From: Candidatus Zixiibacteriota bacterium
GTDB lineage: Bacteria; Zixibacteria; MSB-5A5; WJJR01
DNA length: 64,000 nucleotides
NCBI GenBank assembly: GCA_036397555.1
Contig: DASWIS010000025.1
Span: 1 to 64,000, forward strand
Reading direction: 5' to 3'
In this document: piece by piece, positions 1-64,000 of the stretch
How the letters are laid out: every line of letters starts with the position of its first letter
Position numbering within the stretch: position 1 is the first letter of the stretch
Translations under genes and position numbers: made by a program
Notes under the pieces: model-generated
Seen by the model: the letters and a program-made list of their open reading frames with translations, nothing else
What the model was told of the DNA's origin: nothing
Databases searched by the model: none

Positions 1-3000
1 TTGTCAATATCGCTGACGTAGTCGTCGAGATTGATCGTCGCGAAGCTGCCACCCTCGACAATCGTCTCGCCGGGGATGTCCGATACCACCGGCGCATCGT
101 TGACCGCGGTCACCGTGAACGTCGCCGGGTCGGAGTCAAACAGCAGGTCCGGATCGGTCGCCGTGAACGTGATCGTCTCCGAACCGCTCCACTCGATGTC
201 CGGAATCGTGATCGTCGCCACACGTGCCGTGATATCGACCGTCAACTCGGTGTTGCCCGCGTATGTCCAACTGATATCACTGTCCAGATTGTCCACGTCG
301 CTGACATAGTCGTCGAGTGTGATCGTCGTGAATGAAGAACCCTCGGCAATGGTTTGATTCGGAATGTCGGACACGACCGGCGCATCGTTGACGGCAGTTA
401 CCGTGAACGTCGCCGGGTCGGAGTCAAACAGCAGGCCGGGATCGGTCGCCGTGAACGTGATCGTCTCCGAACCGTTCCAGTCCGGATTGGGTGTCGTGAT
501 CGTCGCCACACGGGCCGTGATGTCAACGAGCAGCTCGGTGTTGCCGGAGTATGTCCAGTTGATCTCTGAATCGAGATTGTCAATATCGCTGACGTAGTCG
601 TCGAGATTGATCGTCGTGAATGAAGAGCCCTCGACAATGGTTTGATTCGGGATGTCCGCAACCACCGGCGCATCGTTGACCGCGGTCACCGTGAACGTCG
701 CCGGATCGGAATCGTTCAGCAGGCCCGGATCGGTCGCCGTAAACGTGATCGTCTCCGAGCCGTTCCAGTCCACACTCGGGATCGTGATCGTCGCCACACG
801 GTTGACGATACTGACTGTCAACTCGGTGTTGCCGGAGTATGTCCAGTTGATCTCACTGTCCAGGTTGTCAATGTCGCTGGCATAGTCATCAAGATTGATT
901 GTCGCGAAGCTGCCACCCTCGACAATCGTCTCGCCGGGGATGTCCGATACCACCGGCGCATCATTGACCGCGGTCACCGTGAACGTCGCCGGGTCGGAGT
1001 CAAACAGCAGGCCCGGATCGGTCGCCGTGAACGTGATCGTCTCCGAGCCGTTCCACTCGATGTCCGGAATCGTGATCGTCGCCACACGGCTGACGATACT
1101 GACTGTCAGTTCGATGTTGCCCGCGTAGGTCCAACCGATCTCTGAATCGAGATTATCCACGTCACTCACATAGTCATCGAGCGTAATCGTCGTGAAGGCC
1201 GATCCCTCAGCTACGGATTGATTCGGAATGTCGGATACGACCGGAGCATCATTAACACCTGTGACCGTGAAGGTGGCGGGGTCGAAATCGTTCAACAGAC
1301 CCGGATCGGTCGCCGTAAACGTGATCGTCTCCGAGCCGTTCCAGTCCGGTGTCGGGGTCGTAATCGTCACCACACGGGCGGTGATGTCAACGAGCAATTC
1401 GGTGTTGCCCGCGTAGGTCCAACTGATCTCTGAATCGAGGTTATCCACGTCACTCACATAGTCATCGAGCGTGATCGTGGTGAAAGTCGAGCCCTCAGGT
1501 ACGGTTTGATTCGGAATGTCGGATACGACCGGAGCATCATTGACCGCGGTCACCGTGAACGTCGCCGGGTCGGAGTCAAACAGCAGGCCCGGATCGGTCG
1601 CCGTGAACGTGATCGTCTCCGAGCCGCTCCACTCGATATCCGGGATCGTGATCGTCGCCACACGGGCGGTGATATCGACCGTCAACTCAGTGTTGCCCGC
1701 GTGGGTCCAACTGATCTCGCTGTCCAGATTGTCCACGTCACTGACATAGTCGTCAAGCGTGATCGTGGTGAAGGCCGATCCCTCAGCCACGGTCTGATTC
1801 GGGATGTCCACAACCACTGGCGCATCATTCACTGCCGTGACCGTAAACGTCGCCGGATCGGAATCGTTCAGCAGGCCCGGATCGGTCGCTGTGAACGTGA
1901 TCGTCTCGGAACCGTTCCAGTCCGCTGTCGGGGTCGTGATCGTCGCCACGCGGGCCGCGATATCGACCGTCAACTCGGTGTTGCCGGAGTATGTCCAGTT
2001 GATCTCTGAATCGAGATTGTCAATGTCGCTGACATAGTCATCAAGATTGAGTGTCGCGAAGCTGCCACCCTCGACTATCGTCTGGCTGGGTATATCCCCC
2101 ACGACCGGAGCATCATTGACGCCTGTGACTGTGAAGGTGGCGGGGTCGGAATCTGACAGCAGCGTCGGATCGGTCGCCGTGAACGTAATCGTCTCCGAGC
2201 CGTTCCACTCCGCACTCGGGGTCGTGATCGTCGCCACACGGGCGGTGATATCAACGAGCAGCTCGATATTGCCGGAGTAGGTCCAGTTGATCTCTGAATC
2301 GAGATTGTCAATATCGCTGACGTAGTCGTCGAGATTGATCGTCGCGAATGAAGAGCCCTCGGCAATGGTTTGATCCGGGATGTCCGACACCACCGGCGCC
2401 TGGTTGGGGGAGGGCGCGGGACGCAGCGCAATCGCCACGGCGCTTTGACGATTCGGCCCGGAGTGGGTTGCGCTGGCAGTCGATGTCCCATCGGCTGTCT
2501 CGGCGTTCTCGCCGGTCGACATCGTGCTGCTGGTGGCGCTGATATCGGCGCCCTCAGTCCAGCCGTTGTTCCATGTGTACGAGCCGGTATTTCCCGCGTC
2601 GAACGCGCCGATCGACATGGCGCCGTCGATGACCGACAACGGGATCGTCAATGGATTGGGCGTGCTGCCGGTGGTCGAGTTGCTGTCCGCATCGACAATC
2701 GGCACGGTCTGTTCGACATTCTCGAATGTCGCGGCGGCATAGGCCGGATCGTATGCCACGGCCGTTCCGCCGACTGTGACATTGAATGTATTGTCGGTTG
2801 CTGCGACGATTCCGGCTTCGTCCAAATACCAGAGCGACGCATGCGCCACGAATCCCGTTGTGCCGCTGACGCGCGTCACCGCGGGCGTCATCGCGACGCC
2901 ACCATAGGTGACACCGGTGACCGGACGCTCGCCGTCGTTTTCATATCCGAACGCGAAAACCAGCAGGCGATCGGAGCCGGCTCCGGCGGTGTGGGTCAGC

Positions 3001-4577
3001 CCACTCGTCCAGGCCCCGACGCGCGCGACCGGCGTGAACTGCCCCGGCACCGTGACGGTGATTTCGACGATCTCCGTGTCGGCCAGCGCGCCATCGGACG
3101 CGATGAAGGTTACATTGTAGACGCCCTGCTGGCCGGCAACCGGACTAAAGTCGAAGTCGCCGGTGCCGTCTGCATTATCGAAAAACGTCGCATTGGCCGG
3201 GAGATTCTCCGCCGACAGCAACGGTGTGGTGCCGTTGGGATCCGTCGCGGTGGCCGTGAAACTCAATGTGTCATTGATATCGACGATTTGTGGCCCGATA
3301 AAGCTGAGGACCGGGGCGTCGCTGGCCGTCGTCATGCTCCAGACGATCAGGTCGCCATACTGGAAATGGTGCGCCGTGGAGTACGCCGACTCGCCGGATA
3401 CCTGCAGGGCATAAGTTTTCGTCGTCGAAATCTGCTCGGTTCCGAAGACAGAGAGCATTGCACGGTCGAACGTGATGTCTTTTGCGTCGTCGGAAATAAA
3501 ATCGGAGAACGTGACGGCGTCGGTTTGATTCTGCAGACGTGCGATAATGCTGCGGAGGTTGGTGCCCTGAAATCCCCAGGTATTGCCGAGAACGACGACG
3601 TACTCCTGCTGATTGGGCGTATAGGCATGCGTGATGAAGTTGTCGAATGTCGGATGATTCGCCGTCGTGGTTACGTCGCTGTTATTGCTCGTCGACGTGA
3701 GCTGGTCGAAGGACGAAGCGCGAATGACCACGATCCGTCCGCGCCGGAACGATTTGGACGCTGTGCCCTGCCCCGATCCGCCCTGCACCGTGATCGTGTT
3801 ATTGCCGCCGGCCAGGGAGTGAATGCGCGCGTATGAGAACGACCGGCGGGCATTATTGTCTTCCCACTCCTTGGTCATCGCTGCTTTTTGAGTCACGCTG
3901 TTGATGACCGTGCGAAATGCTTCGCCGTTGCCGGAGCTGCCCGCTGGCGTCCATCCTTCGGCGCTGACGAGGACGAGATAATCGCCGGCCTGCGGCAGGT
4001 TTACCGTCGTCGAAATGAGGTCGGTAAACGCGGCGGTGGTCGAGACTTCCGCGGCATCGCCGTTTTGCTGGGCGAACCAGTAGTCGTCGTTCTGGCCCAG
4101 AAACGCCAGCGGGATGGCGATCAGCGATTTTCCGGTAATGTAGGCGGTGCCCCCGTTTGTCGTGCGCCATTGGATACGCAGGTCGGAGACGCCGTCGCCT
4201 GTCAAAATGTAGTAGCCGTGCAGCGAGCCGTCGCGCATTGCCTCGGGCGTGCCGTTGGAGGAGCCCTCATCGGACCCGGCGGCGATCGTTGTGCCGCCGT
4301 AGCCGACCACGACTTCCGGCACGGTGGCCCCGCCGCTGCCCCCGTATGCCGCCGAGTAGAGGATCAGGTATTGCTGCCCGTTTTGAAGATTCGCGGCCGT
4401 GATGACCACGTCGCTGTTTTGCAGCGTCGCTGACGTGGTGCTCTGCTGCGTGTTGGAGAGGGAAAAGATCGGCGTGATCGATCCCTGCGCGGCGGCATCC
4501 GTCCAGCCCGTCAGGGCGGACATCGCCACCGTAATGAGGAATGCCGCGGTTGGTTTCTTCATGTATCGCCGTTTCAT
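1..4577 (-). CDS. Giant secreted repeat protein with cadherin/Ig-like tandem repeats (C-terminus beyond the window)
   Basis: About 1525 residues are visible; the frame is still open at base 3, so the C-terminus lies outside. The start at 4577 (MKRRYMKK...) follows the upstream gene's stop by 16 bases with AGGA about 12 bases before it; a second Met at 4562 is possible. Residues 1-30 form a signal peptide ending near AAAQG. Residues about 30-425 are a beta-rich region I do not recognise. Residues about 425-505 look like a He_PIG/cadherin-like domain, followed by a further unrecognised region to about 725. From residue 728 the protein is tandem 96-residue repeats with the recurrent elements LDDYVSD, WTYSGN, SETITFTATDP and VNDAPVV, resembling the 'tandem-95' Ig-like repeats of bacterial adhesins. 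A surface or adhesive role is inferred. A C-terminal sorting domain would be expected beyond the window. Confidence 0.8.
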   Translation of the reverse strand, partial: MKRRYMKKPTAAFLITVAMSALTGWTDAAAQGSITPIFSLSNTQQSTTSATLQNSDVVITAANLQNGQQYLILYSAAYGGSGGATVPEVVVGYGGTTIAAGSDEGSSNGTPEAMRDGSLHGYYILTGDGVSDLRIQWRTTNGGTAYITGKSLIAIPLAFLGQNDDYWFAQQNGDAAEVSTTAAFTDLISTTVNLPQAGDYLVLVSAEGWTPAGSSGNGEAFRTVINSVTQKAAMTKEWEDNNARRSFSYARIHSLAGGNNTITVQGGSGQGTASKSFRRGRIVVIRASSFDQLTSTSNNSDVTTTANHPTFDNFITHAYTPNQQEYVVVLGNTWGFQGTNLRSIIARLQNQTDAVTFSDFISDDAKDITFDRAMLSVFGTEQISTTKTYALQVSGESAYSTAHHFQYGDLIVWSMTTASDAPVLSFIGPQIVDINDTLSFTATATDPNGTTPLLSAENLPANATFFDNADGTGDFDFSPVAGQQGVYNVTFIASDGALADTEIVEITVTVPGQFTPVARVGAWTSGLTHTAGAGSDRLLVFAFGYENDGERPVTGVTYGGVAMTPAVTRVSGTTGFVAHASLWYLDEAGIVAATDNTFNVTVGGTAVAYDPAYAAATFENVEQTVPIVDADSNSTTGSTPNPLTIPLSVIDGAMSIGAFDAGNTGSYTWNNGWTEGADISATSSTMSTGENAETADGTSTASATHSGPNRQSAVAIALRPAPSPNQAPVVSDIPDQTIAEGSSFATINLDDYVSDIDNLDSEINWTYSGNIELLVDITARVATITTPSAEWNGSETITFTATDPTLLSDSDPATFTVTGVNDAPVVGDIPSQTIVEGGSFATLNLDDYVSDIDNLDSEINWTYSGNTELTVDIAARVATITTPTADWNGSETITFTATDPGLLNDSDPATFTVTAVNDAPVVVDIPNQTVAEGSAFTTITLDDYVSDVDNLDSEISWTHAGNTELTVDITARVATITIPDIEWSGSETITFTATDPGLLFDSDPATFTVTAVNDAPVVSDIPNQTVPEGSTFTTITLDDYVSDVDNLDSEISWTYAGNTELLVDITARVVTITTPTPDWNGSETITFTATDPGLLNDFDPATFTVTGVNDAPVVSDIPNQSVAEGSAFTTITLDDYVSDVDNLDSEIGWTYAGNIELTVSIVSRVATITIPDIEWNGSETITFTATDPGLLFDSDPATFTVTAVNDAPVVSDIPGETIVEGGSFATINLDDYASDIDNLDSEINWTYSGNTELTVSIVNRVATITIPSVDWNGSETITFTATDPGLLNDSDPATFTVTAVNDAPVVADIPNQTIVEGSSFTTINLDDYVSDIDNLDSEINWTYSGNTELLVDITARVATITTPNPDWNGSETITFTATDPGLLFDSDPATFTVTAVNDAPVVSDIPNQTIAEGSSFTTITLDDYVSDVDNLDSDISWTYAGNTELTVDITARVATITIPDIEWSGSETITFTATDPDLLFDSDPATFTVTAVNDAPVVSDIPGETIVEGGSFATINLDDYVSDID
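91..2395 (-). repeat. Eight consecutive 288-bp in-frame tandem repeats
   Basis: The landmark ggcgcatc/ggagcatc (encoding the DAPV turn) recurs at 91, 379, 667, 955, 1243, 1531, 1819, 2107 and 2395, exactly 288 bases apart each time. A further partial copy continues to the left edge. The units encode 96 residues each, differ by scattered substitutions, and show no length change among the eight complete copies. Confidence 0.92.
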
Positions 4578-4593
4578 CGTCGGGATTAGGGTC

Positions 4594-6900
4594 CTACTTC
4601 AACAGCACCATCTTCCGTGTTTCGGACTGTTTTCCGGAAACAAGCCGGTAGAAGTACAGCCCGCTGGCCGCGGCGCGGTCCGAATCATCCCGGCCGTCCC
4701 ATTCCATGACATGCCGTCCCGGCGAAAGCTCACCGCTGAAGAGCGTGCGCACTTTCTGTCCGAGAACGTTGTAAATCTCAAGCCGCGTGTCGATGCGCCC
4801 GTTGACGCCGGCGCCGTCGATGCGGAGACCGATCGTCGTTCCGGCGTTGAACGGATTCGGGTAGTTCTGATCGAGGATGAAGCTGCGCGGCACGCCGCCG
4901 AATCCCGCCACCTCGATCGGCTGCGCGTACGGGTCGGAGAGCTTGATTTCGCGTAGTTGCACCGGCGACTCATCCGAGGCCGCATAGAGCAACGGGATGC
5001 GCAGCAGCTCGCGGCGTCCCGGCTGGAGCATGACATCGGTGCGCGGATCGTAGGTAAACAATCCGACCATCCGGCCGTCGGGGCGATTGCGGTACTGGAA
5101 ATCGACTCCGTTTGAGCCGTCGAGCCGCAACGGCATGCCGAGTGACACGGCGCTCGGGTCGTAGACGATCTCAAACTGCGCGCCCGCGATGTCGGTCGGC
5201 GAATCGGCACTCAGGATGTAAGAACGCTGATCGGGGACATACACGAAGTCGACCGTTGCCGGGGCGCCCGTCGCCAGCGACTGCGGCGCGCCCAGAGGCA
5301 CGCCGAAGATCAGATTGATGATCTCCACCAAATCGAACACGTCGAGCGTGTCGTTGTCAATGACGTCGCCGGCGCGGAACTGCCGCGTGTTGAAGGTGAA
5401 ATCGCCGAGGATATACCCGACGACCGCCACGACGTCGCCGACGTCGACGCGCGTGTCGACGTTGGCATCACCGAGATTATCGACGAAAATCTGGCCGTCG
5501 GTCGTCGTCAACGGGACCGACGCCACGTTGGGATCGGGATTGATCGATTCCCAGGAGTTTTCGAAGACAATGTCATACGCGCCGGGCAGCGCTCCCGGTG
5601 CAATGTCGCCGATGACATTGAAGATCACCGGCGACGATCCGGCCGCAATCGGATCGCCCGTCAGCGAGAATGCTATGACCCGCAGCCGTCCCGGCGTCTC
5701 GCCCACGTTGTCGTATATGCTGAACCCCGGTAATCGGTCGGTCGATTGCAATTGCGTGACGATGAAGACCGTGGGGTCGTAGACAAAATCAAACTGCACG
5801 CCGTAGTTCGACTGAATCGACTGCAAATCGATGGGGACGACGACATCCGGGGCGCCCGGAATCCCTCCCTGCGGATCCTGCCCAGACACCGAGGTGGTAA
5901 ACAACAAGTCGGTCGGCACTTCAATCACATCGATTGTCACATTGCGGATGGTGCTCGACAGCCCAGCCGAGTCGATCGCCTGAAAACTGACCACGTATGA
6001 GCCGGTTTGCGCGAAGGTCGGAGTCCAGCGGAATGTTCCCGCGACCTGTATGCGTCCGCCTATCGGATTGTTCGGTGTGAATTGCGCACCAGTCGGCAGA
6101 TTGGAAGCCGTCAGCGTAAGACTGTCACCGTCCGGGTCCGTTGCCGTGACCGCAAACGTGAGCAGATCTCCCTGGTTGACCGAAAGCGGCGACGCCAGCG
6201 CTGGAATGACGGGCGGATCATTCACCGGCGTATCTGTGGTGTCATCATCAGGCTCACCGATGACGACGACCCCGTTTGTGAGGACAGGGCGCTTAAAGAA
6301 GAACCCATTGGCAGACGCAATGGTATTGAAAGAGCTTGGAAAAACCGGGTCATTCACGAATGTAAGCGATGTGGTGCCAAGCGGTGCCGTAGACTTTACT
6401 TCCCACCGTATGCGGTAGGCCACGCCGGCGCTCGGCGGCACTACCATACTCGGATTGCCATTCGGGTTCGGATACAGCAGGAATGAGCCCAGGACGATCG
6501 AGCCGTCAGCAGGCCTTGTGACGCCAAATCCGAAGTAAGGGGGTTGGGCCTCCCCCGCTATCTCCTCTGTTGTCGGGCCGAGCAGCCGCGTCCAGTCAAG
6601 ATCTGGCGGACCCTCAGGGGCATATAACGGCTCTATTCGTGTTGAGTCGAAAGAGAATCTGAGATTGAACGCTCCGATAGTGTCTACGTGTCGGAGATAG
6701 ATCTCAATGTCAAACGTATCGCCTGGCGAGACATTCGCGATATTGACGATCCGCAGCGTGTCGAGTGTCGACGGCGTCTGTCCTTCGGCATCGGCCGGAG
6801 ACAGCAACAGCGCCGCCAGCGCCGATAACGCCGCCAGGGCCGTAAGGCCCGCGTAACGATGGCCGTCCAAACGCCCGTGATTGACCTGAGTTGGCTTCAT
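4594..6900 (-). CDS. Secreted cohesin/dockerin-like protein with C-terminal sorting domain
   Basis: 768 residues. The start at 6900 (MKPTQVNHG...) has AAGGGG and AGGA just upstream and gives a signal peptide ending near ADAEGQ; the reading frame extends further upstream without a good start. Order: a cohesin-like domain (about 45-200), a putative Ig domain (about 215-320, with ATDPDGDSL), a second cohesin-like domain (about 330-470), a dockerin-like calcium-loop pair (about 475-535, GDANVDTRVDVGD and GDVIDNDTLDVFD), a third cohesin-like stretch, then a sorting domain (about 675-768) with QNYPNPFNAGTTI, GLYFYRL and KMVLLK at the very end. That ending is the FlgD-like or type IX-like sorting signal of FCB bacteria. 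It is probably an outer-surface or extracellular structural protein; ligand unknown. It lies 16 bases upstream of the repeat protein, so probably co-transcribed. Confidence 0.82.
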   Translation of the reverse strand: MKPTQVNHGRLDGHRYAGLTALAALSALAALLLSPADAEGQTPSTLDTLRIVNIANVSPGDTFDIEIYLRHVDTIGAFNLRFSFDSTRIEPLYAPEGPPDLDWTRLLGPTTEEIAGEAQPPYFGFGVTRPADGSIVLGSFLLYPNPNGNPSMVVPPSAGVAYRIRWEVKSTAPLGTTSLTFVNDPVFPSSFNTIASANGFFFKRPVLTNGVVVIGEPDDDTTDTPVNDPPVIPALASPLSVNQGDLLTFAVTATDPDGDSLTLTASNLPTGAQFTPNNPIGGRIQVAGTFRWTPTFAQTGSYVVSFQAIDSAGLSSTIRNVTIDVIEVPTDLLFTTSVSGQDPQGGIPGAPDVVVPIDLQSIQSNYGVQFDFVYDPTVFIVTQLQSTDRLPGFSIYDNVGETPGRLRVIAFSLTGDPIAAGSSPVIFNVIGDIAPGALPGAYDIVFENSWESINPDPNVASVPLTTTDGQIFVDNLGDANVDTRVDVGDVVAVVGYILGDFTFNTRQFRAGDVIDNDTLDVFDLVEIINLIFGVPLGAPQSLATGAPATVDFVYVPDQRSYILSADSPTDIAGAQFEIVYDPSAVSLGMPLRLDGSNGVDFQYRNRPDGRMVGLFTYDPRTDVMLQPGRRELLRIPLLYAASDESPVQLREIKLSDPYAQPIEVAGFGGVPRSFILDQNYPNPFNAGTTIGLRIDGAGVNGRIDTRLEIYNVLGQKVRTLFSGELSPGRHVMEWDGRDDSDRAAASGLYFYRLVSGKQSETRKMVLLK

Positions 6901-7475
6901 ATTCCTGACCCCTTCATCGGACTGCGATTCTTTCCCCGGTGTTTGGCATGAGGCGATCGGCGGGCGACGTAGTGGCCCCAATCGATCGTGCCGCGATGAT
7001 GTGAAAAGTCCTGCATACATTCCCTGATCGGTGCTTCGCCGGATCGGCTCCGGCGCGGCCGCCGTAGTCTGACTCGTTGTCCCAATCCGATGGGATACCA
7101 GCGTCAGGCCGTTGGCGGACAATCTCTTTCGACAATCGGCGACATGCCGCACCGAGCGTGTCCGGCTCGTGGCGACATGTCTTCCGCTTTGTCTGGCCGC
7201 AAACATAGTGCCCGCCCGCCTGGGGCAGGGGCACGGTCGCGGCACCGATCACGGTGGGGTCAGATCATTTGCAGCGAGGTAAGCGAGGTCAAAGTCCGTC
7301 TCAACCTGCATGTCAGCGCCCGGTTTGTGGGGGTGGGGCCTGACGGGTGACTCGCGCGTCCGAGTTGGGCTCCTTTCGTCGTGTCTCTTTGCGAAGGGGT
7401 CTCGACTCACTGTGCTCGGGGAGGAGGTATCGCCACCTCCCGTCGACACAGAACGTCAAATGCTCATATAAATCA
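6901..7475. other. 575-bp intergenic region without a convincing gene
   Basis: Lies upstream of the gene starting at 6900 and downstream of the gene ending at 7476. Short open frames exist on both strands but none has a ribosome site or recognisable product. It contains two short perfect hairpins: cgccgga/tccggcg at 7037-7055, inside the leader of the downstream gene, and ggaggt/acctcc at 7423-7440, just after the upstream stop, which could act as a weak terminator. No clear sigma-70 promoter was identified. Confidence 0.55.
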
Positions 7476-8213
7476 TTATGGCCCATCAGCGCAGCATGGG
7501 TCGGGTTCCGGCGCACTCCGGAACGCGACGTCGACCACGATAGTAACATCAAACACGTTTACGACTCCGTCGCAATTGACGTCAGCGGGGCGGTCGTTAC
7601 AAACGCAAACGTCCGCCGCCGGGTCTATTGTTATGACACTCTTAGTAAAACTGGGAGTGTATGGTGTCGCAGTTCCGCATTGGTAATAGCGAAGATGTTG
7701 CCCGGGCGTGAAACAGCATGTGTCGATCTCAAACGTCCCCGGGGCACAATTGACATCAAATGTTAAGACGAGCGACGGTGTGCCGGCACCTGGGGATCCA
7801 TCGGAGCCAGCAGTCATGCACCCAATGGCGGCCAACAAGCGAGCACCGTCGGGGCTAATATAGTCAGGGGCACTATTGCCTGTCCATGTGCTCGATACTG
7901 GGCCACTACAGGACTGGACAGCCGGTGTAGGCCGCGTGTTAACTACGTAAAACTGAAATGAGCTAGAGAGACGGGATTGGACAGTATAGCCTGCATACGA
8001 TGTCCAATACGATCCCCCCGTCAGTGTTCTGATCTCGAAGGGTGCTTCAATGCTCTCAACGTCAATATCATTTGAGAAATAAATCCCCACAGAGATATCT
8101 GTCGCTCCAGGCGACACTGTTCTTGGCTCTACAACGACCGAATTCGCGGCCCAAGCTGACGTCGCGCACAGCAGAGCTGCCGCAATCCCTACGGCAAGTG
8201 TGATGCGATTCAT
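7476..8213 (-). CDS. Small secreted cohesin-like protein ending in a dockerin-like module
   Basis: 245 residues. The start at 8213 (MNRITLAVG...) is chosen because GGAGG lies six bases upstream; GTG and ATG codons further upstream lack this. Residues 1-23 are a signal peptide ending at AWA. Residues about 24-200 form a beta-rich cohesin-like domain with several cysteines. The tail DVNCDGVVNVFDVTIVVD is a single dockerin-type calcium loop, followed by a short CC-containing end. Unlike its two larger neighbours it has no NYPNPFN sorting domain. Its N-terminal half resembles the first domain of the 962-residue protein at 8486-11374 (shared CSGP, ISPDG, GSDG and CFAPG/CFTPG motifs), so the two are probably paralogues. 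Function unknown. Confidence 0.75.
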   Translation of the reverse strand: MNRITLAVGIAAALLCATSAWAANSVVVEPRTVSPGATDISVGIYFSNDIDVESIEAPFEIRTLTGGSYWTSYAGYTVQSRLSSSFQFYVVNTRPTPAVQSCSGPVSSTWTGNSAPDYISPDGARLLAAIGCMTAGSDGSPGAGTPSLVLTFDVNCAPGTFEIDTCCFTPGQHLRYYQCGTATPYTPSFTKSVITIDPAADVCVCNDRPADVNCDGVVNVFDVTIVVDVAFRSAPEPDPCCADGP

Positions 8214-8443
8214 GGTTTCCTCCATGGTCACTGCTCTCTGTCTCCCTTACGTCCATCCACAAAAAACCCCGGCTTCTTGTCGCATCGCGCGTTGACAGGT
8301 GTGGCAGCCGAGATCACAGTCAGTGTCCTATGTCAGTTCCGTATTGAACGTCTACTTCACTCGTTCGCTCTCTGGTTTCGCTCTGCCTCCTTTCACCTTG
8401 GGTCCCCTGTTGGGGGTCGTCGCTTCGTTTCCGGTTAACCCGT

Positions 8444-8469
8444 CCCCGGGGGGATCGCACCCCCCGGGG
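8444..8469 (-). terminator. Perfect GC hairpin after the 962-residue protein gene
   Basis: Arms at 8444-8453 and 8460-8469 (ccccgggggg/ccccccgggg) pair perfectly over ten bases around a six-base loop, starting 16 bases after the minus-strand stop at 8486. There is no clear U-tract, so it may be a transcript-end stabiliser or a Rho-assisted site, not a classical intrinsic terminator. Confidence 0.5.
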
Positions 8470-8485
8470 TGGGCGTCGATGCCTG

Positions 8486-11374
8486 TTACTTCAACAGGAC
8501 CATCTTCTTTGTAGCCGTGAACTCACCGGCACTCAAGCGATAGAAGTACATACCGCTGGCAACCGGCGAATGGCTTTCGTCCGTGCCGTCCCACGTTACA
8601 GAGACGCCGATGTCATTGGCGCCGCTGAATGAGCGGACCGACTGACCGGCGACGTTGTAAATGGTCAGCGACCAGTCGCTCTGTTCTTTCAGGTCGACTT
8701 TGATCACTGTACCGGCGTTGAACGGGTTCGGATAGTTCTGGTGCAGCGAGTACTCCGTTGGACGGAGCACGCTGGCCGAATTGACGCTCAACAGCGCGCC
8801 GCTTCTATCCGAGGCCTGGACTTCCACCAACTCCATCGAACCGTCACCGCTGACCGGGATGCGCACGAGGTTGTGCGCGCCCGCGACCAGGTGGGTCGGG
8901 TTTTCCGGATCGGGCGCGACGAGGATTCGCAGCTCGCCATTGCGGGCCGCGGAACGGATCGTCATGCCTTCGCCGCTGGTGAGTTCGGGTTCGCCAACCT
9001 CAAGACCGGCATAGCGATAGACGAACACGGCGCCGCCGAGCTCGACACTGCCGACGGTCCGGACGGTGACCGCGTTGTTGACACGGTCGGTGATGACGTC
9101 CAGAGAGTTGGCATACGGCGAGAGTTTCGGCTGGGCCGGGAACGGCTGTTCGTCACCGGTCAGAATGCGAATGAGGTAGATCAGGTCGGCCACGGTGAGC
9201 ACGATGCCGTCATCATTGATGTCGGAGGCCAGAATCTGGACCTGCGCCAATGTGGCGTCGGGATTCCAGACCGTGCCGCCATAGATGAAGTATCTGGCAT
9301 AGAGGACCGCGTCGCCGATCTCGTTGGCGATACCGTTGAGGTTCAGATCGCCGCGATCGTCCGGGGGCTCGATGATGCAAATCGCGCCGCCGCAGAACGA
9401 AATCTCGCGGACGAATTCATACTTCGGATCTTCCGGGCACTCGTAGTTGGGGCCGAACGCGACGCCGCCGTCAAAGCGCGGCACCCAGAGCGTATCGCCC
9501 GACCTGCTGGAGATGGTGTTGTCTCCGCAGTCATACGAGCAGAACCCGACGTGCGGGCAGGTGTTGATGAAATTGCGGTCCGCCGTCACGAAGAACGTCA
9601 GACACGCCAGGATGTCGCCATCGAGGTTGAACAGCAGGGGATCCAGCGCGACACCATTGTTCATGTCGGCAATGCCGACCAGACGGATGAATCCATCCGG
9701 GCAGCCGCCGCCGCAATTACCACCGAACATGCCTGTACGCCACGTGAAGTACTCCCAACCCGGACCGCCGTCAGCCAGCGAGGGCTGCGACGCACCCAGG
9801 AAGGACAGTGCGCTCTGATCGTAGCAGACCAGCAGATCGAAACCGCCCGCGTCATCGGGCACTGCGCCATGCTCGGCCACGATGCAAATCGTGGCGTTCA
9901 TGCCGTTGAGCACCTCGGTGTACGCGTTGCCGGCCTCATCCTGAACCGAAATGCAGGGGTTCTCGAAGATGAGGTCATGCGAGCACAATACCGAGTCGCA
10001 GCCGTCCGACAACCAGTACTCGACTGTTTCGGCATTGGTCTCGCCGCCGGGACGAGTCGCTTCAAGGTTGTTGCCGTTGAAGTCGGCCCATGCCGGACCG
10101 CTGGTCTTGCTGTAGGTGAGAGCATCGCCATCGGCATCACTGGCCGCAAAGGGAATCACAACCGGTGCCCCCTGCGGGGTGAGTGTCGGAGCAAGGTTCT
10201 CACAGCTCGGAGCGGTGTTGGTCGCCGTGTAGTCGAACTCGCAAATCTCGACCTGACCGGCGTCATCCGTCACTTCGATTTGGACCGTGAATGCGTCGCC
10301 GCAATCACCGTCGTAATCCCAAACCGAACCGGTGAGCGATCCCTCAGGCGTCAGCAGCACGTAGCTGTACGGATCGCAGCCGCCGGAAACCGAGTTCTCA
10401 ACGTCTTTCGACGCGGTGCCCGGATTCCAGTGAACCGTCTCGTCGGTGCAACTGACAACCAACGGGGTCGCGTTTACGTTGACCGTAAACGAGGCCTGGT
10501 CGCAAGGACAAGCGTTGGCGTTGTCGCCGACGCCGACTGTCACTTGATGTTGACCGACATCGGCACAGTCCGCCGTGTAGGTCCACAGGCCGCTCGCACT
10601 GACGTCACCGATACCGTTCCCGACTTCGCAGAACCCCAGACCACCGGTGTTATCCGGGTCGCTGGAACTGGCCTGGTTCTGGGCTTGCTGCCCAACCGTC
10701 ACATTGATGACGGCGTCGGTAAAGGTCGGCTCTGTCGGGCACAGATCGGCCAACAGGGTGATGGTCCCCGCGGTCCAAGACACCGCGACCGGAGCGCCAA
10801 CGTTGTTGGCGTAGTTCAGGTGGCTTCCGGGCGCAAAGCAGGCGGTGTCGATCACGAAGTCACCGACGAGGCCGTTGCCGTCGAAGGTGAACAGCAGGGA
10901 AGGCGTCCCGCCGTCAGATCCGATCGGGAAAAAGGTCACCCCGCCGGCAACGCCGCTGAACAGGTACCCATCCGGGCTGATGCCATCCGAGTTCGGAGCA
11001 CCGCTGAAACCCGCATACGTGCTGGATGTCGGACCCGAACAGACTTGTGCGCCTGGCGTGTTCTGGTAGTTGACTGTCTGGAAACCTCCGCCTGCGGCCG
11101 TCAGCACGCTGCCGACAAGTCGGCCCTGAACCGTGACCGTAAATGACGGAGCCACGGCGATGTAAGCGCCGTTAGTGCTCGTTCGCAGTTCGAGCGGAAA
11201 CACCGCAGCCGAGAGCTCAACATCGTTCTCGAAGAAAACACCGGCGGTTATCCCCGTCGTCGCAGCACCCACGGCTTTGTTCTCACCAGACGCAGCGTTC
11301 AGCGCAAGGGCCGGGGCGCTCAGGAGGAAGACCAAACAAGCTGCCAGGCAAATGGTCATTCCAATTCGCTTCAT
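8486..11374 (-). CDS. Large secreted multi-domain protein with dockerin-like module and sorting domain
   Basis: 962 residues. The start at 11374 (MKRIGMTICL...) has AAGGAG eight bases upstream and gives a signal peptide ending near ALALNA. Residues about 25-200 resemble the small protein at 7476-8213. The middle (about 210-520) holds several Ig/cadherin-like stretches, followed by a cohesin-like domain at about 500-640. A dockerin-like segment at about 675-742 has GDLNLNGIANEIGD and SDINDDGIVLTVAD loops. The last 88 residues are the sorting domain (HQNYPNPFNAGTVI, SGMYFYRL, KKMVLLK). Cell-surface anchoring by a type IX-like route is inferred from that ending; substrate and partner are unknown. 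A long frame on the opposite strand across this gene is a shadow. Confidence 0.82.
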   Translation of the reverse strand: MKRIGMTICLAACLVFLLSAPALALNAASGENKAVGAATTGITAGVFFENDVELSAAVFPLELRTSTNGAYIAVAPSFTVTVQGRLVGSVLTAAGGGFQTVNYQNTPGAQVCSGPTSSTYAGFSGAPNSDGISPDGYLFSGVAGGVTFFPIGSDGGTPSLLFTFDGNGLVGDFVIDTACFAPGSHLNYANNVGAPVAVSWTAGTITLLADLCPTEPTFTDAVINVTVGQQAQNQASSSDPDNTGGLGFCEVGNGIGDVSASGLWTYTADCADVGQHQVTVGVGDNANACPCDQASFTVNVNATPLVVSCTDETVHWNPGTASKDVENSVSGGCDPYSYVLLTPEGSLTGSVWDYDGDCGDAFTVQIEVTDDAGQVEICEFDYTATNTAPSCENLAPTLTPQGAPVVIPFAASDADGDALTYSKTSGPAWADFNGNNLEATRPGGETNAETVEYWLSDGCDSVLCSHDLIFENPCISVQDEAGNAYTEVLNGMNATICIVAEHGAVPDDAGGFDLLVCYDQSALSFLGASQPSLADGGPGWEYFTWRTGMFGGNCGGGCPDGFIRLVGIADMNNGVALDPLLFNLDGDILACLTFFVTADRNFINTCPHVGFCSYDCGDNTISSRSGDTLWVPRFDGGVAFGPNYECPEDPKYEFVREISFCGGAICIIEPPDDRGDLNLNGIANEIGDAVLYARYFIYGGTVWNPDATLAQVQILASDINDDGIVLTVADLIYLIRILTGDEQPFPAQPKLSPYANSLDVITDRVNNAVTVRTVGSVELGGAVFVYRYAGLEVGEPELTSGEGMTIRSAARNGELRILVAPDPENPTHLVAGAHNLVRIPVSGDGSMELVEVQASDRSGALLSVNSASVLRPTEYSLHQNYPNPFNAGTVIKVDLKEQSDWSLTIYNVAGQSVRSFSGANDIGVSVTWDGTDESHSPVASGMYFYRLSAGEFTATKKMVLLK

Positions 11375-11413
11375 TATGAATCTCCTTAACAGACTTCTAA
11401 GTTGCTGTCTCGA

Positions 11414-11447
11414 GTTCCTCGTCGATAGGCACGTTCGCACGAGGAAC
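11414..11447 (-). promoter_or_regulatory. Leader hairpin upstream of the 962-residue secreted protein
   Basis: Arms 11414-11422 and 11439-11447 (gttcctcgt/acgaggaac) pair perfectly over nine bases with a 16-base loop, 40 bases upstream of the start codon. The strong ribosome site lies between it and the gene. It could be an mRNA-stabilising or regulatory structure; it does not match a riboswitch I recognise. Confidence 0.4.
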
Positions 11448-12256
11448 ACACGCGTTAGCAAGTCCCCCTGATTACTGTGCCAAGCATTCGCTGCGTGCCT
11501 CATTATCTCAACTTTCCTTTAAACCTCACCTCCACAGGACCTGTGAGTGATTGGTTGACTGACTACTGAATTGGAGTGAGCGTTCAAAGGCTGACTCTTC
11601 GTCCGCAACACCTCCTCTCGCCATGACACTGAATTGGGGTTAACGGTCTGTACTGCTTGTTCTGCTTCCCGATCTTAAAACGGACACGACCCGGACCAGC
11701 CGGCGCGGCCTCGTCGATTCGCGCCCCGCTGCGACTCCGGTACGGCCCGCATGTTAGCGTCAGATAAACTCATGGTAAACTGCGCGAGGGCCCTTGCGAA
11801 CGGCCCGTGTTGACTGGTTGCGTTCAACCTCGATCGGCGACCCGACAACGCATTCATGGACACGCGACACATACAGACACTGCGAGCTGCGAGTGCGCCC
11901 CCCATTCTCGATTCACGCACCGGCGACGATTGCCGCTTCAGGTTCGGTGCGTCATCAACTACCGACTGGTGGTGCCGTCCCGTAACTCAGCCGTGTGCGA
12001 CCATTCCGCGAACAGTCTGCGACATCACGGGGCAAGCTTTGTCACGCGTGTTGCGTTCCTCAGATCCGTAAAGAACAACTGTGTACACAATGCCAACTCG
12101 TTTGTGGTAAATGGCGGTCGGCGTTGAGAATATAGACCGAGTCCAGTAATCTGTCAACCCACTTTCTGCGCGTCCTGTCGGCCTTTTCGCGGACTGCCGC
12201 GATGGGCGCAATTTTTGACAGGAGGGTTCTTTGGGTCTGACGTCCTCTTTCCGTGT

Positions 12257-12274
12257 TCGGGATTGTGATCCCGA
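12257..12274 (-). terminator. Possible terminator hairpin after the DUF711 gene
   Basis: tcgggat and atcccga pair perfectly around a four-base loop, 63 bases after the minus-strand stop at 12338. There is no U-tract, so this is tentative. Confidence 0.3.
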
Positions 12275-12337
12275 TCACCCGATGGCCACAGTCCATTCAC
12301 CGGCAACGAGTTACTGCTCGGTGGACACGCTGATGCG

Positions 12338-13699
12338 TCAATTAGTCAGGGCTGTAGCAGGGGCGGGTATGCGACCGCCGCGCGATACGAATTCATCGGA
12401 GACAAACCGGGGGACCGGCATGACGGTGGCCGAACCGAGCAGGCCGCCGAACTCGACACGGTCGCCGGGCGACCGATTGGGGACGGGGATGACCCGCACG
12501 GCGGTGGTCTTATTGTTGGCCACGCCGATGGCCATCTCATCGGCGATAATCGCGGCGATGGTCTGTGGAGTCGTGGCGCCGGGTATCGCCAGCATATCCA
12601 GGCCAACGGAACAGACAGCGGTCAGGGCCTCGAGCTTCTCGATCGAGAGCGCGCCGGCCTCGATGGCGGCGGTCATGCCGGCATCTTCGGCCACCGGGAT
12701 GAATGCGCCGCTCATCCCACCCACATAGGAGGACGCCATCAGTCCCCCTTTCTTGACGGCATCGTTGAGCAGATACAGGGCCGCTGTCGATCCGGGCGCA
12801 CCGAAGCGCGAAATCCCCATGGCCTCGATCACCTGTGCGACGGAGTCCCCCTCAACCGGGGTGGGCGCCAGCGAAATGTCCACGATTCCGAACGGAACCC
12901 CGAGCCGTCGGCTCATCAACCGGCCGACCATCTCCCCCATTCGGGTGATCTTGAAGGCGGTTCGCTTGATCGTCTCGGCGAGATCGCCGAGATCACAGTC
13001 GCCGGCGGTCCGCACCGCTTCGAGGATGACCCCCGGCCCGGAGATCCCGACATTGATCGTCGTTTCCGGTTCTGAGACACCGTGGAATGCTCCGGCGACA
13101 AAGGGGTTGTCTTCGGGGACATTGCAAAAGACCACGAGTTTGGCGCACCCCACGCCGTTGGCGGCGGCGGTCTTCTCGGCGGTGGCGTGGATGGCGTGGC
13201 CCATGACATTGACGGCATCCATGTTGATGCCGGCCTTGGTGGACGCAACATTGACCGATGAACAAACGCGCTGTGTCGTCGAGAGCAGTTCGGGGATCGC
13301 CTCCATGAGGGCGCGATCGCCAATCGTCGAACCCTTCTGTACGAGCGCGGAGAACCCACCCAAATAATCGACGCCGATCTGGGCGGCGGCGGCATCGAGG
13401 TCTCGTCCGATGCCGACCATCTCGGACGCGCTGAATCCATCCGCGACGATGGCCAGGGGGGTGATGGCGACACGCGTGTTGGCGATCGGGGTGCCATATT
13501 CGGAGGCCACCTGATGCGCCGCGCTCACCATCCCTGATGCCACGCGACGGATCTTGGCCGCCATTTTCTCGCCGGTGGCCGCGGCGCTGTCGCATCGGCA
13601 ATCGCGCAGCGAGATGCCGACGGTGACGGTGCGGATGTCCAGGTGCTCCGCGGTCGTCATGCGGATCGTTTCGATGATTTCGCGCTGATCCAGGGGCAT
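12338..13699 (-). CDS. DUF711 / UPF0210 family protein
   Basis: 453 residues when started at 13699 (MPLDQREIIETI...), which matches the usual family N-terminus; the frame is open upstream but that part overlaps the ACT gene and looks non-coding. Family features visible: LDIRTVTVGISL near the N-terminus, YGTPIANTRVAITPL, a central KAGINMDAVNVMG, GISGPGVILEAV and SVGLDMLAIPG. The family has a fold related to pyruvate formate-lyase-like enzymes but no established reaction; I see no glycyl-radical loop. It normally sits next to a UPF0237 ACT protein, as here (23-base gap). What is unusual is that two microcompartment shell genes precede the pair in the same operon. A role as a lumen enzyme of a shell is conjecture. 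Confidence 0.87.
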   Translation of the reverse strand: MPLDQREIIETIRMTTAEHLDIRTVTVGISLRDCRCDSAAATGEKMAAKIRRVASGMVSAAHQVASEYGTPIANTRVAITPLAIVADGFSASEMVGIGRDLDAAAAQIGVDYLGGFSALVQKGSTIGDRALMEAIPELLSTTQRVCSSVNVASTKAGINMDAVNVMGHAIHATAEKTAAANGVGCAKLVVFCNVPEDNPFVAGAFHGVSEPETTINVGISGPGVILEAVRTAGDCDLGDLAETIKRTAFKITRMGEMVGRLMSRRLGVPFGIVDISLAPTPVEGDSVAQVIEAMGISRFGAPGSTAALYLLNDAVKKGGLMASSYVGGMSGAFIPVAEDAGMTAAIEAGALSIEKLEALTAVCSVGLDMLAIPGATTPQTIAAIIADEMAIGVANNKTTAVRVIPVPNRSPGDRVEFGGLLGSATVMPVPRFVSDEFVSRGGRIPAPATALTN

Positions 13700-13722
13700 G
13701 AGGGGTACGACGGTGCGTGCGG

Positions 13723-14250
13723 TTAGATTCTGTGCATGGCCCGGAAGACGTCCTGATGCTGAGCGACGACCGTGATGCCGAGACGCGATTCGACCTCGGA
13801 CAGCTTGCTTTGGAGGGCGGCGAAATCGACCGACGCCTTCGACAAGTCCACGATCATAATCATCGAGAAGAATTCCTGAAGAATCTTCTGGGTGATGTCG
13901 GCGATGTCGGCGCCGCATTCGGCCATGACCGCGGTCAGGGCGGCGGCGACACCGGGACGATTGCGTCCGAACGAAGCGACGATGATGCGATTGCCGTCCT
14001 GACCATCCGCAGAATCCTCCGGGTGTGCTTCGCCCGACGGTCGGGACGTGTCGGAACTGTTCCCCACAAGCGTGTGGGCGCGGTCAGTCATCTCGGCTTC
14101 GCTGTCGGCGTCGGATGCCGGCGGCGTCTTGTCACGTTCCCGATCCAGTGCGCGGATTGCCGCTTCGACCGTAGCGCGATCGGCGCGATCGCCCAGTTGG
14201 GTCACGGCAGCGGCGGAAACTCGTCGTATGTCTTCGTCGGACAGCGGCAT
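13723..14250 (-). CDS. ACT-domain protein (UPF0237-like) with N-terminal helical extension
   Basis: 175 residues from 14250, which has GAGGA about eight bases upstream. The C-terminal part (about 87-175) is an ACT domain: IIVASFGRNRPGVAAAL, then ADIADITQKILQEFFSM and a final strand, like the small regulatory ACT proteins that accompany DUF711. Those are normally about 90 residues. Here the first about 36 residues form a predicted amphipathic helix (PLSDEDIRRVSAAAVTQL), joined by an about 50-residue polar linker rich in D, S, E and T. A short amphipathic helix on a linker is the layout of microcompartment encapsulation peptides. The gene lies 10 bases after the EutN-like gene. Ligand-binding or regulatory function is inferred from the ACT fold; targeting is a hypothesis. 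Confidence 0.78.
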   Translation of the reverse strand: MPLSDEDIRRVSAAAVTQLGDRADRATVEAAIRALDRERDKTPPASDADSEAEMTDRAHTLVGNSSDTSRPSGEAHPEDSADGQDGNRIIVASFGRNRPGVAAALTAVMAECGADIADITQKILQEFFSMIMIVDLSKASVDFAALQSKLSEVESRLGITVVAQHQDVFRAMHRI

Positions 14251-14260
14251 CCGGATTTCC

Positions 14261-14551
14261 TCAGGTCGGCGCCGTGTCGTCTGGGCCGCGCGCGTCGATG
14301 TTGTCGATGATGCCGACCACCGCCGCCTCGATGGAGCAATTCTCATCGCCGACCGCCAGTCGCGCCGCGCGTCCATAGGCGACCATGACCTTCTCGCCGA
14401 CGCCGGCCCCCAGCACATCGGCGGCGACCACGACATCGGTGTTGGGGGCCCTGTTCAAACCCTGTGGCCGCACCAGGAGAAACCGCAGCGACTGAAGATT
14501 GGCGACCTTCTTCGTCGACCAGAGTTGTCCGATCACTGTCCCGATAAACAC
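14261..14551 (-). CDS. EutN/CcmL-type pentameric microcompartment vertex protein
   Basis: 96 residues from a GTG at 14551 with GGGG upstream; this start gives FIGTVIGQLWSTKKV, the standard family N-terminus. Further family features are LRFLLVRPQG, VVAADVLGAGVGEKVMV and GDENCSIEAAVVGIIDNID. Proteins of this family form pentamers that close the vertices of bacterial microcompartments. The gene starts 10 bases after the stop of the hexameric shell gene and precedes the ACT gene by 10 bases, so all are very likely translated from one message. Confidence 0.9.
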   Translation of the reverse strand: MFIGTVIGQLWSTKKVANLQSLRFLLVRPQGLNRAPNTDVVVAADVLGAGVGEKVMVAYGRAARLAVGDENCSIEAAVVGIIDNIDARGPDDTAPT

Positions 14552-14561
14552 GCGCGAGCCC

Positions 14562-15116
14562 CTATTGTCCCCTGCGTCGGTCCGCCTCGAGCAGCAGGCG
14601 CAGCAGGAGAACTTTGTCGGCACGGGCAATCTCGCGTCCGCTGATCGGCAGATCGCCGCGCCGTCGCGCCAGACGGCGCAGCGCTACGACGGTCATCGAC
14701 GCATAGCCGGTCGTTGAACCCGTATCCGGGAGCTCAGTCATCGGACGAGCGGGCTGTCGCCCGGGTACGGGGCGCGATTGTGAAGGGGAACGGTTTGATC
14801 GCGGAGTGGTCGGCTTGGCGACGATGTTGGAGGGCGTTTCGAGGATCACGCCGAGTCCCTCGTCGGGGCGTGGGATGACGACGGAAGTCAACACCTTGCC
14901 GATCTTGTTGCCGGCCGCCACACCGGCATCGACTGCCGCCTGGACCGCGCCAAGCTCCCCTTCTATATGAATGGTTATCAATGCCGGATCGGTGCGTTCG
15001 GTTTTGACGATCCTGACGGCGGCGGCTTTGGCGGCCGCATCGGCCGCTTCAATGGCGCCGATCAGCCCCACACATTCGATCAGTCCCAGCGCCTGACGCT
15101 CCATTGTCTTGACCAT
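14562..15116 (-). CDS. BMC-domain hexameric microcompartment shell protein with C-terminal extension
   Basis: 184 residues from 15116; a second Met at 15104 (MERQALGLIE) is equally plausible and closer to the usual start. Residues about 5-95 are a canonical BMC-H domain: QALGLIECVGLIGAIEAAD, IHIEGELGAVQAAVDAG and VVIPRPDEGL. The segment that lines the central pore reads TDPAL, unlike the GSG-type loops of PduA or CcmK. After a Pro/Ser/Arg-rich linker (about 100-140) there is a basic C-terminal helix region with LRRLARRRGDLPISGREIA, a tail seen in some shell hexamers. Shell facets are the expected role. The gene follows prmC by 69 bases. Confidence 0.9.
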   Translation of the reverse strand: MVKTMERQALGLIECVGLIGAIEAADAAAKAAAVRIVKTERTDPALITIHIEGELGAVQAAVDAGVAAGNKIGKVLTSVVIPRPDEGLGVILETPSNIVAKPTTPRSNRSPSQSRPVPGRQPARPMTELPDTGSTTGYASMTVVALRRLARRRGDLPISGREIARADKVLLLRLLLEADRRRGQ

Positions 15117-15185
15117 GGAAATCGGCGGCCAATATACCGGTGCTGCTGGTCGCAAGTCTAACGGATTGTCGGGTAGGGCGATGGA

Positions 15186-16073
15186 TCAGCCGCGGCGTTG
15201 CACCGAGAGAACACGGTCGATCCCGGCGAGGTCTTTATGGAATCCCGGGACACCCCATTCGCGGCTGGCGGCGACGATCTCCGCAACCGTCCCGGCCTGA
15301 TCGAATCCGATTTCACAGATGAAGGCACCGGCCAGTCGCAGTCGGCCCGGCGCAGATCGAAGCAACCATTCAATGATCTCGGTGCCCGATTCCCCTGCGA
15401 ACAGTGCCGTGTGCGGCTCGTAGTCGACGACCGACCGCTCGATCGCTGTGTCGCCGCAGGCGATGTAGGGGGGATTGCTGACGATCAGGTCGACCGTATG
15501 ATCCTCGCAGACCGGGTCAAGTCCGTTTCCGACGATGAACTCGATGCGCGAATCGAGATCGTATCGGCTTGAATTGGCCTGCGCGATTTCAAGTGCGTCC
15601 GGTTGTGAGTCTATCGCCGTGACGGTAATGTCGCTGCGCGCGTGTGCCAGCGCCACGGCGATGTTTCCCGACCCGGTTCCGACATCAACGACACGGAGTC
15701 GATGTCCGGCCTGCCTGGGTGGAAGGTGCCTGAGGGCGACATCGACAACGGTTTCGGTCTCCGGCCGTGGAATGAGGACGCGCGCATCACACAACATGTC
15801 CAGTCCATAAAACTCAACGTGCCCCAACACGTGGGCCAGCGGTCGGCCGGTCAGTCGGTCGTTGGCCAGTGATTCCAGACGCCGCAACCGCTCGGGAGAC
15901 AGTTCCTCACTGTGGCGAAGCGTCAACTCGGTCGGACGCGCGCCGACGATTTCTCCGAGCAATCGGTCGGCTTCGGTGGCGGCGGTCTCTTCGGCGACGG
16001 TGCGGAGAATCCGGACCAACTGCCGTCGCATTGCGGCGATCGTGATCGGCGAGCCATCGAACGGGGAAGACAT
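15186..16073 (-). CDS. prmC: Peptide chain release factor N5-glutamine methyltransferase
   Basis: 295 residues from 16073. It methylates the glutamine of the GGQ motif of release factors with S-adenosylmethionine. Residues 1-80 are the helical substrate-recognition domain; then RPLAHVLGHVEFYGL and RVLIPRPETETVV, the SAM-binding VVDVGTGSGNIAVALA, and the catalytic NPPYI motif. Longer starts would run into prfA; this start leaves a 22-base gap. The rpmE-prfA-prmC order is a common bacterial arrangement and the enzyme's substrate is its upstream neighbour. Confidence 0.94.
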   Translation of the reverse strand: MSSPFDGSPITIAAMRRQLVRILRTVAEETAATEADRLLGEIVGARPTELTLRHSEELSPERLRRLESLANDRLTGRPLAHVLGHVEFYGLDMLCDARVLIPRPETETVVDVALRHLPPRQAGHRLRVVDVGTGSGNIAVALAHARSDITVTAIDSQPDALEIAQANSSRYDLDSRIEFIVGNGLDPVCEDHTVDLIVSNPPYIACGDTAIERSVVDYEPHTALFAGESGTEIIEWLLRSAPGRLRLAGAFICEIGFDQAGTVAEIVAASREWGVPGFHKDLAGIDRVLSVQRRG

Positions 16074-16095
16074 AAGCTGGCTCAGAGGGAGATCA

Positions 16096-17208
16096 TCAGG
16101 CCAATGCGCGGGCGGTGGCTTGTTGTCCCAGTCGCTTACGTCGATCATCGGCGCGCAGCGCCTCGATGATTTCTTCCAAGTCACCTTCGATGACGGAATC
16201 GAGGTTTTGCAGCGTCAGTCCGATGCGGTGATCCGTGACGCGATTCTGCGGAAAGTTGTATGTGCGAATCTTGGCGGAGCGATCGCCGGTGGAAACCATT
16301 TGTTTGCGTTCGGCCGCGAGTTTGGCATCGCGTTCGGCCTCGGCCACCGCGAACAGACGGGCACGCAGCACCTTCAGTGCCTTGTTCTTGTTTTTCAGTT
16401 GCGACTTTTCATCCTGACAGGAGACGACGGTTCCAGTCGGAAGATGGGTGACACGCACGGCCGAGTCGGTCGTATTGACCGACTGCCCGCCGGGCCCGCT
16501 GGAACGAAAGACATCAATGCGCAAGTCCTCGGGGCGAATCTCGATTTCGACTTCGTCGGCTTCGGGGAGCACCGCCACGGTGGCGGCAGACGTATGGATG
16601 CGTCCCGCGGCCTCGGTCACCGGGACCCTTTGGACGCGGTGAACGCCCGATTCGAATTTGAGCGTGCCATAGGCGCCGTCGCCGTTGACGGCAAAGGCGA
16701 CTTCCTTGAACCCGCCAACGCCGGTTTCGCTGGAGCCCAGCATCTCGATTCTCCATCCCTTGCGTTCGACGAAGCGCGTATACATTCGCATCAAGTCGGC
16801 GGCAAAGAGGGCCGCCTCTTCCCCGCCGGTTCCGGCACGGATTTCGACGATCGCCGGCCTGGCGTCATTCGGGTCGCTCGGCGTCAGCGCATCTTCGAGC
16901 CGCTGAGCCAGCGCCTTGCGCTCGCTATGCAAACGAACCAAATCGTCTTGTGCCATTTCCGTCAATTCCGGATCTGCATCCTCGTCCACGATCGCTTCCG
17001 CATCGGCGATTTCGCCGATCAGGACACGGTATTGCTCCCCGAGCGCCAGAGTCTCGGACAAGTGCCGATGCTCGCGGCCCAGCGCGCGCATCCGGCGCGC
17101 GTCCCTGACCGTTACGGGATCGCTCATGGACTGCTCGATATCGCGAAAGCGTCGCGCCATCCCTTCGATCAACTCCAACAACTCATCGGTGGGTTTGTCT
17201 GGGTTCAT
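16096..17208 (-). CDS. prfA: Peptide chain release factor 1
   Basis: 370 residues, typical for RF1. It recognises UAA and UAG stop codons and triggers peptidyl-tRNA hydrolysis on the ribosome. Visible: the N-terminal helical domain, RAGTGGEEAALFAADLMRMY, the universal SSGPGGQSVNTTDSAVR loop that enters the peptidyl transferase centre, and LPTGTVVSCQDEKSQ. The start at 17208 (MNPDKPTDEL) gives a normal N-terminus. Because its stop recognition belongs to RF1, no programmed frameshift is expected, and none is seen. Confidence 0.96.
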   Translation of the reverse strand: MNPDKPTDELLELIEGMARRFRDIEQSMSDPVTVRDARRMRALGREHRHLSETLALGEQYRVLIGEIADAEAIVDEDADPELTEMAQDDLVRLHSERKALAQRLEDALTPSDPNDARPAIVEIRAGTGGEEAALFAADLMRMYTRFVERKGWRIEMLGSSETGVGGFKEVAFAVNGDGAYGTLKFESGVHRVQRVPVTEAAGRIHTSAATVAVLPEADEVEIEIRPEDLRIDVFRSSGPGGQSVNTTDSAVRVTHLPTGTVVSCQDEKSQLKNKNKALKVLRARLFAVAEAERDAKLAAERKQMVSTGDRSAKIRTYNFPQNRVTDHRIGLTLQNLDSVIEGDLEEIIEALRADDRRKRLGQQATARALA

Positions 17209-17300
17209 CGAATACCGTCACTCCGACGCACTGTGACCAGCAGTGGCGTCCCCATCAGAGACGCCAAGGATCGGCCCCGCGGGGCGGGACGATGGAGTCG

Positions 17301-17537
17301 CTAACTGCCGGAGGCGGGCGACTTCGCGGCGGATTTGTCCTCCAAACCATACTTGCGGAGGAACTTTTCGACGCGACCGGCGGTGTCGACCAACTTCTGT
17401 TTTCCGGTAAAGAAGGGATGGCAGGCCGAACAGATATCGACCGCGAGGTCTTTGACCGTCGAGCGCGTCGGAATCTGATTGCCGCACGCGCAATGGATCA
17501 CGGTGTCAAAGTATTGCGGGTGAATGCCTTCTTTCAT
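17301..17537 (-). CDS. rpmE: 50S ribosomal protein L31 (zinc-binding type)
   Basis: 78 residues from the second of two adjacent Met codons (17537), which sits seven bases after GGAG; 17540 is the alternative. [18 protein letters not shown] followed by [14 protein letters not shown] gives the paired CxC/CxxC cysteines of the zinc form of L31. The tail after FLRKYGL is a short Ala/Ser-rich extension. It heads the release-factor operon. Confidence 0.95.
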
Positions 17538-17604
17538 CATAACGCTCCATCAAGAATGTCGAACCGCAAATATACGTTGCTGTGCACCAACCCCACAAAC
17601 GTTT

Positions 17605-19410
17605 TCAGGTTCCCGGGGAGACCTCTGGCGCGGTTTCGGATGCGTTCAGTAAGAGTGTATAAAGCAGCCAACTCTGCGACGCCGAAAGCCCATTGGAGAC
17701 AAGGGCTTTCGATGCCTTGATGCTGACCATTGCGCTGACTGCGGACGAATCCTCAAGCAGTCGGGTCAGGGCGGACGTCAACTCCTCCCCCGGACGTCGA
17801 GAACGCCGCTGCACCGCACCACGCCATCGGGTATGTAAGGTCTCCAGCCATCGGTGTCCCTGGACTAAGTCGCGCAGATGCTGCCGGGCACGGTCATACC
17901 GAGTCCCAATGCGCAGGCCCGTATTCGAGACTGGGACATCAACCAGGCGCTCATGAATTCGACGAATCAAGTGCCCATACAGACGCCGTCGTTTTTTCCA
18001 CGTGCTGGGCGCCCCAAGGGCGAGCTCAAAGCAGGGTCGTCCATAAAAGGGCGCGACCACCCACAAGTAGCAGCGATTGCGATCTTCGCCGTCAAAATAC
18101 GCCTGACGCTGATATTCCCAGACCATCCGCAGATATCGGTCGGTTTGATCCGATTCGGGGAACGTGTCGACGAAATGCCGCAACTGTTCCGCCATGAAAC
18201 CCGGACTGAAGCCGAAGATGGCGCCGATTTGTTCGGATGTGAAGGCGGCGGCGCGGTCGAACATCAGCCCGATCAGATTATCGTCTGATCCAATTCTCTG
18301 ATGGGGCCGGCGTTCCGGCATCACCAAATCGCCCCCTTCTCCGGTCCAAAGAACCGCTCCGGATCCATGCTCGGATACGATTTCGGAGAGGTACTCGTCG
18401 GCGTAAGCCATGGCCCCGGAATTGCGACCATCGGTCATCCTGATGAGCCGATTGGCCGTGGCAAGGGGCGGTTCGCTGAGCCGAACGACCGCGTGGGGGA
18501 AGCCGCAGAGTTCCGCGATCCGGGCGGCAATGCCCGCTTCGCGGTCACCATGCTGCCGGCCGTAGACGAAAGTCCGGGCGACCACCCTGATGCCGGCGCG
18601 ATGAAGCGATCCGGCCACCGCACGCGAGTCCATCCCTCCTGACAGAGAAACGACATTGCGGTCACCGGTCAGCGCCGCACGACGCGCTGTTGATGCGATC
18701 AGCTCGGTTGAGAGACGTGCGGTGCATTCCTGGAATCCGCCGGTCCATTCGCGCTTGTCTGCCGCCCACGGCCTCTGATTGAGGACTTGGGGGGGCAGGT
18801 CCCCGTCAATCTTCCAGCACAGGACAGCACCCGGCGGCAGGCGAAAAACCCCCTCCGAGGTTGTTCGATCTCCCCACGGAAACCCGAAGACAAGACTTTG
18901 CGCGACGCCCAAACGATCGGGGCGCTTTCCACCACATAAGACCCGAATGAACTTCGGCTCACGCGATACGAGAAGGCGGCCGGAATCAAACGACCAGAAG
19001 ACCGGCAATCGGCCCAGCACATCAGAGGAAATGAACACTGCGTGATGCGGGGGCGCAGTGATCGCGACAATGACAAAGTCACCGTCCGATGCAGCGGCAA
19101 TGTCGGAGATCGCCGCGGCCGTCGCTTCGGGAGTAGCCGACTCGCTCAGCAACCGACAGAGGTCAGGCACAATCGGCGGAGGTTGCGAATAGACCATCCC
19201 TTCGATCAGTAGAGTCGTTGCATCCTGGACTTCGACCTGAACCGGGTATTCGGGGTAGGCCACAAATGACAAGTGGACATGCGCTGATGACGCGACTTCC
19301 CGGACGGCATAACGCGCATCGTGACACATCGACGCAGATGCGCGCGCAATGCGGGTGGCAAGTTGCTGATCCAGACCATTGCGGTCCGCTGCAAGACCGA
19401 ATCCGGGCAT
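17605..19410 (-). CDS. Asparagine-synthetase-like protein lacking the glutaminase cysteine
   Basis: 601 residues from an ATG at 19410. The N-terminus MPGFGLAADRNG aligns by position with the MCGIAG start of asparagine synthetase B, with proline where the catalytic Cys2 should be. A divergent Ntn-type domain follows (about 1-200; RLPVFWSFDSGRLLVSREPKF resembles the family's D-x-x-G-x-x-P-L region). The ATP-pyrophosphatase loop SLSGGMDSRAV is intact at 255-265, and WTGEGGDL is the second nucleotide motif. So the synthetase half looks able to adenylate a carboxylate while glutamine hydrolysis is probably lost, as in beta-lactam synthetases and lasso-peptide cyclases. No precursor peptide or partner was found nearby; the substrate is unknown. 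A TTG start at 19467 would add 19 residues and is less likely. Confidence 0.8.
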   Translation of the reverse strand: MPGFGLAADRNGLDQQLATRIARASASMCHDARYAVREVASSAHVHLSFVAYPEYPVQVEVQDATTLLIEGMVYSQPPPIVPDLCRLLSESATPEATAAAISDIAAASDGDFVIVAITAPPHHAVFISSDVLGRLPVFWSFDSGRLLVSREPKFIRVLCGGKRPDRLGVAQSLVFGFPWGDRTTSEGVFRLPPGAVLCWKIDGDLPPQVLNQRPWAADKREWTGGFQECTARLSTELIASTARRAALTGDRNVVSLSGGMDSRAVAGSLHRAGIRVVARTFVYGRQHGDREAGIAARIAELCGFPHAVVRLSEPPLATANRLIRMTDGRNSGAMAYADEYLSEIVSEHGSGAVLWTGEGGDLVMPERRPHQRIGSDDNLIGLMFDRAAAFTSEQIGAIFGFSPGFMAEQLRHFVDTFPESDQTDRYLRMVWEYQRQAYFDGEDRNRCYLWVVAPFYGRPCFELALGAPSTWKKRRRLYGHLIRRIHERLVDVPVSNTGLRIGTRYDRARQHLRDLVQGHRWLETLHTRWRGAVQRRSRRPGEELTSALTRLLEDSSAVSAMVSIKASKALVSNGLSASQSWLLYTLLLNASETAPEVSPGT

Positions 19411-19528
19411 ATCGAGCCGACACCAACACTCAGTCAGAGATGCGGCAGACCGAGCGTAGGCGTTCAAAGGACGAAAGACAACGAATTCCGGTCAACAAGT
19501 CGCATTGGACGATTGTCGGCGGCAGTGA

Positions 19529-19557
19529 TTGACTTGGTCTGAGGTCGCGGTGATATT
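19529..19557 (+). promoter_or_regulatory. Sigma-70-like promoter of the citrate operon
   Basis: TTGACT at 19529-19534 and GATATT at 19552-19557, separated by 17 bases, place transcription start about 25 bases before the ATG at 19589. It sits in the divergent gap after the asparagine-synthetase-like gene and supports the shorter start of the first citrate gene. Confidence 0.55.
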
Positions 19558-19588
19558 CTCCCGGCCGCTGCTGCGGACCGCTCTCCCT

Positions 19589-21157
19589 ATGGCGCGTCTC
19601 CACGAATACAAAAGCAAAGCTCTCCTGTCGGAGGCCGGATTTTCGGTTCCAAGGGGGCAGGTCGTACGCCATCCCTCCGAAGTCGGCGCGGCGATTCCCA
19701 AAATCGGCCTGCCGGTAGTGGTTAAAGCGCAGGCGTGGACCACGTCACGAGCGTCGCAGGGGGCGATCGCCTTCGCTGACGATCACCATGAAGCCGCCAC
19801 AGCAGTCGCCAGGATGTTGTCCCTGAAACTGGGCGGGTTCGATGTCACTGAGATCCTCATTGAACAGAAGCTGGATATCACGCGGGAATTCTACGCCGGG
19901 GTGATCGTCGATGATGCCAACCGTACACCGCTGGTAATCTTTTCTTCCGTCGGAGGAACCGGAATCGAGGAGTTGTCCCGGAAACATCCGAAGAATGTGG
20001 CCAAAACCCCGGTCGACATTCGTGTTGGACTGCGCGGATTCGAGGCACGGGATACGGTGCGCCGTGCCGGAGTCACAGGGCAGCTACAATCGGAGCTGGC
20101 CGCTGCGTTAGTGGGGCTGTACAAAGTCGCACGCCATTGGGAGTGCCGTTCCCTGGAGATCAACCCGCTGGTACAGACCACCGACGGCAAGCTGGTGGCT
20201 TGCGACTGTCGGATGACGGTCGACGATAACGCCGTCTTTCGCCATCCAGAGTTGGAAATCGAGATTGCACGCGAATTCGGACGGCCACCAACTGAACTGG
20301 ACAAGATCGCGTGGACGGTCGAGAAGGATGACTATCGCGGCACATTCTACTTTATCGAAATGGCGCGCGGCTACAAGCGCGGCGCGGGATACATCGGCTT
20401 CCACGGCGCCGGGGGCGGCGGCTCGATGATGTCGATGGACGCGTTGATCCAGCGCGGCTACAAGATTGCCAACTTCACCGACACCTCCGGCAATCCCCCG
20501 GCGTCGAAGGTGTACCGCGCCGCGAAGATCATCCTCTCGCAGCCGAATATCGACGGCTACTTCGGTTCGGGGTCGGGAGTCGCATCACAGGAACAGTTTC
20601 ATTCGGCGCGCGGGCTGGTGAAGGCGTTTTGGGAGGAAAACCTCTCGATCCCGGCCGTGATTCGTCTTGGCGGCAATGCCGAGGATCAGGCCGTTCGCAT
20701 CCTGACCGAATTCACCAGGAACCTGCCTGCCCCGGTTGAGGGATATAAAAAGGACGACACCGCCGACTTCTGCGCCGAGCGGATGCAGCTCTTAGTCGGA
20801 GCGAACAAGGCGAACGCGCAGCCGCGTAAACCAATCGTACCGTCGGTGCCGGTGTTCGAGGCCAAGGACCCATACACGTTCGACACGCCAACCGGGACCA
20901 TTGTTTACGACCATAAAGTTTGCCGTGACTGTGAATCGAAGATTTGCGTTGAGACCTGTGTGCCACAGATTCTCAAGCTGGAAGACGGCAAGCCGGTGTT
21001 GAAGATCTCGCGCGAAGACGCCAAGGGCGGCCAGTGTACCGAGTGTCTCGCGTGTGAAGTGGAATGCCGTGTCGGCGGCAAGGGCGGCGGACGGGTGATG
21101 CTGCCGATTCCGGGGCTGGATGAGTATCGCAGCGGCGCAAAGGCAGCGACGGCATGA
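19589..21157 (+). CDS. ATP-grasp CoA-ligase beta subunit (citryl-CoA/succinyl-CoA synthetase type) fused to a ferredoxin-like domain
   Basis: 522 residues from 19589 (MARLHEYKSKALL, the usual SucC-like start). Residues 1-230 are an ATP-grasp domain (VVVKAQAWT, EILIEQKLDITREFYAGV, CRSLEINPLVQTTDG). Residues about 250-410 are the CoA-ligase flavodoxin-like domain (GGGGSMMSMDALIQRG, RLGGNAEDQAVRIL). The last part has two cysteine clusters: C445-x2-C-x4-C-x3-C and C483-x2-C-x2-C-x3-C, the latter canonical for [4Fe-4S]. Ordinary SucC and ATP-citrate-lyase small subunits end before this. With the next two genes it makes a CoA ligase plus citryl-CoA lyase set, so citrate activation is the best guess; succinate or malate are alternatives. 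The iron-sulfur tail could be a docking or regulatory module. Confidence 0.78.
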   Translation: MARLHEYKSKALLSEAGFSVPRGQVVRHPSEVGAAIPKIGLPVVVKAQAWTTSRASQGAIAFADDHHEAATAVARMLSLKLGGFDVTEILIEQKLDITREFYAGVIVDDANRTPLVIFSSVGGTGIEELSRKHPKNVAKTPVDIRVGLRGFEARDTVRRAGVTGQLQSELAAALVGLYKVARHWECRSLEINPLVQTTDGKLVACDCRMTVDDNAVFRHPELEIEIAREFGRPPTELDKIAWTVEKDDYRGTFYFIEMARGYKRGAGYIGFHGAGGGGSMMSMDALIQRGYKIANFTDTSGNPPASKVYRAAKIILSQPNIDGYFGSGSGVASQEQFHSARGLVKAFWEENLSIPAVIRLGGNAEDQAVRILTEFTRNLPAPVEGYKKDDTADFCAERMQLLVGANKANAQPRKPIVPSVPVFEAKDPYTFDTPTGTIVYDHKVCRDCESKICVETCVPQILKLEDGKPVLKISREDAKGGQCTECLACEVECRVGGKGGGRVMLPIPGLDEYRSGAKAATA

Positions 21158-22080
21158 GCATCCTTGTCGATCAGGAGAAAAAAGTCGTCGTGCAGGGGAT
21201 TACCGGGCGCGAGGGCATGGCGCGCACCAAGCTCATGCAACGTTACGGGACCCGGGTGGTCGCTGGGTGCACACCCGGCAAGGGCGGGCAGGACGTCCTG
21301 GGGGTGCCGGTATACGACACGGTCGCCGAAGCATCTGAGAAGCACGACGGACTGGATGTGGCGGTCATCTTCGTACCGGCGCCCCTCGTGAAAGAGGCGG
21401 CTCTGGAGGCGATTGCCGCCGGAATCAAACTCCTCGTGATCGTTCCTGACCGGGTGCCCATCTATGATGTCATGGAGATTGCCGCCGCCGCCAAAGAGAG
21501 CGGTGCGAGATTTGTCGGTCCGAACACGTTGGGGCTCTTGTCTCCGGGCAAAGCAGTATTCGGCATGATCGGCGGTTCGGCGGCATCGGCGAAAGACTGG
21601 TTCCTGCCCGGGCGGGTCGGCGTCTCTTCGCGTTCGGGTGGAATCACATCGTCGATTGCATACTACTTGTCGCGTGCAGGAATCGGGCTCTCGACGATCA
21701 TCCATGTCGGCGGCGATGCGATTGTCGGCACCGACCACCCGGCCGTGATGGAGCTCTTTGAAGCCGACCCCGACACCGACGCTGTCGTCATGTTCGGCGA
21801 GATCGGCACCTCGCAGGAAGAACGGGTTGCCGACTTGATCGAGCGGAAACGGTTTACCAAACCATTGGTTGCCTACATCGGCGGACGTGCCGCGCAGTCG
21901 GGCACGCGGTTCTCGCACGCCGGGGCGATCATCGAAGGGGATCGCGGCACCCATGAGGGCAAGGTCAAGCGGCTGCGCGAGGTTGGCGCGACGCTGGTCG
22001 ATAACTTCGGCGACATTGCCGATGCGGTCAAATCGGTGATTCAGCCGTTGGACACGGCGAAGATCCCGATTCCGAACTGA
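21154..22080 (+). CDS. CoA-ligase alpha subunit (SucD/citryl-CoA synthetase type)
   Basis: 308 residues; the ATG overlaps the previous stop (ATGA), implying coupled synthesis of the two subunits. The CoA-binding Rossmann domain begins KKVVVQGITGREGMARTK; the central VVAGCTPGKGG, FVGPNTLGLLSPGK and VGVSSRSGGITSSIAYYL motifs follow. The phosphorylated histidine is retained in RFSHAGAIIEGDRGTHEGK. Length matches SucD and the CcsB-type small subunit of citryl-CoA synthetase. It partners the ATP-grasp subunit at 19589-21157. Confidence 0.85.
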   Translation: MSILVDQEKKVVVQGITGREGMARTKLMQRYGTRVVAGCTPGKGGQDVLGVPVYDTVAEASEKHDGLDVAVIFVPAPLVKEAALEAIAAGIKLLVIVPDRVPIYDVMEIAAAAKESGARFVGPNTLGLLSPGKAVFGMIGGSAASAKDWFLPGRVGVSSRSGGITSSIAYYLSRAGIGLSTIIHVGGDAIVGTDHPAVMELFEADPDTDAVVMFGEIGTSQEERVADLIERKRFTKPLVAYIGGRAAQSGTRFSHAGAIIEGDRGTHEGKVKRLREVGATLVDNFGDIADAVKSVIQPLDTAKIPIPN

Positions 22081-22093
22081 GCAAGGACTGATT

Positions 22094-22867
22094 ATGAGCG
22101 AGCAGGGTTGGAACACGTCCGTCAGTCAGATCGCACCGAACACGATCCGTTTGCGCGGCTATCCGGTCGAGGAGCTGATGGGAAAGGTGGGATTTGCCGA
22201 AGCGATCCTATTGGCGCTGACCGGCGAGATGCCCGATGCGGCCACGGCAATGCTCGCCAACGCGATCTTTGTCTCGTCCATCGACCATGGCCCGTCGCCG
22301 CCGTCGGTGCAAACCGCGCGTCTGGTGGCATCGACCGGCGCGCCATTGGGATCGGCGGTTGCCGCCGGCATCCTGGCCATCTCGAAGTTTCATGGCGGCG
22401 CAATCGAAGACTGCATGAAGACATTGGAGCACGCCATGGAGCACGCGCGTCACAAAAATGCGTCGTTTGCCAACTCCGCTACAACGATCATCGATGCGTT
22501 TAACGCCAAGGGACACCGAGTGTCGGGATTCGGGCACCGTTTGCACACCCAGGACCCCCGTACGACGCGGCTGTTGTCGATGTGCGATGAGGCGGGAAAG
22601 GCCGGCGACGGCGTCCGGATGGCGCGCGCGTTTGAGGAAGCGTTTGCCAAATCGGGAAAACCGCTGCCGCTCAATGTCGATGGCGCAATTGCGGCGGTGC
22701 TGATCGACCTGGGGATCGCGCCCGGTCTTGCGAATGCGTTCTTCATGATCGCGCGCGTGCCGGGACTGGTCGCCCAGGCACACGAGGAGAAGACACGGCA
22801 GAAGCCGATGCGCAGAATCGATCCGGGCAGCGCGGTGTACGACGGTGCGCCGGAACGTCATCTTTGA
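22094..22867 (+). CDS. Citryl-CoA lyase-like protein (short citrate synthase family)
   Basis: 257 residues with AAGGA upstream. It corresponds to the C-terminal citryl-CoA-lyase domain of ATP-citrate lyase and to stand-alone citryl-CoA lyase, being much shorter than citrate synthase. The citrate-synthase catalytic residues appear preserved: His in KFHGGAIEDCMK, His in SGFGHRLHTQDPRTTRL, and Asp in LNVDGAIAAVLIDLG. Expected reaction: citryl-CoA to oxaloacetate and acetyl-CoA (or reverse). Its position right after both CoA-ligase subunits is the arrangement expected for a two-enzyme citrate cleavage route. Confidence 0.82.
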   Translation: MSEQGWNTSVSQIAPNTIRLRGYPVEELMGKVGFAEAILLALTGEMPDAATAMLANAIFVSSIDHGPSPPSVQTARLVASTGAPLGSAVAAGILAISKFHGGAIEDCMKTLEHAMEHARHKNASFANSATTIIDAFNAKGHRVSGFGHRLHTQDPRTTRLLSMCDEAGKAGDGVRMARAFEEAFAKSGKPLPLNVDGAIAAVLIDLGIAPGLANAFFMIARVPGLVAQAHEEKTRQKPMRRIDPGSAVYDGAPERHL

Positions 22868-22960
22868 TCAGACACAGGCCGCGGGCAGGGACACCCGTTC
22901 GCTTCGCACAGGACAAGCGGCGTGCCGTGCCCACGAGATCGAATTTCCGAGGGTGAAGCG

Positions 22961-23494
22961 ATGCGCGATGAAATCCGAAAGGTTTTCCCGGAAATCAACG
23001 AAATCAAAGACGCCTCACTGCGCGAGAAGACAGTCGCGAGCTGGGTGCGCGCGATGGAAGTCAGCGATTTGACGCTCGATGACTTGCGTCAGATGCCGTT
23101 CACGCTGCTGGTATCCGATGTGAACGTGACGTTTGTCGAACACGTGCGGACTGTTTGCCGCATGTGCATGGCCTGCTGGGATGTGCTGCACGACGCCTAC
23201 GGCAGCCGCTTGACGGTCGACCGTGATGTCTTGATCGCCGGTGCGATGCTGGCGGATGTCGGCAAGGTGCACGAGATTACGCGCGTGAACGGCCAATTTG
23301 TCAAAAGCGACAAGGGCAAGCTGCTGCGTCACCCGTTCACGGGCGTCGGCATCGCCTGGGAGCAGGGACTTCCCGAGTCGGTTCTGCACGTCATCGCGAT
23401 GCACTCGAAAGAAGCAACCGACGGCCGCCGCTCGCCGGAATGCATTGTCTTCCATCACGCCGACTTTATCGATTTTGAGCTCGTCGGCGGCTGA
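22961..23494 (+). CDS. HD-domain protein
   Basis: 177 residues from 22961, preceded by GAGGGTGAAGCG. It has the helical layout of HD-domain phosphohydrolases: FVEHVRTVCRMC (first His), LIAGAMLADVGKVHEI in the position of the HD doublet, LRHPFTGVGIAWEQG, VLHVIAMHSKE and a terminal HHADFIDFEL. In the doublet the His is replaced by Ala (AD), although Asp and the following GK are kept and other histidines remain. Substrate unknown; it could be a nucleotide hydrolase or a metal-binding regulator. The gap to the lyase gene is 93 bases on the same strand. Confidence 0.72.
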   Translation: MRDEIRKVFPEINEIKDASLREKTVASWVRAMEVSDLTLDDLRQMPFTLLVSDVNVTFVEHVRTVCRMCMACWDVLHDAYGSRLTVDRDVLIAGAMLADVGKVHEITRVNGQFVKSDKGKLLRHPFTGVGIAWEQGLPESVLHVIAMHSKEATDGRRSPECIVFHHADFIDFELVGG

Positions 23495-23519
23495 GCCCGT
23501 CGCAACGAGCCGCTTGCCC

Positions 23520-24989
23520 GTGCTAAGTGAGCTGAAGACACGCCACGGTCGATTGGGACTGGTCGTTCTGATGATCGTGGCGGCCTGTCTCAGCGTCAGT
23601 ATCGTTCTCGCTCTGGATGCGCGGTTTCATGCTGACGATTTCCAGCAGATGCCCCGCCTGCAGGTGCCGCTCGGCGATTCGATTGTCGGCTTCTTCACGG
23701 CGCCCGACCCCAACGCCTCGCAATATTTTCGCCCATTGGCGCACACGACCCAGCGAGTGTTGATGGCGCTTTTTGGCCCGCGCGCGTGGGTCTTTCACCT
23801 GTTAAACCTCCTGCTGCACGTGGCGGCAACGTGCTTTCTGTATCGGTTGGCGAAGTCGGTTGCAGGGACTAAAATCGTCGCCGCCGCCTGCGCGACCGTG
23901 TTCGCAGTTCATGCGACACATGCCGAAGCGGTCGTGTTCGCATCGAACATCAGCGGCCTGGGCGGAGCGACATTCTACCTGGGAACGCTGCATTGCCTCG
24001 ATCGTTTCCGCAAGAATGGGGAGATGAAATGGGCATTGTGGTCGATGATCGGCACGATACTCTCGGCGGGCTTTTCCGAAATCTTTGTCACACTGCCGTT
24101 GGCAGCATGGATGATCAGCCGTCAGCGGACAAACGCACGCAGGGCGAAGATGCCTATCGCGGGGATGGTCGCGATCGGTGCGGTCGTGTGGGCGTGGCGG
24201 CTCGCCATCGGTGTGCGGACAGAGTACTTGTCGGATACGTTGACGTTGAACCCACTGGGCTGGGTCCGCAACGCGCTATTCTACCTCGCGCACTTCCTTC
24301 TGCCGATCCGCAGCATCTTCCATGCAATCGGCTACGAAAACTACCAGCGGTTGCGCGATGCGCTGCCGGTTGTGCCCGACTCGGCCGCATATCTCGCAGT
24401 CGTAGCCGCCGCCGCTATAGGAGTCGTTATGGTTGGATTTAGAGTCTGGAAGAAGCTGCCGCAGCCGGTGCGCACCGGACTTCTGCTTGCTTTGGTGACA
24501 GCCATTCCGGTCGTGACTCTGAACCGCACGGGAATGCGTTTGCTCTATCTCCCGTCCGTGGGATTGGCCCTGGCGGTGGCGGGACTGATCGCGGCCGATG
24601 CCGCCGATCAGTGGCGACGTCGACTGCTGTGGCTGTGGATCGCGATCATGTCTGTCGCGCTGGTCGATCAGGTCGCTGTTTGGCGACGGGCGGGGCGCCT
24701 GGCCGAACAGGTACTGACTCAGGCCGCCGATATCCGCGAAGTTTTGTCCGCTGACCGGGCGGTCGTGTTCGCCGATGTCCCGCAGATGCGGGCCGGGGCG
24801 ATGGTGTTCTCCATCGGCCTCGTGGAAGCGGTCCGTTGGAAGTCGGGGTATGTCGGCGATGTCTATGAGTTTGGAAACATCAACGCCGACACGACCGGAA
24901 TTCCCCTGGGCGCTGCATGGTACGAATGGAGCGAAGATCGGTTTGTCGGGATCGATGAATTGACGGTGCGAACAAGACGCTCACCCTGA
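23520..24989 (+). CDS. Polytopic membrane protein, GT-C/TMTC-like
   Basis: 489 residues from a GTG at 23520; TTG at 23514 is an alternative and there is no good ATG. About ten hydrophobic segments are visible, starting LGLVVLMIVAACLSVSIVL. A short soluble loop after the first segment contains HADDFQQM and later SQYFRPLAHTTQRVL, which, with AVHATHAEAVVFASNISGL, resembles the membrane part of TMTC-type O-mannosyltransferases and related glycosyltransferases that use lipid-linked sugars. No TPR repeats follow. Function not established. It lies between citrate-module genes on the same strand but may not share their function. Confidence 0.65.
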   Translation: MLSELKTRHGRLGLVVLMIVAACLSVSIVLALDARFHADDFQQMPRLQVPLGDSIVGFFTAPDPNASQYFRPLAHTTQRVLMALFGPRAWVFHLLNLLLHVAATCFLYRLAKSVAGTKIVAAACATVFAVHATHAEAVVFASNISGLGGATFYLGTLHCLDRFRKNGEMKWALWSMIGTILSAGFSEIFVTLPLAAWMISRQRTNARRAKMPIAGMVAIGAVVWAWRLAIGVRTEYLSDTLTLNPLGWVRNALFYLAHFLLPIRSIFHAIGYENYQRLRDALPVVPDSAAYLAVVAAAAIGVVMVGFRVWKKLPQPVRTGLLLALVTAIPVVTLNRTGMRLLYLPSVGLALAVAGLIAADAADQWRRRLLWLWIAIMSVALVDQVAVWRRAGRLAEQVLTQAADIREVLSADRAVVFADVPQMRAGAMVFSIGLVEAVRWKSGYVGDVYEFGNINADTTGIPLGAAWYEWSEDRFVGIDELTVRTRRSP

Positions 24990-24994
24990 GGCCC

Positions 24995-25022
24995 TTGCGT
25001 TGTGTGGGGGACTCCTTTATAT
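24995..25022 (+). promoter_or_regulatory. Possible promoter of the aconitase-like gene
   Basis: TTGCGT (24995-25000) and TTATAT (25017-25022) with a 16-base spacer lie 25 bases before the ATG at 25047, suggesting independent transcription of the last two citrate-module genes. Confidence 0.42.
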
Positions 25023-25046
25023 CTTCCACCGCAATCGGGAATCCGT

Positions 25047-26981
25047 ATGGGACAAACAGTCGTCGAAAAGATCGCCACCGCGCACGCGGTCGGGCTGAAG
25101 CCGGGTCAGAGGGTCTACGCGGGCGACTTCATTCGCATCCGTCCCAAACACATCATGACCCACGACAACACCTCGGCGGTCATCTCCAAATTCATGTCCA
25201 TCGGAGCCGCCCGGATTGCCGATCCCAAACAGCCGGTCTTTGCGATCGACCACGACATTCAAAACAAAGACGAGTCGAACCTCGCCAAGTATGCCAAGAT
25301 AGAGTCATTCGCCAGAGTACACGGGATCGACTTCTACCCCGCCGGGACCGGGATCAGTCATCAGGTCATGGTCGAGGAAGGATACGCCACGCCCGGGCGG
25401 CTGGTGGTGGGCAGCGATTCGCACTCCAATCTCTATGGCGCGGTCGCCGCATTGGGGACACCGGTGGTGCGCACCGATGCCGCATCGATCTGGGCCACAG
25501 GGACCACATGGTGGCAGGTGCCGCCGGTCGCCAAGGTCAATCTGAAGGGACACCTGCAGCCGGGTGTTGTCGGCAAGGACATCATCATCGCCTTATGCGG
25601 GCTGTTTAATCACGATGAAGTGCTGAACATGGCGGTCGAGTTTGTCGGCGAGGGCGTGGCGCCATTGTCGATGGATCAACGCCTGAGCATCGCCAACATG
25701 ACCACCGAATGGGGCGCGTTGGCCGGGGTTTTCCCATTTGATGAAGTCTTGCGCGACTATCTCTACGGGCGTGCCGACTACCTCAGCGCCAAAGCCAATG
25801 GCAGTGCTCGGATCACGCGCGATGCGGTGGACACTTGGTACGCCCAGCGGCTGTCACCGGACGACGATTCGCACTATGACATCGAATTGACATTGCACCT
25901 CGCCGGTGTGATACCCCATGTGTCGGGACCCAATCACGTGAAAGTCATGCGGGCGCTGCCGGAGATTGAGAAAGAACGTGTGCGCATCAACAAGGCGTAT
26001 CTGCTCAGTTGCGTGAATGCGCGTCTGGAAGATCTCGCCGAAGCGGCCAGGATCATGCGCGGGCGCACAGTCGCCGAAGGCGTGACGTTCTATGTCGCGG
26101 CGGCATCGGCGAATGTGCAGCGACGGGCCGAAGAACTCGGATACTGGAAGACGCTGGTCGATGCCGGCGCGGTCACATTGCCCTCGGGGTGCGGGCCGTG
26201 CATCGGTCTGGGGCAAGGCACGTTGGAAGCAGGCGAGGTCGGCATCAGCGCCACCAACCGTAATTTTCAGGGACGAATGGGGCACCGTGACGCGATTGTC
26301 TACCTCGGCAGTCCCGCTGTCGTGGCGGCATCGGCAGCGGCCGGCTACATCGCATCGCCGACAAAGTTTGAGAATGTCGATGCGCGAGTCGAGATTATCA
26401 AACACGGGCGCGCCCAGCGCGCAGCCGAAAGCTCCGAGATTGTGGCGGGATTTCCCGACAAGGTCAGCGGACGACTGCTTTGGTTGCCGGTCGATAATCT
26501 CAACACCGACGGTATCTACTCCGGTAAGCTGACCTACCGAGACGATGTCACCAAGGACGAAATGGCGATGGCATCATTTGAAAACTATGATCCCGACTTC
26601 AAAACCATCGGGCAGAAGGGCGATGTCGTGGTCGCCGGGCAAAACTTCGGCACCGGCTCGTCGCGCGAACAAGCGGCGACCTGCCTGCTGTATCGCGGCA
26701 TCCCCTGCGTCATTGCGTATTCTTTTTCGGAAACCTATAAGCGCAATGCGTTCAACAATGGTTTTGTGGTCTTCGAGTGTCCGGAACTGGTCGAGTATCT
26801 GCGTGAGAAGTACAAGGGCCAAAGCGGCAAGACGGTGGTCGGCACAACGATTGATATCGACTATCAGGCATCGGTTCTCTCGCTCGATGGCCAGTCATTC
26901 CCGTTCTCTCCCTTGTCAACCGTCGCGCAGGCATTGGTTGTCGCTGGAGGAGCAGAGAATCTCGTGCGCTCGCAGTTGTAA
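25047..26981 (+). CDS. Aconitase / homoaconitase family hydratase
   Basis: 644 residues from 25047 (MGQTVVEKIATAHAV). It combines the catalytic and swivel domains in one chain. Iron-sulfur cysteines are in LLSCVNARL and SGCGPCIGLG. Other motifs: GDFIRIRPKHIMTHDN, GSDSHSNLYGAVAALGTP, SATNRNFQGRMG, and in the swivel domain GQNFGTGSSREQAATCLL. The pattern is closer to fungal-type homoaconitase (Lys4) than to AcnA/AcnB, so the substrate could be citrate/isocitrate or homocitrate/homoisocitrate. The neighbouring citryl-CoA genes favour citrate; no homocitrate synthase is in the window. It precedes an isocitrate-dehydrogenase-family gene that would use the product. Confidence 0.87.
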   Translation: MGQTVVEKIATAHAVGLKPGQRVYAGDFIRIRPKHIMTHDNTSAVISKFMSIGAARIADPKQPVFAIDHDIQNKDESNLAKYAKIESFARVHGIDFYPAGTGISHQVMVEEGYATPGRLVVGSDSHSNLYGAVAALGTPVVRTDAASIWATGTTWWQVPPVAKVNLKGHLQPGVVGKDIIIALCGLFNHDEVLNMAVEFVGEGVAPLSMDQRLSIANMTTEWGALAGVFPFDEVLRDYLYGRADYLSAKANGSARITRDAVDTWYAQRLSPDDDSHYDIELTLHLAGVIPHVSGPNHVKVMRALPEIEKERVRINKAYLLSCVNARLEDLAEAARIMRGRTVAEGVTFYVAAASANVQRRAEELGYWKTLVDAGAVTLPSGCGPCIGLGQGTLEAGEVGISATNRNFQGRMGHRDAIVYLGSPAVVAASAAAGYIASPTKFENVDARVEIIKHGRAQRAAESSEIVAGFPDKVSGRLLWLPVDNLNTDGIYSGKLTYRDDVTKDEMAMASFENYDPDFKTIGQKGDVVVAGQNFGTGSSREQAATCLLYRGIPCVIAYSFSETYKRNAFNNGFVVFECPELVEYLREKYKGQSGKTVVGTTIDIDYQASVLSLDGQSFPFSPLSTVAQALVVAGGAENLVRSQL

Positions 26982-27100
26982 TTGAAGACATGGCCCCTCG
27001 GCCTCGCTCGGAACAAGCAGGCGCCTCGCCCTCCACGAACATGGACTCACTCTGACCAGGGGCGTTAACGGAGCCAATTGTTCTCAGGGAGACTTTCATA

Positions 27101-28219
27101 ATGCCCAAGTACAAAATCGCCTGGATGCCCGGAGACGGTGTCGGGCACGATGTGATGGAAGCGGCGCGCATTGTGTTGGATGCACTCCAGCTCGACGCCG
27201 AATACATCCCCGCTGACATCGGCTGGGAGTTCTGGTGCCAAGAGGGCAATCCACTGCCCGAACGGACGCTTCGGACGCTGCGCGAAACCGATTGTGCGCT
27301 CTTCGGCGCGATTACCTCCAAGCCGAAGGAAGAGGCCGAAGCCGAGCTGGCACCGGCGCTCAAGGGCAAGGGATTGCAGTACCGTTCGCCGATTGTCGGG
27401 CTGCGGCAGGCGTTGAACCTGAAAACCAATCTGCGGCCGTGCAAAGCGTACGCGGGCAACCCGCTTAATTACCGGGACGACATCGATCTGGTGGTGTTTC
27501 GCGAGAACACGGAGGACCTGTATTCGGGGGTCGAATTCCATCCTGTCCCCGATCCTGTCAGAGCCACGCTATCTGAACACAATAAAGCGATGAAGAAGTT
27601 CGACAATGTCGCCGCCAAAGATCTGGCCATCTCCTGCCGGGTCATCTCACGTGCCGCCAGCGAGTCGATTGTCACAGCGGCATTTGAGTATGCGAAAAGG
27701 TATGGGTACAAGTCGGTCACAGTCGTCGAGAAACCCAATGTGCTGCGTGAGACATCGGGATTGTTCGTGCGCGCCGCGCGCGAAGTCGCCAAAAAATATC
27801 AGGGCATCGAGCTGATCGAAACCAATATCGACGCGATGTGCATGTGGCTGGTGAAGAATCCACAGAATTACGGCGTCCTGGTCGCCTCCAACATGTTCGG
27901 CGACATCATTTCCGATCTGTGCGCGCAACTGGTCGGCGGGCTGGGATTCGCATCTTCGGGGAACATCGGTGATGACTACGCGGTCTTCGAGCCGACTCAT
28001 GGCTCCGCGCCGAAGTACGCGGGGCAGCACAAGGTCAATCCGATGGCGATGCTGCTGACCGTCAAGCTCATGCTTGACTGGCTTGGTGAGACCGCTCAGG
28101 CGTCGCGTCTGGAGACGGCGATTGCCACTATCATCCGGGAAGGCGAGGTCCGCACCTACGACATGGGCGGGTCGAGCACGACTCTTGAGGTCGCGCAGGC
28201 GGTGGCGAGGAGACTATAG
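27101..28219 (+). CDS. Isocitrate/isopropylmalate-family NAD(P)-dependent decarboxylating dehydrogenase
   Basis: 372 residues with GGGAGA upstream of 27101. Family features: IAWMPGDGVGHDVMEAA at the start, LRQALNLKTNLRPCKA (substrate arginines), FRENTEDLYSGVEF, VEKPNVLRETSGLF, SNMFGDIISDL and EPTHGSAPKYAG for the cofactor site. The sequence fits isocitrate or homoisocitrate dehydrogenase better than isopropylmalate dehydrogenase, but the substrate loop (RSPIVGLRQ) is unusual and I cannot decide. Paired with the aconitase-like gene 119 bases upstream. Its end overlaps the end of the convergent lptC gene by six bases. Confidence 0.85.
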   Translation: MPKYKIAWMPGDGVGHDVMEAARIVLDALQLDAEYIPADIGWEFWCQEGNPLPERTLRTLRETDCALFGAITSKPKEEAEAELAPALKGKGLQYRSPIVGLRQALNLKTNLRPCKAYAGNPLNYRDDIDLVVFRENTEDLYSGVEFHPVPDPVRATLSEHNKAMKKFDNVAAKDLAISCRVISRAASESIVTAAFEYAKRYGYKSVTVVEKPNVLRETSGLFVRAAREVAKKYQGIELIETNIDAMCMWLVKNPQNYGVLVASNMFGDIISDLCAQLVGGLGFASSGNIGDDYAVFEPTHGSAPKYAGQHKVNPMAMLLTVKLMLDWLGETAQASRLETAIATIIREGEVRTYDMGGSSTTLEVAQAVARRL

Positions 28220-28750
28220 AGTGTCTTCCAGCGCTCTGGTGTCTTTGAGCGTACCGCTGACTTGCCGGCGCAGTTTGATGCGGGTCAGTTCGTGGTCGGA
28301 TTCAAAGCCCCAACCCGCCATCAAGTCCTCGTCGCGCCGGATCTCGACATAGCTTTCTGTGCGAATCAGACGCTTCTCGTCGTCCCAGGCGAGACGGTCC
28401 GTGTCGAGCGTGCGTCCGTCATCGGTGACGATCCTGACTTTCCCGTACACTTCAAAAAACCGTTCCCGTTCGCGGACGAGCGCTGAGTCGGCGGTGAGTG
28501 TCGAGGTGTGGACGCCTTCCTCATCGAAGAAGTCGACCTGCAACGTGTACGCCCACGCCGAGTCTCGGTCGGAGTAGCTGATAATCCGGTTGCTGACGAT
28601 GCGCGTGGTTACAACCGCGCCGGTGAGGAATACCGTGGTCGCGTTGGTCGCTTCAGAGGTGGGGTAGGACTGCGTTGTCGGCGGCGCATCCTGCCCGGAC
28701 TCGACGCAGGAAAACAGTACGAGAGCGCCCAGAATCATCAAGCGGCGCAT
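28214..28750 (-). CDS. lptC: LPS export protein LptC family, predicted lipoprotein
   Basis: 178 residues. An N-terminal hydrophobic stretch ends in a lipobox (VLFSC), so it is probably lipid-anchored, whereas E. coli LptC has a transmembrane anchor. The body has the LptC/OstA-like pattern of strands: SWAYTLQVDFFDEEGVHTST, LTADSALVRER, FEVYGKVRIVTDDGRTLDTD and LIRTESYVEIRR. LptC passes lipopolysaccharide across the periplasm to LptA. The gene starts three bases after kdsD, at the end of the KDO operon, as in many Gram-negative genomes. Confidence 0.87.
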   Translation of the reverse strand: MRRLMILGALVLFSCVESGQDAPPTTQSYPTSEATNATTVFLTGAVVTTRIVSNRIISYSDRDSAWAYTLQVDFFDEEGVHTSTLTADSALVRERERFFEVYGKVRIVTDDGRTLDTDRLAWDDEKRLIRTESYVEIRRDEDLMAGWGFESDHELTRIKLRRQVSGTLKDTRALEDTL

Positions 28751-28753
28751 GGC

Positions 28754-29779
28754 TTATACCACTCCGGCGGAGAGGATGTCGTGCATGTGAAGGATGCCGA
28801 CCGGACGATGATCGGGGTCGACGATCAACAGGCAGGTGATCTTGTGCTCTTCCATAAACGCCAATGCCGCGACCGCCAGTTCGCCGGAGTCGATCGTCTT
28901 GGGATTGGCCGTCATCAGATCGCCCGCCGCGAAGTCATAGAGGTTGCTGCGCTGCTCCAACCGACGGCGCAAGTCACCGTCGGTGAAGATTCCGATCAGA
29001 CATCCGTCGGAATCGATGACGGCCGATGCGCCCATCCGTTTGCGTGTCATCTCGACAAGCAACTCCTGAAATGTAGCGGACGTTGCCACTCGCGGGACCC
29101 GGTCGCCGGTGTGCATGAGGTCGGCGACGGTCAACAGCAGGCGGCGTCCCAGCGCGCCCTTGGGGTGCAGCATCGCAAACTGCTCAGGTGTGAATCCGCG
29201 TTCAGACAATAGCGTCACCGCCAGTGCATCGCCCATTGCCAGCGCGGCGGTGGTGGAGTTGGTCGGCACCAGGCCATTGGGTTCGGCTTCTCCGGCGACC
29301 GACACATCGAGAATCACGTCGGCGCGGCGCGCCAAATCACCCATCGTGTTCCCGGTGATGAGAATGATCGGAACACCGAGACGCTTGATGGCGGGCAACA
29401 AGTCGCCGATTTCATCGGATGCGGCCGACTTGGAGATGACCAGCATCGCATCATCGGCGCCGACAATTCCCAGATCGCCATGTCCCGCCTCGGCAGGGTG
29501 CAGGAACTGCGCGGGTGTTCCGGTCGATGAGAGTGTTGCGGCGATCTTCTGACCGATGAGACCCGATTTCCCCATGCCCGTCACGATGACGCGTCCCTTG
29601 ACCCTTAGCAGGAGATCGATCGCCTCGGCAAAACGGAGATCGAGTTTCGGCAACAGCCCGGTTAGCGCATCCGCTTCGCCGGCGATGACATCGTGTGCGA
29701 TGCGCAACAGGCGATCCGCGCGCGAGACAACATCGCGCGATGGATGTGTAGGGGGGACCGTCTTTGTGAAAGGGCTCAT
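28754..29779 (-). CDS. kdsD: D-arabinose-5-phosphate isomerase
   Basis: 341 residues from 29779 (MSPFTKTVPP). Converts ribulose-5-phosphate to arabinose-5-phosphate, the first precursor of KDO. The SIS domain shows VIVTGMGKSGLIGQKIAATLSSTGTP, HPAEAGHGDLGIV and PTNSTTAALAMGDALAV; two CBS domains follow from about 205 (ADLMHTGDRVPRV and AGDLMTANPKTI). Length is normal. It lies 33 bases after kdsC. Confidence 0.95.
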   Translation of the reverse strand: MSPFTKTVPPTHPSRDVVSRADRLLRIAHDVIAGEADALTGLLPKLDLRFAEAIDLLLRVKGRVIVTGMGKSGLIGQKIAATLSSTGTPAQFLHPAEAGHGDLGIVGADDAMLVISKSAASDEIGDLLPAIKRLGVPIILITGNTMGDLARRADVILDVSVAGEAEPNGLVPTNSTTAALAMGDALAVTLLSERGFTPEQFAMLHPKGALGRRLLLTVADLMHTGDRVPRVATSATFQELLVEMTRKRMGASAVIDSDGCLIGIFTDGDLRRRLEQRSNLYDFAAGDLMTANPKTIDSGELAVAALAFMEEHKITCLLIVDPDHRPVGILHMHDILSAGVV

Positions 29780-29812
29780 GGTCGTTTTCCGTAACATTCG
29801 GGCCGCACCGAC

Positions 29813-30331
29813 TCAGTCGGGCCATTCGTACCCGCGCGCTTCCAGAAGCGCATCGATTGCCTCGCGCACGATGCCGCCTCCTCCGCGCGATCGTCCGACC
29901 CACTGCGCCGCTTCCAGAATGCGCGGATGCGCATCGGCAGGGGCCAGCGTGATTCCCGCCCTCCGAAACACGCCCAAGTCGGGCAGATCGTCGCCGATGA
30001 AGAGGCACTCCGCGTCGGAAACAAGGTGGCGTGATTTAACTTCTTCGTAGGTCGATTTCTTGTCACGGACGCCCTGGTTCAAATCGTCGATGCGCAGGAA
30101 CTCGGCACGGTGTCGTGTCGCGCCGTCATCGTTGCCGGTGATGATCGCGAATTTCAGCCCTGCCTTGTGGCCCATGAAGATTCCGACTCCGTCGGGCACC
30201 CAGAAACACTTGGTGCGCTCGCCGCTTTCGGAGACAGAGACCCGGTTGTCGGTGAGGATGCCGTCGAAGTCGAATATCACCAGCTTTACCGTTGCCAATC
30301 GCTCGTCGCTTGGACGGGGCTTCTCAGACAT
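29813..30331 (-). CDS. kdsC: KDO-8-phosphate phosphatase
   Basis: 172 residues. A capless HAD phosphatase: nucleophile motif LVIFDFDGILTDNRV, motif II AIITGNDDGA, and motif IV IGDDLPDLGVFRRAG. It removes the phosphate from KDO-8-phosphate. The start overlaps the end of kdsA by eight bases. Motif I has Ile where most KdsC have Val, a conservative change. Confidence 0.94.
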   Translation of the reverse strand: MSEKPRPSDERLATVKLVIFDFDGILTDNRVSVSESGERTKCFWVPDGVGIFMGHKAGLKFAIITGNDDGATRHRAEFLRIDDLNQGVRDKKSTYEEVKSRHLVSDAECLFIGDDLPDLGVFRRAGITLAPADAHPRILEAAQWVGRSRGGGGIVREAIDALLEARGYEWPD

Positions 30332-31178
30332 GCGGTCCCGCCGCTGCTGTGCGTTCGATAATCTCAGCAGAGGTTTCGAACAACTCGTTCAAGCGCTCCA
30401 ATGGCCACTGCGTCATCGCATCGCTCCTGGCGTGTGTCGGATCGGGGTGCACTTCGCAGAAAACGGCATCGACACCGACCGCCAGCGCCGCCCGCAGGAG
30501 CGGCAGGATGAATTCGCGACGCCCCCCGGACGATCCCGATGCGCTCCCCGGCGTCTGCACGGAGTGCGAGGCATCGAAACAGACCGGAAACCCCTGAGTG
30601 CGCATGATGACCAGTGAGCGAAAGTCGACAACAAGATCACGGTATCCGTGTGTCGTGCCGCGCTCGGTGAGCATGAGCCGGGAGTTGCCCGCGGCGACTG
30701 CTTTACCGGCAATGTGCTCCATGTCTTCCGGGGCGACAAACTGCCCTTTCTTGATGTTGAGTGGCCGTCCGGTCTGGGCAGCGGCAACGATCAGATCGGT
30801 CTGGCGACACAGAAACGCCGGAATCTGGATCAGATCGACCACGTCGCCCGCGGCGCGCGCATCTGACTCGGAATGAACATCGGTCGTGATCGGCAGTCCG
30901 CTTCGATCTCTGACCTTCTCGAGAATCCGCAGCCCATCCGGCAAGCCGGGACCGGTGTAGGATTCGCCGCGCAGGCGGTTGGCCTTCAGGCAGGACGCCT
31001 TGAACACGATGGCATGGCCGCCGTCAATGGCGAATCGCGACAGCCGCTCGGCCACACGTAATGCCATCTCCTCGGATTCGATGACACACGGACCGAGAAT
31101 CCATAACAGCCCGCCCGCTCCCACAGTGTAGGGGCCGATCCTGATTGGACGCACGGTCGTGACGATTTCGCGGCTCAT
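30324..31178 (-). CDS. kdsA: KDO-8-phosphate synthase, probably metal-dependent class
   Basis: 284 residues. Condenses phosphoenolpyruvate with arabinose-5-phosphate. Visible: ILGPCVIESEEMALRVAE, FKASCLKANRLRGESYTGPG, TDVHSESDARAAGDVVD, IPAFLCRQTDLIVAAA, LNIKKGQFVAPEDM and FCEVHPDPTHARSDA. The cysteine in GPCVIES corresponds to the metal ligand of the metal-dependent enzymes (Aquifex type); E. coli KdsA has Asn there. The region after KAS differs from the common SFDKANR. Confidence 0.94.
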   Translation of the reverse strand: MSREIVTTVRPIRIGPYTVGAGGLLWILGPCVIESEEMALRVAERLSRFAIDGGHAIVFKASCLKANRLRGESYTGPGLPDGLRILEKVRDRSGLPITTDVHSESDARAAGDVVDLIQIPAFLCRQTDLIVAAAQTGRPLNIKKGQFVAPEDMEHIAGKAVAAGNSRLMLTERGTTHGYRDLVVDFRSLVIMRTQGFPVCFDASHSVQTPGSASGSSGGRREFILPLLRAALAVGVDAVFCEVHPDPTHARSDAMTQWPLERLNELFETSAEIIERTAAAGPHV

Positions 31179-31295
31179 AGTAACTGATACCCCGGACCAA
31201 TCATCTGCAGCAAGCGGGAAATATACGCAATCGGGAAGGCCCGACTCAATGGGCTAAAGATCAGGGACAGCAGAGGATGCCGGCGACGCGCCGGT

Positions 31296-32990
<1,695 letters not shown>

Positions 32991-33785
32991 CTATCTTATC
33001 GACCGATTCTTCTGCGTCAGATGCCGGCCCAGCGCCCGTGCGTCCGCCGGGCTGTCGACCGCAAACGTGCGGGACCGGCTCACGGCCACATGGATCGGCA
33101 CATCATGCTCCAACATTCGTAACTGCTCGAGTCGTTCGCATTGTTCCAGTGGCGTGGCCCTCCAACGGGCAAACTGCAACAACACCGTGCGTTCAAAGAG
33201 ATACGCGCCCAAGTGCAATAACGTGGGCTCCCCCCCTTGGCGATGTGGAATCTGTGCCCGTGAAAAATACAGCGCGCGCCCGGAACGCGAAACAACAACT
33301 TTGACGCGATTGGGGTTATTTGCCTCGCGCGAATCGAGAGGTCGCGCCAGCGTGCCAACCTTAGCCGTCGCATCGACTTCGAGCGATTCGATCAACAAAT
33401 CAATCGGGCGTCCGTCGGCCGGCCACTCATCGCCCTGCCAATTGAGAACCCAGCGCTCCTTCATCTTTCTGGCGACGTAGGCAACGCGGTCGGAGCCGCT
33501 CTTCAGGTTTGATGGTGTCAGAGCCACTTCGGCTCCGGCCAGCGACGCTGCTGCTGCGATCCGTGCATTGTCGGTGGCGACGATCCAGCGCCGAACGCGT
33601 TTTGAGCGACGGCATCCGGCAACAACCCGTTCGATCAACGGTCGGCCGTTGATGATGGCCATCGGCTTTCCGGGATACCGACTCGCCTCCCAGCGCGCGG
33701 GGATGATCCCCACGATGTCTTCGGGACGGATGCGGCGGCGCGCGGACATTGAGGCGAGCAAGTGAAAGAACGGAGATTCGATCAC
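32991..33785 (-). CDS. kdsB: 3-deoxy-manno-octulosonate cytidylyltransferase
   Basis: Activates KDO with CTP to CMP-KDO. Motifs: IVGIIPARWEASRYPGKPM, INGRPLIERVVAGC, GSDRVAYVARKM, VLNWQGDEW and KVVVSRSGRALYFSRAQIP. The GTG at 33785 overlaps the gatC stop as GTGA, suggesting coupled translation and 264 residues; an ATG at 33749 gives 252 residues and is closer to the usual N-terminus. The frame has no good ribosome site at either. The gene starts the KDO part of the operon. Confidence 0.92.
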   Translation of the reverse strand: MIESPFFHLLASMSARRRIRPEDIVGIIPARWEASRYPGKPMAIINGRPLIERVVAGCRRSKRVRRWIVATDNARIAAAASLAGAEVALTPSNLKSGSDRVAYVARKMKERWVLNWQGDEWPADGRPIDLLIESLEVDATAKVGTLARPLDSREANNPNRVKVVVSRSGRALYFSRAQIPHRQGGEPTLLHLGAYLFERTVLLQFARWRATPLEQCERLEQLRMLEHDVPIHVAVSRSRTFAVDSPADARALGRHLTQKNRSIR

Positions 33786-34114
33786 GCTGACGGTGATGCG
33801 CCATCACGGGAGCCGAGGGTCTTATCGATCACCGGCGGAACGCGGAAGTATCCATCCTTCGATTCGAAAGCGCCGGCCGTCGCCCGATTTGCTGAAAACC
33901 AACGTCGTACCGAGTCTTCACGCATGCCGTCATGTGTCCGGATCAGCGGCAGCACCGGTCTGTATTGTCCGTCACTGACCGGAACTTCGGCAAGCTGGCC
34001 GACATACTGAGTAATCCGCTCAAGATCAGATGCCAATGCGAACAACTCTGACTCGCTGAGCCGCAACCGTGCCAGCCGTGCGACTTTGATCAGTTCTTCG
34101 CGCGTGATCGCCAT
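33782..34114 (-). CDS. gatC: Asp-tRNA(Asn)/Glu-tRNA(Gln) amidotransferase subunit C
   Basis: 110 residues from 34114 (MAITREELIKVARLARL). The small GatC subunit wraps GatA/GatB and helps their assembly. Features: helical N-terminus with LSESELFALASDLERITQYVGQL, a proline-rich middle, and a C-terminal VPPVIDKTLG. gatA and gatB are not in the window. It is the first gene of the minus-strand operon leading into kdsB. Confidence 0.87.
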   Translation of the reverse strand: MAITREELIKVARLARLRLSESELFALASDLERITQYVGQLAEVPVSDGQYRPVLPLIRTHDGMREDSVRRWFSANRATAGAFESKDGYFRVPPVIDKTLGSRDGASPSA

Positions 34115-34249
34115 GCCGCTGCTCGTGACCCACGTCCCCACGCAGAAATACGGCCTGGGACGCAGTCAGTCAATCACGATCTGAGCTGCGCCGCCAAGGC
34201 GCTTGTCTGCCGCGGACGGAGTGCATTCATTCGACGGGACGCAGACGTC

Positions 34250-35422
34250 ATGGACGTGGCGCGCATACAAGCGGGGCTGGCATCGGCTGATTGCGACGGG
34301 TGGCTGCTCTACGATTTTCACGGGCTCAATCCGATCGCCTATGATACGGTGCGCCCGACGGGGCTGGTCACGCGGCGTTGGTTCGTTTTCATTCCACGCG
34401 CCGGAGAGCCGCGCGGACTGGTGAATGCCATCGAAAGAAACTCGTTTTCGAATCTCCCCGGCGAATACAAGACATACGGCACACACGGCGAGTTGTCGAG
34501 TGGTCTGCGCATCATGCTGCAGGGCGCCACCCGCGTCGCCATGGAGTACTCCCCCAACAATGCGATCCCGTACATCGCCCGGGTGGATGCGGGAACGATC
34601 GAATTGGTGCGCAGCGCCGGCGTGGACGTGGTGTCGTCGGGCGATCTGGTTTCCGGACTGCTGGCATGCTGGACATCTGAGCAGATTGCGATGCACCGCA
34701 GCGCGGCGGCAGCGCTCAACGAAATCAAAGACGCGGCATTCGCCTTGATCGCCGAGGCGGTACGGAACGGAGCGACGCTCAACGAATACGATGTGGCATC
34801 GTATATCCGGACGCAGTTTGACCGGCGCGGCCTGCTGCCGCAAGGCGGGCCGATCTGCGCAGTCGATGCGAATGCATCCAACCCGCACTATGAGCCGACA
34901 GAGCAGGACCGCGCACCGATCGGCCGCGACCAGACCGTGCTTATCGATTTGTGGGCGCGCTGGGACAAACCTGATGCGGTGTTCGCCGACATGACATGGA
35001 TGGGATATACGGCGGAGTCGATTCCCGACAGGCAGTCGGCCGTATTCGGCGTTGCCGCCGGTGCGCGCGATGCGGGCGTGGCTTTCTTGCGAAAGGAAAC
35101 GGCGTCGCAGTCACCGGTTGCCGGGTGGCAGGTCGATGATGTGGTGCGCGGGTACATCTCAAAGGCGGGATATGGAGCGTATTTCATCCATCGCACGGGG
35201 CACTCCATCGGACGGGACGTTCACGGCATCGGGCCGAACATCGATAACTATGAGACGCGGGATCCGCGTCTGCTGCGCCCTGGGATGTGCTTTTCGATTG
35301 AGCCGGGCATCTATCTTCCGGAGTTCGGCGTACGGACGGAGATCGATTGCCTGATCGAGCCCGATGGAGTCTCTGTGACAACACAACCGGTTCAAAGCGG
35401 AATGATCGCGCTGTTGAAGTGA
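34250..35422 (+). CDS. M24-family metallopeptidase (Xaa-Pro dipeptidase-like)
   Basis: 390 residues. The N-terminal creatinase-like domain (about 1-145) precedes a pita-bread domain. Metal ligands can be placed: Asp in LIDLWARW, Asp in VFADMTWMGY, His in HRTGHSIGRDVHGIGP, Glu in FSIEPGIYLPEFG, and Glu in VRTEIDCLIEPDG. This set fits aminopeptidase P/prolidase-type enzymes. Cytoplasmic (no signal peptide). Divergently transcribed from gatC; the next gene begins one base after its stop. Confidence 0.88.
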   Translation: MDVARIQAGLASADCDGWLLYDFHGLNPIAYDTVRPTGLVTRRWFVFIPRAGEPRGLVNAIERNSFSNLPGEYKTYGTHGELSSGLRIMLQGATRVAMEYSPNNAIPYIARVDAGTIELVRSAGVDVVSSGDLVSGLLACWTSEQIAMHRSAAAALNEIKDAAFALIAEAVRNGATLNEYDVASYIRTQFDRRGLLPQGGPICAVDANASNPHYEPTEQDRAPIGRDQTVLIDLWARWDKPDAVFADMTWMGYTAESIPDRQSAVFGVAAGARDAGVAFLRKETASQSPVAGWQVDDVVRGYISKAGYGAYFIHRTGHSIGRDVHGIGPNIDNYETRDPRLLRPGMCFSIEPGIYLPEFGVRTEIDCLIEPDGVSVTTQPVQSGMIALLK

Positions 35423-35423
35423 C

Positions 35424-35909
35424 ATGGCATCGATGGCGGGACGACAGAAAGCGACGGCACGCCTGACTCCGGCGCGTCGGCGGCTGCTGAAAGATCGTAT
35501 CGCGTCAGTGCCATTTCCGAACGCACTCGGGATCAGATTGGTACGAATGCAGGCGGGCACGGTCGAAATGAGCATGGCCGCCGGGCCGGCGCTGAAACAG
35601 TACCAGGGTGTTGTCCACGGCGGCGCGCTGGCATCGTTGGCCGACACGGCTGCGACCTTCGCGGCGCTGACGGTGCTGCCCGATGGCATGGATCTGGTCA
35701 CGATTGAATTTAAGATCAACTTTTTGTCAGCCGTGCGCACGGGGCGAGCGATCGCCAGGGCACATGTCGTGCGGGCGGGCCGCCGGGTTTCGATTGCGCA
35801 TGTGGACGTGTACGACTCGCGCGGGAATGATCTGGCAGCCACCGGGATATTCTCCATGCTGAATATTCCGAGCCCCGCAACGACACCACCGATGCACAAG
35901 CCGCGCTGA
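35424..35909 (+). CDS. PaaI-type hotdog thioesterase
   Basis: 161 residues. The hotdog-fold signature QGVVHGGALASLADTAATFAA with the active-site Asp is present, then LVTIEFKINFLSAVRTGRAI and VSIAHVDVYDSRG. Such proteins hydrolyse acyl- or aryl-CoA thioesters. The first about 20 residues are Arg-rich and could be a wrong start, but no later start has a better ribosome site. Coupled to the M24 peptidase gene by a one-base gap. Confidence 0.85.
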   Translation: MASMAGRQKATARLTPARRRLLKDRIASVPFPNALGIRLVRMQAGTVEMSMAAGPALKQYQGVVHGGALASLADTAATFAALTVLPDGMDLVTIEFKINFLSAVRTGRAIARAHVVRAGRRVSIAHVDVYDSRGNDLAATGIFSMLNIPSPATTPPMHKPR

Positions 35910-35937
35910 TCGTCACAACGCCATCACCATCAGTTCA

Positions 35938-36522
35938 ATGTCCTTCATCCCGGAATTTGAAAGACCGCGATGGAAATTGCAGTACGGACGCCCGGCACGA
36001 TGGCAGCACGTGCAGCCGGTTGCTGCTCCGGAACTGAGGATGATCCGCAGCTCTCAAATCGACGGCCGCGCGCACGACATCACGCTGTACATCGAAAATG
36101 CGGGGCGAATTGCGGTCACTGCCAAACACGACTACCCGCCGGGGCTGTACCGTGCTCCCTCCGGCGGACTGCACGCGGGAGAGACGCTGGAACAGGGTGC
36201 GCGGCGTGAAGCCATCGAGGAAACCGGACTGTCGATTGAATTGACGAGCTATATCCTGTGCGCGGAGGTCGTCTTTGAGCACGACACCGAGAATCTGCGA
36301 TGGACAACGCATGTCTTTTCGGCCACGACGTCGGGGGGCGTGTTGGCGCACACCGACCATCGTGAAATCCGTGAAGCACGCTGGGCCAGGCCGGATGAGT
36401 TCATTGGATTCGACCGTCTGATGAACGAATCACCGAGCGGCGGGCTGCGTTATCGAGCCGCGCTGCATGGTGAAGTGGTGCGACTACTCCCGCTGTTTCG
36501 GTCACGCGATGCGGGTCGTTAA
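35938..36522 (+). CDS. Nudix hydrolase
   Basis: 194 residues. The Nudix box is intact: SGGLHAGETLEQGARREAIEETGL fits G-x5-E-x7-R-E-U-x-E-E-x-G-U. The N-terminus (FERPRWKLQYGRPARWQH) is unusual and includes no membrane segment. Substrate unknown. Same strand as the thioesterase, 28 bases downstream. Confidence 0.87.
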   Translation: MSFIPEFERPRWKLQYGRPARWQHVQPVAAPELRMIRSSQIDGRAHDITLYIENAGRIAVTAKHDYPPGLYRAPSGGLHAGETLEQGARREAIEETGLSIELTSYILCAEVVFEHDTENLRWTTHVFSATTSGGVLAHTDHREIREARWARPDEFIGFDRLMNESPSGGLRYRAALHGEVVRLLPLFRSRDAGR

Positions 36523-36577
36523 ATTCGAAAGTCCACAATCGACGTAGACTTGTCCGAACTATTGGGTTTCAACCACA

Positions 36578-36598
36578 TTCAAGGAGAAGTCCCTTGAA
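36578..36598 (+). promoter_or_regulatory. Hairpin over a strong ribosome-binding site
   Basis: ttcaagg (36578-36584) and ccttgaa (36592-36598) pair perfectly around a seven-base loop. The AAGGAG at 36581-36586 is partly in the stem, so the structure would mask a ribosome site for the tiny frame that begins at 36594. Confidence 0.35.
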
Positions 36599-36644
36599 CC
36601 ACAAAGGGGCCCCGGCCAACCCCATGATAGCGATCAATCCCTAA
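36594..36644 (+). CDS. Possible 16-residue leader peptide
   Basis: A TTG start seven bases after AAGGAG opens a 16-residue frame (MNHKGAPANPMIAINP) that ends in TAA. The upstream hairpin partly covers its ribosome site. It could be a leader for the small genes from 36761 on, or chance. No homology can be argued at this length. Confidence 0.25.
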   Translation: MNHKGAPANPMIAINP

Positions 36645-36721
36645 CCCACTGCCCCCCCTTAGCTTGCACCGACTATCGGCTGCCATTCTGTTCTGGCACT
36701 GTCGTTGCGTTCTCACCGACC

Positions 36722-36743
36722 GCCGGACTGCAGTTAGTCCGGC
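36722..36743 (+). promoter_or_regulatory. 8-bp hairpin just before the ribosome site of the 75-residue protein gene
   Basis: gccggact (36722-36729) and agtccggc (36736-36743) pair perfectly with a six-base loop, five bases before GGGAGGG. It may be a transcript leader structure or the end of an upstream transcript. Confidence 0.38.
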
Positions 36744-36760
36744 CGATCGGGAGGGCTGCG

Positions 36761-36988
36761 ATGCGGGTGCGATACATCCTGACTATGGAAGACCTCACTG
36801 TGTCCGGCGAACGTGTCGAGAGCGTGACGCTCGACTGGCAGGAAGATGCCAGTCGCGACCAAGTCATGGGGTTTTCGCAGAAATGGATTACTTCGCGCAA
36901 CTTCCTCACCTCCCGCATGGATGGGCTTTCTGAAGTCGGCGAATCCTCGTTGACCATCGAGCCGGTCGACGAACCGGAGATGGCATAG
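36761..36988 (+). CDS. Small unrecognised protein
   Basis: 75 residues with GGGAGGG six bases before the ATG, which is the main support for its being real. The sequence is acidic, with a strand-like start (MRVRYILTMEDLTVSG) and no cysteines, membrane segment or family motif I know. It is followed 18 bases later by a membrane protein gene and then a zinc-ribbon gene, all closely spaced, suggesting a small operon. Function unknown. Confidence 0.6.
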   Translation: MRVRYILTMEDLTVSGERVESVTLDWQEDASRDQVMGFSQKWITSRNFLTSRMDGLSEVGESSLTIEPVDEPEMA

Positions 36989-37006
36989 ATCGCCTGAGGC
37001 GGGGCG

Positions 37007-37336
37007 ATGGCATACGGACTACTGGCGCAGGTTCTGATGACATTCCAACGGCTCATAGAGAGCGCCGGTGAACACTGGCAATCGGTCAACGCATGGGCAC
37101 TCGCCACGTTCGGACCGTGGGGGCAGTGGGCGTTGTGGGGGTGTCTGGGGTTGCTGCTTCTGTATTGCGCCAGCAAGGCAGCACGCCTGGCGTTGGATGT
37201 CACACGCTACGTGCTCTTGCCGTCAGTCGGATTGACCGTGGCGGTCATCATGCTGCTGCCGGGCTGGGATCCGAGCAAAACGTTTACGGCATTAGTCGCC
37301 GCGACCGGGGCGGTCGCGCTGATTCGCTCGCGATAG
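37007..37336 (+). CDS. Small membrane protein
   Basis: 109 residues with a GAGGCGGGGCG ribosome region. Two hydrophobic segments are seen at about 36-52 (QWALWGCLGLLLLYCAS) and about 68-84 (LLPSVGLTVAVIMLLPG), and a weaker one near the end. The N-terminal about 30 residues are a soluble helix. No family recognised. Its neighbours are two other small unknown proteins. Confidence 0.6.
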   Translation: MAYGLLAQVLMTFQRLIESAGEHWQSVNAWALATFGPWGQWALWGCLGLLLLYCASKAARLALDVTRYVLLPSVGLTVAVIMLLPGWDPSKTFTALVAATGAVALIRSR

Positions 37337-37345
37337 GACACTTTG

Positions 37346-37531
37346 ATGAAAAAGAACAGAGCCAAACTTCGCAATTGCCCCCGCTGCCAAACGCCGCTGG
37401 TTCCGTATCGGGACCGCGCCGTCTGCGGTCGCTGTCTGCTCATTTGGCGGGGGGATACATTCGAGCCGATCTCTCGGGAGGCACTTGGATTGGCGGCACT
37501 ATCGGATTATTTCTATCAGGGCGGCGCCTAA
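37346..37531 (+). CDS. Small zinc-ribbon protein
   Basis: 61 residues from 37346, with AGGA eight bases upstream. It contains CPRCQTPLVPYRDRAVCGRC, a classic two-CxxC zinc ribbon near the N-terminus, followed by a short amphipathic tail. Similar mini-ribbons occur as accessory or nucleic-acid-binding proteins; function unknown. Last gene of the plus-strand set, ending 52 bases before the convergent mnmA stop. Confidence 0.68.
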   Translation: MKKNRAKLRNCPRCQTPLVPYRDRAVCGRCLLIWRGDTFEPISREALGLAALSDYFYQGGA

Positions 37532-37583
37532 CGCAGGCGACTGCCTCTCGGATTCTCTACTTATATTTCTTCCCGGTCGAGTG

Positions 37584-38750
37584 TTACGACTCGCGCGAGA
37601 CGGTGGCGATGATCCCGCCCCCAAGCACTCTGTCGCCGTTGTATATGACGGCCGACTGTCCCGGTGTGATCGCCCGTTGGGGGGACAGAAACGTGATTCG
37701 CGCGTGCTCCCGATTTGAGTCGACCACGACGGCGGGAGCGGCATCGTGCCGATAGCGAATCTGAACGTCGGCATGGAAGGGTGATTCGGGGATCGTCGCG
37801 AGCCAATGCCCCGATTCGGTCTCGAGAGTCCGTGCCCACAATTCGGACTCATCGCCGACAGTGATCGTCGCGGTTTCGGGGTCGATAGCGGTGACATACT
37901 GAGGCCGTCCGAGCGCAACACCCAGCCCGCGTCTCTGCCCGATTGTATACCGGTCAAATCCCGCGTGATGACCGAGATGTTCGCCATTCTGGTCGACGAT
38001 GGCGCCGGTCAGGGGCTTGCGGTCGGCGGCGGTGTTGCGCTCGTCGAAAAACCGATGCAAATCACCATCTTCTACGAAGCACAAGTCGCGGCTTTCCGGC
38101 GTCTCCGCAGTCGGCAGACTCCAGGATTCGGCGAGCGCGCGTACGTCCGACTTCGCCAGCCCCCCCAGTGGAAAAATGGTGCGGGCGAGTCGATCGGGCG
38201 GGACGCGCCAGAGAAAGTACGATTGATCGCGGGTTCGATCCGCGCCGCGGCGCAGTTCCAAATCGCCGTCCGCTCCGACGTGACATTGCGCATAGTGACC
38301 GGTCACCAGCGCCTCGCATCCGAGCTGCGTCGCCTTCTCCCACAGCACGCCCCACTTGATGGCGCGATTGCATAACATGCATGGATTGGGCGTGCGCCCC
38401 GATCGATACTCAGTGAGAAAGTCGCAGATCACCGTGCGCTCGAAGTCTTCGGTGAAGTCGAACAGATAATGTGGGAATCCGAACTGTGCTGCGACCTGGC
38501 GGCACCGGTCAAACGCCTCGACGGTACAGCAGCGACCGTCGCGGATGTGATCGCCGCCGACGGAGTCATACTCCCACAGCTTCATCGTCACGCCGACAAC
38601 GTCACATCCGGCCAGATGGCAGATGACCGCGGCGACCGATGAGTCGACTCCGCCCGACATGGCCACCGCGACACGTCGGCGGCGCCAGCGCGGGTCGATC
38701 AATGCTTCCGGATCAACAGTCGTGGGCCGGGCGGGATTATGATCCAACAC
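37584..38750 (-). CDS. mnmA: tRNA-specific 2-thiouridylase
   Basis: 388 residues from a GTG at 38750, seven bases after the cysteine desulfurase stop with GAGAA between. Catalyses 2-thiolation of the wobble uridine. Motifs: VAVAMSGGVDSSVAAVI (PP-loop), RTPNPCMLCNRAIKWG and SRDLCFVEDGD with the two catalytic cysteines, and YTIGQRRGLGVALGRP. The upstream neighbour is the expected sulfur donor. Confidence 0.94.
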   Translation of the reverse strand: MLDHNPARPTTVDPEALIDPRWRRRRVAVAMSGGVDSSVAAVICHLAGCDVVGVTMKLWEYDSVGGDHIRDGRCCTVEAFDRCRQVAAQFGFPHYLFDFTEDFERTVICDFLTEYRSGRTPNPCMLCNRAIKWGVLWEKATQLGCEALVTGHYAQCHVGADGDLELRRGADRTRDQSYFLWRVPPDRLARTIFPLGGLAKSDVRALAESWSLPTAETPESRDLCFVEDGDLHRFFDERNTAADRKPLTGAIVDQNGEHLGHHAGFDRYTIGQRRGLGVALGRPQYVTAIDPETATITVGDESELWARTLETESGHWLATIPESPFHADVQIRYRHDAAPAVVVDSNREHARITFLSPQRAITPGQSAVIYNGDRVLGGGIIATVSRES

Positions 38751-38757
38751 ACGGTTC

Positions 38758-39921
38758 TCAGCGGCGCGTCGCCAGTGGAGACATGGCCCGCAATCGGTTG
38801 ACTTCGGAGACCACGGTCTCCGTGATGCGCATCGGATCATCTTGATGACTTAAGCGACCGAAAGAGAAGCGAATCGAGCCGTTGGCATAGTGCAACGGGA
38901 CATTCATGGCCTGCAGGATGTGCGATGGCTCCCTGGCGCCGGATGTACAGGCCGAACCGGTTGAAACACAAATGCCTTTCAGATCGAGCGCAATCGCCAG
39001 CGATTCGCCGTCGACGCCGCCGAATCCGACGCTGACCGTATTCGGCAGACAGTGATCCGGATCGCCGAAAAACACGATGTCGTCCACCTGTTCGCCGAGC
39101 CGCAATCGAAACTGCTCGGCCAGTTGCCCGATGCGTGCCGGTTCGTCAGGGTCGGCGGCGAGCAAATGCATCGCGGCGGCGGTGCCGACTGCACCGGACA
39201 GATTCTCAGTCCCCGCGCGGCGACGCATCTCTTGTCCGCCGCCGTGAATGATCGGCGCCAGGCGGATGCCCTGACGGACATACAGCAAGCCGACGCCCTT
39301 GGGTCCATAAAACTTGTGCGACGACAACGAGAGCATATCGACACTGAGCGAATCGACATTCACGCTCACCTTTCCGAGTGCCTGCACGGCATCGGTATGG
39401 AATACGACGCCGCGTCGGCGGGCGATGTTGGCCAATTGCGCGATCGGCAGTAGCGTTCCGATTTCATTGTTGGCCAGCATCACCGACGCAATTTGCGTGT
39501 CATCGCGCAGCGCGTCGGAGAACTCATCGGCATCGATCCGACCCGCGCCGTCGACCGGGAGAATTGTAACGTCGAATCCCTGCTGCTGAGCCCAGGCCGC
39601 CGATTCGGTCAACGCATGATGCTCGGTCGCGACCGTTACAAAATGCCGCCCGCGGGCGTCGGGTGAGTACAATGAGCCGAATACCGCCAGATTGTCGGCT
39701 TCGCTCCCGGATCCGCACAGGACGATCTCCGCCGGCTGTGCACCGATGAATTCGGCAATCCGCTCGCGCGCGTCCACCAGGCGCGCCCGCGCGCGCTGGC
39801 CGAGGCGGTGCGACGACGACGGATTGTATCCGTCTGCGACGGCTGCATCGTGCACCGCCTGTGCGACGCGGGCATCCAGAGGCGTCGTGCTGTTGTGATC
39901 GCAATAGATCGTGCGGGACAT
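38758..39921 (-). CDS. iscS: Cysteine desulfurase (NifS/IscS family)
   Basis: 387 residues. PLP enzyme that takes sulfur from cysteine for thiolation or Fe-S assembly. Motifs: IYCDHNSTTPLDARV, the PLP lysine in LSSHKFYGPKGVG, RRAGTENLSGAVG and the mobile-loop cysteine in VSTGSACTSGAREPSHIL. Adjacent mnmA makes tRNA thiolation its likely job; no IscU or IscR is in the window, so the symbol stands for the family. Confidence 0.93.
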   Translation of the reverse strand: MSRTIYCDHNSTTPLDARVAQAVHDAAVADGYNPSSSHRLGQRARARLVDARERIAEFIGAQPAEIVLCGSGSEADNLAVFGSLYSPDARGRHFVTVATEHHALTESAAWAQQQGFDVTILPVDGAGRIDADEFSDALRDDTQIASVMLANNEIGTLLPIAQLANIARRRGVVFHTDAVQALGKVSVNVDSLSVDMLSLSSHKFYGPKGVGLLYVRQGIRLAPIIHGGGQEMRRRAGTENLSGAVGTAAAMHLLAADPDEPARIGQLAEQFRLRLGEQVDDIVFFGDPDHCLPNTVSVGFGGVDGESLAIALDLKGICVSTGSACTSGAREPSHILQAMNVPLHYANGSIRFSFGRLSHQDDPMRITETVVSEVNRLRAMSPLATRR

Positions 39922-39929
39922 GATCGCTC

Positions 39930-40727
39930 TCAGGGCATCTGAGCCGGATTACGCACAGTTGATTGTTGGGCGAAGGTGCGTGCCGCATCGACGAACGCGT
40001 CGAAGATCCTCTGCGACGCGTCGTCGTTGGGACGCGCTTCCGGGTGCCATTGGACTCCGACGACAAACCGTTCGCCGCGCTCTTCGACGGCCTCGATGAC
40101 GCCGTCTTCAGGGGAACGCGCCACGCACCACAAACCGCGTCCCAGCTTGTTGATCGCTTGATGGTGATCGCTGGCACCGTCGACGCGATCATGGCCCATG
40201 ACGCGACGGAGATGGCTGTCGGCCTCCAACTCGACACGATGCGTGCCGACCTCGGTGCGGCTCGGCCCACGCGAATGATCGCGCACCGGCGTCGGATGAG
40301 TTTGGGCCAGGTCCTGATAGACCGATCCGCCACGCGCGATGTTGAGAACTTGTGCTCCGCGGCAGATGCCGAAGATCGGCATACCGACGGCATCAGCGGC
40401 AGCGATGGCGGACAACTCGACGGCATCCCTCGCCTCGTTGATGGTCAGATTATCGACGGTTGCTTTTTCGCCGAAGTACCTGGGCGCCATATCCTCTCCC
40501 CCGGTCAACAGCAGGCCATGAGTCAGGCCGACGATTCGCGCAACATCGGCGGGCGGGCATTCGTTTGACAGCAACAACGGCACGCCGCCGCAATGCGAGA
40601 CGAGGGCCGAGTAAGCGTTCGTGATCCACTCAAACGGAGCCGTCGTTGGCTCGTGCCGTTCGGCGTCAAACGGCTTCCCCCGAACTGTCAGGCAAATGAG
40701 CGGCCTTTTGGTCTCTGGTTTATTCAT
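39930..40727 (-). CDS. Class I glutamine amidotransferase-like hydrolase (peptidase C26)
   Basis: 265 residues. The triad is visible: Cys in MPIFGICRGAQVLN, and His/Glu in VGVQWHPEA. GLLLTGGEDMAPRYFGE and NDERD-like NEARDAVEL are typical of gamma-glutamyl-gamma-aminobutyrate hydrolase (PuuD) relatives. Substrate unproven. Eight bases upstream of the cysteine desulfurase start, so probably the same transcript. Confidence 0.88.
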   Translation of the reverse strand: MNKPETKRPLICLTVRGKPFDAERHEPTTAPFEWITNAYSALVSHCGGVPLLLSNECPPADVARIVGLTHGLLLTGGEDMAPRYFGEKATVDNLTINEARDAVELSAIAAADAVGMPIFGICRGAQVLNIARGGSVYQDLAQTHPTPVRDHSRGPSRTEVGTHRVELEADSHLRRVMGHDRVDGASDHHQAINKLGRGLWCVARSPEDGVIEAVEERGERFVVGVQWHPEARPNDDASQRIFDAFVDAARTFAQQSTVRNPAQMP

Positions 40728-40783
40728 CAGGGGTCACGTCTCCACCGCAGGTGGCTCTCGGGCTCCGAAACCAAGATACAAAC

Positions 40784-42718
40784 TCAGAACGCAAAGAGGA
40801 TCGAAAGGTGGAGCCGATCCGATGCCGGGTATGTCGGATGCACAACGCGCCGTGCATAGTCCAGCCGGATCGGCCCGACCGGGGCCATGTACTGCCAACC
40901 CAGCCCGACGGAGACGAGAAACTCGTCTAAGCGCACGTCACGGAACCGTCCCCAGTTGTTCCCTGCGTCTCCGAAGAATGTGAACCAGAACTTCCAGATT
41001 ACGGGCGTGCGCAGCTCCATGTTGGCCAGCACGACAACCAGTCCGCCGTTGGGGGCGCCGGTCGAATCGACCGGACCAATCGAGTTTTCCGAATACCCGC
41101 GGATCGAGTTCGCGCCTCCCAGATAGTATCGGTCGATGGTCGGCACGAAAGTCCCACCCGCAAGAGTTTTCGCCCAAGCCAATCGAAACCGGGTTGCGAG
41201 AATCGAGGTCGGACTGACGCGCTGATACCGCGCCCACGAGACATCGACTTTATAGAAGTCGTTGGCTCCTCCGAGGATACCGCCGACATACTCGAGATCG
41301 ATGCGGCTGCGTGATCCGGCCGTCGGCAGGAAGACGCTGGGACGGCTATCGCGTTCATAGGCAAAAATCCAGCGCCGTTTGAGACTAATCCCTTCCTCTT
41401 CGATAAATTGGTCTTCTCGTTCCTCGGGAATGCCGTAGATGTTGACACGTTCGTAAACAAGCGACGACCAGATACGGCTAATGCGCTTGATCCGGCGGGT
41501 CACATTCAATTCGCCGGAGATGCGTTCGACGCTGTAATCCTGAACGGCCGATTTGACGCCGGGCTCGAATGCCAGCGTGACCGTGGTGGGCAGGCGAACA
41601 TTGAATATCCAGGGCTCCGTGTAGGAGGCGGCGAATCGATGATGGATGACCCGCCAGTCGGTAATGACGACGAATCCCGATTGAGCGGTGAGCAGCCACT
41701 TGCGTCCGGTGCCGAACCAGTTGCGCGATCCCCATTCGAATGCGTAGTCCCAAGTCAGATCACGCTGGGGATCTTGTCCCGCGCCGGTGCGAAACCCGAT
41801 GAACGACGGCTTGCGCTCGACGACACGCAGGCGGAAGTCGGATGTGTCCGCCGTCACCGGCGCGACGGCGTTCGTATCCGGCGCCTGGAGAGAGTCGGGC
41901 CCGGCCGGTTCCAACCGCACGAAGCTAAAAAGCCCCGTATTGTAAACATCCTGCTTGCGCCAGTTGAGCCGTTGCTGGGAATACAACGCGCCCGGCCGCC
42001 AGTTGACCTCCTTGCGGATGTACGACTCGCGTGTTCGTGTCGCACCTTCGACTTCCAGCTCCCCGAGCCGCACTTCGCGACCGGCATTCAGATCCATCAC
42101 CACGTCCAGCGAATCGCCGCGCGGCGTGACTGTCAGACGCAAGCGACTTCGGGGATGACCGTAGTTGGCGGCAATCGTCTGAATCCGCGTCACTGCGAGC
42201 GCCAATTCCAGTGAATCGGCGGGCTGACCGCGGCCCAACTGGCGCAACACGCGGGCAGCGCGTTGTTGGATATCTTCGTGGTCGCCGGACAACGACACAT
42301 TTCCCCATCGATAGAGCTGCCCTTCTTCGACAAAGACTGTGACAACCGCCTTCTCACTATGTGGATCCGGGACGGCGCTGATTGCGGCCTGGGCATCCCA
42401 GAAACCGTGCCGACGGTAAGCAAACCGGACGGCAGCTTCATCGCGGGTCTCGGCCCCGACCAACAGACGCGGGCGTTCACGCAGCCCCAGCTTGGCCCAG
42501 AAACCGGCGGTCGAAATCTGCATAGCCCGACGGATCGTCCCGGACGACACCGATTCATTGCCGGCGATATCGATGCGCCCCACTTGGGGCCGTCGGCGAC
42601 GCCACATGCTCAGGTCGTCCTGTGCCGGTGCAACCGGCGCCATCGCCGAGACGATGAGCACAACGCCGCAGAGCGCTCGTGTGGATCGCAGACGGCGACG
42701 ATAGCTTAGTAGTCCCAA
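40784..42718 (-). CDS. Omp85-family outer membrane protein (TamA/BamA-like)
   Basis: 644 residues. Signal peptide to about 33 (PVAPAQ). The N-terminal half carries about three POTRA-like modules (RIDIAGNESVSSGTIRRAM, GNVSLSGDHEDIQQRA, LGELEVEGATRTRESYIRKE). The C-terminal half is a 16-strand-type barrel with the Omp85 motif in YYLGGANSIRGYSE, FFGDAGNNWG, and a final phenylalanine (LHLSILFAF). Its start overlaps the end of tamB by 13 bases, so TamA is the better assignment. An autotransporter or adhesin assembly role at the outer membrane is inferred. Confidence 0.88.
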   Translation of the reverse strand: MGLLSYRRRLRSTRALCGVVLIVSAMAPVAPAQDDLSMWRRRRPQVGRIDIAGNESVSSGTIRRAMQISTAGFWAKLGLRERPRLLVGAETRDEAAVRFAYRRHGFWDAQAAISAVPDPHSEKAVVTVFVEEGQLYRWGNVSLSGDHEDIQQRAARVLRQLGRGQPADSLELALAVTRIQTIAANYGHPRSRLRLTVTPRGDSLDVVMDLNAGREVRLGELEVEGATRTRESYIRKEVNWRPGALYSQQRLNWRKQDVYNTGLFSFVRLEPAGPDSLQAPDTNAVAPVTADTSDFRLRVVERKPSFIGFRTGAGQDPQRDLTWDYAFEWGSRNWFGTGRKWLLTAQSGFVVITDWRVIHHRFAASYTEPWIFNVRLPTTVTLAFEPGVKSAVQDYSVERISGELNVTRRIKRISRIWSSLVYERVNIYGIPEEREDQFIEEEGISLKRRWIFAYERDSRPSVFLPTAGSRSRIDLEYVGGILGGANDFYKVDVSWARYQRVSPTSILATRFRLAWAKTLAGGTFVPTIDRYYLGGANSIRGYSENSIGPVDSTGAPNGGLVVVLANMELRTPVIWKFWFTFFGDAGNNWGRFRDVRLDEFLVSVGLGWQYMAPVGPIRLDYARRVVHPTYPASDRLHLSILFAF

Positions 42719-45700
42719 TTGATGTGCAGATTGAGACGGTAGTTGTTGTCGCGGTCGCGGTTGCCTTCCAGGTACAGGCGACGACTGAAGCGGTACTCGA
42801 ATCCGACCTCCTGACCAGAGCCGGAGGCCACCGGACTGGCTCCGTACAAATAGAATTGTGGCGACAGGTATCGCCCGATGGTGATCCGTGTATCCGAGGC
42901 GCTGCCACCCGATTCGATCTCGAAAGTTTCCAGTCCCAGACGACGCGCGGCGGCTCGTTGGACTTCGGAAAACACCAATCCGGTCGCGGCGAATCGGAGG
43001 CGATCCGCGAACGGATCGCCGGATGTCGCGGAGGTGGCATTGGCGGCCAACAGCAGGAGGACGTCCTCCTCAGTATACGGCGGCTCGGGTTGAATCAACG
43101 GCTCCGATGCGCGTCCGCCGACATGCATGCGCAGATCGACGACTTCGCTGGTCGCGCCGGGACCGGCGGCTTCGACTCGGGGCTGCTGGATGCGGAAGAC
43201 GACATCGATGTCCAGGGCCGGGTCCGGTGTGTTGGGATCATCAAAGGTCAACACGCCCCTCTCGATTCGTCCGACGCGATCAAAGAAATTGACCTTGCCG
43301 CGCACAACTTCCGCTTCGCCCACGAAGTTGATCAGCCCTCGTTGTCGGAGAATCCGCATCTGGGCCGACATCTCGGCTTCGATTTGATCGTTGTGGATCC
43401 AATAGTTGCCCGGAACATCGACGGTCAAATCCCAATCCCAGAGAGTCGTGTCCTCGGCGCGCGGTGCGTCGTCGTCGTCGAATGGTTCGCGGTCGACAAA
43501 CCGTTGCGGGCGGATCGTCCCGGACATAAACGGGGGCGCGGAGCCGCGCACAGTCAGATCAAAGTCGGCCTGGGCCACCCAGTCGACAAATTCGAACCGG
43601 GCCGGGACTTTATGGCCTTTCACGCGAACGTTATAATCGAGGTCGTCGTACGTTACAATTCGCACCGAACCGGAAGCGTCCACCCGCCCCTTGTCTTTTC
43701 CTTCACCAACCACCATCTCGGCGCGTTCGATGATGATCGTATCCTGCCTCAATATCAGATCGACCTGCGCATTATCCAACGGATCGACAAAGTCCAGGAG
43801 CTTGATGTGCCCGCCACGCAGATGCGCATCCCCCGACAGGCGGGGCGCATGGGGGGTCCCCTCGACGATGGCGGATATGGCAAACGGCCCCTGGATCGAC
43901 TCGAGCGTCTGATCCTGTAAGACTGCCAGTCGGTCGAGAACCTCGCCCGAGGCGATCAGGCGCCCGCGCATCGGCTCATCGAGTATGCGGCTGCCGACCG
44001 GCGTAGGGCTCAGATCAATCGGAAACGAACCGGCGATGTCGACTGTGAAATCGTCATTCTGCAGATGCAGATTGGCGACATCGAGACGACGGTCTGCGTA
44101 GGAGACCGCCAGTGTGACGTCGCCGTAGGGGCGTTGGTCATACTCGACGTCGGAGATTGTGCCGTCGATCGCAAACGTCGGGCTCTGCACCGTTCCGGCG
44201 ATGCGCCCACTGATCACCATAAGGCCGTCCATCGGCCGATGGGGAAGAAACCAGCGGCGGACGGCATCGAGACGGAAATGGTCGACCGAGAACACGAAAG
44301 ACATCCCGGCATCGTAGTCGTAGCGGCCGTTCGCGGTCAGAATTCCCAGCGGCCCTTCGAATTGCAGCGACCTGACGTCGATACCGACGGGAGTAAAAAC
44401 AAAACGCAGACTGTCCCCGGCTGAGTATCGGCGGCCATCCCAGTCGATGGACAGCGGGTACAGCGACAACGGAATGGAATCGCCTGCGATGTCGAGCACG
44501 CCGGCTCCTTCCAGGTGGTGCCCTGGCGTACTCCAGTCAATCCAGTCAAGCGTGATCTGGTGCCCCGCAACCGCGGCCGAAAGAGTGATCGAGTCGGTCG
44601 CGATCCCCCAGACGTCGGAGCTCCCGAGGTGCGCTTCCAGGCTTCCGGACGGATCGGACAGAAATCGCGGCACATGGAACCGCCCGTGAAAGCTGGAGGT
44701 GACAAGATCAAATAGCCGCAGCGAGTCGGACTCGATGACACCGGACAAATCCGGATCATCGGTCGGTCCCGAGAAATAAACGAAGCCGCCGCCTGCTCCG
44801 GATAACGATTCGACCGGAAGATATTCGCGCCACGCGGTCAGATCGCTGCACTCGAAATCCGCCACCACGTCCAGAGAATCGTTGTAATCCACACGCCCCG
44901 ACACGGAGAGACGTGTCGCATTCAGTTCGACGATAAAGCCGCCGTCGACAACCAACGACTCCGCGCAGGCGGTCAACAATCCGATGGCAGCGTCCATATC
45001 GATCATGGCGATCGCGCCGGCGCCGAGTCGCACATCACACCGCGCCACGAAGTCCTGTTCCGTTGATCCGTGGCCGGCGACAGACACGTTGCCTGATATG
45101 TTGGTGCGCACTGCGTTGGGAACGTACCGCTGCAGATCGAAGTTCGAGACTGCGCCCTCGTACGACCACGCCATCGGCACCAAGCGCCAGTCCAAGAGGC
45201 CCGATCCACGCCAGCGAGCCCCCGAGATGTGTCCCGCAACCGAATCGACTACAACGCCGGTGCTGTCGACACTCAGCCGAACCCGGACATCTTCCAATTC
45301 GTAGCGGTCCAGACGACCCGAAACCGTACCGACAAGGGTCCAGACATCTCGTGTGGAATCGGACGCGATTGCGCCATCGAATCGCAGTAGTCCGCCAACG
45401 CCGATCGGCCGAAACAACTCGACCTCCGCCAGATCGATTGGAGTGGTTTTGATCGTGAAATGCTGTGATGTCCCTGACAGCCAGATGTTGGAGCGATTGG
45501 TGCGGATGGCAACCGAATCGAACGACACTTGGCGATCGACGTAATGCAGGTCGGCGCGTGCCGTCACCGTGCCGAGCCGCTCGACCTGCGCGGTGCCGGA
45601 ATGCACAACGGCATGAGCGCCCGTGCCACTCTGACGAATCTCCAGCAACAGGTTGATCGCCTCGGCGACGATGCTGGAGTCGTCGGCGTGAAGGATCGCG

Positions 45701-46164
45701 CCGTTGGTGATGACGAGCGTGTCGATCTCGAATGCCGATGGCGGACGCCCCGCTGCAGCCGAGCCGGTGTCGGTGAATAGCGATTGCAGGTAAGCAATGA
45801 CCGAATCGCGCGGCACAAAGATGCGCGGATTCGTGATGGCCAGGCGGCGAATGCGAAACTGCCCGCCCAGAATGTTCGAGGCACTGTACCTCGCCTCGAC
45901 CCGGCCGACCACCGCGACGGTATCGAGGGCGCCGTCGCCGTCGGTCGTGAGCACAACCGAGTCGGCGGCGATCCCATCGAGATAGGATCCCGACAGATCG
46001 CCGATCCTGATCTGAAGCCGAGTGGAGGAACCCAGCCGCTCGTTCAGCAGCGCGCTGGCCCTGTTTTTCAGCAACGAAGTCTGTGTCAGAACTATGACAC
46101 CGGTAATGACCAGCCCGACAAAGACCAAGACGATGATCAGCAGGATTTTGAAGAATTTGCTCAT
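42706..46164 (-). CDS. tamB: TamB-like translocation and assembly module protein (DUF490)
   Basis: 1152 residues. An N-terminal signal anchor (FKILLIIVLVFVGLVITG) precedes a very long beta-helical body of repeated hydrophobic strands, with the family's conserved DUF490 C-terminal region (about 800-1152; GHIKLLDFVDPLDNAQVDL, IEAEMSAQMRILRQ, DPALDIDVVFRIQQ). It ends RLNLHINWDY. TamB spans the periplasm and works with an Omp85 partner, here encoded immediately downstream with overlapping ends. Length is in the normal range. Confidence 0.9.
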   Translation of the reverse strand: MSKFFKILLIIVLVFVGLVITGVIVLTQTSLLKNRASALLNERLGSSTRLQIRIGDLSGSYLDGIAADSVVLTTDGDGALDTVAVVGRVEARYSASNILGGQFRIRRLAITNPRIFVPRDSVIAYLQSLFTDTGSAAAGRPPSAFEIDTLVITNGAILHADDSSIVAEAINLLLEIRQSGTGAHAVVHSGTAQVERLGTVTARADLHYVDRQVSFDSVAIRTNRSNIWLSGTSQHFTIKTTPIDLAEVELFRPIGVGGLLRFDGAIASDSTRDVWTLVGTVSGRLDRYELEDVRVRLSVDSTGVVVDSVAGHISGARWRGSGLLDWRLVPMAWSYEGAVSNFDLQRYVPNAVRTNISGNVSVAGHGSTEQDFVARCDVRLGAGAIAMIDMDAAIGLLTACAESLVVDGGFIVELNATRLSVSGRVDYNDSLDVVADFECSDLTAWREYLPVESLSGAGGGFVYFSGPTDDPDLSGVIESDSLRLFDLVTSSFHGRFHVPRFLSDPSGSLEAHLGSSDVWGIATDSITLSAAVAGHQITLDWIDWSTPGHHLEGAGVLDIAGDSIPLSLYPLSIDWDGRRYSAGDSLRFVFTPVGIDVRSLQFEGPLGILTANGRYDYDAGMSFVFSVDHFRLDAVRRWFLPHRPMDGLMVISGRIAGTVQSPTFAIDGTISDVEYDQRPYGDVTLAVSYADRRLDVANLHLQNDDFTVDIAGSFPIDLSPTPVGSRILDEPMRGRLIASGEVLDRLAVLQDQTLESIQGPFAISAIVEGTPHAPRLSGDAHLRGGHIKLLDFVDPLDNAQVDLILRQDTIIIERAEMVVGEGKDKGRVDASGSVRIVTYDDLDYNVRVKGHKVPARFEFVDWVAQADFDLTVRGSAPPFMSGTIRPQRFVDREPFDDDDAPRAEDTTLWDWDLTVDVPGNYWIHNDQIEAEMSAQMRILRQRGLINFVGEAEVVRGKVNFFDRVGRIERGVLTFDDPNTPDPALDIDVVFRIQQPRVEAAGPGATSEVVDLRMHVGGRASEPLIQPEPPYTEEDVLLLLAANATSATSGDPFADRLRFAATGLVFSEVQRAAARRLGLETFEIESGGSASDTRITIGRYLSPQFYLYGASPVASGSGQEVGFEYRFSRRLYLEGNRDRDNNYRLNLHINWDY

Positions 46165-46273
46165 CGATTAGGCATACGATTCCATGCACAACGTTGTGAG
46201 CCGTTGCAAGAGGATAGGATGCGCCCGCCTCCGGAGCAAGCGAAGCTCTGACGCGGCGTGGGCGGGGGACGCG

Positions 46274-47575
46274 TTACGGAGTCGTGGGTGAATCCGGAAC
46301 CTTGTCGATTTCGCGCCGAATGGAATCGAGAGTTTCGTGCATCTGCTCCATCCGTCCTCTCGGATCGCGCATGACAAGGGAATCCTGCAGTCCCGAGGAG
46401 GGAATGGGAGGTACAGCCAGACCGTGCTGCGACGCCATCGGCTGGTTTGACGGTAGGTCCGACGTGGAGCGCGGTCGGCCTGATGCGGAGCCCGCCGGGG
46501 CCGCTGTGAGTGATGCCGTCGGCTGATAAACATTGGGAATATCCGCGCGACCGGTCTGCACAACGATCTTCAACGGCAGTCCGCCACGGAGCACGTCAAA
46601 AAGCAGGCGCTGGCCGGGAATGGCCTGGGCCACCAGTTGCCGGAATCTTTGTACCGTCGGCACGTCCTGGCGGTCGATGGCGGTGATCACATCACCCAAC
46701 TTCATGCCGTAACGCGACGCAGGCGTCTGATCGACGACGCCGGTCACCAGGACGCCGTGTTGGGTTTTGAAGTGCGCAACGTGCCAGCCGGTGAGGTCCT
46801 CGACATACACACCGACATAGGCCGGGGCGTTCTCACCCGAATTGACGATGCGTGCCAACGAACGCACGGCATCGCCGATGGGAATCGCCAGCGAAACTGA
46901 AGAGGTCGGCAATTCAAGCCGTCGGCCGGGGATGGTCAGCGACACCTGATTCTCGCCACCGGGAAGGCGCAACGGGTCGACATAGTACGGTTCGGATATC
47001 TTGGCTTTGACAATTCCGACCACGCGCCCTTCGCTGTCGACTAACGCACCTCCCGAGTTGCCGGCCGAGATGCCCATCGTCAATTGAATCGTGCCATCGG
47101 GGCGGAATCCGTTGACAATTCCCCAGGTCATGGCGCCGGAAAAGCCATACGAATTGCCGATGGCGGAGACGATCGATCCCACACCCAATGACGCGGCATC
47201 CCCCAGACTGGCGGGCTGCAATCCGTTCGCGTTGATCTGGAGCACGGCCACCTGCCGGTCGGTCCCGACCAGCGCCGCTCGCAGGAGCCGTCCATCCCAC
47301 AACTCGACCCAGAAGTCATCGGCATCGGCAACCACGCGGGCCGTGGTGATGATCGTCCCTTCGCTGTCGGTGATAATCCCTGACCCGACCGACATCGAAC
47401 GATCCGATGAAACATCCGAGGCCGGCGCGCGGGGTATTCCGCGTACGGTGACGACCGACGGCGTGACACTCTCGGCGATCGCGCGGAGTTCCCGCTCCAA
47501 TGTGGCCAGGACACTCTGGCCCTGGGCAGCGGCAGGGAGCGTGAGCGCCGTGAGCAAACACACCAAGACCGGCAT
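46274..47575 (-). CDS. Degenerate HtrA/DegP-like protein with PDZ domain (two triad residues missing)
   Basis: 433 residues from the ATG at 47575 (MPVLVCLLTALTLP, signal peptide to AAAQG); TTG at 47647 or GTG at 47620 would lengthen it. The S1C fold is clear: SVGSGIITDSEGTIITT, VSAIGNSYGFSGAMTWGIV and GISAGNSGGALVDSEGRVVGI. But the catalytic His position reads Arg (TTARVV instead of TNxHVV, residue 80), and the Asp position reads Gln (RQVAVLQI instead of DLAVLKI, residue 108). Only the Ser (174) remains. A PDZ domain follows (about 250-340; YGMKLGDVITAIDRQDVP), then a Pro/Ser-rich tail. It is probably a non-proteolytic chaperone or scaffold in the periplasm. Confidence 0.8.
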   Translation of the reverse strand: MPVLVCLLTALTLPAAAQGQSVLATLERELRAIAESVTPSVVTVRGIPRAPASDVSSDRSMSVGSGIITDSEGTIITTARVVADADDFWVELWDGRLLRAALVGTDRQVAVLQINANGLQPASLGDAASLGVGSIVSAIGNSYGFSGAMTWGIVNGFRPDGTIQLTMGISAGNSGGALVDSEGRVVGIVKAKISEPYYVDPLRLPGGENQVSLTIPGRRLELPTSSVSLAIPIGDAVRSLARIVNSGENAPAYVGVYVEDLTGWHVAHFKTQHGVLVTGVVDQTPASRYGMKLGDVITAIDRQDVPTVQRFRQLVAQAIPGQRLLFDVLRGGLPLKIVVQTGRADIPNVYQPTASLTAAPAGSASGRPRSTSDLPSNQPMASQHGLAVPPIPSSGLQDSLVMRDPRGRMEQMHETLDSIRREIDKVPDSPTTP

Positions 47576-47760
47576 CAATACGTCGTTGATCGACCAAGCG
47601 CTCTTCAATTGTAGGGTCACCGTTCGCAAATCGTCATTCGCCTCCAATCAACGTGATTTCTATTCATCGGCGTTCTGAGATCCCATTCCAGTACTTGTAC
47701 CCCGACGACTCCCAAGGGTCCCCACGATCTTGGCATTGTGACAGAAAGTTCACGACAGCA

Positions 47761-47783
47761 AAACGGCCCCACAGGGGCCGTTT
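47761..47783 (-). terminator. Intrinsic terminator of the ECF sigma/anti-sigma operon
   Basis: aaacggcccc and ggggccgttt pair perfectly over ten bases with a three-base loop, 23 bases after the anti-sigma stop. On the minus strand the second arm runs into TTTT, giving a short U-tract. The A/T-flanked hairpin could also work in the other direction. Confidence 0.75.
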
Positions 47784-47805
47784 CAGAGCGATCAGTGGGA
47801 AGCTT

Positions 47806-48465
47806 TCAATAACTGACCTGTTGCATCATTTGATCGGAACGGACGACCGGCATCACGTATTCGGTACCCGGTGCCGCCATTGCTGTGTCGGCGATCTCGT
47901 CGCCGCCGAGGATGTAGTTCCGCGGCAGTTTGTGATCGGCGAGGTACTGTTCCTGCAAACGGCGCATTTCCGGCGAGAGGCCATCGACCGGCGACCACTG
48001 CGGCGGCACGACCGATTGGTTGTCGCCGAGTCCCAACGCGGCGTCGCGGGCCAACTCGCCATCCTGCCCGATCCGGGCATTCTCCGCCGCCACTGCCTGA
48101 CGGTCGCGATAGCTCGAGTACTGGAACGATCCAAACGCGATCAGGACCAGTGCGGCGGCCATCGCGAAGGCATACGCCGGACGCCACTGCAGTCGCGGCA
48201 CAGCCGCGAACCATCCGCGACGCACAACTGGAGACGGGACCGGTTCCGCACGCTGGATGGCCGACCGCAATCGGAGGTTAAAATCGGGACGCACCGACAC
48301 GGGTTCCATGCGCGAGGCGGTCGCGGTCAATTCGGCGAAATAGAACGACTCACGGCGGCACTCGGAGCACAGCTCCAAATGCGCGTTGAGACGCTTGCGC
48401 TGACGCTCCGAGAGCGTCTCGTCACATCGAGCGCACAGGTACCAGCGAGCCTTCCGACAACGCAC
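47806..48465 (-). CDS. Anti-sigma factor with zinc-finger-like N-terminus
   Basis: 219 residues. The N-terminus has CARCDETLS and then HLELCSECRRE, the H-x3-C-x2-C anti-sigma zinc motif. A single membrane segment (AYAFAMAAALVLIAFGSF) lies at about 95-112. The C-terminal half is periplasmic and has no family resemblance I know. The start overlaps the sigma gene end by 44 bases, a layout that couples translation of sigma and its inhibitor. Release of sigma by an envelope signal is inferred from the membrane location. Confidence 0.86.
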   Translation of the reverse strand: MRCRKARWYLCARCDETLSERQRKRLNAHLELCSECRRESFYFAELTATASRMEPVSVRPDFNLRLRSAIQRAEPVPSPVVRRGWFAAVPRLQWRPAYAFAMAAALVLIAFGSFQYSSYRDRQAVAAENARIGQDGELARDAALGLGDNQSVVPPQWSPVDGLSPEMRRLQEQYLADHKLPRNYILGGDEIADTAMAAPGTEYVMPVVRSDQMMQQVSY

Positions 48466-49018
48466 GGCTTTGCTCCAGTTTCGGTTTGAGATCGTTTTTC
48501 AGCACGGCCCGCGCCCGGTTGACGCGTGATTTGACTGTACCCAATGGCACGCCCAGAATCTGGGCCACATCTTCGTACGGCAATTGCTCGACATCCCGCA
48601 GCAGGAATGCCGTCTTGTATTTTGTCGGCAGCTTCGTGATTGCGCCCTGCAGCAAGTGGCCGAGCGCCGACGGCCCCATTTTGGGATCGGGCAGATCAAT
48701 CCCTTTTTCGGCCAGTTCACCGATGTTGAAGAATTTCACCTTACGGCGCTTGCGCAATTCATTCTTCGCCAGATTCAACGCGATGGTGTAGACCCACGTC
48801 GAGAGGCAGTATGAGAAGTCGTAGTCCTGTCGATGTGTCCAGACACGCAAGAAGGTCTCCTGTACGAGATCTTCGGCTTCGTTTTGGTCACCGAGCATGC
48901 GGTAAATGACATTGACCAGCCGCGTTTTGTAACGGTCGACGAGTGTTTCGAACGCGTCGAAGTCATCCTTTTGGATGCGACGCATCAAACCGTGGTCTAT
49001 CGCCTTGGCTGTCTCCAT
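48422..49018 (-). CDS. ECF (group IV) RNA polymerase sigma factor
   Basis: 198 residues with AAAGGAG upstream of the ATG. Region 2 is seen in FETLVDRYKTRLVNVIYRMLG and AEDLVQETFLRVW; region 4 in LPTKYKTAFLLRDVEQLPYEDVAQILG followed by VPLGTVKSRVNRARAVLK. Length and spacing are normal for an RpoE-like sigma. It is the first gene of a two-gene operon with its anti-sigma. A GGAAC box at 49087-49091, 68 bases before the start, could be its own target (autoregulation), weakly supported. Confidence 0.93.
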   Translation of the reverse strand: METAKAIDHGLMRRIQKDDFDAFETLVDRYKTRLVNVIYRMLGDQNEAEDLVQETFLRVWTHRQDYDFSYCLSTWVYTIALNLAKNELRKRRKVKFFNIGELAEKGIDLPDPKMGPSALGHLLQGAITKLPTKYKTAFLLRDVEQLPYEDVAQILGVPLGTVKSRVNRARAVLKNDLKPKLEQSRALSEGSLVPVRSM

Positions 49019-49311
49019 TTTGTCTCCTTTAGGAGTACCGGTCTGATCCTCGTGCTCCCAAGATATACACGGGCAAGCCCCGTGCCGTTCCTGAAATCTG
49101 CTACGGAGTGACCACTACCAAAGGTTCGCACGTCTCGAATAAAATGTAACTAACAGTGGTACAATATGTTACGAGTATGGCTCCGTTTGATTAGCGCGCT
49201 GCTTGAACGACAAATACTGCAACGGAGTACCCGTTGCCGGCTCGAGTTCGGTGCAGCCGGGAAAAGGACACGCACAATAAGGGGACGAGTTGGGCATTGA
49301 GTTGGTCGCCA

Positions 49312-50688
49312 ATGAATACCACCTTCGAGGCCGTGATCAAGCCCGAGTGCATGGAAGCAACTGCGGAGTGTTGCAATTTTCTGCCGCGCCCCGGGCTGCT
49401 TCATGAGTCGTTTCGCGGCGAGGGCGTGCTTGGCAGATTTGCGGCTGACTGTGCGCACTGGCAAATCGACGATCTCGCCGGCTCGGCGAATATCTCGGGC
49501 CAGGGCGACTCGCTGACCGCGCTCGCCTCGTGGCATGAGCAGATCAAGACCAGAGCCCCGGAGGCGATCCTCATCGGATATGTCGCCTACGAAATGGGTT
49601 ACGCCTGGATAGGACTTAAATCGGAGAAACCGTCGGCGCTGGGATACCCCCTGATGCAGTTTTTCGCGTTCGAGCATTCAGAACCGGTTACGGTCCCGGT
49701 CCGTGCGGGAAAGCGGCTTGGCCAACGGTACGATTTGTTCGACTGGGATTCTGTGTTCTCGCATCGGCGGATCGCGCCCCGGCAGACACGCGCCCAGTAC
49801 AAAGCCGCCATTCGCAGGATCAGCGATCACATCGCCGAAGGTGATATCTACCAGGCGAATTACACGCAGGCATTCGACGTCACGACCGATCTGACCGCGG
49901 TTCAGATTGCGGAACGGTTTGCGGATCGCTCCCCCAGCCCGTACGGAATCCACGTGAGCTATCCGAGAGTGGTGCTGCGGCCGACGCGAATGGGAGCGAA
50001 GGAATACCCCGCACTCTCTGTGCACTCCGTCTCACCCGAGTTGTTCTTTCGCCTGCGGAGCGGCCGGATCGAGACGCGCCCGATCAAGGGGACAATCGCT
50101 CGTGGCGCGGACGAACAGGAAGACCGTTGCCGGCTGCGTCGATTGCTCGCCAGCGACAAAAACCGCGCCGAGCTGCTGATGATCACCGATCTGGAGCGCA
50201 ACGATGTCGGACAGATCGCCGAAGTGGGTTCCGTCGACACGATTGCGCTATGCCGGCCGCGGGCGACGGCGGCAGTGTGGCATTTGGAATCGGTCGTGAG
50301 AGGAACCATGCGACCGTCCCTGAACTGGACCCACGCGATGCGTGCGCTCTTCCCCGGAGGATCGGTGACCGGCGCTCCCAAACGGCGTGCGATGGAGATT
50401 CTCGATCGATTGGAGCCAGTGCCACGCGGGGTCTATTGTGGCGCCCTGGGATGGGTCGATGCCGGAGGCAATGCCGAATTCGCACTGGCGATACGCACGG
50501 CGGTGAAAATCGGCCGCACGGTACGGATTTTCGGCGGCGGTGGGATCGTCGCTGATTCGGACCCCGACGATGAATACGACGAATCACTTGTCAAGATCGC
50601 CCCGATGATGGATGCTTTGCTCAACGATGACGACGAGGCGACTGCGCGCAGAGCCAACCTGGCGAACGCCGCGGCGACGACCCCATAG
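49312..50688 (+). CDS. pabB: Aminodeoxychorismate synthase component I
   Basis: 458 residues from 49312 (MNTTFEAVIKPECM). Chorismate to aminodeoxychorismate for folate synthesis. Motifs: ISDHIAEGDIYQANYTQAF, SPELFFRL, TRPIKGTIARG (the nucleophilic lysine of PabB), ELLMITDLERNDVG and LFPGGSVTGAPKRRAMEI. The PIKGT motif separates it from anthranilate synthase (PIAGT). The glutaminase subunit PabA is not in the window. The lyase for its product is the next, overlapping gene. Confidence 0.92.
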   Translation: MNTTFEAVIKPECMEATAECCNFLPRPGLLHESFRGEGVLGRFAADCAHWQIDDLAGSANISGQGDSLTALASWHEQIKTRAPEAILIGYVAYEMGYAWIGLKSEKPSALGYPLMQFFAFEHSEPVTVPVRAGKRLGQRYDLFDWDSVFSHRRIAPRQTRAQYKAAIRRISDHIAEGDIYQANYTQAFDVTTDLTAVQIAERFADRSPSPYGIHVSYPRVVLRPTRMGAKEYPALSVHSVSPELFFRLRSGRIETRPIKGTIARGADEQEDRCRLRRLLASDKNRAELLMITDLERNDVGQIAEVGSVDTIALCRPRATAAVWHLESVVRGTMRPSLNWTHAMRALFPGGSVTGAPKRRAMEILDRLEPVPRGVYCGALGWVDAGGNAEFALAIRTAVKIGRTVRIFGGGGIVADSDPDDEYDESLVKIAPMMDALLNDDDEATARRANLANAAATTP

Positions 50689-51541
50689 CGATTGTGCGGC
50701 GGCCTGCATCAACGGCCGAATCGTTTCTTCCCGATCGGCACTCATTCCCGTCGACGACTGGGGCTTCCTGTATGGGTGGGGCGTCTTCGAGACTATCCGT
50801 CTTCATCGCAGGCGGGCGCTGTTTCTGGATCGACACCTGGAACGGATGGAATCCACGGCGGCCGCATTGCGCCTCCCGGGGGGCGTCGCCCCGGACTCCT
50901 GGCGACAAGACGTCGAGCGAACAATTCGTCGCTCACAACTCTCAGAGGGGGCCATCAACCTATACTGGACGCTGGGTGCACCGGGAACAATCGCGTCAAG
51001 TCGAATTGTCTGCATTCGTCCGAGGCCGCGTATCCACCGCCGTCCATTGCGTGTCTGGGTCGCGCCGTGGCGCGTGGAGCCGACGTCACCGGGAGTCGGC
51101 GTCAAGACAATGGCGTACTTCCCAAACATGTTTGCGCTCTCGTGCGCCTGGCGGGAGGGCTACGACACCGCCATCCTCCTCAACACACAGGATCGCCTCG
51201 CCGATGCCGCTACATCTTCGGTTTTCATCATCGAAAAAGACCGCATCGTGACACCTTCGCTGGGCGAGGGGGCTCTGCCGGGTGTCACGCGCGGCTTGGT
51301 CCTCACCCTGGCAAGAGAATTGGGACTCAATCCACGCGAGGCACCGATCACTTGGCGACGGTTCCTCGCCTCTGACGGGGTCTTCCTGACCTCGACACTA
51401 CGGAGTCTCTCCTTGGTGGGACAAATCGGTGATATCCGTTGTCGGCCAACACGTTCTGCCCTCCGGCTACTGGGAACACTGCAAGCACGATACAGCCGCT
51501 TGGTTTCAGCGGAGATTCGGCGCATCCCATCGGCGTTTTAG
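50612..51541 (+). CDS. pabC: Aminodeoxychorismate lyase (class IV aminotransferase fold)
   Basis: 309 residues from 50612, overlapping pabB by 77 bases; a Met at 50627 is the alternative. The conserved domain (NGRIV...) begins only about 30 residues in, right after the pabB stop, and no start codon lies closer. Motifs: WGFLYGWGVFETIRLH, FLDRHLERM, and the distal VFLTSTLRSL. The PLP lysine position reads VKTMAYFPNMFAL. Overlap with pabB implies strict coupling. A D-amino-acid or branched-chain aminotransferase is less likely given the neighbour. Confidence 0.86.
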   Translation: MLCSTMTTRRLRAEPTWRTPRRRPHSDCAAACINGRIVSSRSALIPVDDWGFLYGWGVFETIRLHRRRALFLDRHLERMESTAAALRLPGGVAPDSWRQDVERTIRRSQLSEGAINLYWTLGAPGTIASSRIVCIRPRPRIHRRPLRVWVAPWRVEPTSPGVGVKTMAYFPNMFALSCAWREGYDTAILLNTQDRLADAATSSVFIIEKDRIVTPSLGEGALPGVTRGLVLTLARELGLNPREAPITWRRFLASDGVFLTSTLRSLSLVGQIGDIRCRPTRSALRLLGTLQARYSRLVSAEIRRIPSAF

Positions 51542-51558
51542 GGCCATCGATTTCGCTG

Positions 51559-51587
51559 TTGACAGACTCTGAAGCCGCCCGGATGTT
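51559..51587 (+). promoter_or_regulatory. Weak promoter candidate before the barrel protein gene
   Basis: TTGACA at 51559-51564 is a perfect -35 box; the -10 region 17 bases on (GATGTT) is poor. The gene starts at 51627 and follows pabC by 85 bases, so its own promoter is likely, but the exact site is uncertain. Confidence 0.32.
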
Positions 51588-51626
51588 TTAGTTGGCGGGG
51601 AGTCTAAATCCGAGAGGGGTAGGCCA

Positions 51627-52442
51627 ATGATTACAAAGAGATTCTTGGGGCAAGGGATAGGTGTCTTCGTAGGTACCCTCCTGGTGTGCCTGGCGACCGA
51701 CGCGCAGGCGCAGCGTCGGGGACCCGGATCATACGAAGCGGGCAGCGCGCCATATCAGCCGCCGCGCCGAATGGTTGATGCGCCGACGGCGGGAACGCTA
51801 TTGAAGGGAACCTTCGATACCGAGCTGCGGGCATTTCCCGGGGGCGGCATGCTGGGGGTGCTGCAGGTCGGGCTGACCAATCAATGGATGATCGGTCTGG
51901 GATATGGCGGGACGCAAATCATCTCCGCGAACGATCCGAATTGGAATCCCCGCATGAACTTTCTGACCAAACTACAGTTGCTTGGCGAAACCGATATGAT
52001 GCCCGCCATTGCCGTCGGATTCGAGGAGCAGGGGTTTGGGGCGTGGGTCGATTCGCTGGACCGTTATGAGAACAAATCGAAGGGATTCTTCGCGGTTGTG
52101 TCGAAGGGATACATCAGCCGCGGATTCATCTCCTCGATCCACGGGGGTGTCAATTATTCCCGCGAGTACGACGACAAGGACAAGGATGTGAACTTTTTCT
52201 TCGGCGCCGACATGCGATTTGAGAACAATTTCGGCTTCGTGGCCGAGTACGACATGGCCCTCAACGACGACAAGGAACCGTTATCGCTCGGCGAAGGGTA
52301 CGGCTACCTCAATGCGGGAGTGCGCTGGACTGTGCTCAATCGCATTTTCATGGAGGGGCATCTGAAGGATCTCCTCTCCAATCGCAAAGACACCAAAACA
52401 ATCGGCCGGGAACTGCGCATTATCTACGTGGAAGCCTTTTGA
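51627..52442 (+). CDS. Predicted outer-membrane barrel protein of unknown function
   Basis: 271 residues. A signal peptide ends near AQAQ; the mature part starts with a Gly/Pro/Tyr-rich segment. Alternating strands (MLGVLQVGLTNQWMIGLGYG, GFFAVVSKGYISRGFISSIHGG, FFFGADMRFENNFGFVAEYD, GYGYLNAGVRWTVLN) suggest a small barrel. The C-terminus (IIYVEAF) ends in phenylalanine, as outer-membrane barrels often do. GAGGGG lies upstream of the ATG. No family recognised with confidence. A terminator hairpin follows at 52468-52504. Confidence 0.7.
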   Translation: MITKRFLGQGIGVFVGTLLVCLATDAQAQRRGPGSYEAGSAPYQPPRRMVDAPTAGTLLKGTFDTELRAFPGGGMLGVLQVGLTNQWMIGLGYGGTQIISANDPNWNPRMNFLTKLQLLGETDMMPAIAVGFEEQGFGAWVDSLDRYENKSKGFFAVVSKGYISRGFISSIHGGVNYSREYDDKDKDVNFFFGADMRFENNFGFVAEYDMALNDDKEPLSLGEGYGYLNAGVRWTVLNRIFMEGHLKDLLSNRKDTKTIGRELRIIYVEAF

Positions 52443-52467
52443 TCGAGTGCGTGTATTCCGTACTTTT

Positions 52468-52504
52468 GTGCCCGTCGGCGATCTCGGTTCTTTCCGACGG
52501 GCAC
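52468..52504 (+). terminator. Terminator hairpin after the barrel protein gene
   Basis: gtgcccgtcgg (52468-52478) and ccgacgggcac (52494-52504) pair perfectly over eleven bases with a 15-base loop, starting 26 bases after the stop and followed by attcttt. Confidence 0.65.
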
Positions 52505-52613
52505 ATTCTTTGCAGGCATGGGGGCGGTTGGGAGGGAACCCCTTCTGTCCATGGGGGTTTGATGAGTAGGCGGCCCGCTTTTTGGGCAGAGCGAGTATTG
52601 TCGACGAACACAA

Positions 52614-53249
52614 ATGATGCGTCCCCAACCCATAATGAGCGGTCGTCGGTGGTTGCGGCTGTGCGCCGCGCCGCTGACACTGGTTGCGGTGTTCGGCTTG
52701 TTCGGGTGTTACACGGTCCTCAAACACCCGATCACGGCGCAGGAGGGACCGGAGCGCTCTCCGCATCCGCAGGAGTACTACCGCCAGAATTGCGTCGATT
52801 GCCACGCCGATTACAACGAGTACCCGTACGGGTACTTCTATGGCGAGTACCCGGAGCACTATTTCGAGTATCCGCGCTGGGGGCACTACTACGCGTATCC
52901 GTGGTGGTGGGATCACTACTGGTACGGCGATTCGCCTGACGAATCGGTGGATGGTGAGCAGGGTCCGATGGCGCCTCGACGGGGCGGAATGCTGCCGCCG
53001 TACATCCACGGCGCACCGGCAACCAATACCGGCGGACTGGGCGCGCGAGGGAGCTCATCTGGAGCCGGCACGCCTCCTCCCAAGGGTGGAACGGAAACCG
53101 GGACGGCCGGAACAGTGATTCGCGATGGACGGGTCAAGACGCGCGTCGTTGTGCCGGCGGAGTCGCCGGACGGTTCGGATTCAAATGGGACAGTCAAACA
53201 GACCGATCAACAGAAGGCGCCGCGTCGTGGCGGCGGCACACCCAGGTAG
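52614..53249 (+). CDS. Tyr-rich lipoprotein with a single CXXCH motif
   Basis: 211 residues. The hydrophobic segment LTLVAVFGLFGC ends in a lipobox, so lipid anchoring is expected. Soon after is NCVDCHAD, a perfect CXXCH heme-attachment motif, and then an aromatic stretch with DYNEYPYGYFYGEYPEHYF and WWWDHYW. The C-terminal half is Gly/Pro/Thr-rich and looks disordered. Covalent heme is possible if a cytochrome c maturation system exists, which this window does not show. Start codons at 52614, 52617 and 52635 are all possible. The next gene starts two bases after its stop. Confidence 0.68.
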   Translation: MMRPQPIMSGRRWLRLCAAPLTLVAVFGLFGCYTVLKHPITAQEGPERSPHPQEYYRQNCVDCHADYNEYPYGYFYGEYPEHYFEYPRWGHYYAYPWWWDHYWYGDSPDESVDGEQGPMAPRRGGMLPPYIHGAPATNTGGLGARGSSSGAGTPPPKGGTETGTAGTVIRDGRVKTRVVVPAESPDGSDSNGTVKQTDQQKAPRRGGGTPR

Positions 53250-53251
53250 CC

Positions 53252-54637
53252 ATGAGAATGACAGCGATTGCTTGCCGAAAACAGACTCCATTTGCAACAC
53301 AGAAAGCTTCAACGTCGGGCGTGTTCCGGCGACTGGTGACGCATCCGGCACGCATGGCCGTTGTCCTGGGTCTCTGGGCGGTATCGGTTCCGTCGGCCTC
53401 GAGGGCACAAGTGTGCGACACCGTCGCGCTCTGTCAAGAGACGCTGTCCTCTGATTTCTTTGGTGTGGACGCGCGGGCCCTGGCGATGGGCAACACGGGG
53501 ATCGCGTTGGGACACGATGGTTCGGCGATGATCTACAATCCCGCGAATCTGGCGCGCATCAAACGCATCGAGCTGCGCGCCGGGCTGTCGCACCAAAAGC
53601 TCGACAACGAGACAAGCTTTTTCGACGGCGCCTCATCGCTTCCCGATGGACAGGACATCACAAAAACGCGTATCAACTCGATCACCTTGACAGCCCCGGT
53701 GCCCACATATCGCGGGTCACTGGTGTTTGGATTCGGTCTGAACCGAGTCAACAGTTTCGATCGCGCATTCGGTGTGCAATACCTTGCCTCAAATACTCTG
53801 TCCGCTGCGGTCGAAGGAATCAGTGCGCGCGAGCATGAGACCGGCGGGATGTGGAAGTGGACCGCGGCAGGCGCCGTCGACATATCACCGCGCGTGTCGG
53901 CCGGCCTTTCCCTGCATCTGTTGACCGGGAAAGATGAATATCGCTACATGGAAACCGATGACCGTTCGCCGAACGTCATCTCGCTGGATCAGTCGATCGA
54001 TGTCGACTACGTGGGTATCAGCGCGACCGGCGGACTCAGCTATGCCGCGTCGCCGAACGTGACTGCCGGGATTGTCATCGAGACCCCGACCTTCATTGCG
54101 GCGGAGGAAACGGCGTTTCTGGTGCACGACACGGCATTCTCCGACTACATATGGGAGTACGGTCCCTCCTTCGCGGACTACAATCTGACCAAGCCATTCG
54201 TATTCGGCTTCGGACTGGGCGCCCAATTCGATCAGATCAACTTAGTCGGCGACATCCGCTACACCGACTGGTCGCAATTGGATATCGACTACGACGACCC
54301 GATATTGGAACCGGACGAAACCGCGGCCCTTCTGTTCATCGACGACTATCTGACCGAGGTCGTGAGCATTCACCTGGGCGGCGAGTTGATTTTGCCGCAA
54401 CAGGGAATGTCGGTACGGGCGGGATACTTTTTCGACCCGTTGCCCCTGGAGTCGCGGTATGTCGCATCGGACCGGCAGTACATCACGGCCGGGCTGGGAT
54501 TCCTCATCGACCGGGTGATGACGCTGGACATCGCCTATGTGCACGGCGGGTATGAACTGCGCGATGCCAGTCCCGGATTCTATTTCGCCGATTACAAGAC
54601 GCGGCGCTTATTCCTGACGTTCGGATATCGGATCTGA
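53252..54637 (+). CDS. PorV/FadL-like outer-membrane barrel protein
   Basis: 461 residues. After a long N-terminal segment with a signal peptide (VVLGLWAVSVPSASRAQ) comes the family opening FFGVDARALAMGNTGIALGHDGSAMIYNPANLA, as in FadL/PorV/UPF0164 barrels. Many alternating strands follow, and the protein ends LFLTFGYRI. In FCB bacteria such proteins act in type IX secretion or hydrophobic-compound transport; which applies here is unknown. The surface proteins at 1-11374 would be natural clients of the former. The gene starts two bases after the lipoprotein stop. Confidence 0.82.
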   Translation: MRMTAIACRKQTPFATQKASTSGVFRRLVTHPARMAVVLGLWAVSVPSASRAQVCDTVALCQETLSSDFFGVDARALAMGNTGIALGHDGSAMIYNPANLARIKRIELRAGLSHQKLDNETSFFDGASSLPDGQDITKTRINSITLTAPVPTYRGSLVFGFGLNRVNSFDRAFGVQYLASNTLSAAVEGISAREHETGGMWKWTAAGAVDISPRVSAGLSLHLLTGKDEYRYMETDDRSPNVISLDQSIDVDYVGISATGGLSYAASPNVTAGIVIETPTFIAAEETAFLVHDTAFSDYIWEYGPSFADYNLTKPFVFGFGLGAQFDQINLVGDIRYTDWSQLDIDYDDPILEPDETAALLFIDDYLTEVVSIHLGGELILPQQGMSVRAGYFFDPLPLESRYVASDRQYITAGLGFLIDRVMTLDIAYVHGGYELRDASPGFYFADYKTRRLFLTFGYRI

Positions 54638-54667
54638 GATACGCAAGATACGTTTCGAGTTTATCGG

Positions 54668-55402
54668 CTATAATCCCATCGCGTCCCAGCCATCCAGCGT
54701 CGATCGGCAGAAATCGCGGACCGTTGCGATGGCGCCCTGCCGATAGCGCTTTGCCTTCTCGACATCAAAATCGGGCGCGCCCTCGCCCGCCTTCGTCGTC
54801 AGGATCGGCCCGGGATACGGGTACACCGTGACTCCCGGCGCGAACTGATAGATCATCCGTTCGGAGTACGCATCGGCGTGAATGGTATCGGGGCGGATCG
54901 CGAGGACATAGCCATTCTCATCAGTGCCCGCGTGCCCGCCGGCCTGTCCATACACTTCCTCACAGACGGGCGCGGCCAAGAGCCACCAATCGACGACGAG
55001 GATCTTCATTCCGGTGCGGCGGTGGGCTTCCCATGACGCTGCCTTCAGCGTTTGCGTGTTGCCTCCATGGCCGTTGATGACGATCAGCGAATCGAAGCCC
55101 CACGATGCGATACCGCTGAAAACGGACGCGCAGTAATCCGCGAAAATCTCCTCATCGACCGGCACGGCGCCGGGATACGCCGCCAGTCCTTTGACTTGGC
55201 CGTAATGAATGGGGGGACACACCAGCGCGTGCAGATCGTCGGCGATCTGATCGACAAGGTCGATGGGGATGATGTTGTCGGTGCCCAATGGACCGACACC
55301 GTGCCCTTCAAGCGTACCGATGGCCATCATGGCTGTCCGGTAAGCGGCGGGAACCGCCTCCTGGAATTCCGCCCAATTCAAGTTTTCCCAATATGTAGGC
55401 AT
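54668..55402 (-). CDS. Creatininase-family amidohydrolase
   Basis: 244 residues with AGGAGAGG upstream. Metal-site motifs of the creatininase family: GTLEGHGVGPLGTDNIIP, VINGHGGNTQTL and GGHAGTDENGYVLAI. Members include creatininase and enzymes of F420, riboflavin and mycofactocin-type pathways; the substrate here is not decided by sequence or neighbours. Convergent with the barrel gene at 53252-54637. Confidence 0.87.
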   Translation of the reverse strand: MPTYWENLNWAEFQEAVPAAYRTAMMAIGTLEGHGVGPLGTDNIIPIDLVDQIADDLHALVCPPIHYGQVKGLAAYPGAVPVDEEIFADYCASVFSGIASWGFDSLIVINGHGGNTQTLKAASWEAHRRTGMKILVVDWWLLAAPVCEEVYGQAGGHAGTDENGYVLAIRPDTIHADAYSERMIYQFAPGVTVYPYPGPILTTKAGEGAPDFDVEKAKRYRQGAIATVRDFCRSTLDGWDAMGL

Positions 55403-55435
55403 CGCCTCTCCTTGCTATGCGCTTCAAACACAACG

Positions 55436-55461
55436 GGCCGGCGACACCACGTGCACCGGCC
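55436..55461 (-). terminator. Possible hairpin after the DUF2064 gene
   Basis: ggccgg and ccggcc pair around a 14-base loop that contains cacgtg, 28 bases after the minus-strand stop at 55489. No U-tract. Confidence 0.3.
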
Positions 55462-55488
55462 TGATGATCGCGTCGATCCGATCCCGGA

Positions 55489-56235
55489 TTATGGCTCGGC
55501 GGGGCTCTCCTTGATGTACTCTGCGAGTACGTCTTCTGTGCAGCGTCCGGTGTCTTCGTCGCCGTTAATCCGACAGAAATTGATTTCGCGCACGATGAAT
55601 TCCAAATCTTCCTGGTGGCTGACATCATAGTTGAGGTCGATTTCTTGCCACGTGAGTCCGGCCCTCTCAAGCGCCCCAGTGGAATCACGGTATGCCTGAT
55701 CGCTGCCGATGGTCACCAGTCCCGCCGCCTCGGGGCAATCGGAGCGCATTCCGAATAAGTAGCAGCCCCCCTCGATGGTCGGGCCCAGGATCAAGGGATG
55801 ATCGCGCAAGTGCTCCAGCGCGCCGACGATGAGTTCGGGCGGCATCGTCGGGAGGTATCCACCCATGGTGATGATGTACTGGTAACCGGCACTCAGGCAA
55901 TGCCGGAGATTCTCGGTCGTGCGTTCGCCGATCGGCGCGACCGACTGCGGCAGAACTTCCATACGCGACGCCAAAGTCTCCACACCGCGCCGTTGCGGAT
56001 AATGCTCACGCAACAGCGCCGCCGCGTCCCGGGCCCAGATCGCGCGCTCCCTGGGTGCGATGGCCACCTTGACGTCAGCGAATTCGACCGCCGCCACTTG
56101 CGCCAGCGTGTCGGTGAAAAATGCGCGTTTCAGCTTGAGCATCTTGACGTCATCGAAGACGCGCAAGACCGGCAACGGCTCCTCTTTGCCGACGGGGTTG
56201 CGTACCTGGATGATGATAACGCTGCGACCACGCAT
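55489..56235 (-). CDS. DUF2064 / TIGR04282-like glycosyltransferase family A protein
   Basis: 248 residues from 56235 (MRGRSVIIIQVRNPVGKEE). The nucleotidyl-diphospho-sugar fold is suggested by the N-terminal IIIQVRNPVGK, the central TENLRHCLSAGYQYIITMGGYLPTMPPELI and HPLILGPTIEGGCYLFG, which match the DUF2064 signature (GxD..P..P and GPxxDGGYxL) in modified form: the usual Asp of the GTD-type motif is Gly (MGGYLPTMP). Acceptor and donor unknown. Lies in the nadD/bamD direction of transcription. Confidence 0.72.
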   Translation of the reverse strand: MRGRSVIIIQVRNPVGKEEPLPVLRVFDDVKMLKLKRAFFTDTLAQVAAVEFADVKVAIAPRERAIWARDAAALLREHYPQRRGVETLASRMEVLPQSVAPIGERTTENLRHCLSAGYQYIITMGGYLPTMPPELIVGALEHLRDHPLILGPTIEGGCYLFGMRSDCPEAAGLVTIGSDQAYRDSTGALERAGLTWQEIDLNYDVSHQEDLEFIVREINFCRINGDEDTGRCTEDVLAEYIKESPAEP

Positions 56236-56292
56236 GAGTCTGCCTGGCGGCGAGTATAACACGCACCCACGGGCAATTCAAGCAAACCCGGA

Positions 56293-56883
56293 CTAATCTT
56301 GTGACGACCGGTAGAGGCAGTGCAATCGAATGTAGGCGGCCACGACGGGCGGCGTGAGGAAGTCTATTGACAGCCCCGATGCGATGCGTTCGCGAATGAT
56401 CGTCGAGGAAATATCCACACGCGGCATCGCGACGGTCAAATCGGCATGCCGCGCTAAAGCGTCGCCTTCTCCCATTCGCGTCATGCCGGCAATCCGTGCC
56501 AGTTTGCGCACGCGCGCCGAGTCCTTCCACGACGGGAAATCAGCAAGCGCATCATCGCCGAGTACCAAGAGCAGTTCAGCCCGCGGCATCCGCTCATGCA
56601 GGGCGTCGAGAGTGTCTACAGTAAACGACGGTCCCGTACGCTGCCCTTCAATGTCGGAGACCTTCAGGGCAGGCGAATGTTCCACCGCCAGCCGCAGCAT
56701 GGCCAAGCGGTGATCGAAGGACGCATGCGGCGGCGTCTGCTTCAAGGGCGAGTGGTTGTTCGGGACCAGCAGCAAGCGATCGCACGGCAACTGCTCGCAC
56801 GCGCATTGCGCGGCGATCAGGTGTCCGTGATGAACGGGATCAAATGAACCGCCGAGGATTCCAATGCGTTCTGCCGTCGGCAT
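56293..56883 (-). CDS. nadD: Nicotinate-nucleotide adenylyltransferase
   Basis: 196 residues from 56883 (MPTAERIGILGGSFDPVHHGHL). It transfers AMP to nicotinate mononucleotide in NAD synthesis. The GGSFDPVHHGH nucleotide site and the ISSTIIRERIASG motif are intact, as are LLLVPNNHSPLK and LVLGDDALADFPSW. It follows bamD by 22 bases. Confidence 0.94.
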   Translation of the reverse strand: MPTAERIGILGGSFDPVHHGHLIAAQCACEQLPCDRLLLVPNNHSPLKQTPPHASFDHRLAMLRLAVEHSPALKVSDIEGQRTGPSFTVDTLDALHERMPRAELLLVLGDDALADFPSWKDSARVRKLARIAGMTRMGEGDALARHADLTVAMPRVDISSTIIRERIASGLSIDFLTPPVVAAYIRLHCLYRSSQD

Positions 56884-56905
56884 CAGAGAGCCGCCTTCGC
56901 GCCGA

Positions 56906-57739
56906 TCAGTGCCCGTCACCGTCCAGCGCCTGTCGCTGATCACGACGCCGCGCCAGATCGGCGACACGCCGGCGGGCGGACTTCGTGCGTTCGTGTTCGG
57001 GGTACAAATAGATCAGTTTTTCGAAATACTCGATGGAACGACTCAGGGAATCCTGTTTACGATACCCCTCGGCGATGTAGTAGACCGCTTCGGGAATGAG
57101 CGGCGAACCGGGGTACTTGTCGATGACCTCCTGCATGTACACGCGCGCGGCTCCAAAGCGGCCCATGCGATGGTACAGGCGTCCGGCCTTGAAATCACGC
57201 TGGGACAGTCGTCCGTCGGCCACCGCCAACAGCGAATCGGCGGTACGCACGTGCGCTGACAACGGATGCAGATCCTTAAACAATCTCAACTGCCGGATGG
57301 CATCCTCGGTTCGTTGCTGATCCAATGATGGATTCTCCGGCGCGACGCTCATCAGGGAACGGCACTGCAACAGATCGGCGTCTTCGACCAGCGTGCTGGA
57401 CGGGTAGCGCCGCCGCAGCCGCTCGAATTCATCGCGCGCGGAGATGAAGTCTTCCAAATTGAAGTAGCACATTCCCAGCATGAATTGCGCGGAATCGACT
57501 CGCGCCGCACCGGGGAAATTGAACACGAACTGTTCGTAGGCAACGCGCGCCTTCTCCCACTTGCGCCTGGCATAGTGCTCTTGCGCGCGGGCATAGGTTT
57601 CATCGGCCGAGCCGAGGGGGGGCGGCTTGCTGCCGCCGCAGGAGACCGCGCCCACACTGGTCAGCAACAGGATGGAACAGGCCGCAGCATGGGACAATAG
57701 GTCTGTCGGGATGATCGATCGCCAGGGACGCGCGTGCAT
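56906..57739 (-). CDS. bamD: Outer membrane assembly lipoprotein BamD
   Basis: 277 residues from 57739. Lipobox in VGAVSCGGS. The rest is TPR-like helical repeats: YARAQEHYARRKWEKARVAYEQF, SAQFMLGMCYFNLEDFISARDEFE, AARVYMQEVIDKYPGSPLIPEAVYYIAEGY. BamD is part of the machine that inserts barrels such as those encoded at 40784 and 53252. The C-terminal tail is basic (RRRVADLARRRDQRQ). Confidence 0.88.
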   Translation of the reverse strand: MHARPWRSIIPTDLLSHAAACSILLLTSVGAVSCGGSKPPPLGSADETYARAQEHYARRKWEKARVAYEQFVFNFPGAARVDSAQFMLGMCYFNLEDFISARDEFERLRRRYPSSTLVEDADLLQCRSLMSVAPENPSLDQQRTEDAIRQLRLFKDLHPLSAHVRTADSLLAVADGRLSQRDFKAGRLYHRMGRFGAARVYMQEVIDKYPGSPLIPEAVYYIAEGYRKQDSLSRSIEYFEKLIYLYPEHERTKSARRRVADLARRRDQRQALDGDGH

Positions 57740-57870
57740 GGCCGGGCAAGTTATGTCAGTCCCATCTATGGACCAAGGCAAAAGCCCAGTCCTTGTAGTG
57801 TCGCCGCCGATCAGAGTTCCAATCGGGAGGGGCGGGCGGTCCGTCGGTGCGATTGTCGTCTGGAATCAGA

Positions 57871-58578
57871 CTATAGACAGGGCGCCGTCAGCGGGATGCG
57901 TGGCGCGCCATAGCGCAGGCGCAGGTCGTTGAAGGCGTCCATGACACGCCGTGTGTATGAGTACGGCAGACTGCGTCCCTTTTGCAGGGATTCGCGGACC
58001 ACGGTTTCGCCGCGGTTGTAGGCCACGAGCGCATTCTCCACACATCCGAATTGGCGGCACAAATCAGCCAGGTAGCGCGTACCGACGCGCAGGTTGAAGT
58101 CCGGCTCGAAGAGCGCATCATCGCTGGGCCACTCCCATCCGACCTGGGAAGCCACCCAACGTCCGGTCGACGGTTTGACCTGCATCAATCCTCGCGCTCC
58201 CATGATCGATACTGCATCGGTGCCGAACGACGATTCGACTTTGATCACAGCGACTATCAGCAGCGGCGGCAGTTGATGCTCCTGGCTGACCTCGTAAATG
58301 TCGGCCGCCAATCGGGCCTCGTCATCGTGACTCAGATTCGTTTGCAGATCCTCGACGGCTTCCAGCACACGCAGGCGGTCTTCCAAATACGCGATGCGTT
58401 CGGCCTGATCGGCGATGCGTTCTTCCTGCTGCTGCAGTTGCCGTCCGAGTTCGACATTCCGGTTGGCCTGATGTGCGAAGCCGACGACGGCCACAATCCA
58501 GATCGCCATGAAGGCCGCTGCCATCGGCCAGGAGATCGCAAGGCCGCGTCGCTTGGGGATCGAATCGTTGTTTGTCAT
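57871..58578 (-). CDS. SLT-type lytic transglycosylase, membrane-anchored
   Basis: 235 residues. One membrane segment (about 16-36, ISWPMAAAFMAIWIVAVVGF) is followed by a coiled coil (about 40-75, QQQEERIADQAERIAYLEDRL) and an SLT domain: catalytic Glu in AVIKVESSFGTDAV, then GARGLMQVKPSTG, VGTRYLADLCRQFG and ALVAYNRGE. It cleaves peptidoglycan with anhydro-muramic ends. Its ATG overlaps the rimO stop by four bases (ATGA). Confidence 0.92.
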   Translation of the reverse strand: MTNNDSIPKRRGLAISWPMAAAFMAIWIVAVVGFAHQANRNVELGRQLQQQEERIADQAERIAYLEDRLRVLEAVEDLQTNLSHDDEARLAADIYEVSQEHQLPPLLIVAVIKVESSFGTDAVSIMGARGLMQVKPSTGRWVASQVGWEWPSDDALFEPDFNLRVGTRYLADLCRQFGCVENALVAYNRGETVVRESLQKGRSLPYSYTRRVMDAFNDLRLRYGAPRIPLTAPCL

Positions 58579-59975
58579 ACTGTAGCTCCAACAGTGGCCG
58601 ACGGGCGGCGCCCGGATGCCGCATCGTGCTGCGCATCACAGCGGCCGGTGAGATCGACGCCTTCGGCTCCGGTGACCAGAACGTTGTAGATGCCGAAAGC
58701 GGTGATCGCGTCGCCTGAGACGATGATTCGTCCGTCGATATCGGGCGCGTCGTGAATGGTACGGCCTTCCCAACAGCCGTCTTCACTCCGTTGTTCCAGC
58801 AATGTTGGGACGAAGGATCCGAGCTTTTGCACCGACTGATCGGCCGACCAGCGGTCGAATGCTTCGGCGAGCAGCCCCGCTCGTTGCGACGCCAGCTCGC
58901 GCGGGACGACATCATCCATCCGTGCCGATGGTGTGCCGTCTTCGGTCGAGTAGACGAATGCGCCCATGCGTTCGAATCCGTTCTCCTCGGCGAACGTCAG
59001 CAATTCGGCGAAATCGTGTTCGGTCTCGCCGGGATGGCCGACGATGAATGTGGTCCGCATGGCGAGGTCGGGACGCACACGACGCAACGCGTCGATGGTG
59101 CGCTGGGTGTCGACTTTGGTCGTGTGGCGATTCATAATCGTCAGCATACGGTCGCTGATGTGCTGCATGGGCATATCCAAATACGGAACCAGCTTGGTAC
59201 AGTCTCCCACGGAGGCAATCAGTCGTTCTGTCACGAAAGCGGGATGCGCATACATCAGACGCACCCAGAAGTCTCCGGGGATACTGTCAATATGATGCAA
59301 TAATAAGGCCAAATCGGTGCCATTATCAAGATCAGTTCCCCAAGATGTCGTATCCTGTGATACCAGAATGACTTCCCTGGTGCCGTTGGACACCAGCATC
59401 GTGACCTCTTCGACAATCGATTGCAGAGGTCGTGATCGCAGACGACCACGAATCAGAGGTATGGCACAGAAGCGGCAGGCGTTGTCGCAACCGTCACCGA
59501 TCTTGATATAGGTCGAAAGCGGCGCCGATTCGGTGTCGATTTGCCATGTCGTTGTGTGTTCACGGTAGATCGCGTCGGGCTTTTCCACCCAGCAGACCGG
59601 TAGTGGACCGGTGCAGTTGGCTTCGAGCGCGCGCTCGACCAGATCGGGACGATTAAATCCCACGATCGCGTCGACCGAAGGTATTTCCTTTGCCAGATCG
59701 CCGGCGTACCGCTGCGCGAGACAACCGGTGACGACAAGTCTGCGACGGCCGGAGCGGTCCGTGTCTCGGCGCGACACACCCTCCCAAATCGCCTCCAGCG
59801 ATTCCAGTTTGGTCGGCTCGATGAAACCGCACGTGTTGACGATTTCGGCATCGGCACACTCGGGATCGTCAACGACCGTCCACCCGGCAAGCTTCAGATG
59901 CCGGGTGAGCGCCGCGCCATCGGCTTCGTTCTTGGGGCAGCCCAACGTGCGGATGTAAACGCGACCTTTGTTCAT
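58575..59975 (-). CDS. rimO: Ribosomal protein S12 methylthiotransferase
   Basis: 466 residues. Radical-SAM enzyme that methylthiolates Asp of S12. The N-terminal UPF0004 cysteines are in RTLGCPKNEAD, VNTCGFIEP and VVTGCLAQRY; the radical SAM cluster is in DGCDNACRFCAIPLIRG; a TRAM-like domain lies near the C-terminus. The last about 30 residues (GRCDAQHDAASGRRPS) are an extra tail. Upstream is a strong terminator (59990-60019), so it is likely to have its own promoter. Confidence 0.94.
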   Translation of the reverse strand: MNKGRVYIRTLGCPKNEADGAALTRHLKLAGWTVVDDPECADAEIVNTCGFIEPTKLESLEAIWEGVSRRDTDRSGRRRLVVTGCLAQRYAGDLAKEIPSVDAIVGFNRPDLVERALEANCTGPLPVCWVEKPDAIYREHTTTWQIDTESAPLSTYIKIGDGCDNACRFCAIPLIRGRLRSRPLQSIVEEVTMLVSNGTREVILVSQDTTSWGTDLDNGTDLALLLHHIDSIPGDFWVRLMYAHPAFVTERLIASVGDCTKLVPYLDMPMQHISDRMLTIMNRHTTKVDTQRTIDALRRVRPDLAMRTTFIVGHPGETEHDFAELLTFAEENGFERMGAFVYSTEDGTPSARMDDVVPRELASQRAGLLAEAFDRWSADQSVQKLGSFVPTLLEQRSEDGCWEGRTIHDAPDIDGRIIVSGDAITAFGIYNVLVTGAEGVDLTGRCDAQHDAASGRRPSATVGATV

Positions 59976-59989
59976 CTCCGAACCCTTAC

Positions 59990-60019
59990 AAAAAACAGCG
60001 CGCAGAATCCCCGCGCGCT
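59990..60019 (-). terminator. Intrinsic terminator after lolA
   Basis: On the minus strand agcgcgc (60019-60013) and gcgcgct (60003-59997) pair perfectly around a nine-base loop and run, one base later, into six U residues (59995-59990). It separates ftsK-lolA from rimO. Confidence 0.85.
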
Positions 60020-60034
60020 CGTTCTACAATATAA

Positions 60035-60745
60035 CTAATTGTCTTTGGACGAACTGTCTGAAGCTGTACGTGACGGCAGGACAATCACTTCGGCGCCTTT
60101 TGGAGGAGAGTAGCTGAAGCGCCCGCTGTCCTTCTGATCATCGGTTTCGTATGCGGAGAAATACAGCGTCGAGGTTTCTTCGTTGTAATCAACGTACTCG
60201 GCTTTGTCGGCCCAGTGTGTCTGAGCATTGATCCACAGTGTCAACCGTTGGATCGCCGCCGTTTCAGTTTTGGCCGCCAGGCGGATGCGCCATGTCTTCT
60301 GGCCGTCGCGATCGACATCTTCGCAGTCGACGATCAGAAAATCGGTGCGCAGCGACCCGAAGAATCCGGCTGGACCGAATTCAAGAGAATCGAGTTTCCC
60401 GGCGCGGATGGTGACCTGATTCGTCTCAGATGCGTGGGTCCAGAGCGTGTCTGTTCCGCGAACGACCGTCTGCGCGTCGGTCTCGACACGGTATCTCTTG
60501 GGCGGGCCGAGCCATAGAGTGCCACTCTCCGGTTCACGTTCACCGAACAGCAGCGAGCGCGATTCCCGTCGGAACTTCAATCGGATCGTCTTGTGCGTGG
60601 CGATCCTTGCTTCGAACGCATCGATCGCGGAATCAGACTCGCAGCATTGAGCACCCTGTGCCAGCGGATACGCACACAATCCCGCCAACAGGAGAATTGA
60701 CACCCGACGGACGGAGCCGCGAATCGCTGGTAGTCTCTCATTCAT
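60035..60745 (-). CDS. lolA: Outer-membrane lipoprotein carrier protein LolA
   Basis: 236 residues from 60745 (MNERLPAIRG). Signal peptide to about 30. LolA-like pattern: KTIRLKFRRESRSLLFGEREPESGTLWL, KRYRVETDAQTVVRGTDTLWTHASETNQV and the C-terminal TLWINAQTHWADKAEYVDYNEE, then a strand YFSAYETD. It shuttles lipoproteins from the inner to the outer membrane, consistent with the several lipoproteins encoded here. It follows ftsK by 103 bases. Confidence 0.85.
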   Translation of the reverse strand: MNERLPAIRGSVRRVSILLLAGLCAYPLAQGAQCCESDSAIDAFEARIATHKTIRLKFRRESRSLLFGEREPESGTLWLGPPKRYRVETDAQTVVRGTDTLWTHASETNQVTIRAGKLDSLEFGPAGFFGSLRTDFLIVDCEDVDRDGQKTWRIRLAAKTETAAIQRLTLWINAQTHWADKAEYVDYNEETSTLYFSAYETDDQKDSGRFSYSPPKGAEVIVLPSRTASDSSSKDN

Positions 60746-60848
60746 ATGCGGTCGAGAGCTAATACCTGTTGTACCCCAAATCAAGCCCGACATACGCCGT
60801 CCGCATTGCCGGTATTTGGCCCGGTTTCCGGAAAGTTTGTAAGCCGGC

Positions 60849-63200
60849 TCAGGGAACGGGCTTGGCGAACCGTCGTTCGAGTTCTTCGACGGAAATCAAG
60901 ACTTCGCGGGCTTTGCTGCCGTCGTAGGGCCCAACGACACCCGCCTCTTCGAGGCGGTCGATGAGACGGGCGGCACGCTGATAGCCGATGCCGCAGCGGC
61001 GTTGCAGCAGGGACACCGATCCTTGCTTGTGACGACAGACGACCTCGGCCGCTTGAAGAAACAGCGGGTCGCTGGTCGGATCGTCGTCGGGATCGCCGCC
61101 ACCACTTTCGGCATTGGATGACACGGCCGCAAACGCCGACACCGGCGATACCTCGACGATCTGTTCCCGGAGGCAGGTGACCAATGATGATGTCTCTTCG
61201 CTGGAGATATAGGCGCCATGCACGCGCAGCGCTTCGGGCTGCCCCGGCGCCAAATAGAGCATGTCACCGCGGCCGAGGAGCTTCTCAGCGCCATTCGCAT
61301 CGAGAATGGTCCGAGAGTCGGTCTTTGACGCGACCTGAAATGCGATTCGACAAGAGAAATTCGCCTTAATCAGGCCGGTGATGACATCGACCGAGGGCCG
61401 CTGCGTGGCGAGGATCAAGTGGATTCCCACCGCGCGCGCCATCTGCGCCAGACGTGTGATCAAAAGCTCGATGCGCGCCGCTTCCGCACTCATCATCAAG
61501 TCGGCGAGTTCATCGACGACGATGATGAGATACGGCAGCCGTTCGCTCTCGTCAGACTTGCGATTGTAGTCGACGATGTTGCGCACGCCGCTTCCCGCCA
61601 GCCGTTTGTAACGGTCATCCATCTCTCGCGCGGCATCGGCCAGGAGGCGTTCGGCCGCCTTGGGCTGCGTCACGACCGGTTTTGCCATGTGCGGAATCCC
61701 CGCATAAACCGACAACTCAAGCCGCTTGGGATCGACGAACAGGAGGCGGACATCGCGCGGATGATGGCGATACAAAAGCGATGCGACGATGACATTGATG
61801 CAGACGCTCTTGCCCGACCCGGTCGCCCCGGCGATGAGCAAGTGCGGCATGGAGGCGAGGTCGGCGACGTAAGGGCGGCCATCGATACTTTCACCCAACG
61901 CCAACGGCAAAACCGCATCTGTAGCGGCGAATTCGCGGCTTTCCAGGATGCGCCGCAGACTCACCATCTCCGGGTCGCGATTGGGAATCTCGATCCCGAC
62001 CGCCGCCTTACCCGGCACCGGCGCCACAACGCGCACACGCGATGCCGACAACGCCAGCGCGATGTCGTCGGCCAATCCGACGACCTGATTGACTTTCACG
62101 CCCGGCGCGGGGCGGAACTCATAGCGCGTGATCACCGGGCCGGGATAGATTTCGATCTCACCCTGAATGCCGATGTCGAATGTTTGCAGGGCTTCGCGCA
62201 GCAACGACGCGCCGTCGGAATCGACGCGGCGGCGGTGATGGGGCGCCATCGGGACCAACAAATCAAGCGATGGGAATTCGTAGTCTCCGGCGTCAATCGG
62301 CTCACCCATTGAAACGACGCGCGGTTCGTTACGAAGCGACGCCGGCGGCATCGGCATCGGGACGGCGCGTTCCGGCGCCCGCTTGATCGTCATCGTCGAG
62401 CCGTAACGCGACCAATTCGGAAGTTCCCCATCATCGGGCGGATCAACGTCTGCGGCACTCTCACGTTCGTCGCCGCCGTCGAGCCAATCGTCGCCACGCG
62501 CACGTCGATCCAACGGACGACGAATCTGCCCAACCCAGTCGGCCGTACGACTCTTCAGCCTCGCGAAGAATATTTTCACGGTGGCCATAACCGATCGACG
62601 CGGCTGCGCGCGTCGTTCGGCGACGGTCTTGCGTTTGGGCAATTGCGGCCAGCGGACATTGAGCCGCTGCCAGGGCAACAGAAACAATGCACCGCCGATG
62701 AGAATCGAACCGATGATCAACATCCCGCCTGCGACACCCAGCAAACTGACTACACTTCCCGCAAATGAGCGCGCCATCCAGCCGCCGAGGGTGGTCGTTT
62801 CGCCGGTCCAGACATCCCCGCGTCCGGCGGCGGGCAGATCGACCAGAACGCCGCTTAAGAATCCGGCGGCCAGAATCAGGATGCTGATTACGACCCCGCG
62901 TCGGCCGAACGACTTCAGGAAGCGGTTGAGTCCGAGCGATCCGGTGCACAAAACAAGTCCCCACGCGACAAACCCGAACCACTCAAAGAGCGCATTGGAA
63001 AGCAACGCGCCGACGGTGCCGGCGAGATTTCGCGGCAGGTAGGCGTCGGCCCAGAAGTCCTGCGGACCGGCATGGATCCAGCGGTCGTCGCCGCCTTCGT
63101 GCGTGGCCAGCGAGAGCGCCGTGAATAGCCCGAGCACGATCAGCAGAAAGCCGAATATCTCAGACTTGCGTTGGTACGAGACCGAACCGAACCACCGCAC
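60849..63200 (-). CDS. ftsK: DNA translocase FtsK/SpoIIIE
   Basis: 783 residues from a GTG at 63200 with AAGG upstream. Four membrane segments fill the first about 190 residues, a linker follows, then the motor: Walker A in LLIAGATGSGKSVCINVIV, Walker B in LPYLIIVVDELADLMMS, and ATQRPSVDVITGLIKANF. The C-terminal gamma winged helix (VSLLQRRCGIGYQRAARLIDRLEEAGVVG) recognises orienting DNA motifs. It moves chromosome termini during division. Length is normal for the family without the long linker. Confidence 0.95.
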   Translation of the reverse strand: MRWFGSVSYQRKSEIFGFLLIVLGLFTALSLATHEGGDDRWIHAGPQDFWADAYLPRNLAGTVGALLSNALFEWFGFVAWGLVLCTGSLGLNRFLKSFGRRGVVISILILAAGFLSGVLVDLPAAGRGDVWTGETTTLGGWMARSFAGSVVSLLGVAGGMLIIGSILIGGALFLLPWQRLNVRWPQLPKRKTVAERRAQPRRSVMATVKIFFARLKSRTADWVGQIRRPLDRRARGDDWLDGGDERESAADVDPPDDGELPNWSRYGSTMTIKRAPERAVPMPMPPASLRNEPRVVSMGEPIDAGDYEFPSLDLLVPMAPHHRRRVDSDGASLLREALQTFDIGIQGEIEIYPGPVITRYEFRPAPGVKVNQVVGLADDIALALSASRVRVVAPVPGKAAVGIEIPNRDPEMVSLRRILESREFAATDAVLPLALGESIDGRPYVADLASMPHLLIAGATGSGKSVCINVIVASLLYRHHPRDVRLLFVDPKRLELSVYAGIPHMAKPVVTQPKAAERLLADAAREMDDRYKRLAGSGVRNIVDYNRKSDESERLPYLIIVVDELADLMMSAEAARIELLITRLAQMARAVGIHLILATQRPSVDVITGLIKANFSCRIAFQVASKTDSRTILDANGAEKLLGRGDMLYLAPGQPEALRVHGAYISSEETSSLVTCLREQIVEVSPVSAFAAVSSNAESGGGDPDDDPTSDPLFLQAAEVVCRHKQGSVSLLQRRCGIGYQRAARLIDRLEEAGVVGPYDGSKAREVLISVEELERRFAKPVP

Positions 63201-63324
63201 TGCGGACTGCCTTTCCCTATGGACCGCATCTTTGGAGAGACGCGATCCCCCCTGACCCCGGCAAATAGGTCTGCGCAGTTCGACCTGTCAATTCCAAAGC
63301 TGAGTCGAGCGCCACAAAGACGAA

Positions 63325-63348
63325 CGGGGCCCCAAAGTTGGAGCCCCG
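63325..63348 (-). terminator. Terminator of the HU gene
   Basis: On the minus strand cggggctcc and ggggccccg form a nine-base stem (one U-G pair) with a six-base loop, 22 bases after the stop at 63371, followed by ttcgtcttt. Confidence 0.7.
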
Positions 63349-63370
63349 CCGGTGGTCCTGTCTGGCCGTA

Positions 63371-63643
63371 CTAACGTACCGAGCGCTTGAGCTGCTCGCC
63401 GGCCTTGAAGTGCGGAACTTTGGCCGCCGCGATCTTGATCTGCTCGCCGGTGCGCGGGTTGCGTCCCATGCGGGCTTTGCGCTTGGAGATGCTGAAGGTG
63501 CCGAATCCCACGAACGTGACCTTCTGGCCCTTCTTCAACGATGTGGCGACACCATCGAAGAGCGCCTTCATGGCACGCTCGGCCTGGGCTTTGTTGACCT
63601 TCGCCTCCTTGGAGATTTTCTCGATCATTTCTTCGCGTTTCAT
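63371..63643 (-). CDS. hup: HU-family DNA-binding protein
   Basis: 90 residues from 63643 with AGGGGGT upstream. Typical HU: MIEKISKEAKVNKAQAERA, VTFVGFGTFSISKRKARMGRNPRTGEQIKI with the DNA-binding arm, and VPHFKAGEQLKRSV. Dimeric nucleoid protein that bends DNA. It has its own sigma-70 promoter (63696-63724) and terminator, so it is a single-gene unit. Confidence 0.96.
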   Translation of the reverse strand: MKREEMIEKISKEAKVNKAQAERAMKALFDGVATSLKKGQKVTFVGFGTFSISKRKARMGRNPRTGEQIKIAAAKVPHFKAGEQLKRSVR

Positions 63644-63695
63644 TTCACAACCCCCTGCATAGTGTTTTTGGCTTACTTTCGCCGTTTCGGGGCGA

Positions 63696-63724
63696 ATCGT
63701 ATCTGCGGCTCTCAACACTGTCAA
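63696..63724 (-). promoter_or_regulatory. Sigma-70-like promoter of the HU gene
   Basis: On the minus strand a perfect TTGACA (63724-63719) is separated by 17 bases from TACGAT (63701-63696). It predicts a leader of about 46 bases before the ATG at 63643. Confidence 0.7.
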
Positions 63725-63875
63725 TGGCAAAATGCGTGCGGTTGCCGTCTGTAAGCCGAATTCGAAGAATTGACCGCCAGTTTGTGCGGGCTCCCGGACG
63801 CGATTGGCTTGGAAGCGTCGCGGCCATGGCCAGCGGCGTCAGCTTAACACACAGTGCCACAGTCGCTTACGACGC

Positions 63876-64000
63876 TTAACGGCCGAAGCCGCTTAAGAGG
63901 CCGCTTTCGGAACGTTCGATTTTGATGTCGGGAATGTCTTTGACACTCAGCTTGAAATAGTAGCCGCTGCGCGATCCGCCCGGGATCCATACAAACATCG
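63876..64000 (-). CDS. C-terminal fragment of an unidentified protein
   Basis: A minus-strand frame enters from the right edge and stops with TAA at 63876-63878. The last 40 residues read MFVWIPGGSRSGYYFKLSVKD and then IPDIKIERSESG, ending GLLSGFGR; the Met may be internal. The frame's upstream part is outside the window, so no family can be named. It is the gene before hup in the direction of transcription. Confidence 0.45.
   Translation of the reverse strand, partial: MFVWIPGGSRSGYYFKLSVKDIPDIKIERSESGLLSGFGR

Follow-up and report, generated by a model that had tools for sequence, protein, structure and literature searches.

A candidate citrate-type CoA-ligase large subunit with a fused eight-cysteine ferredoxin-like domain, shared by uncultured bacteria from four or more phyla

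In the window (the whole stretch of 64,000 nucleotides of Candidatus Zixiibacteriota DNA that was analysed), one uninterrupted reading frame encodes an SCS/CCS-type ATP-grasp CoA-ligase large subunit that continues into an eight-cysteine tail, and this fusion is conserved in uncultured bacteria belonging to at least four phyla. The arrangement suggests a link between the redox state of the cell and a step of central metabolism that is itself non-redox. From our data we infer that the tail is a redox-sensing or docking regulatory module, a reading to which we give a probability of about 0.42 and which is preferred over a scaffold as well as over electron coupling.

The fused gene, its operon and the host genome

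The ATG start (MARLHEY) is fixed by homologues, which gives a protein of 522 aa, and a TTG start at 19529 (542 aa) was rejected as unsupported by them. The coordinates of the gene, its domains and its neighbours are collected in Table 1. GVASQEQF, RLGGN and C395 of the CoA-ligase domain are invariant in the alignment of homologues, and the acyl-substrate loop aligns with the segment TDIGGNPPAEKMYKITKIIL of 6hxq, the citryl-CoA synthetase (CCS) large subunit of Hydrogenobacter thermophilus, 6hxp being the citryl-CoA lyase (CCL) of the same organism. C395 (20771-20773), a ninth cysteine at the end of the CoA-ligase domain and outside the ferredoxin-like domain, is Cys in 45/45 sequences. As in a CCS large subunit, ATP-grasp and CoA-ligase architecture is combined with a separate small subunit containing an active-site His, and a Citrate_bind (PF16114) match in the large subunit reaches 1.4e-5, which is below the family cut-off.

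Table 1. Positions in the window of the fused gene, its domains and the other operon genes
Feature	Position	Strand	Details and support
Putative citrate-type CoA ligase large subunit fused to ferredoxin-like domain	19589..21157	+	522 aa; coordinates include the stop
ATP-grasp domain, residues 1-220 (boundary approximate)	19589..20248	+	PF08442, 6.8e-44 (match at residues 23-215, numbered on the 542-aa frame)
C-terminal CoA-ligase/acyl-substrate domain, residues 240-395	20306..20773	+	Loop TDTSGNPPASKVYRAAKIIL; alignment with 6hxq
Variable linker, about 33 aa, residues 396-428	20774..20872	+	Mean majority identity 0.36
Eight-cysteine ferredoxin-like domain, about 80 aa, residues 429-510	20873..21118	+	Motifs, Fer4 profiles, alignment
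Cys codon starts within the ferredoxin-like domain	20921, 20930, 20945, 20957, 21035, 21044, 21053, 21065	+	Both motifs span 20921-21067
Small subunit, SucD/CCS-small type, 308 aa	21154..22080	+	CoA_binding/Ligase_CoA domains; phosphohistidine segment SHAGA kept
Citryl-CoA-lyase homologue, 257 aa	22094..22867	+	6hxp, 5.5e-46; NCBIfam NF004869
HD-domain protein, role unassigned	22961..23494	+	HDIG, 3.7e-5; operon position kept in most clusters
Aconitase-superfamily isomerase, homoaconitase type	25047..26981	+	Loop TDGIYSGKLTY; TIGR00139; best PDB match homoaconitase 4kp2
Isocitrate/homoisocitrate-type dehydrogenase	27101..28219	+	Loop SPIVGLR; NADP-type motif HGSAPKYAGQHKVNP; profile and alignment

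The fused gene is the first of an operon which continues with the small subunit, whose start shares 4 nt (ATGA) with the stop of the large subunit, and then with the citryl-CoA-lyase homologue, the HD protein, the isomerase and the dehydrogenase. The lyase homologue scores 237.9 bits on NF004869, passing the cut-off of 212, and 241.4 on NF004866, just below 245. A PMT-type membrane protein frame (23298-24989) overlaps the HD gene and sits between it and the isomerase; this gene is lineage-specific, with a similar one in L025, and is absent from most clusters. An asparagine-synthase-like gene (17605-19467, minus strand) is divergent from the operon, and a relative of it adjoins the lyase in L119, a locus of genome G002.

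Elsewhere the host genome (2.63 Mb, 100% complete) contains a separate, ordinary and tail-less SucC/SucD pair (C29) with ndk-like and malate-dehydrogenase-like neighbours, assigned by eye, a full Si-citrate synthase, a PRK07229 aconitase, PFOR and a KorA/KorB-type pair, the last assigned at subfamily level (TIGR03710, 661.5 bits, cut-off 482.75; TIGR02177, 275.5, cut-off 261.9). Since ordinary SucC/SucD, citrate synthase and aconitase are also present, the fused-ligase cluster is an extra module beside the normal set. No match for the 2-oxoglutarate dehydrogenase E1 (OGDH) was found in the host genome. With regard to a reductive TCA cycle, the host has PFOR and, at subfamily level, a 2-oxoglutarate:ferredoxin oxidoreductase; citrate cleavage does not take the place of citrate synthase there, the full Si-type enzyme being present too.

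Distribution of the fusion and variants of the cluster

The fusion is carried by 8/133 genomes of Zixibacteria, 6/245 of Neomarinimicrobiota and 32/396 of Acidobacteriota (at least two of these 32 being contig-end fragments), and by two of Spirochaetota. No full-length unfused relative was found in the genomes of the phyla searched, and the matches below E 1e-65 to 1e-70 that reach the C-terminus are all fused, with the exception of contig-end fragments (e.g. L064) and of L045, one row with an in-frame stop. In the tree, 44 fused rows lie together on one side of the branch from SucC; the row L002, with a branch of 3.0, is untrustworthy, and the fused clade is independent of it. In plasmid records the fusion was not seen: the 103 tblastn matches are all below 60% identity and two of them cover at least 80% of the query, and the matches listed have 28-34% identity and all end at residue 450 or before.

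The order large subunit, small subunit, lyase, HD protein, isomerase and dehydrogenase recurs in three phyla, and a lyase gene is found in nearly every fused cluster. In one Acidobacteriota group (L067, L068, L006) the isomerase and dehydrogenase are replaced by PrpD/MmgE and a hydantoinase/allantoinase-like gene, which suggests a catabolic use of the Acidobacteriota cluster, and the Spirochaetota copies have neither of these pairs. Nitrilase-like neighbours are present in some tail-bearing clusters without aconitase/IDH. An aconitase-like gene in the cysteine-loss cluster L084 was considered as a citrate enzyme and rejected, as the gene is LeuC.

Several single loci deviate from the common arrangement. 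In G002, of the same family as the host, both ligase subunits are missing at the equivalent place, which has the asparagine-synthase-like gene on one side and the lyase on the other, and lyase and isomerase are retained despite this loss. In the Neomarinimicrobiota cluster of locus L005, a DNA methylase-like gene (PF01555, 9524-10513) separates the fused large subunit from the small one, and in G012 (L117, 8164-14286) a ligase-less citryl-CoA-lyase homologue adjoins a gene set resembling a 2-oxoacid:ferredoxin oxidoreductase operon. The Acidobacteriota genome G1097 carries the PrpD-type cluster, and a full-length match for citrate synthase (PF00285) was not found in it; the ligase/lyase pair could therefore provide its route for citrate.

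The cysteine motifs and the role of the tail

The eight cysteines form a first motif CX2CX4CX3C (C445, C448, C453, C457) and a second motif CX2CX2CX3C (C483, C486, C489, C493). All eight are kept in 42 of the 45 aligned homologues from four phyla, each cysteine column being Cys in 42-45 rows. Column conservation among the 45 sequences is 0.66 in the ferredoxin-like domain and 0.65 in the ATP-grasp part, and 0.36 in the linker, where the spacing from C395 to C445 varies between 44 and 55 residues. A sequence-only reading had described the protein as a citrate/succinate CoA-ligase beta subunit fused to an eight-cysteine ferredoxin-like domain with CxxCx4CxxxC and CxxCxxCxxxC clusters; a citrate-type large subunit, the fusion and the conservation of the clusters among homologues are borne out, and citrate is plausible as the substrate, although the neighbouring isomerase and dehydrogenase look homocitrate-type. 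The same reading raised the question of whether the fusion is widespread and already annotated: it is widespread, in four phyla, and no annotation as a known enzyme class was found. It knew of no described CCS or ATP citrate lyase (ACL) with the fusion, in line with the open-access literature, where we found no published description of a ferredoxin-tailed CoA ligase. CCS, CCL, ACL, SCS and Fer4 domains are known, and it is their combination here which was not found described.

A Fer4 dicluster profile matches 12/12 family members scanned at E<=0.01 (best 8.6e-6), and against the PDB the tail profile matches mostly ferredoxin-type Fe-S proteins, weakly, with HycB4 at 2.7e-5 and, as second match, the ferredoxin-type subunit of a 2-oxoglutarate oxidoreductase (8ys5_D, E 0.0018). 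The window domain itself scores 20.6 bits on Fer4_9, under the Pfam curated cut-off of 27. In AlphaFold the tail has a pLDDT of about 50 within the full chain and 44 alone (from a shallow alignment of 7 rows), with no confident ferredoxin fold, and a fold search with the full-chain model returned SCS/CCS/ACL folds only; the assignment of the domain fold rests for this reason on sequence.

The most informative sequences are those in which cysteines are lost. In two Acidobacteriota species, G1017 (L065) and G978 (L066), C445, C448, C453 and C493 are lost and C457, C483, C486 and C489 are kept, and the identical pattern is found in a third, G1089 (L136, 6372-7991, minus strand). In 8-Fe (clostridial-type) ferredoxins three ligands of each cluster come from one motif and the fourth is the final Cys of the second motif, and by this rule the four lost residues make up exactly one cluster's set; a random loss of four among the eight Cys would hit one or other exact set with a chance of 2/70. 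The loss by a whole-cluster unit in three species is strong evidence that the tail is truly a dicluster domain and can do with a single cluster, and gives indirect support to cross-ligation in which Cys I-III of one motif are joined by Cys IV of the second. In the tree, L065 and L066 form a sister pair (SH-aLRT 99), so the cluster loss was probably one evolutionary event.

Soluble electron carriers have an acidic surface and a Pro following Cys IV, traits that the tail does not share. This Pro is absent in 43/45 rows in motif 1 and in all rows in motif 2; following motif-1 Cys IV it occurs only in L065 and L066 among the 45 rows, and is also noted for the loss row L136. The mean net charge is -2.4, i.e. 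near-neutral, and a stand-alone copy of the domain was found in none of 58 related genomes, where it occurs only in the ligase fusion.

The setting in which the tail is conserved is one of reducing metabolism: OGDH is absent from 24/28 surveyed genomes and 2-oxoacid:ferredoxin oxidoreductases are present in 30/31, G978 being the one without a match; neither survey included the loss species G1089. The cluster-loss genomes G978 and G1017 have OGDH. The association of cluster loss with OGDH is only suggestive, since OGDH also occurs with the full set of eight Cys in G906 and G1151, and five oxidoreductase matches were found in G1017; the association also carries little statistical weight because the loss was probably a single event. 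A reading of the tail as a marker of genomes with these oxidoreductases was dropped as uninformative, as they occur in nearly all surveyed genomes, fused or not. No gene for a redox partner or 2-oxoacid:ferredoxin oxidoreductase was found in any fused cluster seen.

Judged from their families, the large and small subunits would form a CoA ligase that uses ATP and acts on a hydroxytricarboxylate of the citrate type (citrate or homocitrate), and this ligase together with the separate lyase would interconvert the tricarboxylate, ATP and CoA with an acyl-CoA, the lyase splitting the latter into acetyl-CoA and a 2-oxoacid; the isomerase and the NADP-type dehydrogenase would act on the tricarboxylate, on the other side of the ligase/lyase. 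The tail, presumably a ferredoxin-type domain with two cross-ligated [4Fe-4S] clusters that is attached through a flexible linker, would stand outside this chemistry and most likely sense the redox state (or oxygen or ferredoxin), altering the activity or assembly of the ligase, and the ATP-linked ligase step would be confined to the reducing state. The lack of Pro after Cys IV, the charge of the tail, the variable linker, and the absence of a stand-alone relative and of a redox gene argue against the tail shuttling electrons to a carboxylase, and regulation is preferred over electron carriage also because the tail is kept in catabolic-looking clusters and one cluster is dispensable. Redox sensing, which the sequence-only reading had offered as its alternative, fits better than the carboxylase docking it had proposed, and the regulatory role may be suggested on these grounds.

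The domain could be conserved equally well for docking, or because its cluster is purely structural. It is possible, if somewhat unlikely, that the clusters hold the fold of the tail and that the tail binds the ligase to the separate lyase or another subunit, channelling the acyl-CoA and giving a split enzyme what ATP citrate lyase has through its covalent fusion. The lyase gene in nearly every cluster, the conserved C-terminal LPI-GL tail and GKCTECLACE surface, the sufficiency of one cluster in three species and the confinement of the domain to the fusion are all in line with such binding; however, it is general knowledge that Hydrogenobacter CCS and CCL function tail-less, two oxygen-labile clusters would be a costly means of holding a fold, and the apparent link between cluster loss and OGDH would be left unexplained.

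An improbable reading is that a 2-oxoglutarate or pyruvate:ferredoxin oxidoreductase serves as the docking or electron-exchange partner of the tethered ferredoxin, by which (homo)citrate cleavage would be linked to reductive carboxylation. The sequence-only reading had proposed a look for 2-oxoglutarate:ferredoxin oxidoreductase genes, and the KorA/KorB-type pair found in the host, with PFOR and no OGDH, is favourable to this proposal, as is the match to 8ys5_D, although generic ferredoxin similarity explains the latter. Its docking to a ferredoxin-dependent carboxylase was not supported, since no such gene lies in the fused clusters seen, the tail is retained in clusters without aconitase/IDH, and one cluster is lost in three species, among them the oxidoreductase-less G978; the oxidoreductases also occur in the fusion-less genomes G002 and G006 of the same family, and the tail has neither the Pro after Cys IV nor a strong negative charge. 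That the tail is vestigial, its cysteines are due to chance or the fusion is an assembly artefact is hardly credible in spite of the scores under the Pfam cut-offs and the low AlphaFold confidence, as the domain is conserved in 45 sequences of four phyla beyond a variable linker and is lost by whole-cluster units.

Substrate and comparison with known systems

The sequences leave citrate and homocitrate as substrate at roughly even odds. Homocitrate, in which case the enzymes would be a homocitryl-CoA synthetase and lyase linking acetyl-CoA and 2-oxoglutarate with 2-oxoadipate, has by our estimate somewhat under an even chance. It is favoured by the window isomerase, which scores 762.8 bits on the homoaconitase profile TIGR00139 (cut-off 529.9), whereas the other aconitase of the genome is typical (984.8 on PRK07229); the split isomerases of other phyla belong to the hacA family, and the loop TD-I-G--TY is common to the split and unsplit kinds. 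All readable cluster dehydrogenases, from three phyla, have SPIVxLR like the S. pombe homoisocitrate dehydrogenase 3ty3, where isocitrate dehydrogenases carry S-x-N. The canonical citrate synthase and aconitase elsewhere in the genome point the same way, as does the ligase loop GVASQEQF, unlike the A-N-x-T of ACL and CCS, which for CCS was seen in the alignment. On the other hand, the dehydrogenase carries KYAG-YKVNP, the cofactor motif of NADP isocitrate dehydrogenases, and scores 344 on AksF (cut-off 540); the lyase is nearest to citryl-CoA lyase, lysine-pathway genes are absent from the cluster, and a homocitryl-CoA enzyme was not found in the open-access literature. Citrate is also supported by the GNPPA-K-Y loop, common to the window ligase and citryl-CoA synthetase and not shared by SCS. 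Overall the large subunit is nearer to the Thermus SCS 3ufx (210.1 bits) than to CCS 6hxq (115.8 bits), and on the NCBIfam SucC (succinate-CoA ligase beta) profile it reaches 236.4, short of the cut-off of 370. The complete proposal of an Fe-S-tailed, redox-gated homocitryl-CoA synthetase/lyase, i.e. an ATP-conserving or ATP-spending route between acetyl-CoA plus 2-oxoglutarate and 2-oxoadipate without homocitrate synthase and with a ferredoxin-domain switch, is doubtful.

Should the tail prove to be a redox sensor, direct Fe-S control would extend to a branch point of central carbon metabolism that is ATP-linked and non-redox, and this in bacteria that already run TCA steps on ferredoxin; the lineages that have shed one cluster would be a natural test. 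Homocitrate as the substrate would mean a new kind of entry to 2-oxoadipate. Either way, this ligase family could be overlooked or wrongly named in Zixibacteria, Neomarinimicrobiota, Spirochaetota and Acidobacteriota by screens for autotrophy or the reductive TCA cycle that seek Aquificales CCS or AclAB.

It is useful to compare the system with known enzymes. SucCD (Thermus 3ufx; the host C29 pair) has the same fold at 30-33% identity, but is tail-less with a GGGA-type loop, where the window ligase has SGNPPA and fails all NCBIfam SucC cut-offs. ATP citrate lyase (Chlorobium AclAB, human ACLY) shares the reaction logic and the ATP-grasp/CoA-ligase domains; it differs in having the lyase covalently joined to the ligase and no Fe-S domain, in contrast to the separate lyase and Fe-S-tailed ligase found here. 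The Fer4 modules of clostridial-type 2[4Fe-4S] ferredoxins and of DmsB-HycB likewise have two four-Cys motifs, some of the DmsB type with CX2CX4CX3C as in the window tail, for which the unit loss suggests the same cross-ligation; the window tail differs in lacking the Pro after Cys IV, in its near-neutral charge and in being always ligase-fused. The isomerase and dehydrogenase have signatures in common with fungal homoaconitase and homoisocitrate dehydrogenase of the lysine alpha-aminoadipate pathway, in which homocitrate comes from homocitrate synthase and no CoA ligase/lyase takes part, and the NADP-type motif sets the window dehydrogenase apart. H. thermophilus CCS and CCL (6hxq, 6hxp) likewise consist of a ligase split into large and small subunits and a separate, homologous lyase, with the GNPPA-K-Y loop. 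CCS is without the Fe-S tail, and the window ligase, with GVASQEQF in place of A-N-x-T, is closer overall to SCS; compared with Hydrogenobacter CCS/CCL, the window operon adds a dedicated isomerase, a dehydrogenase and an HD protein.
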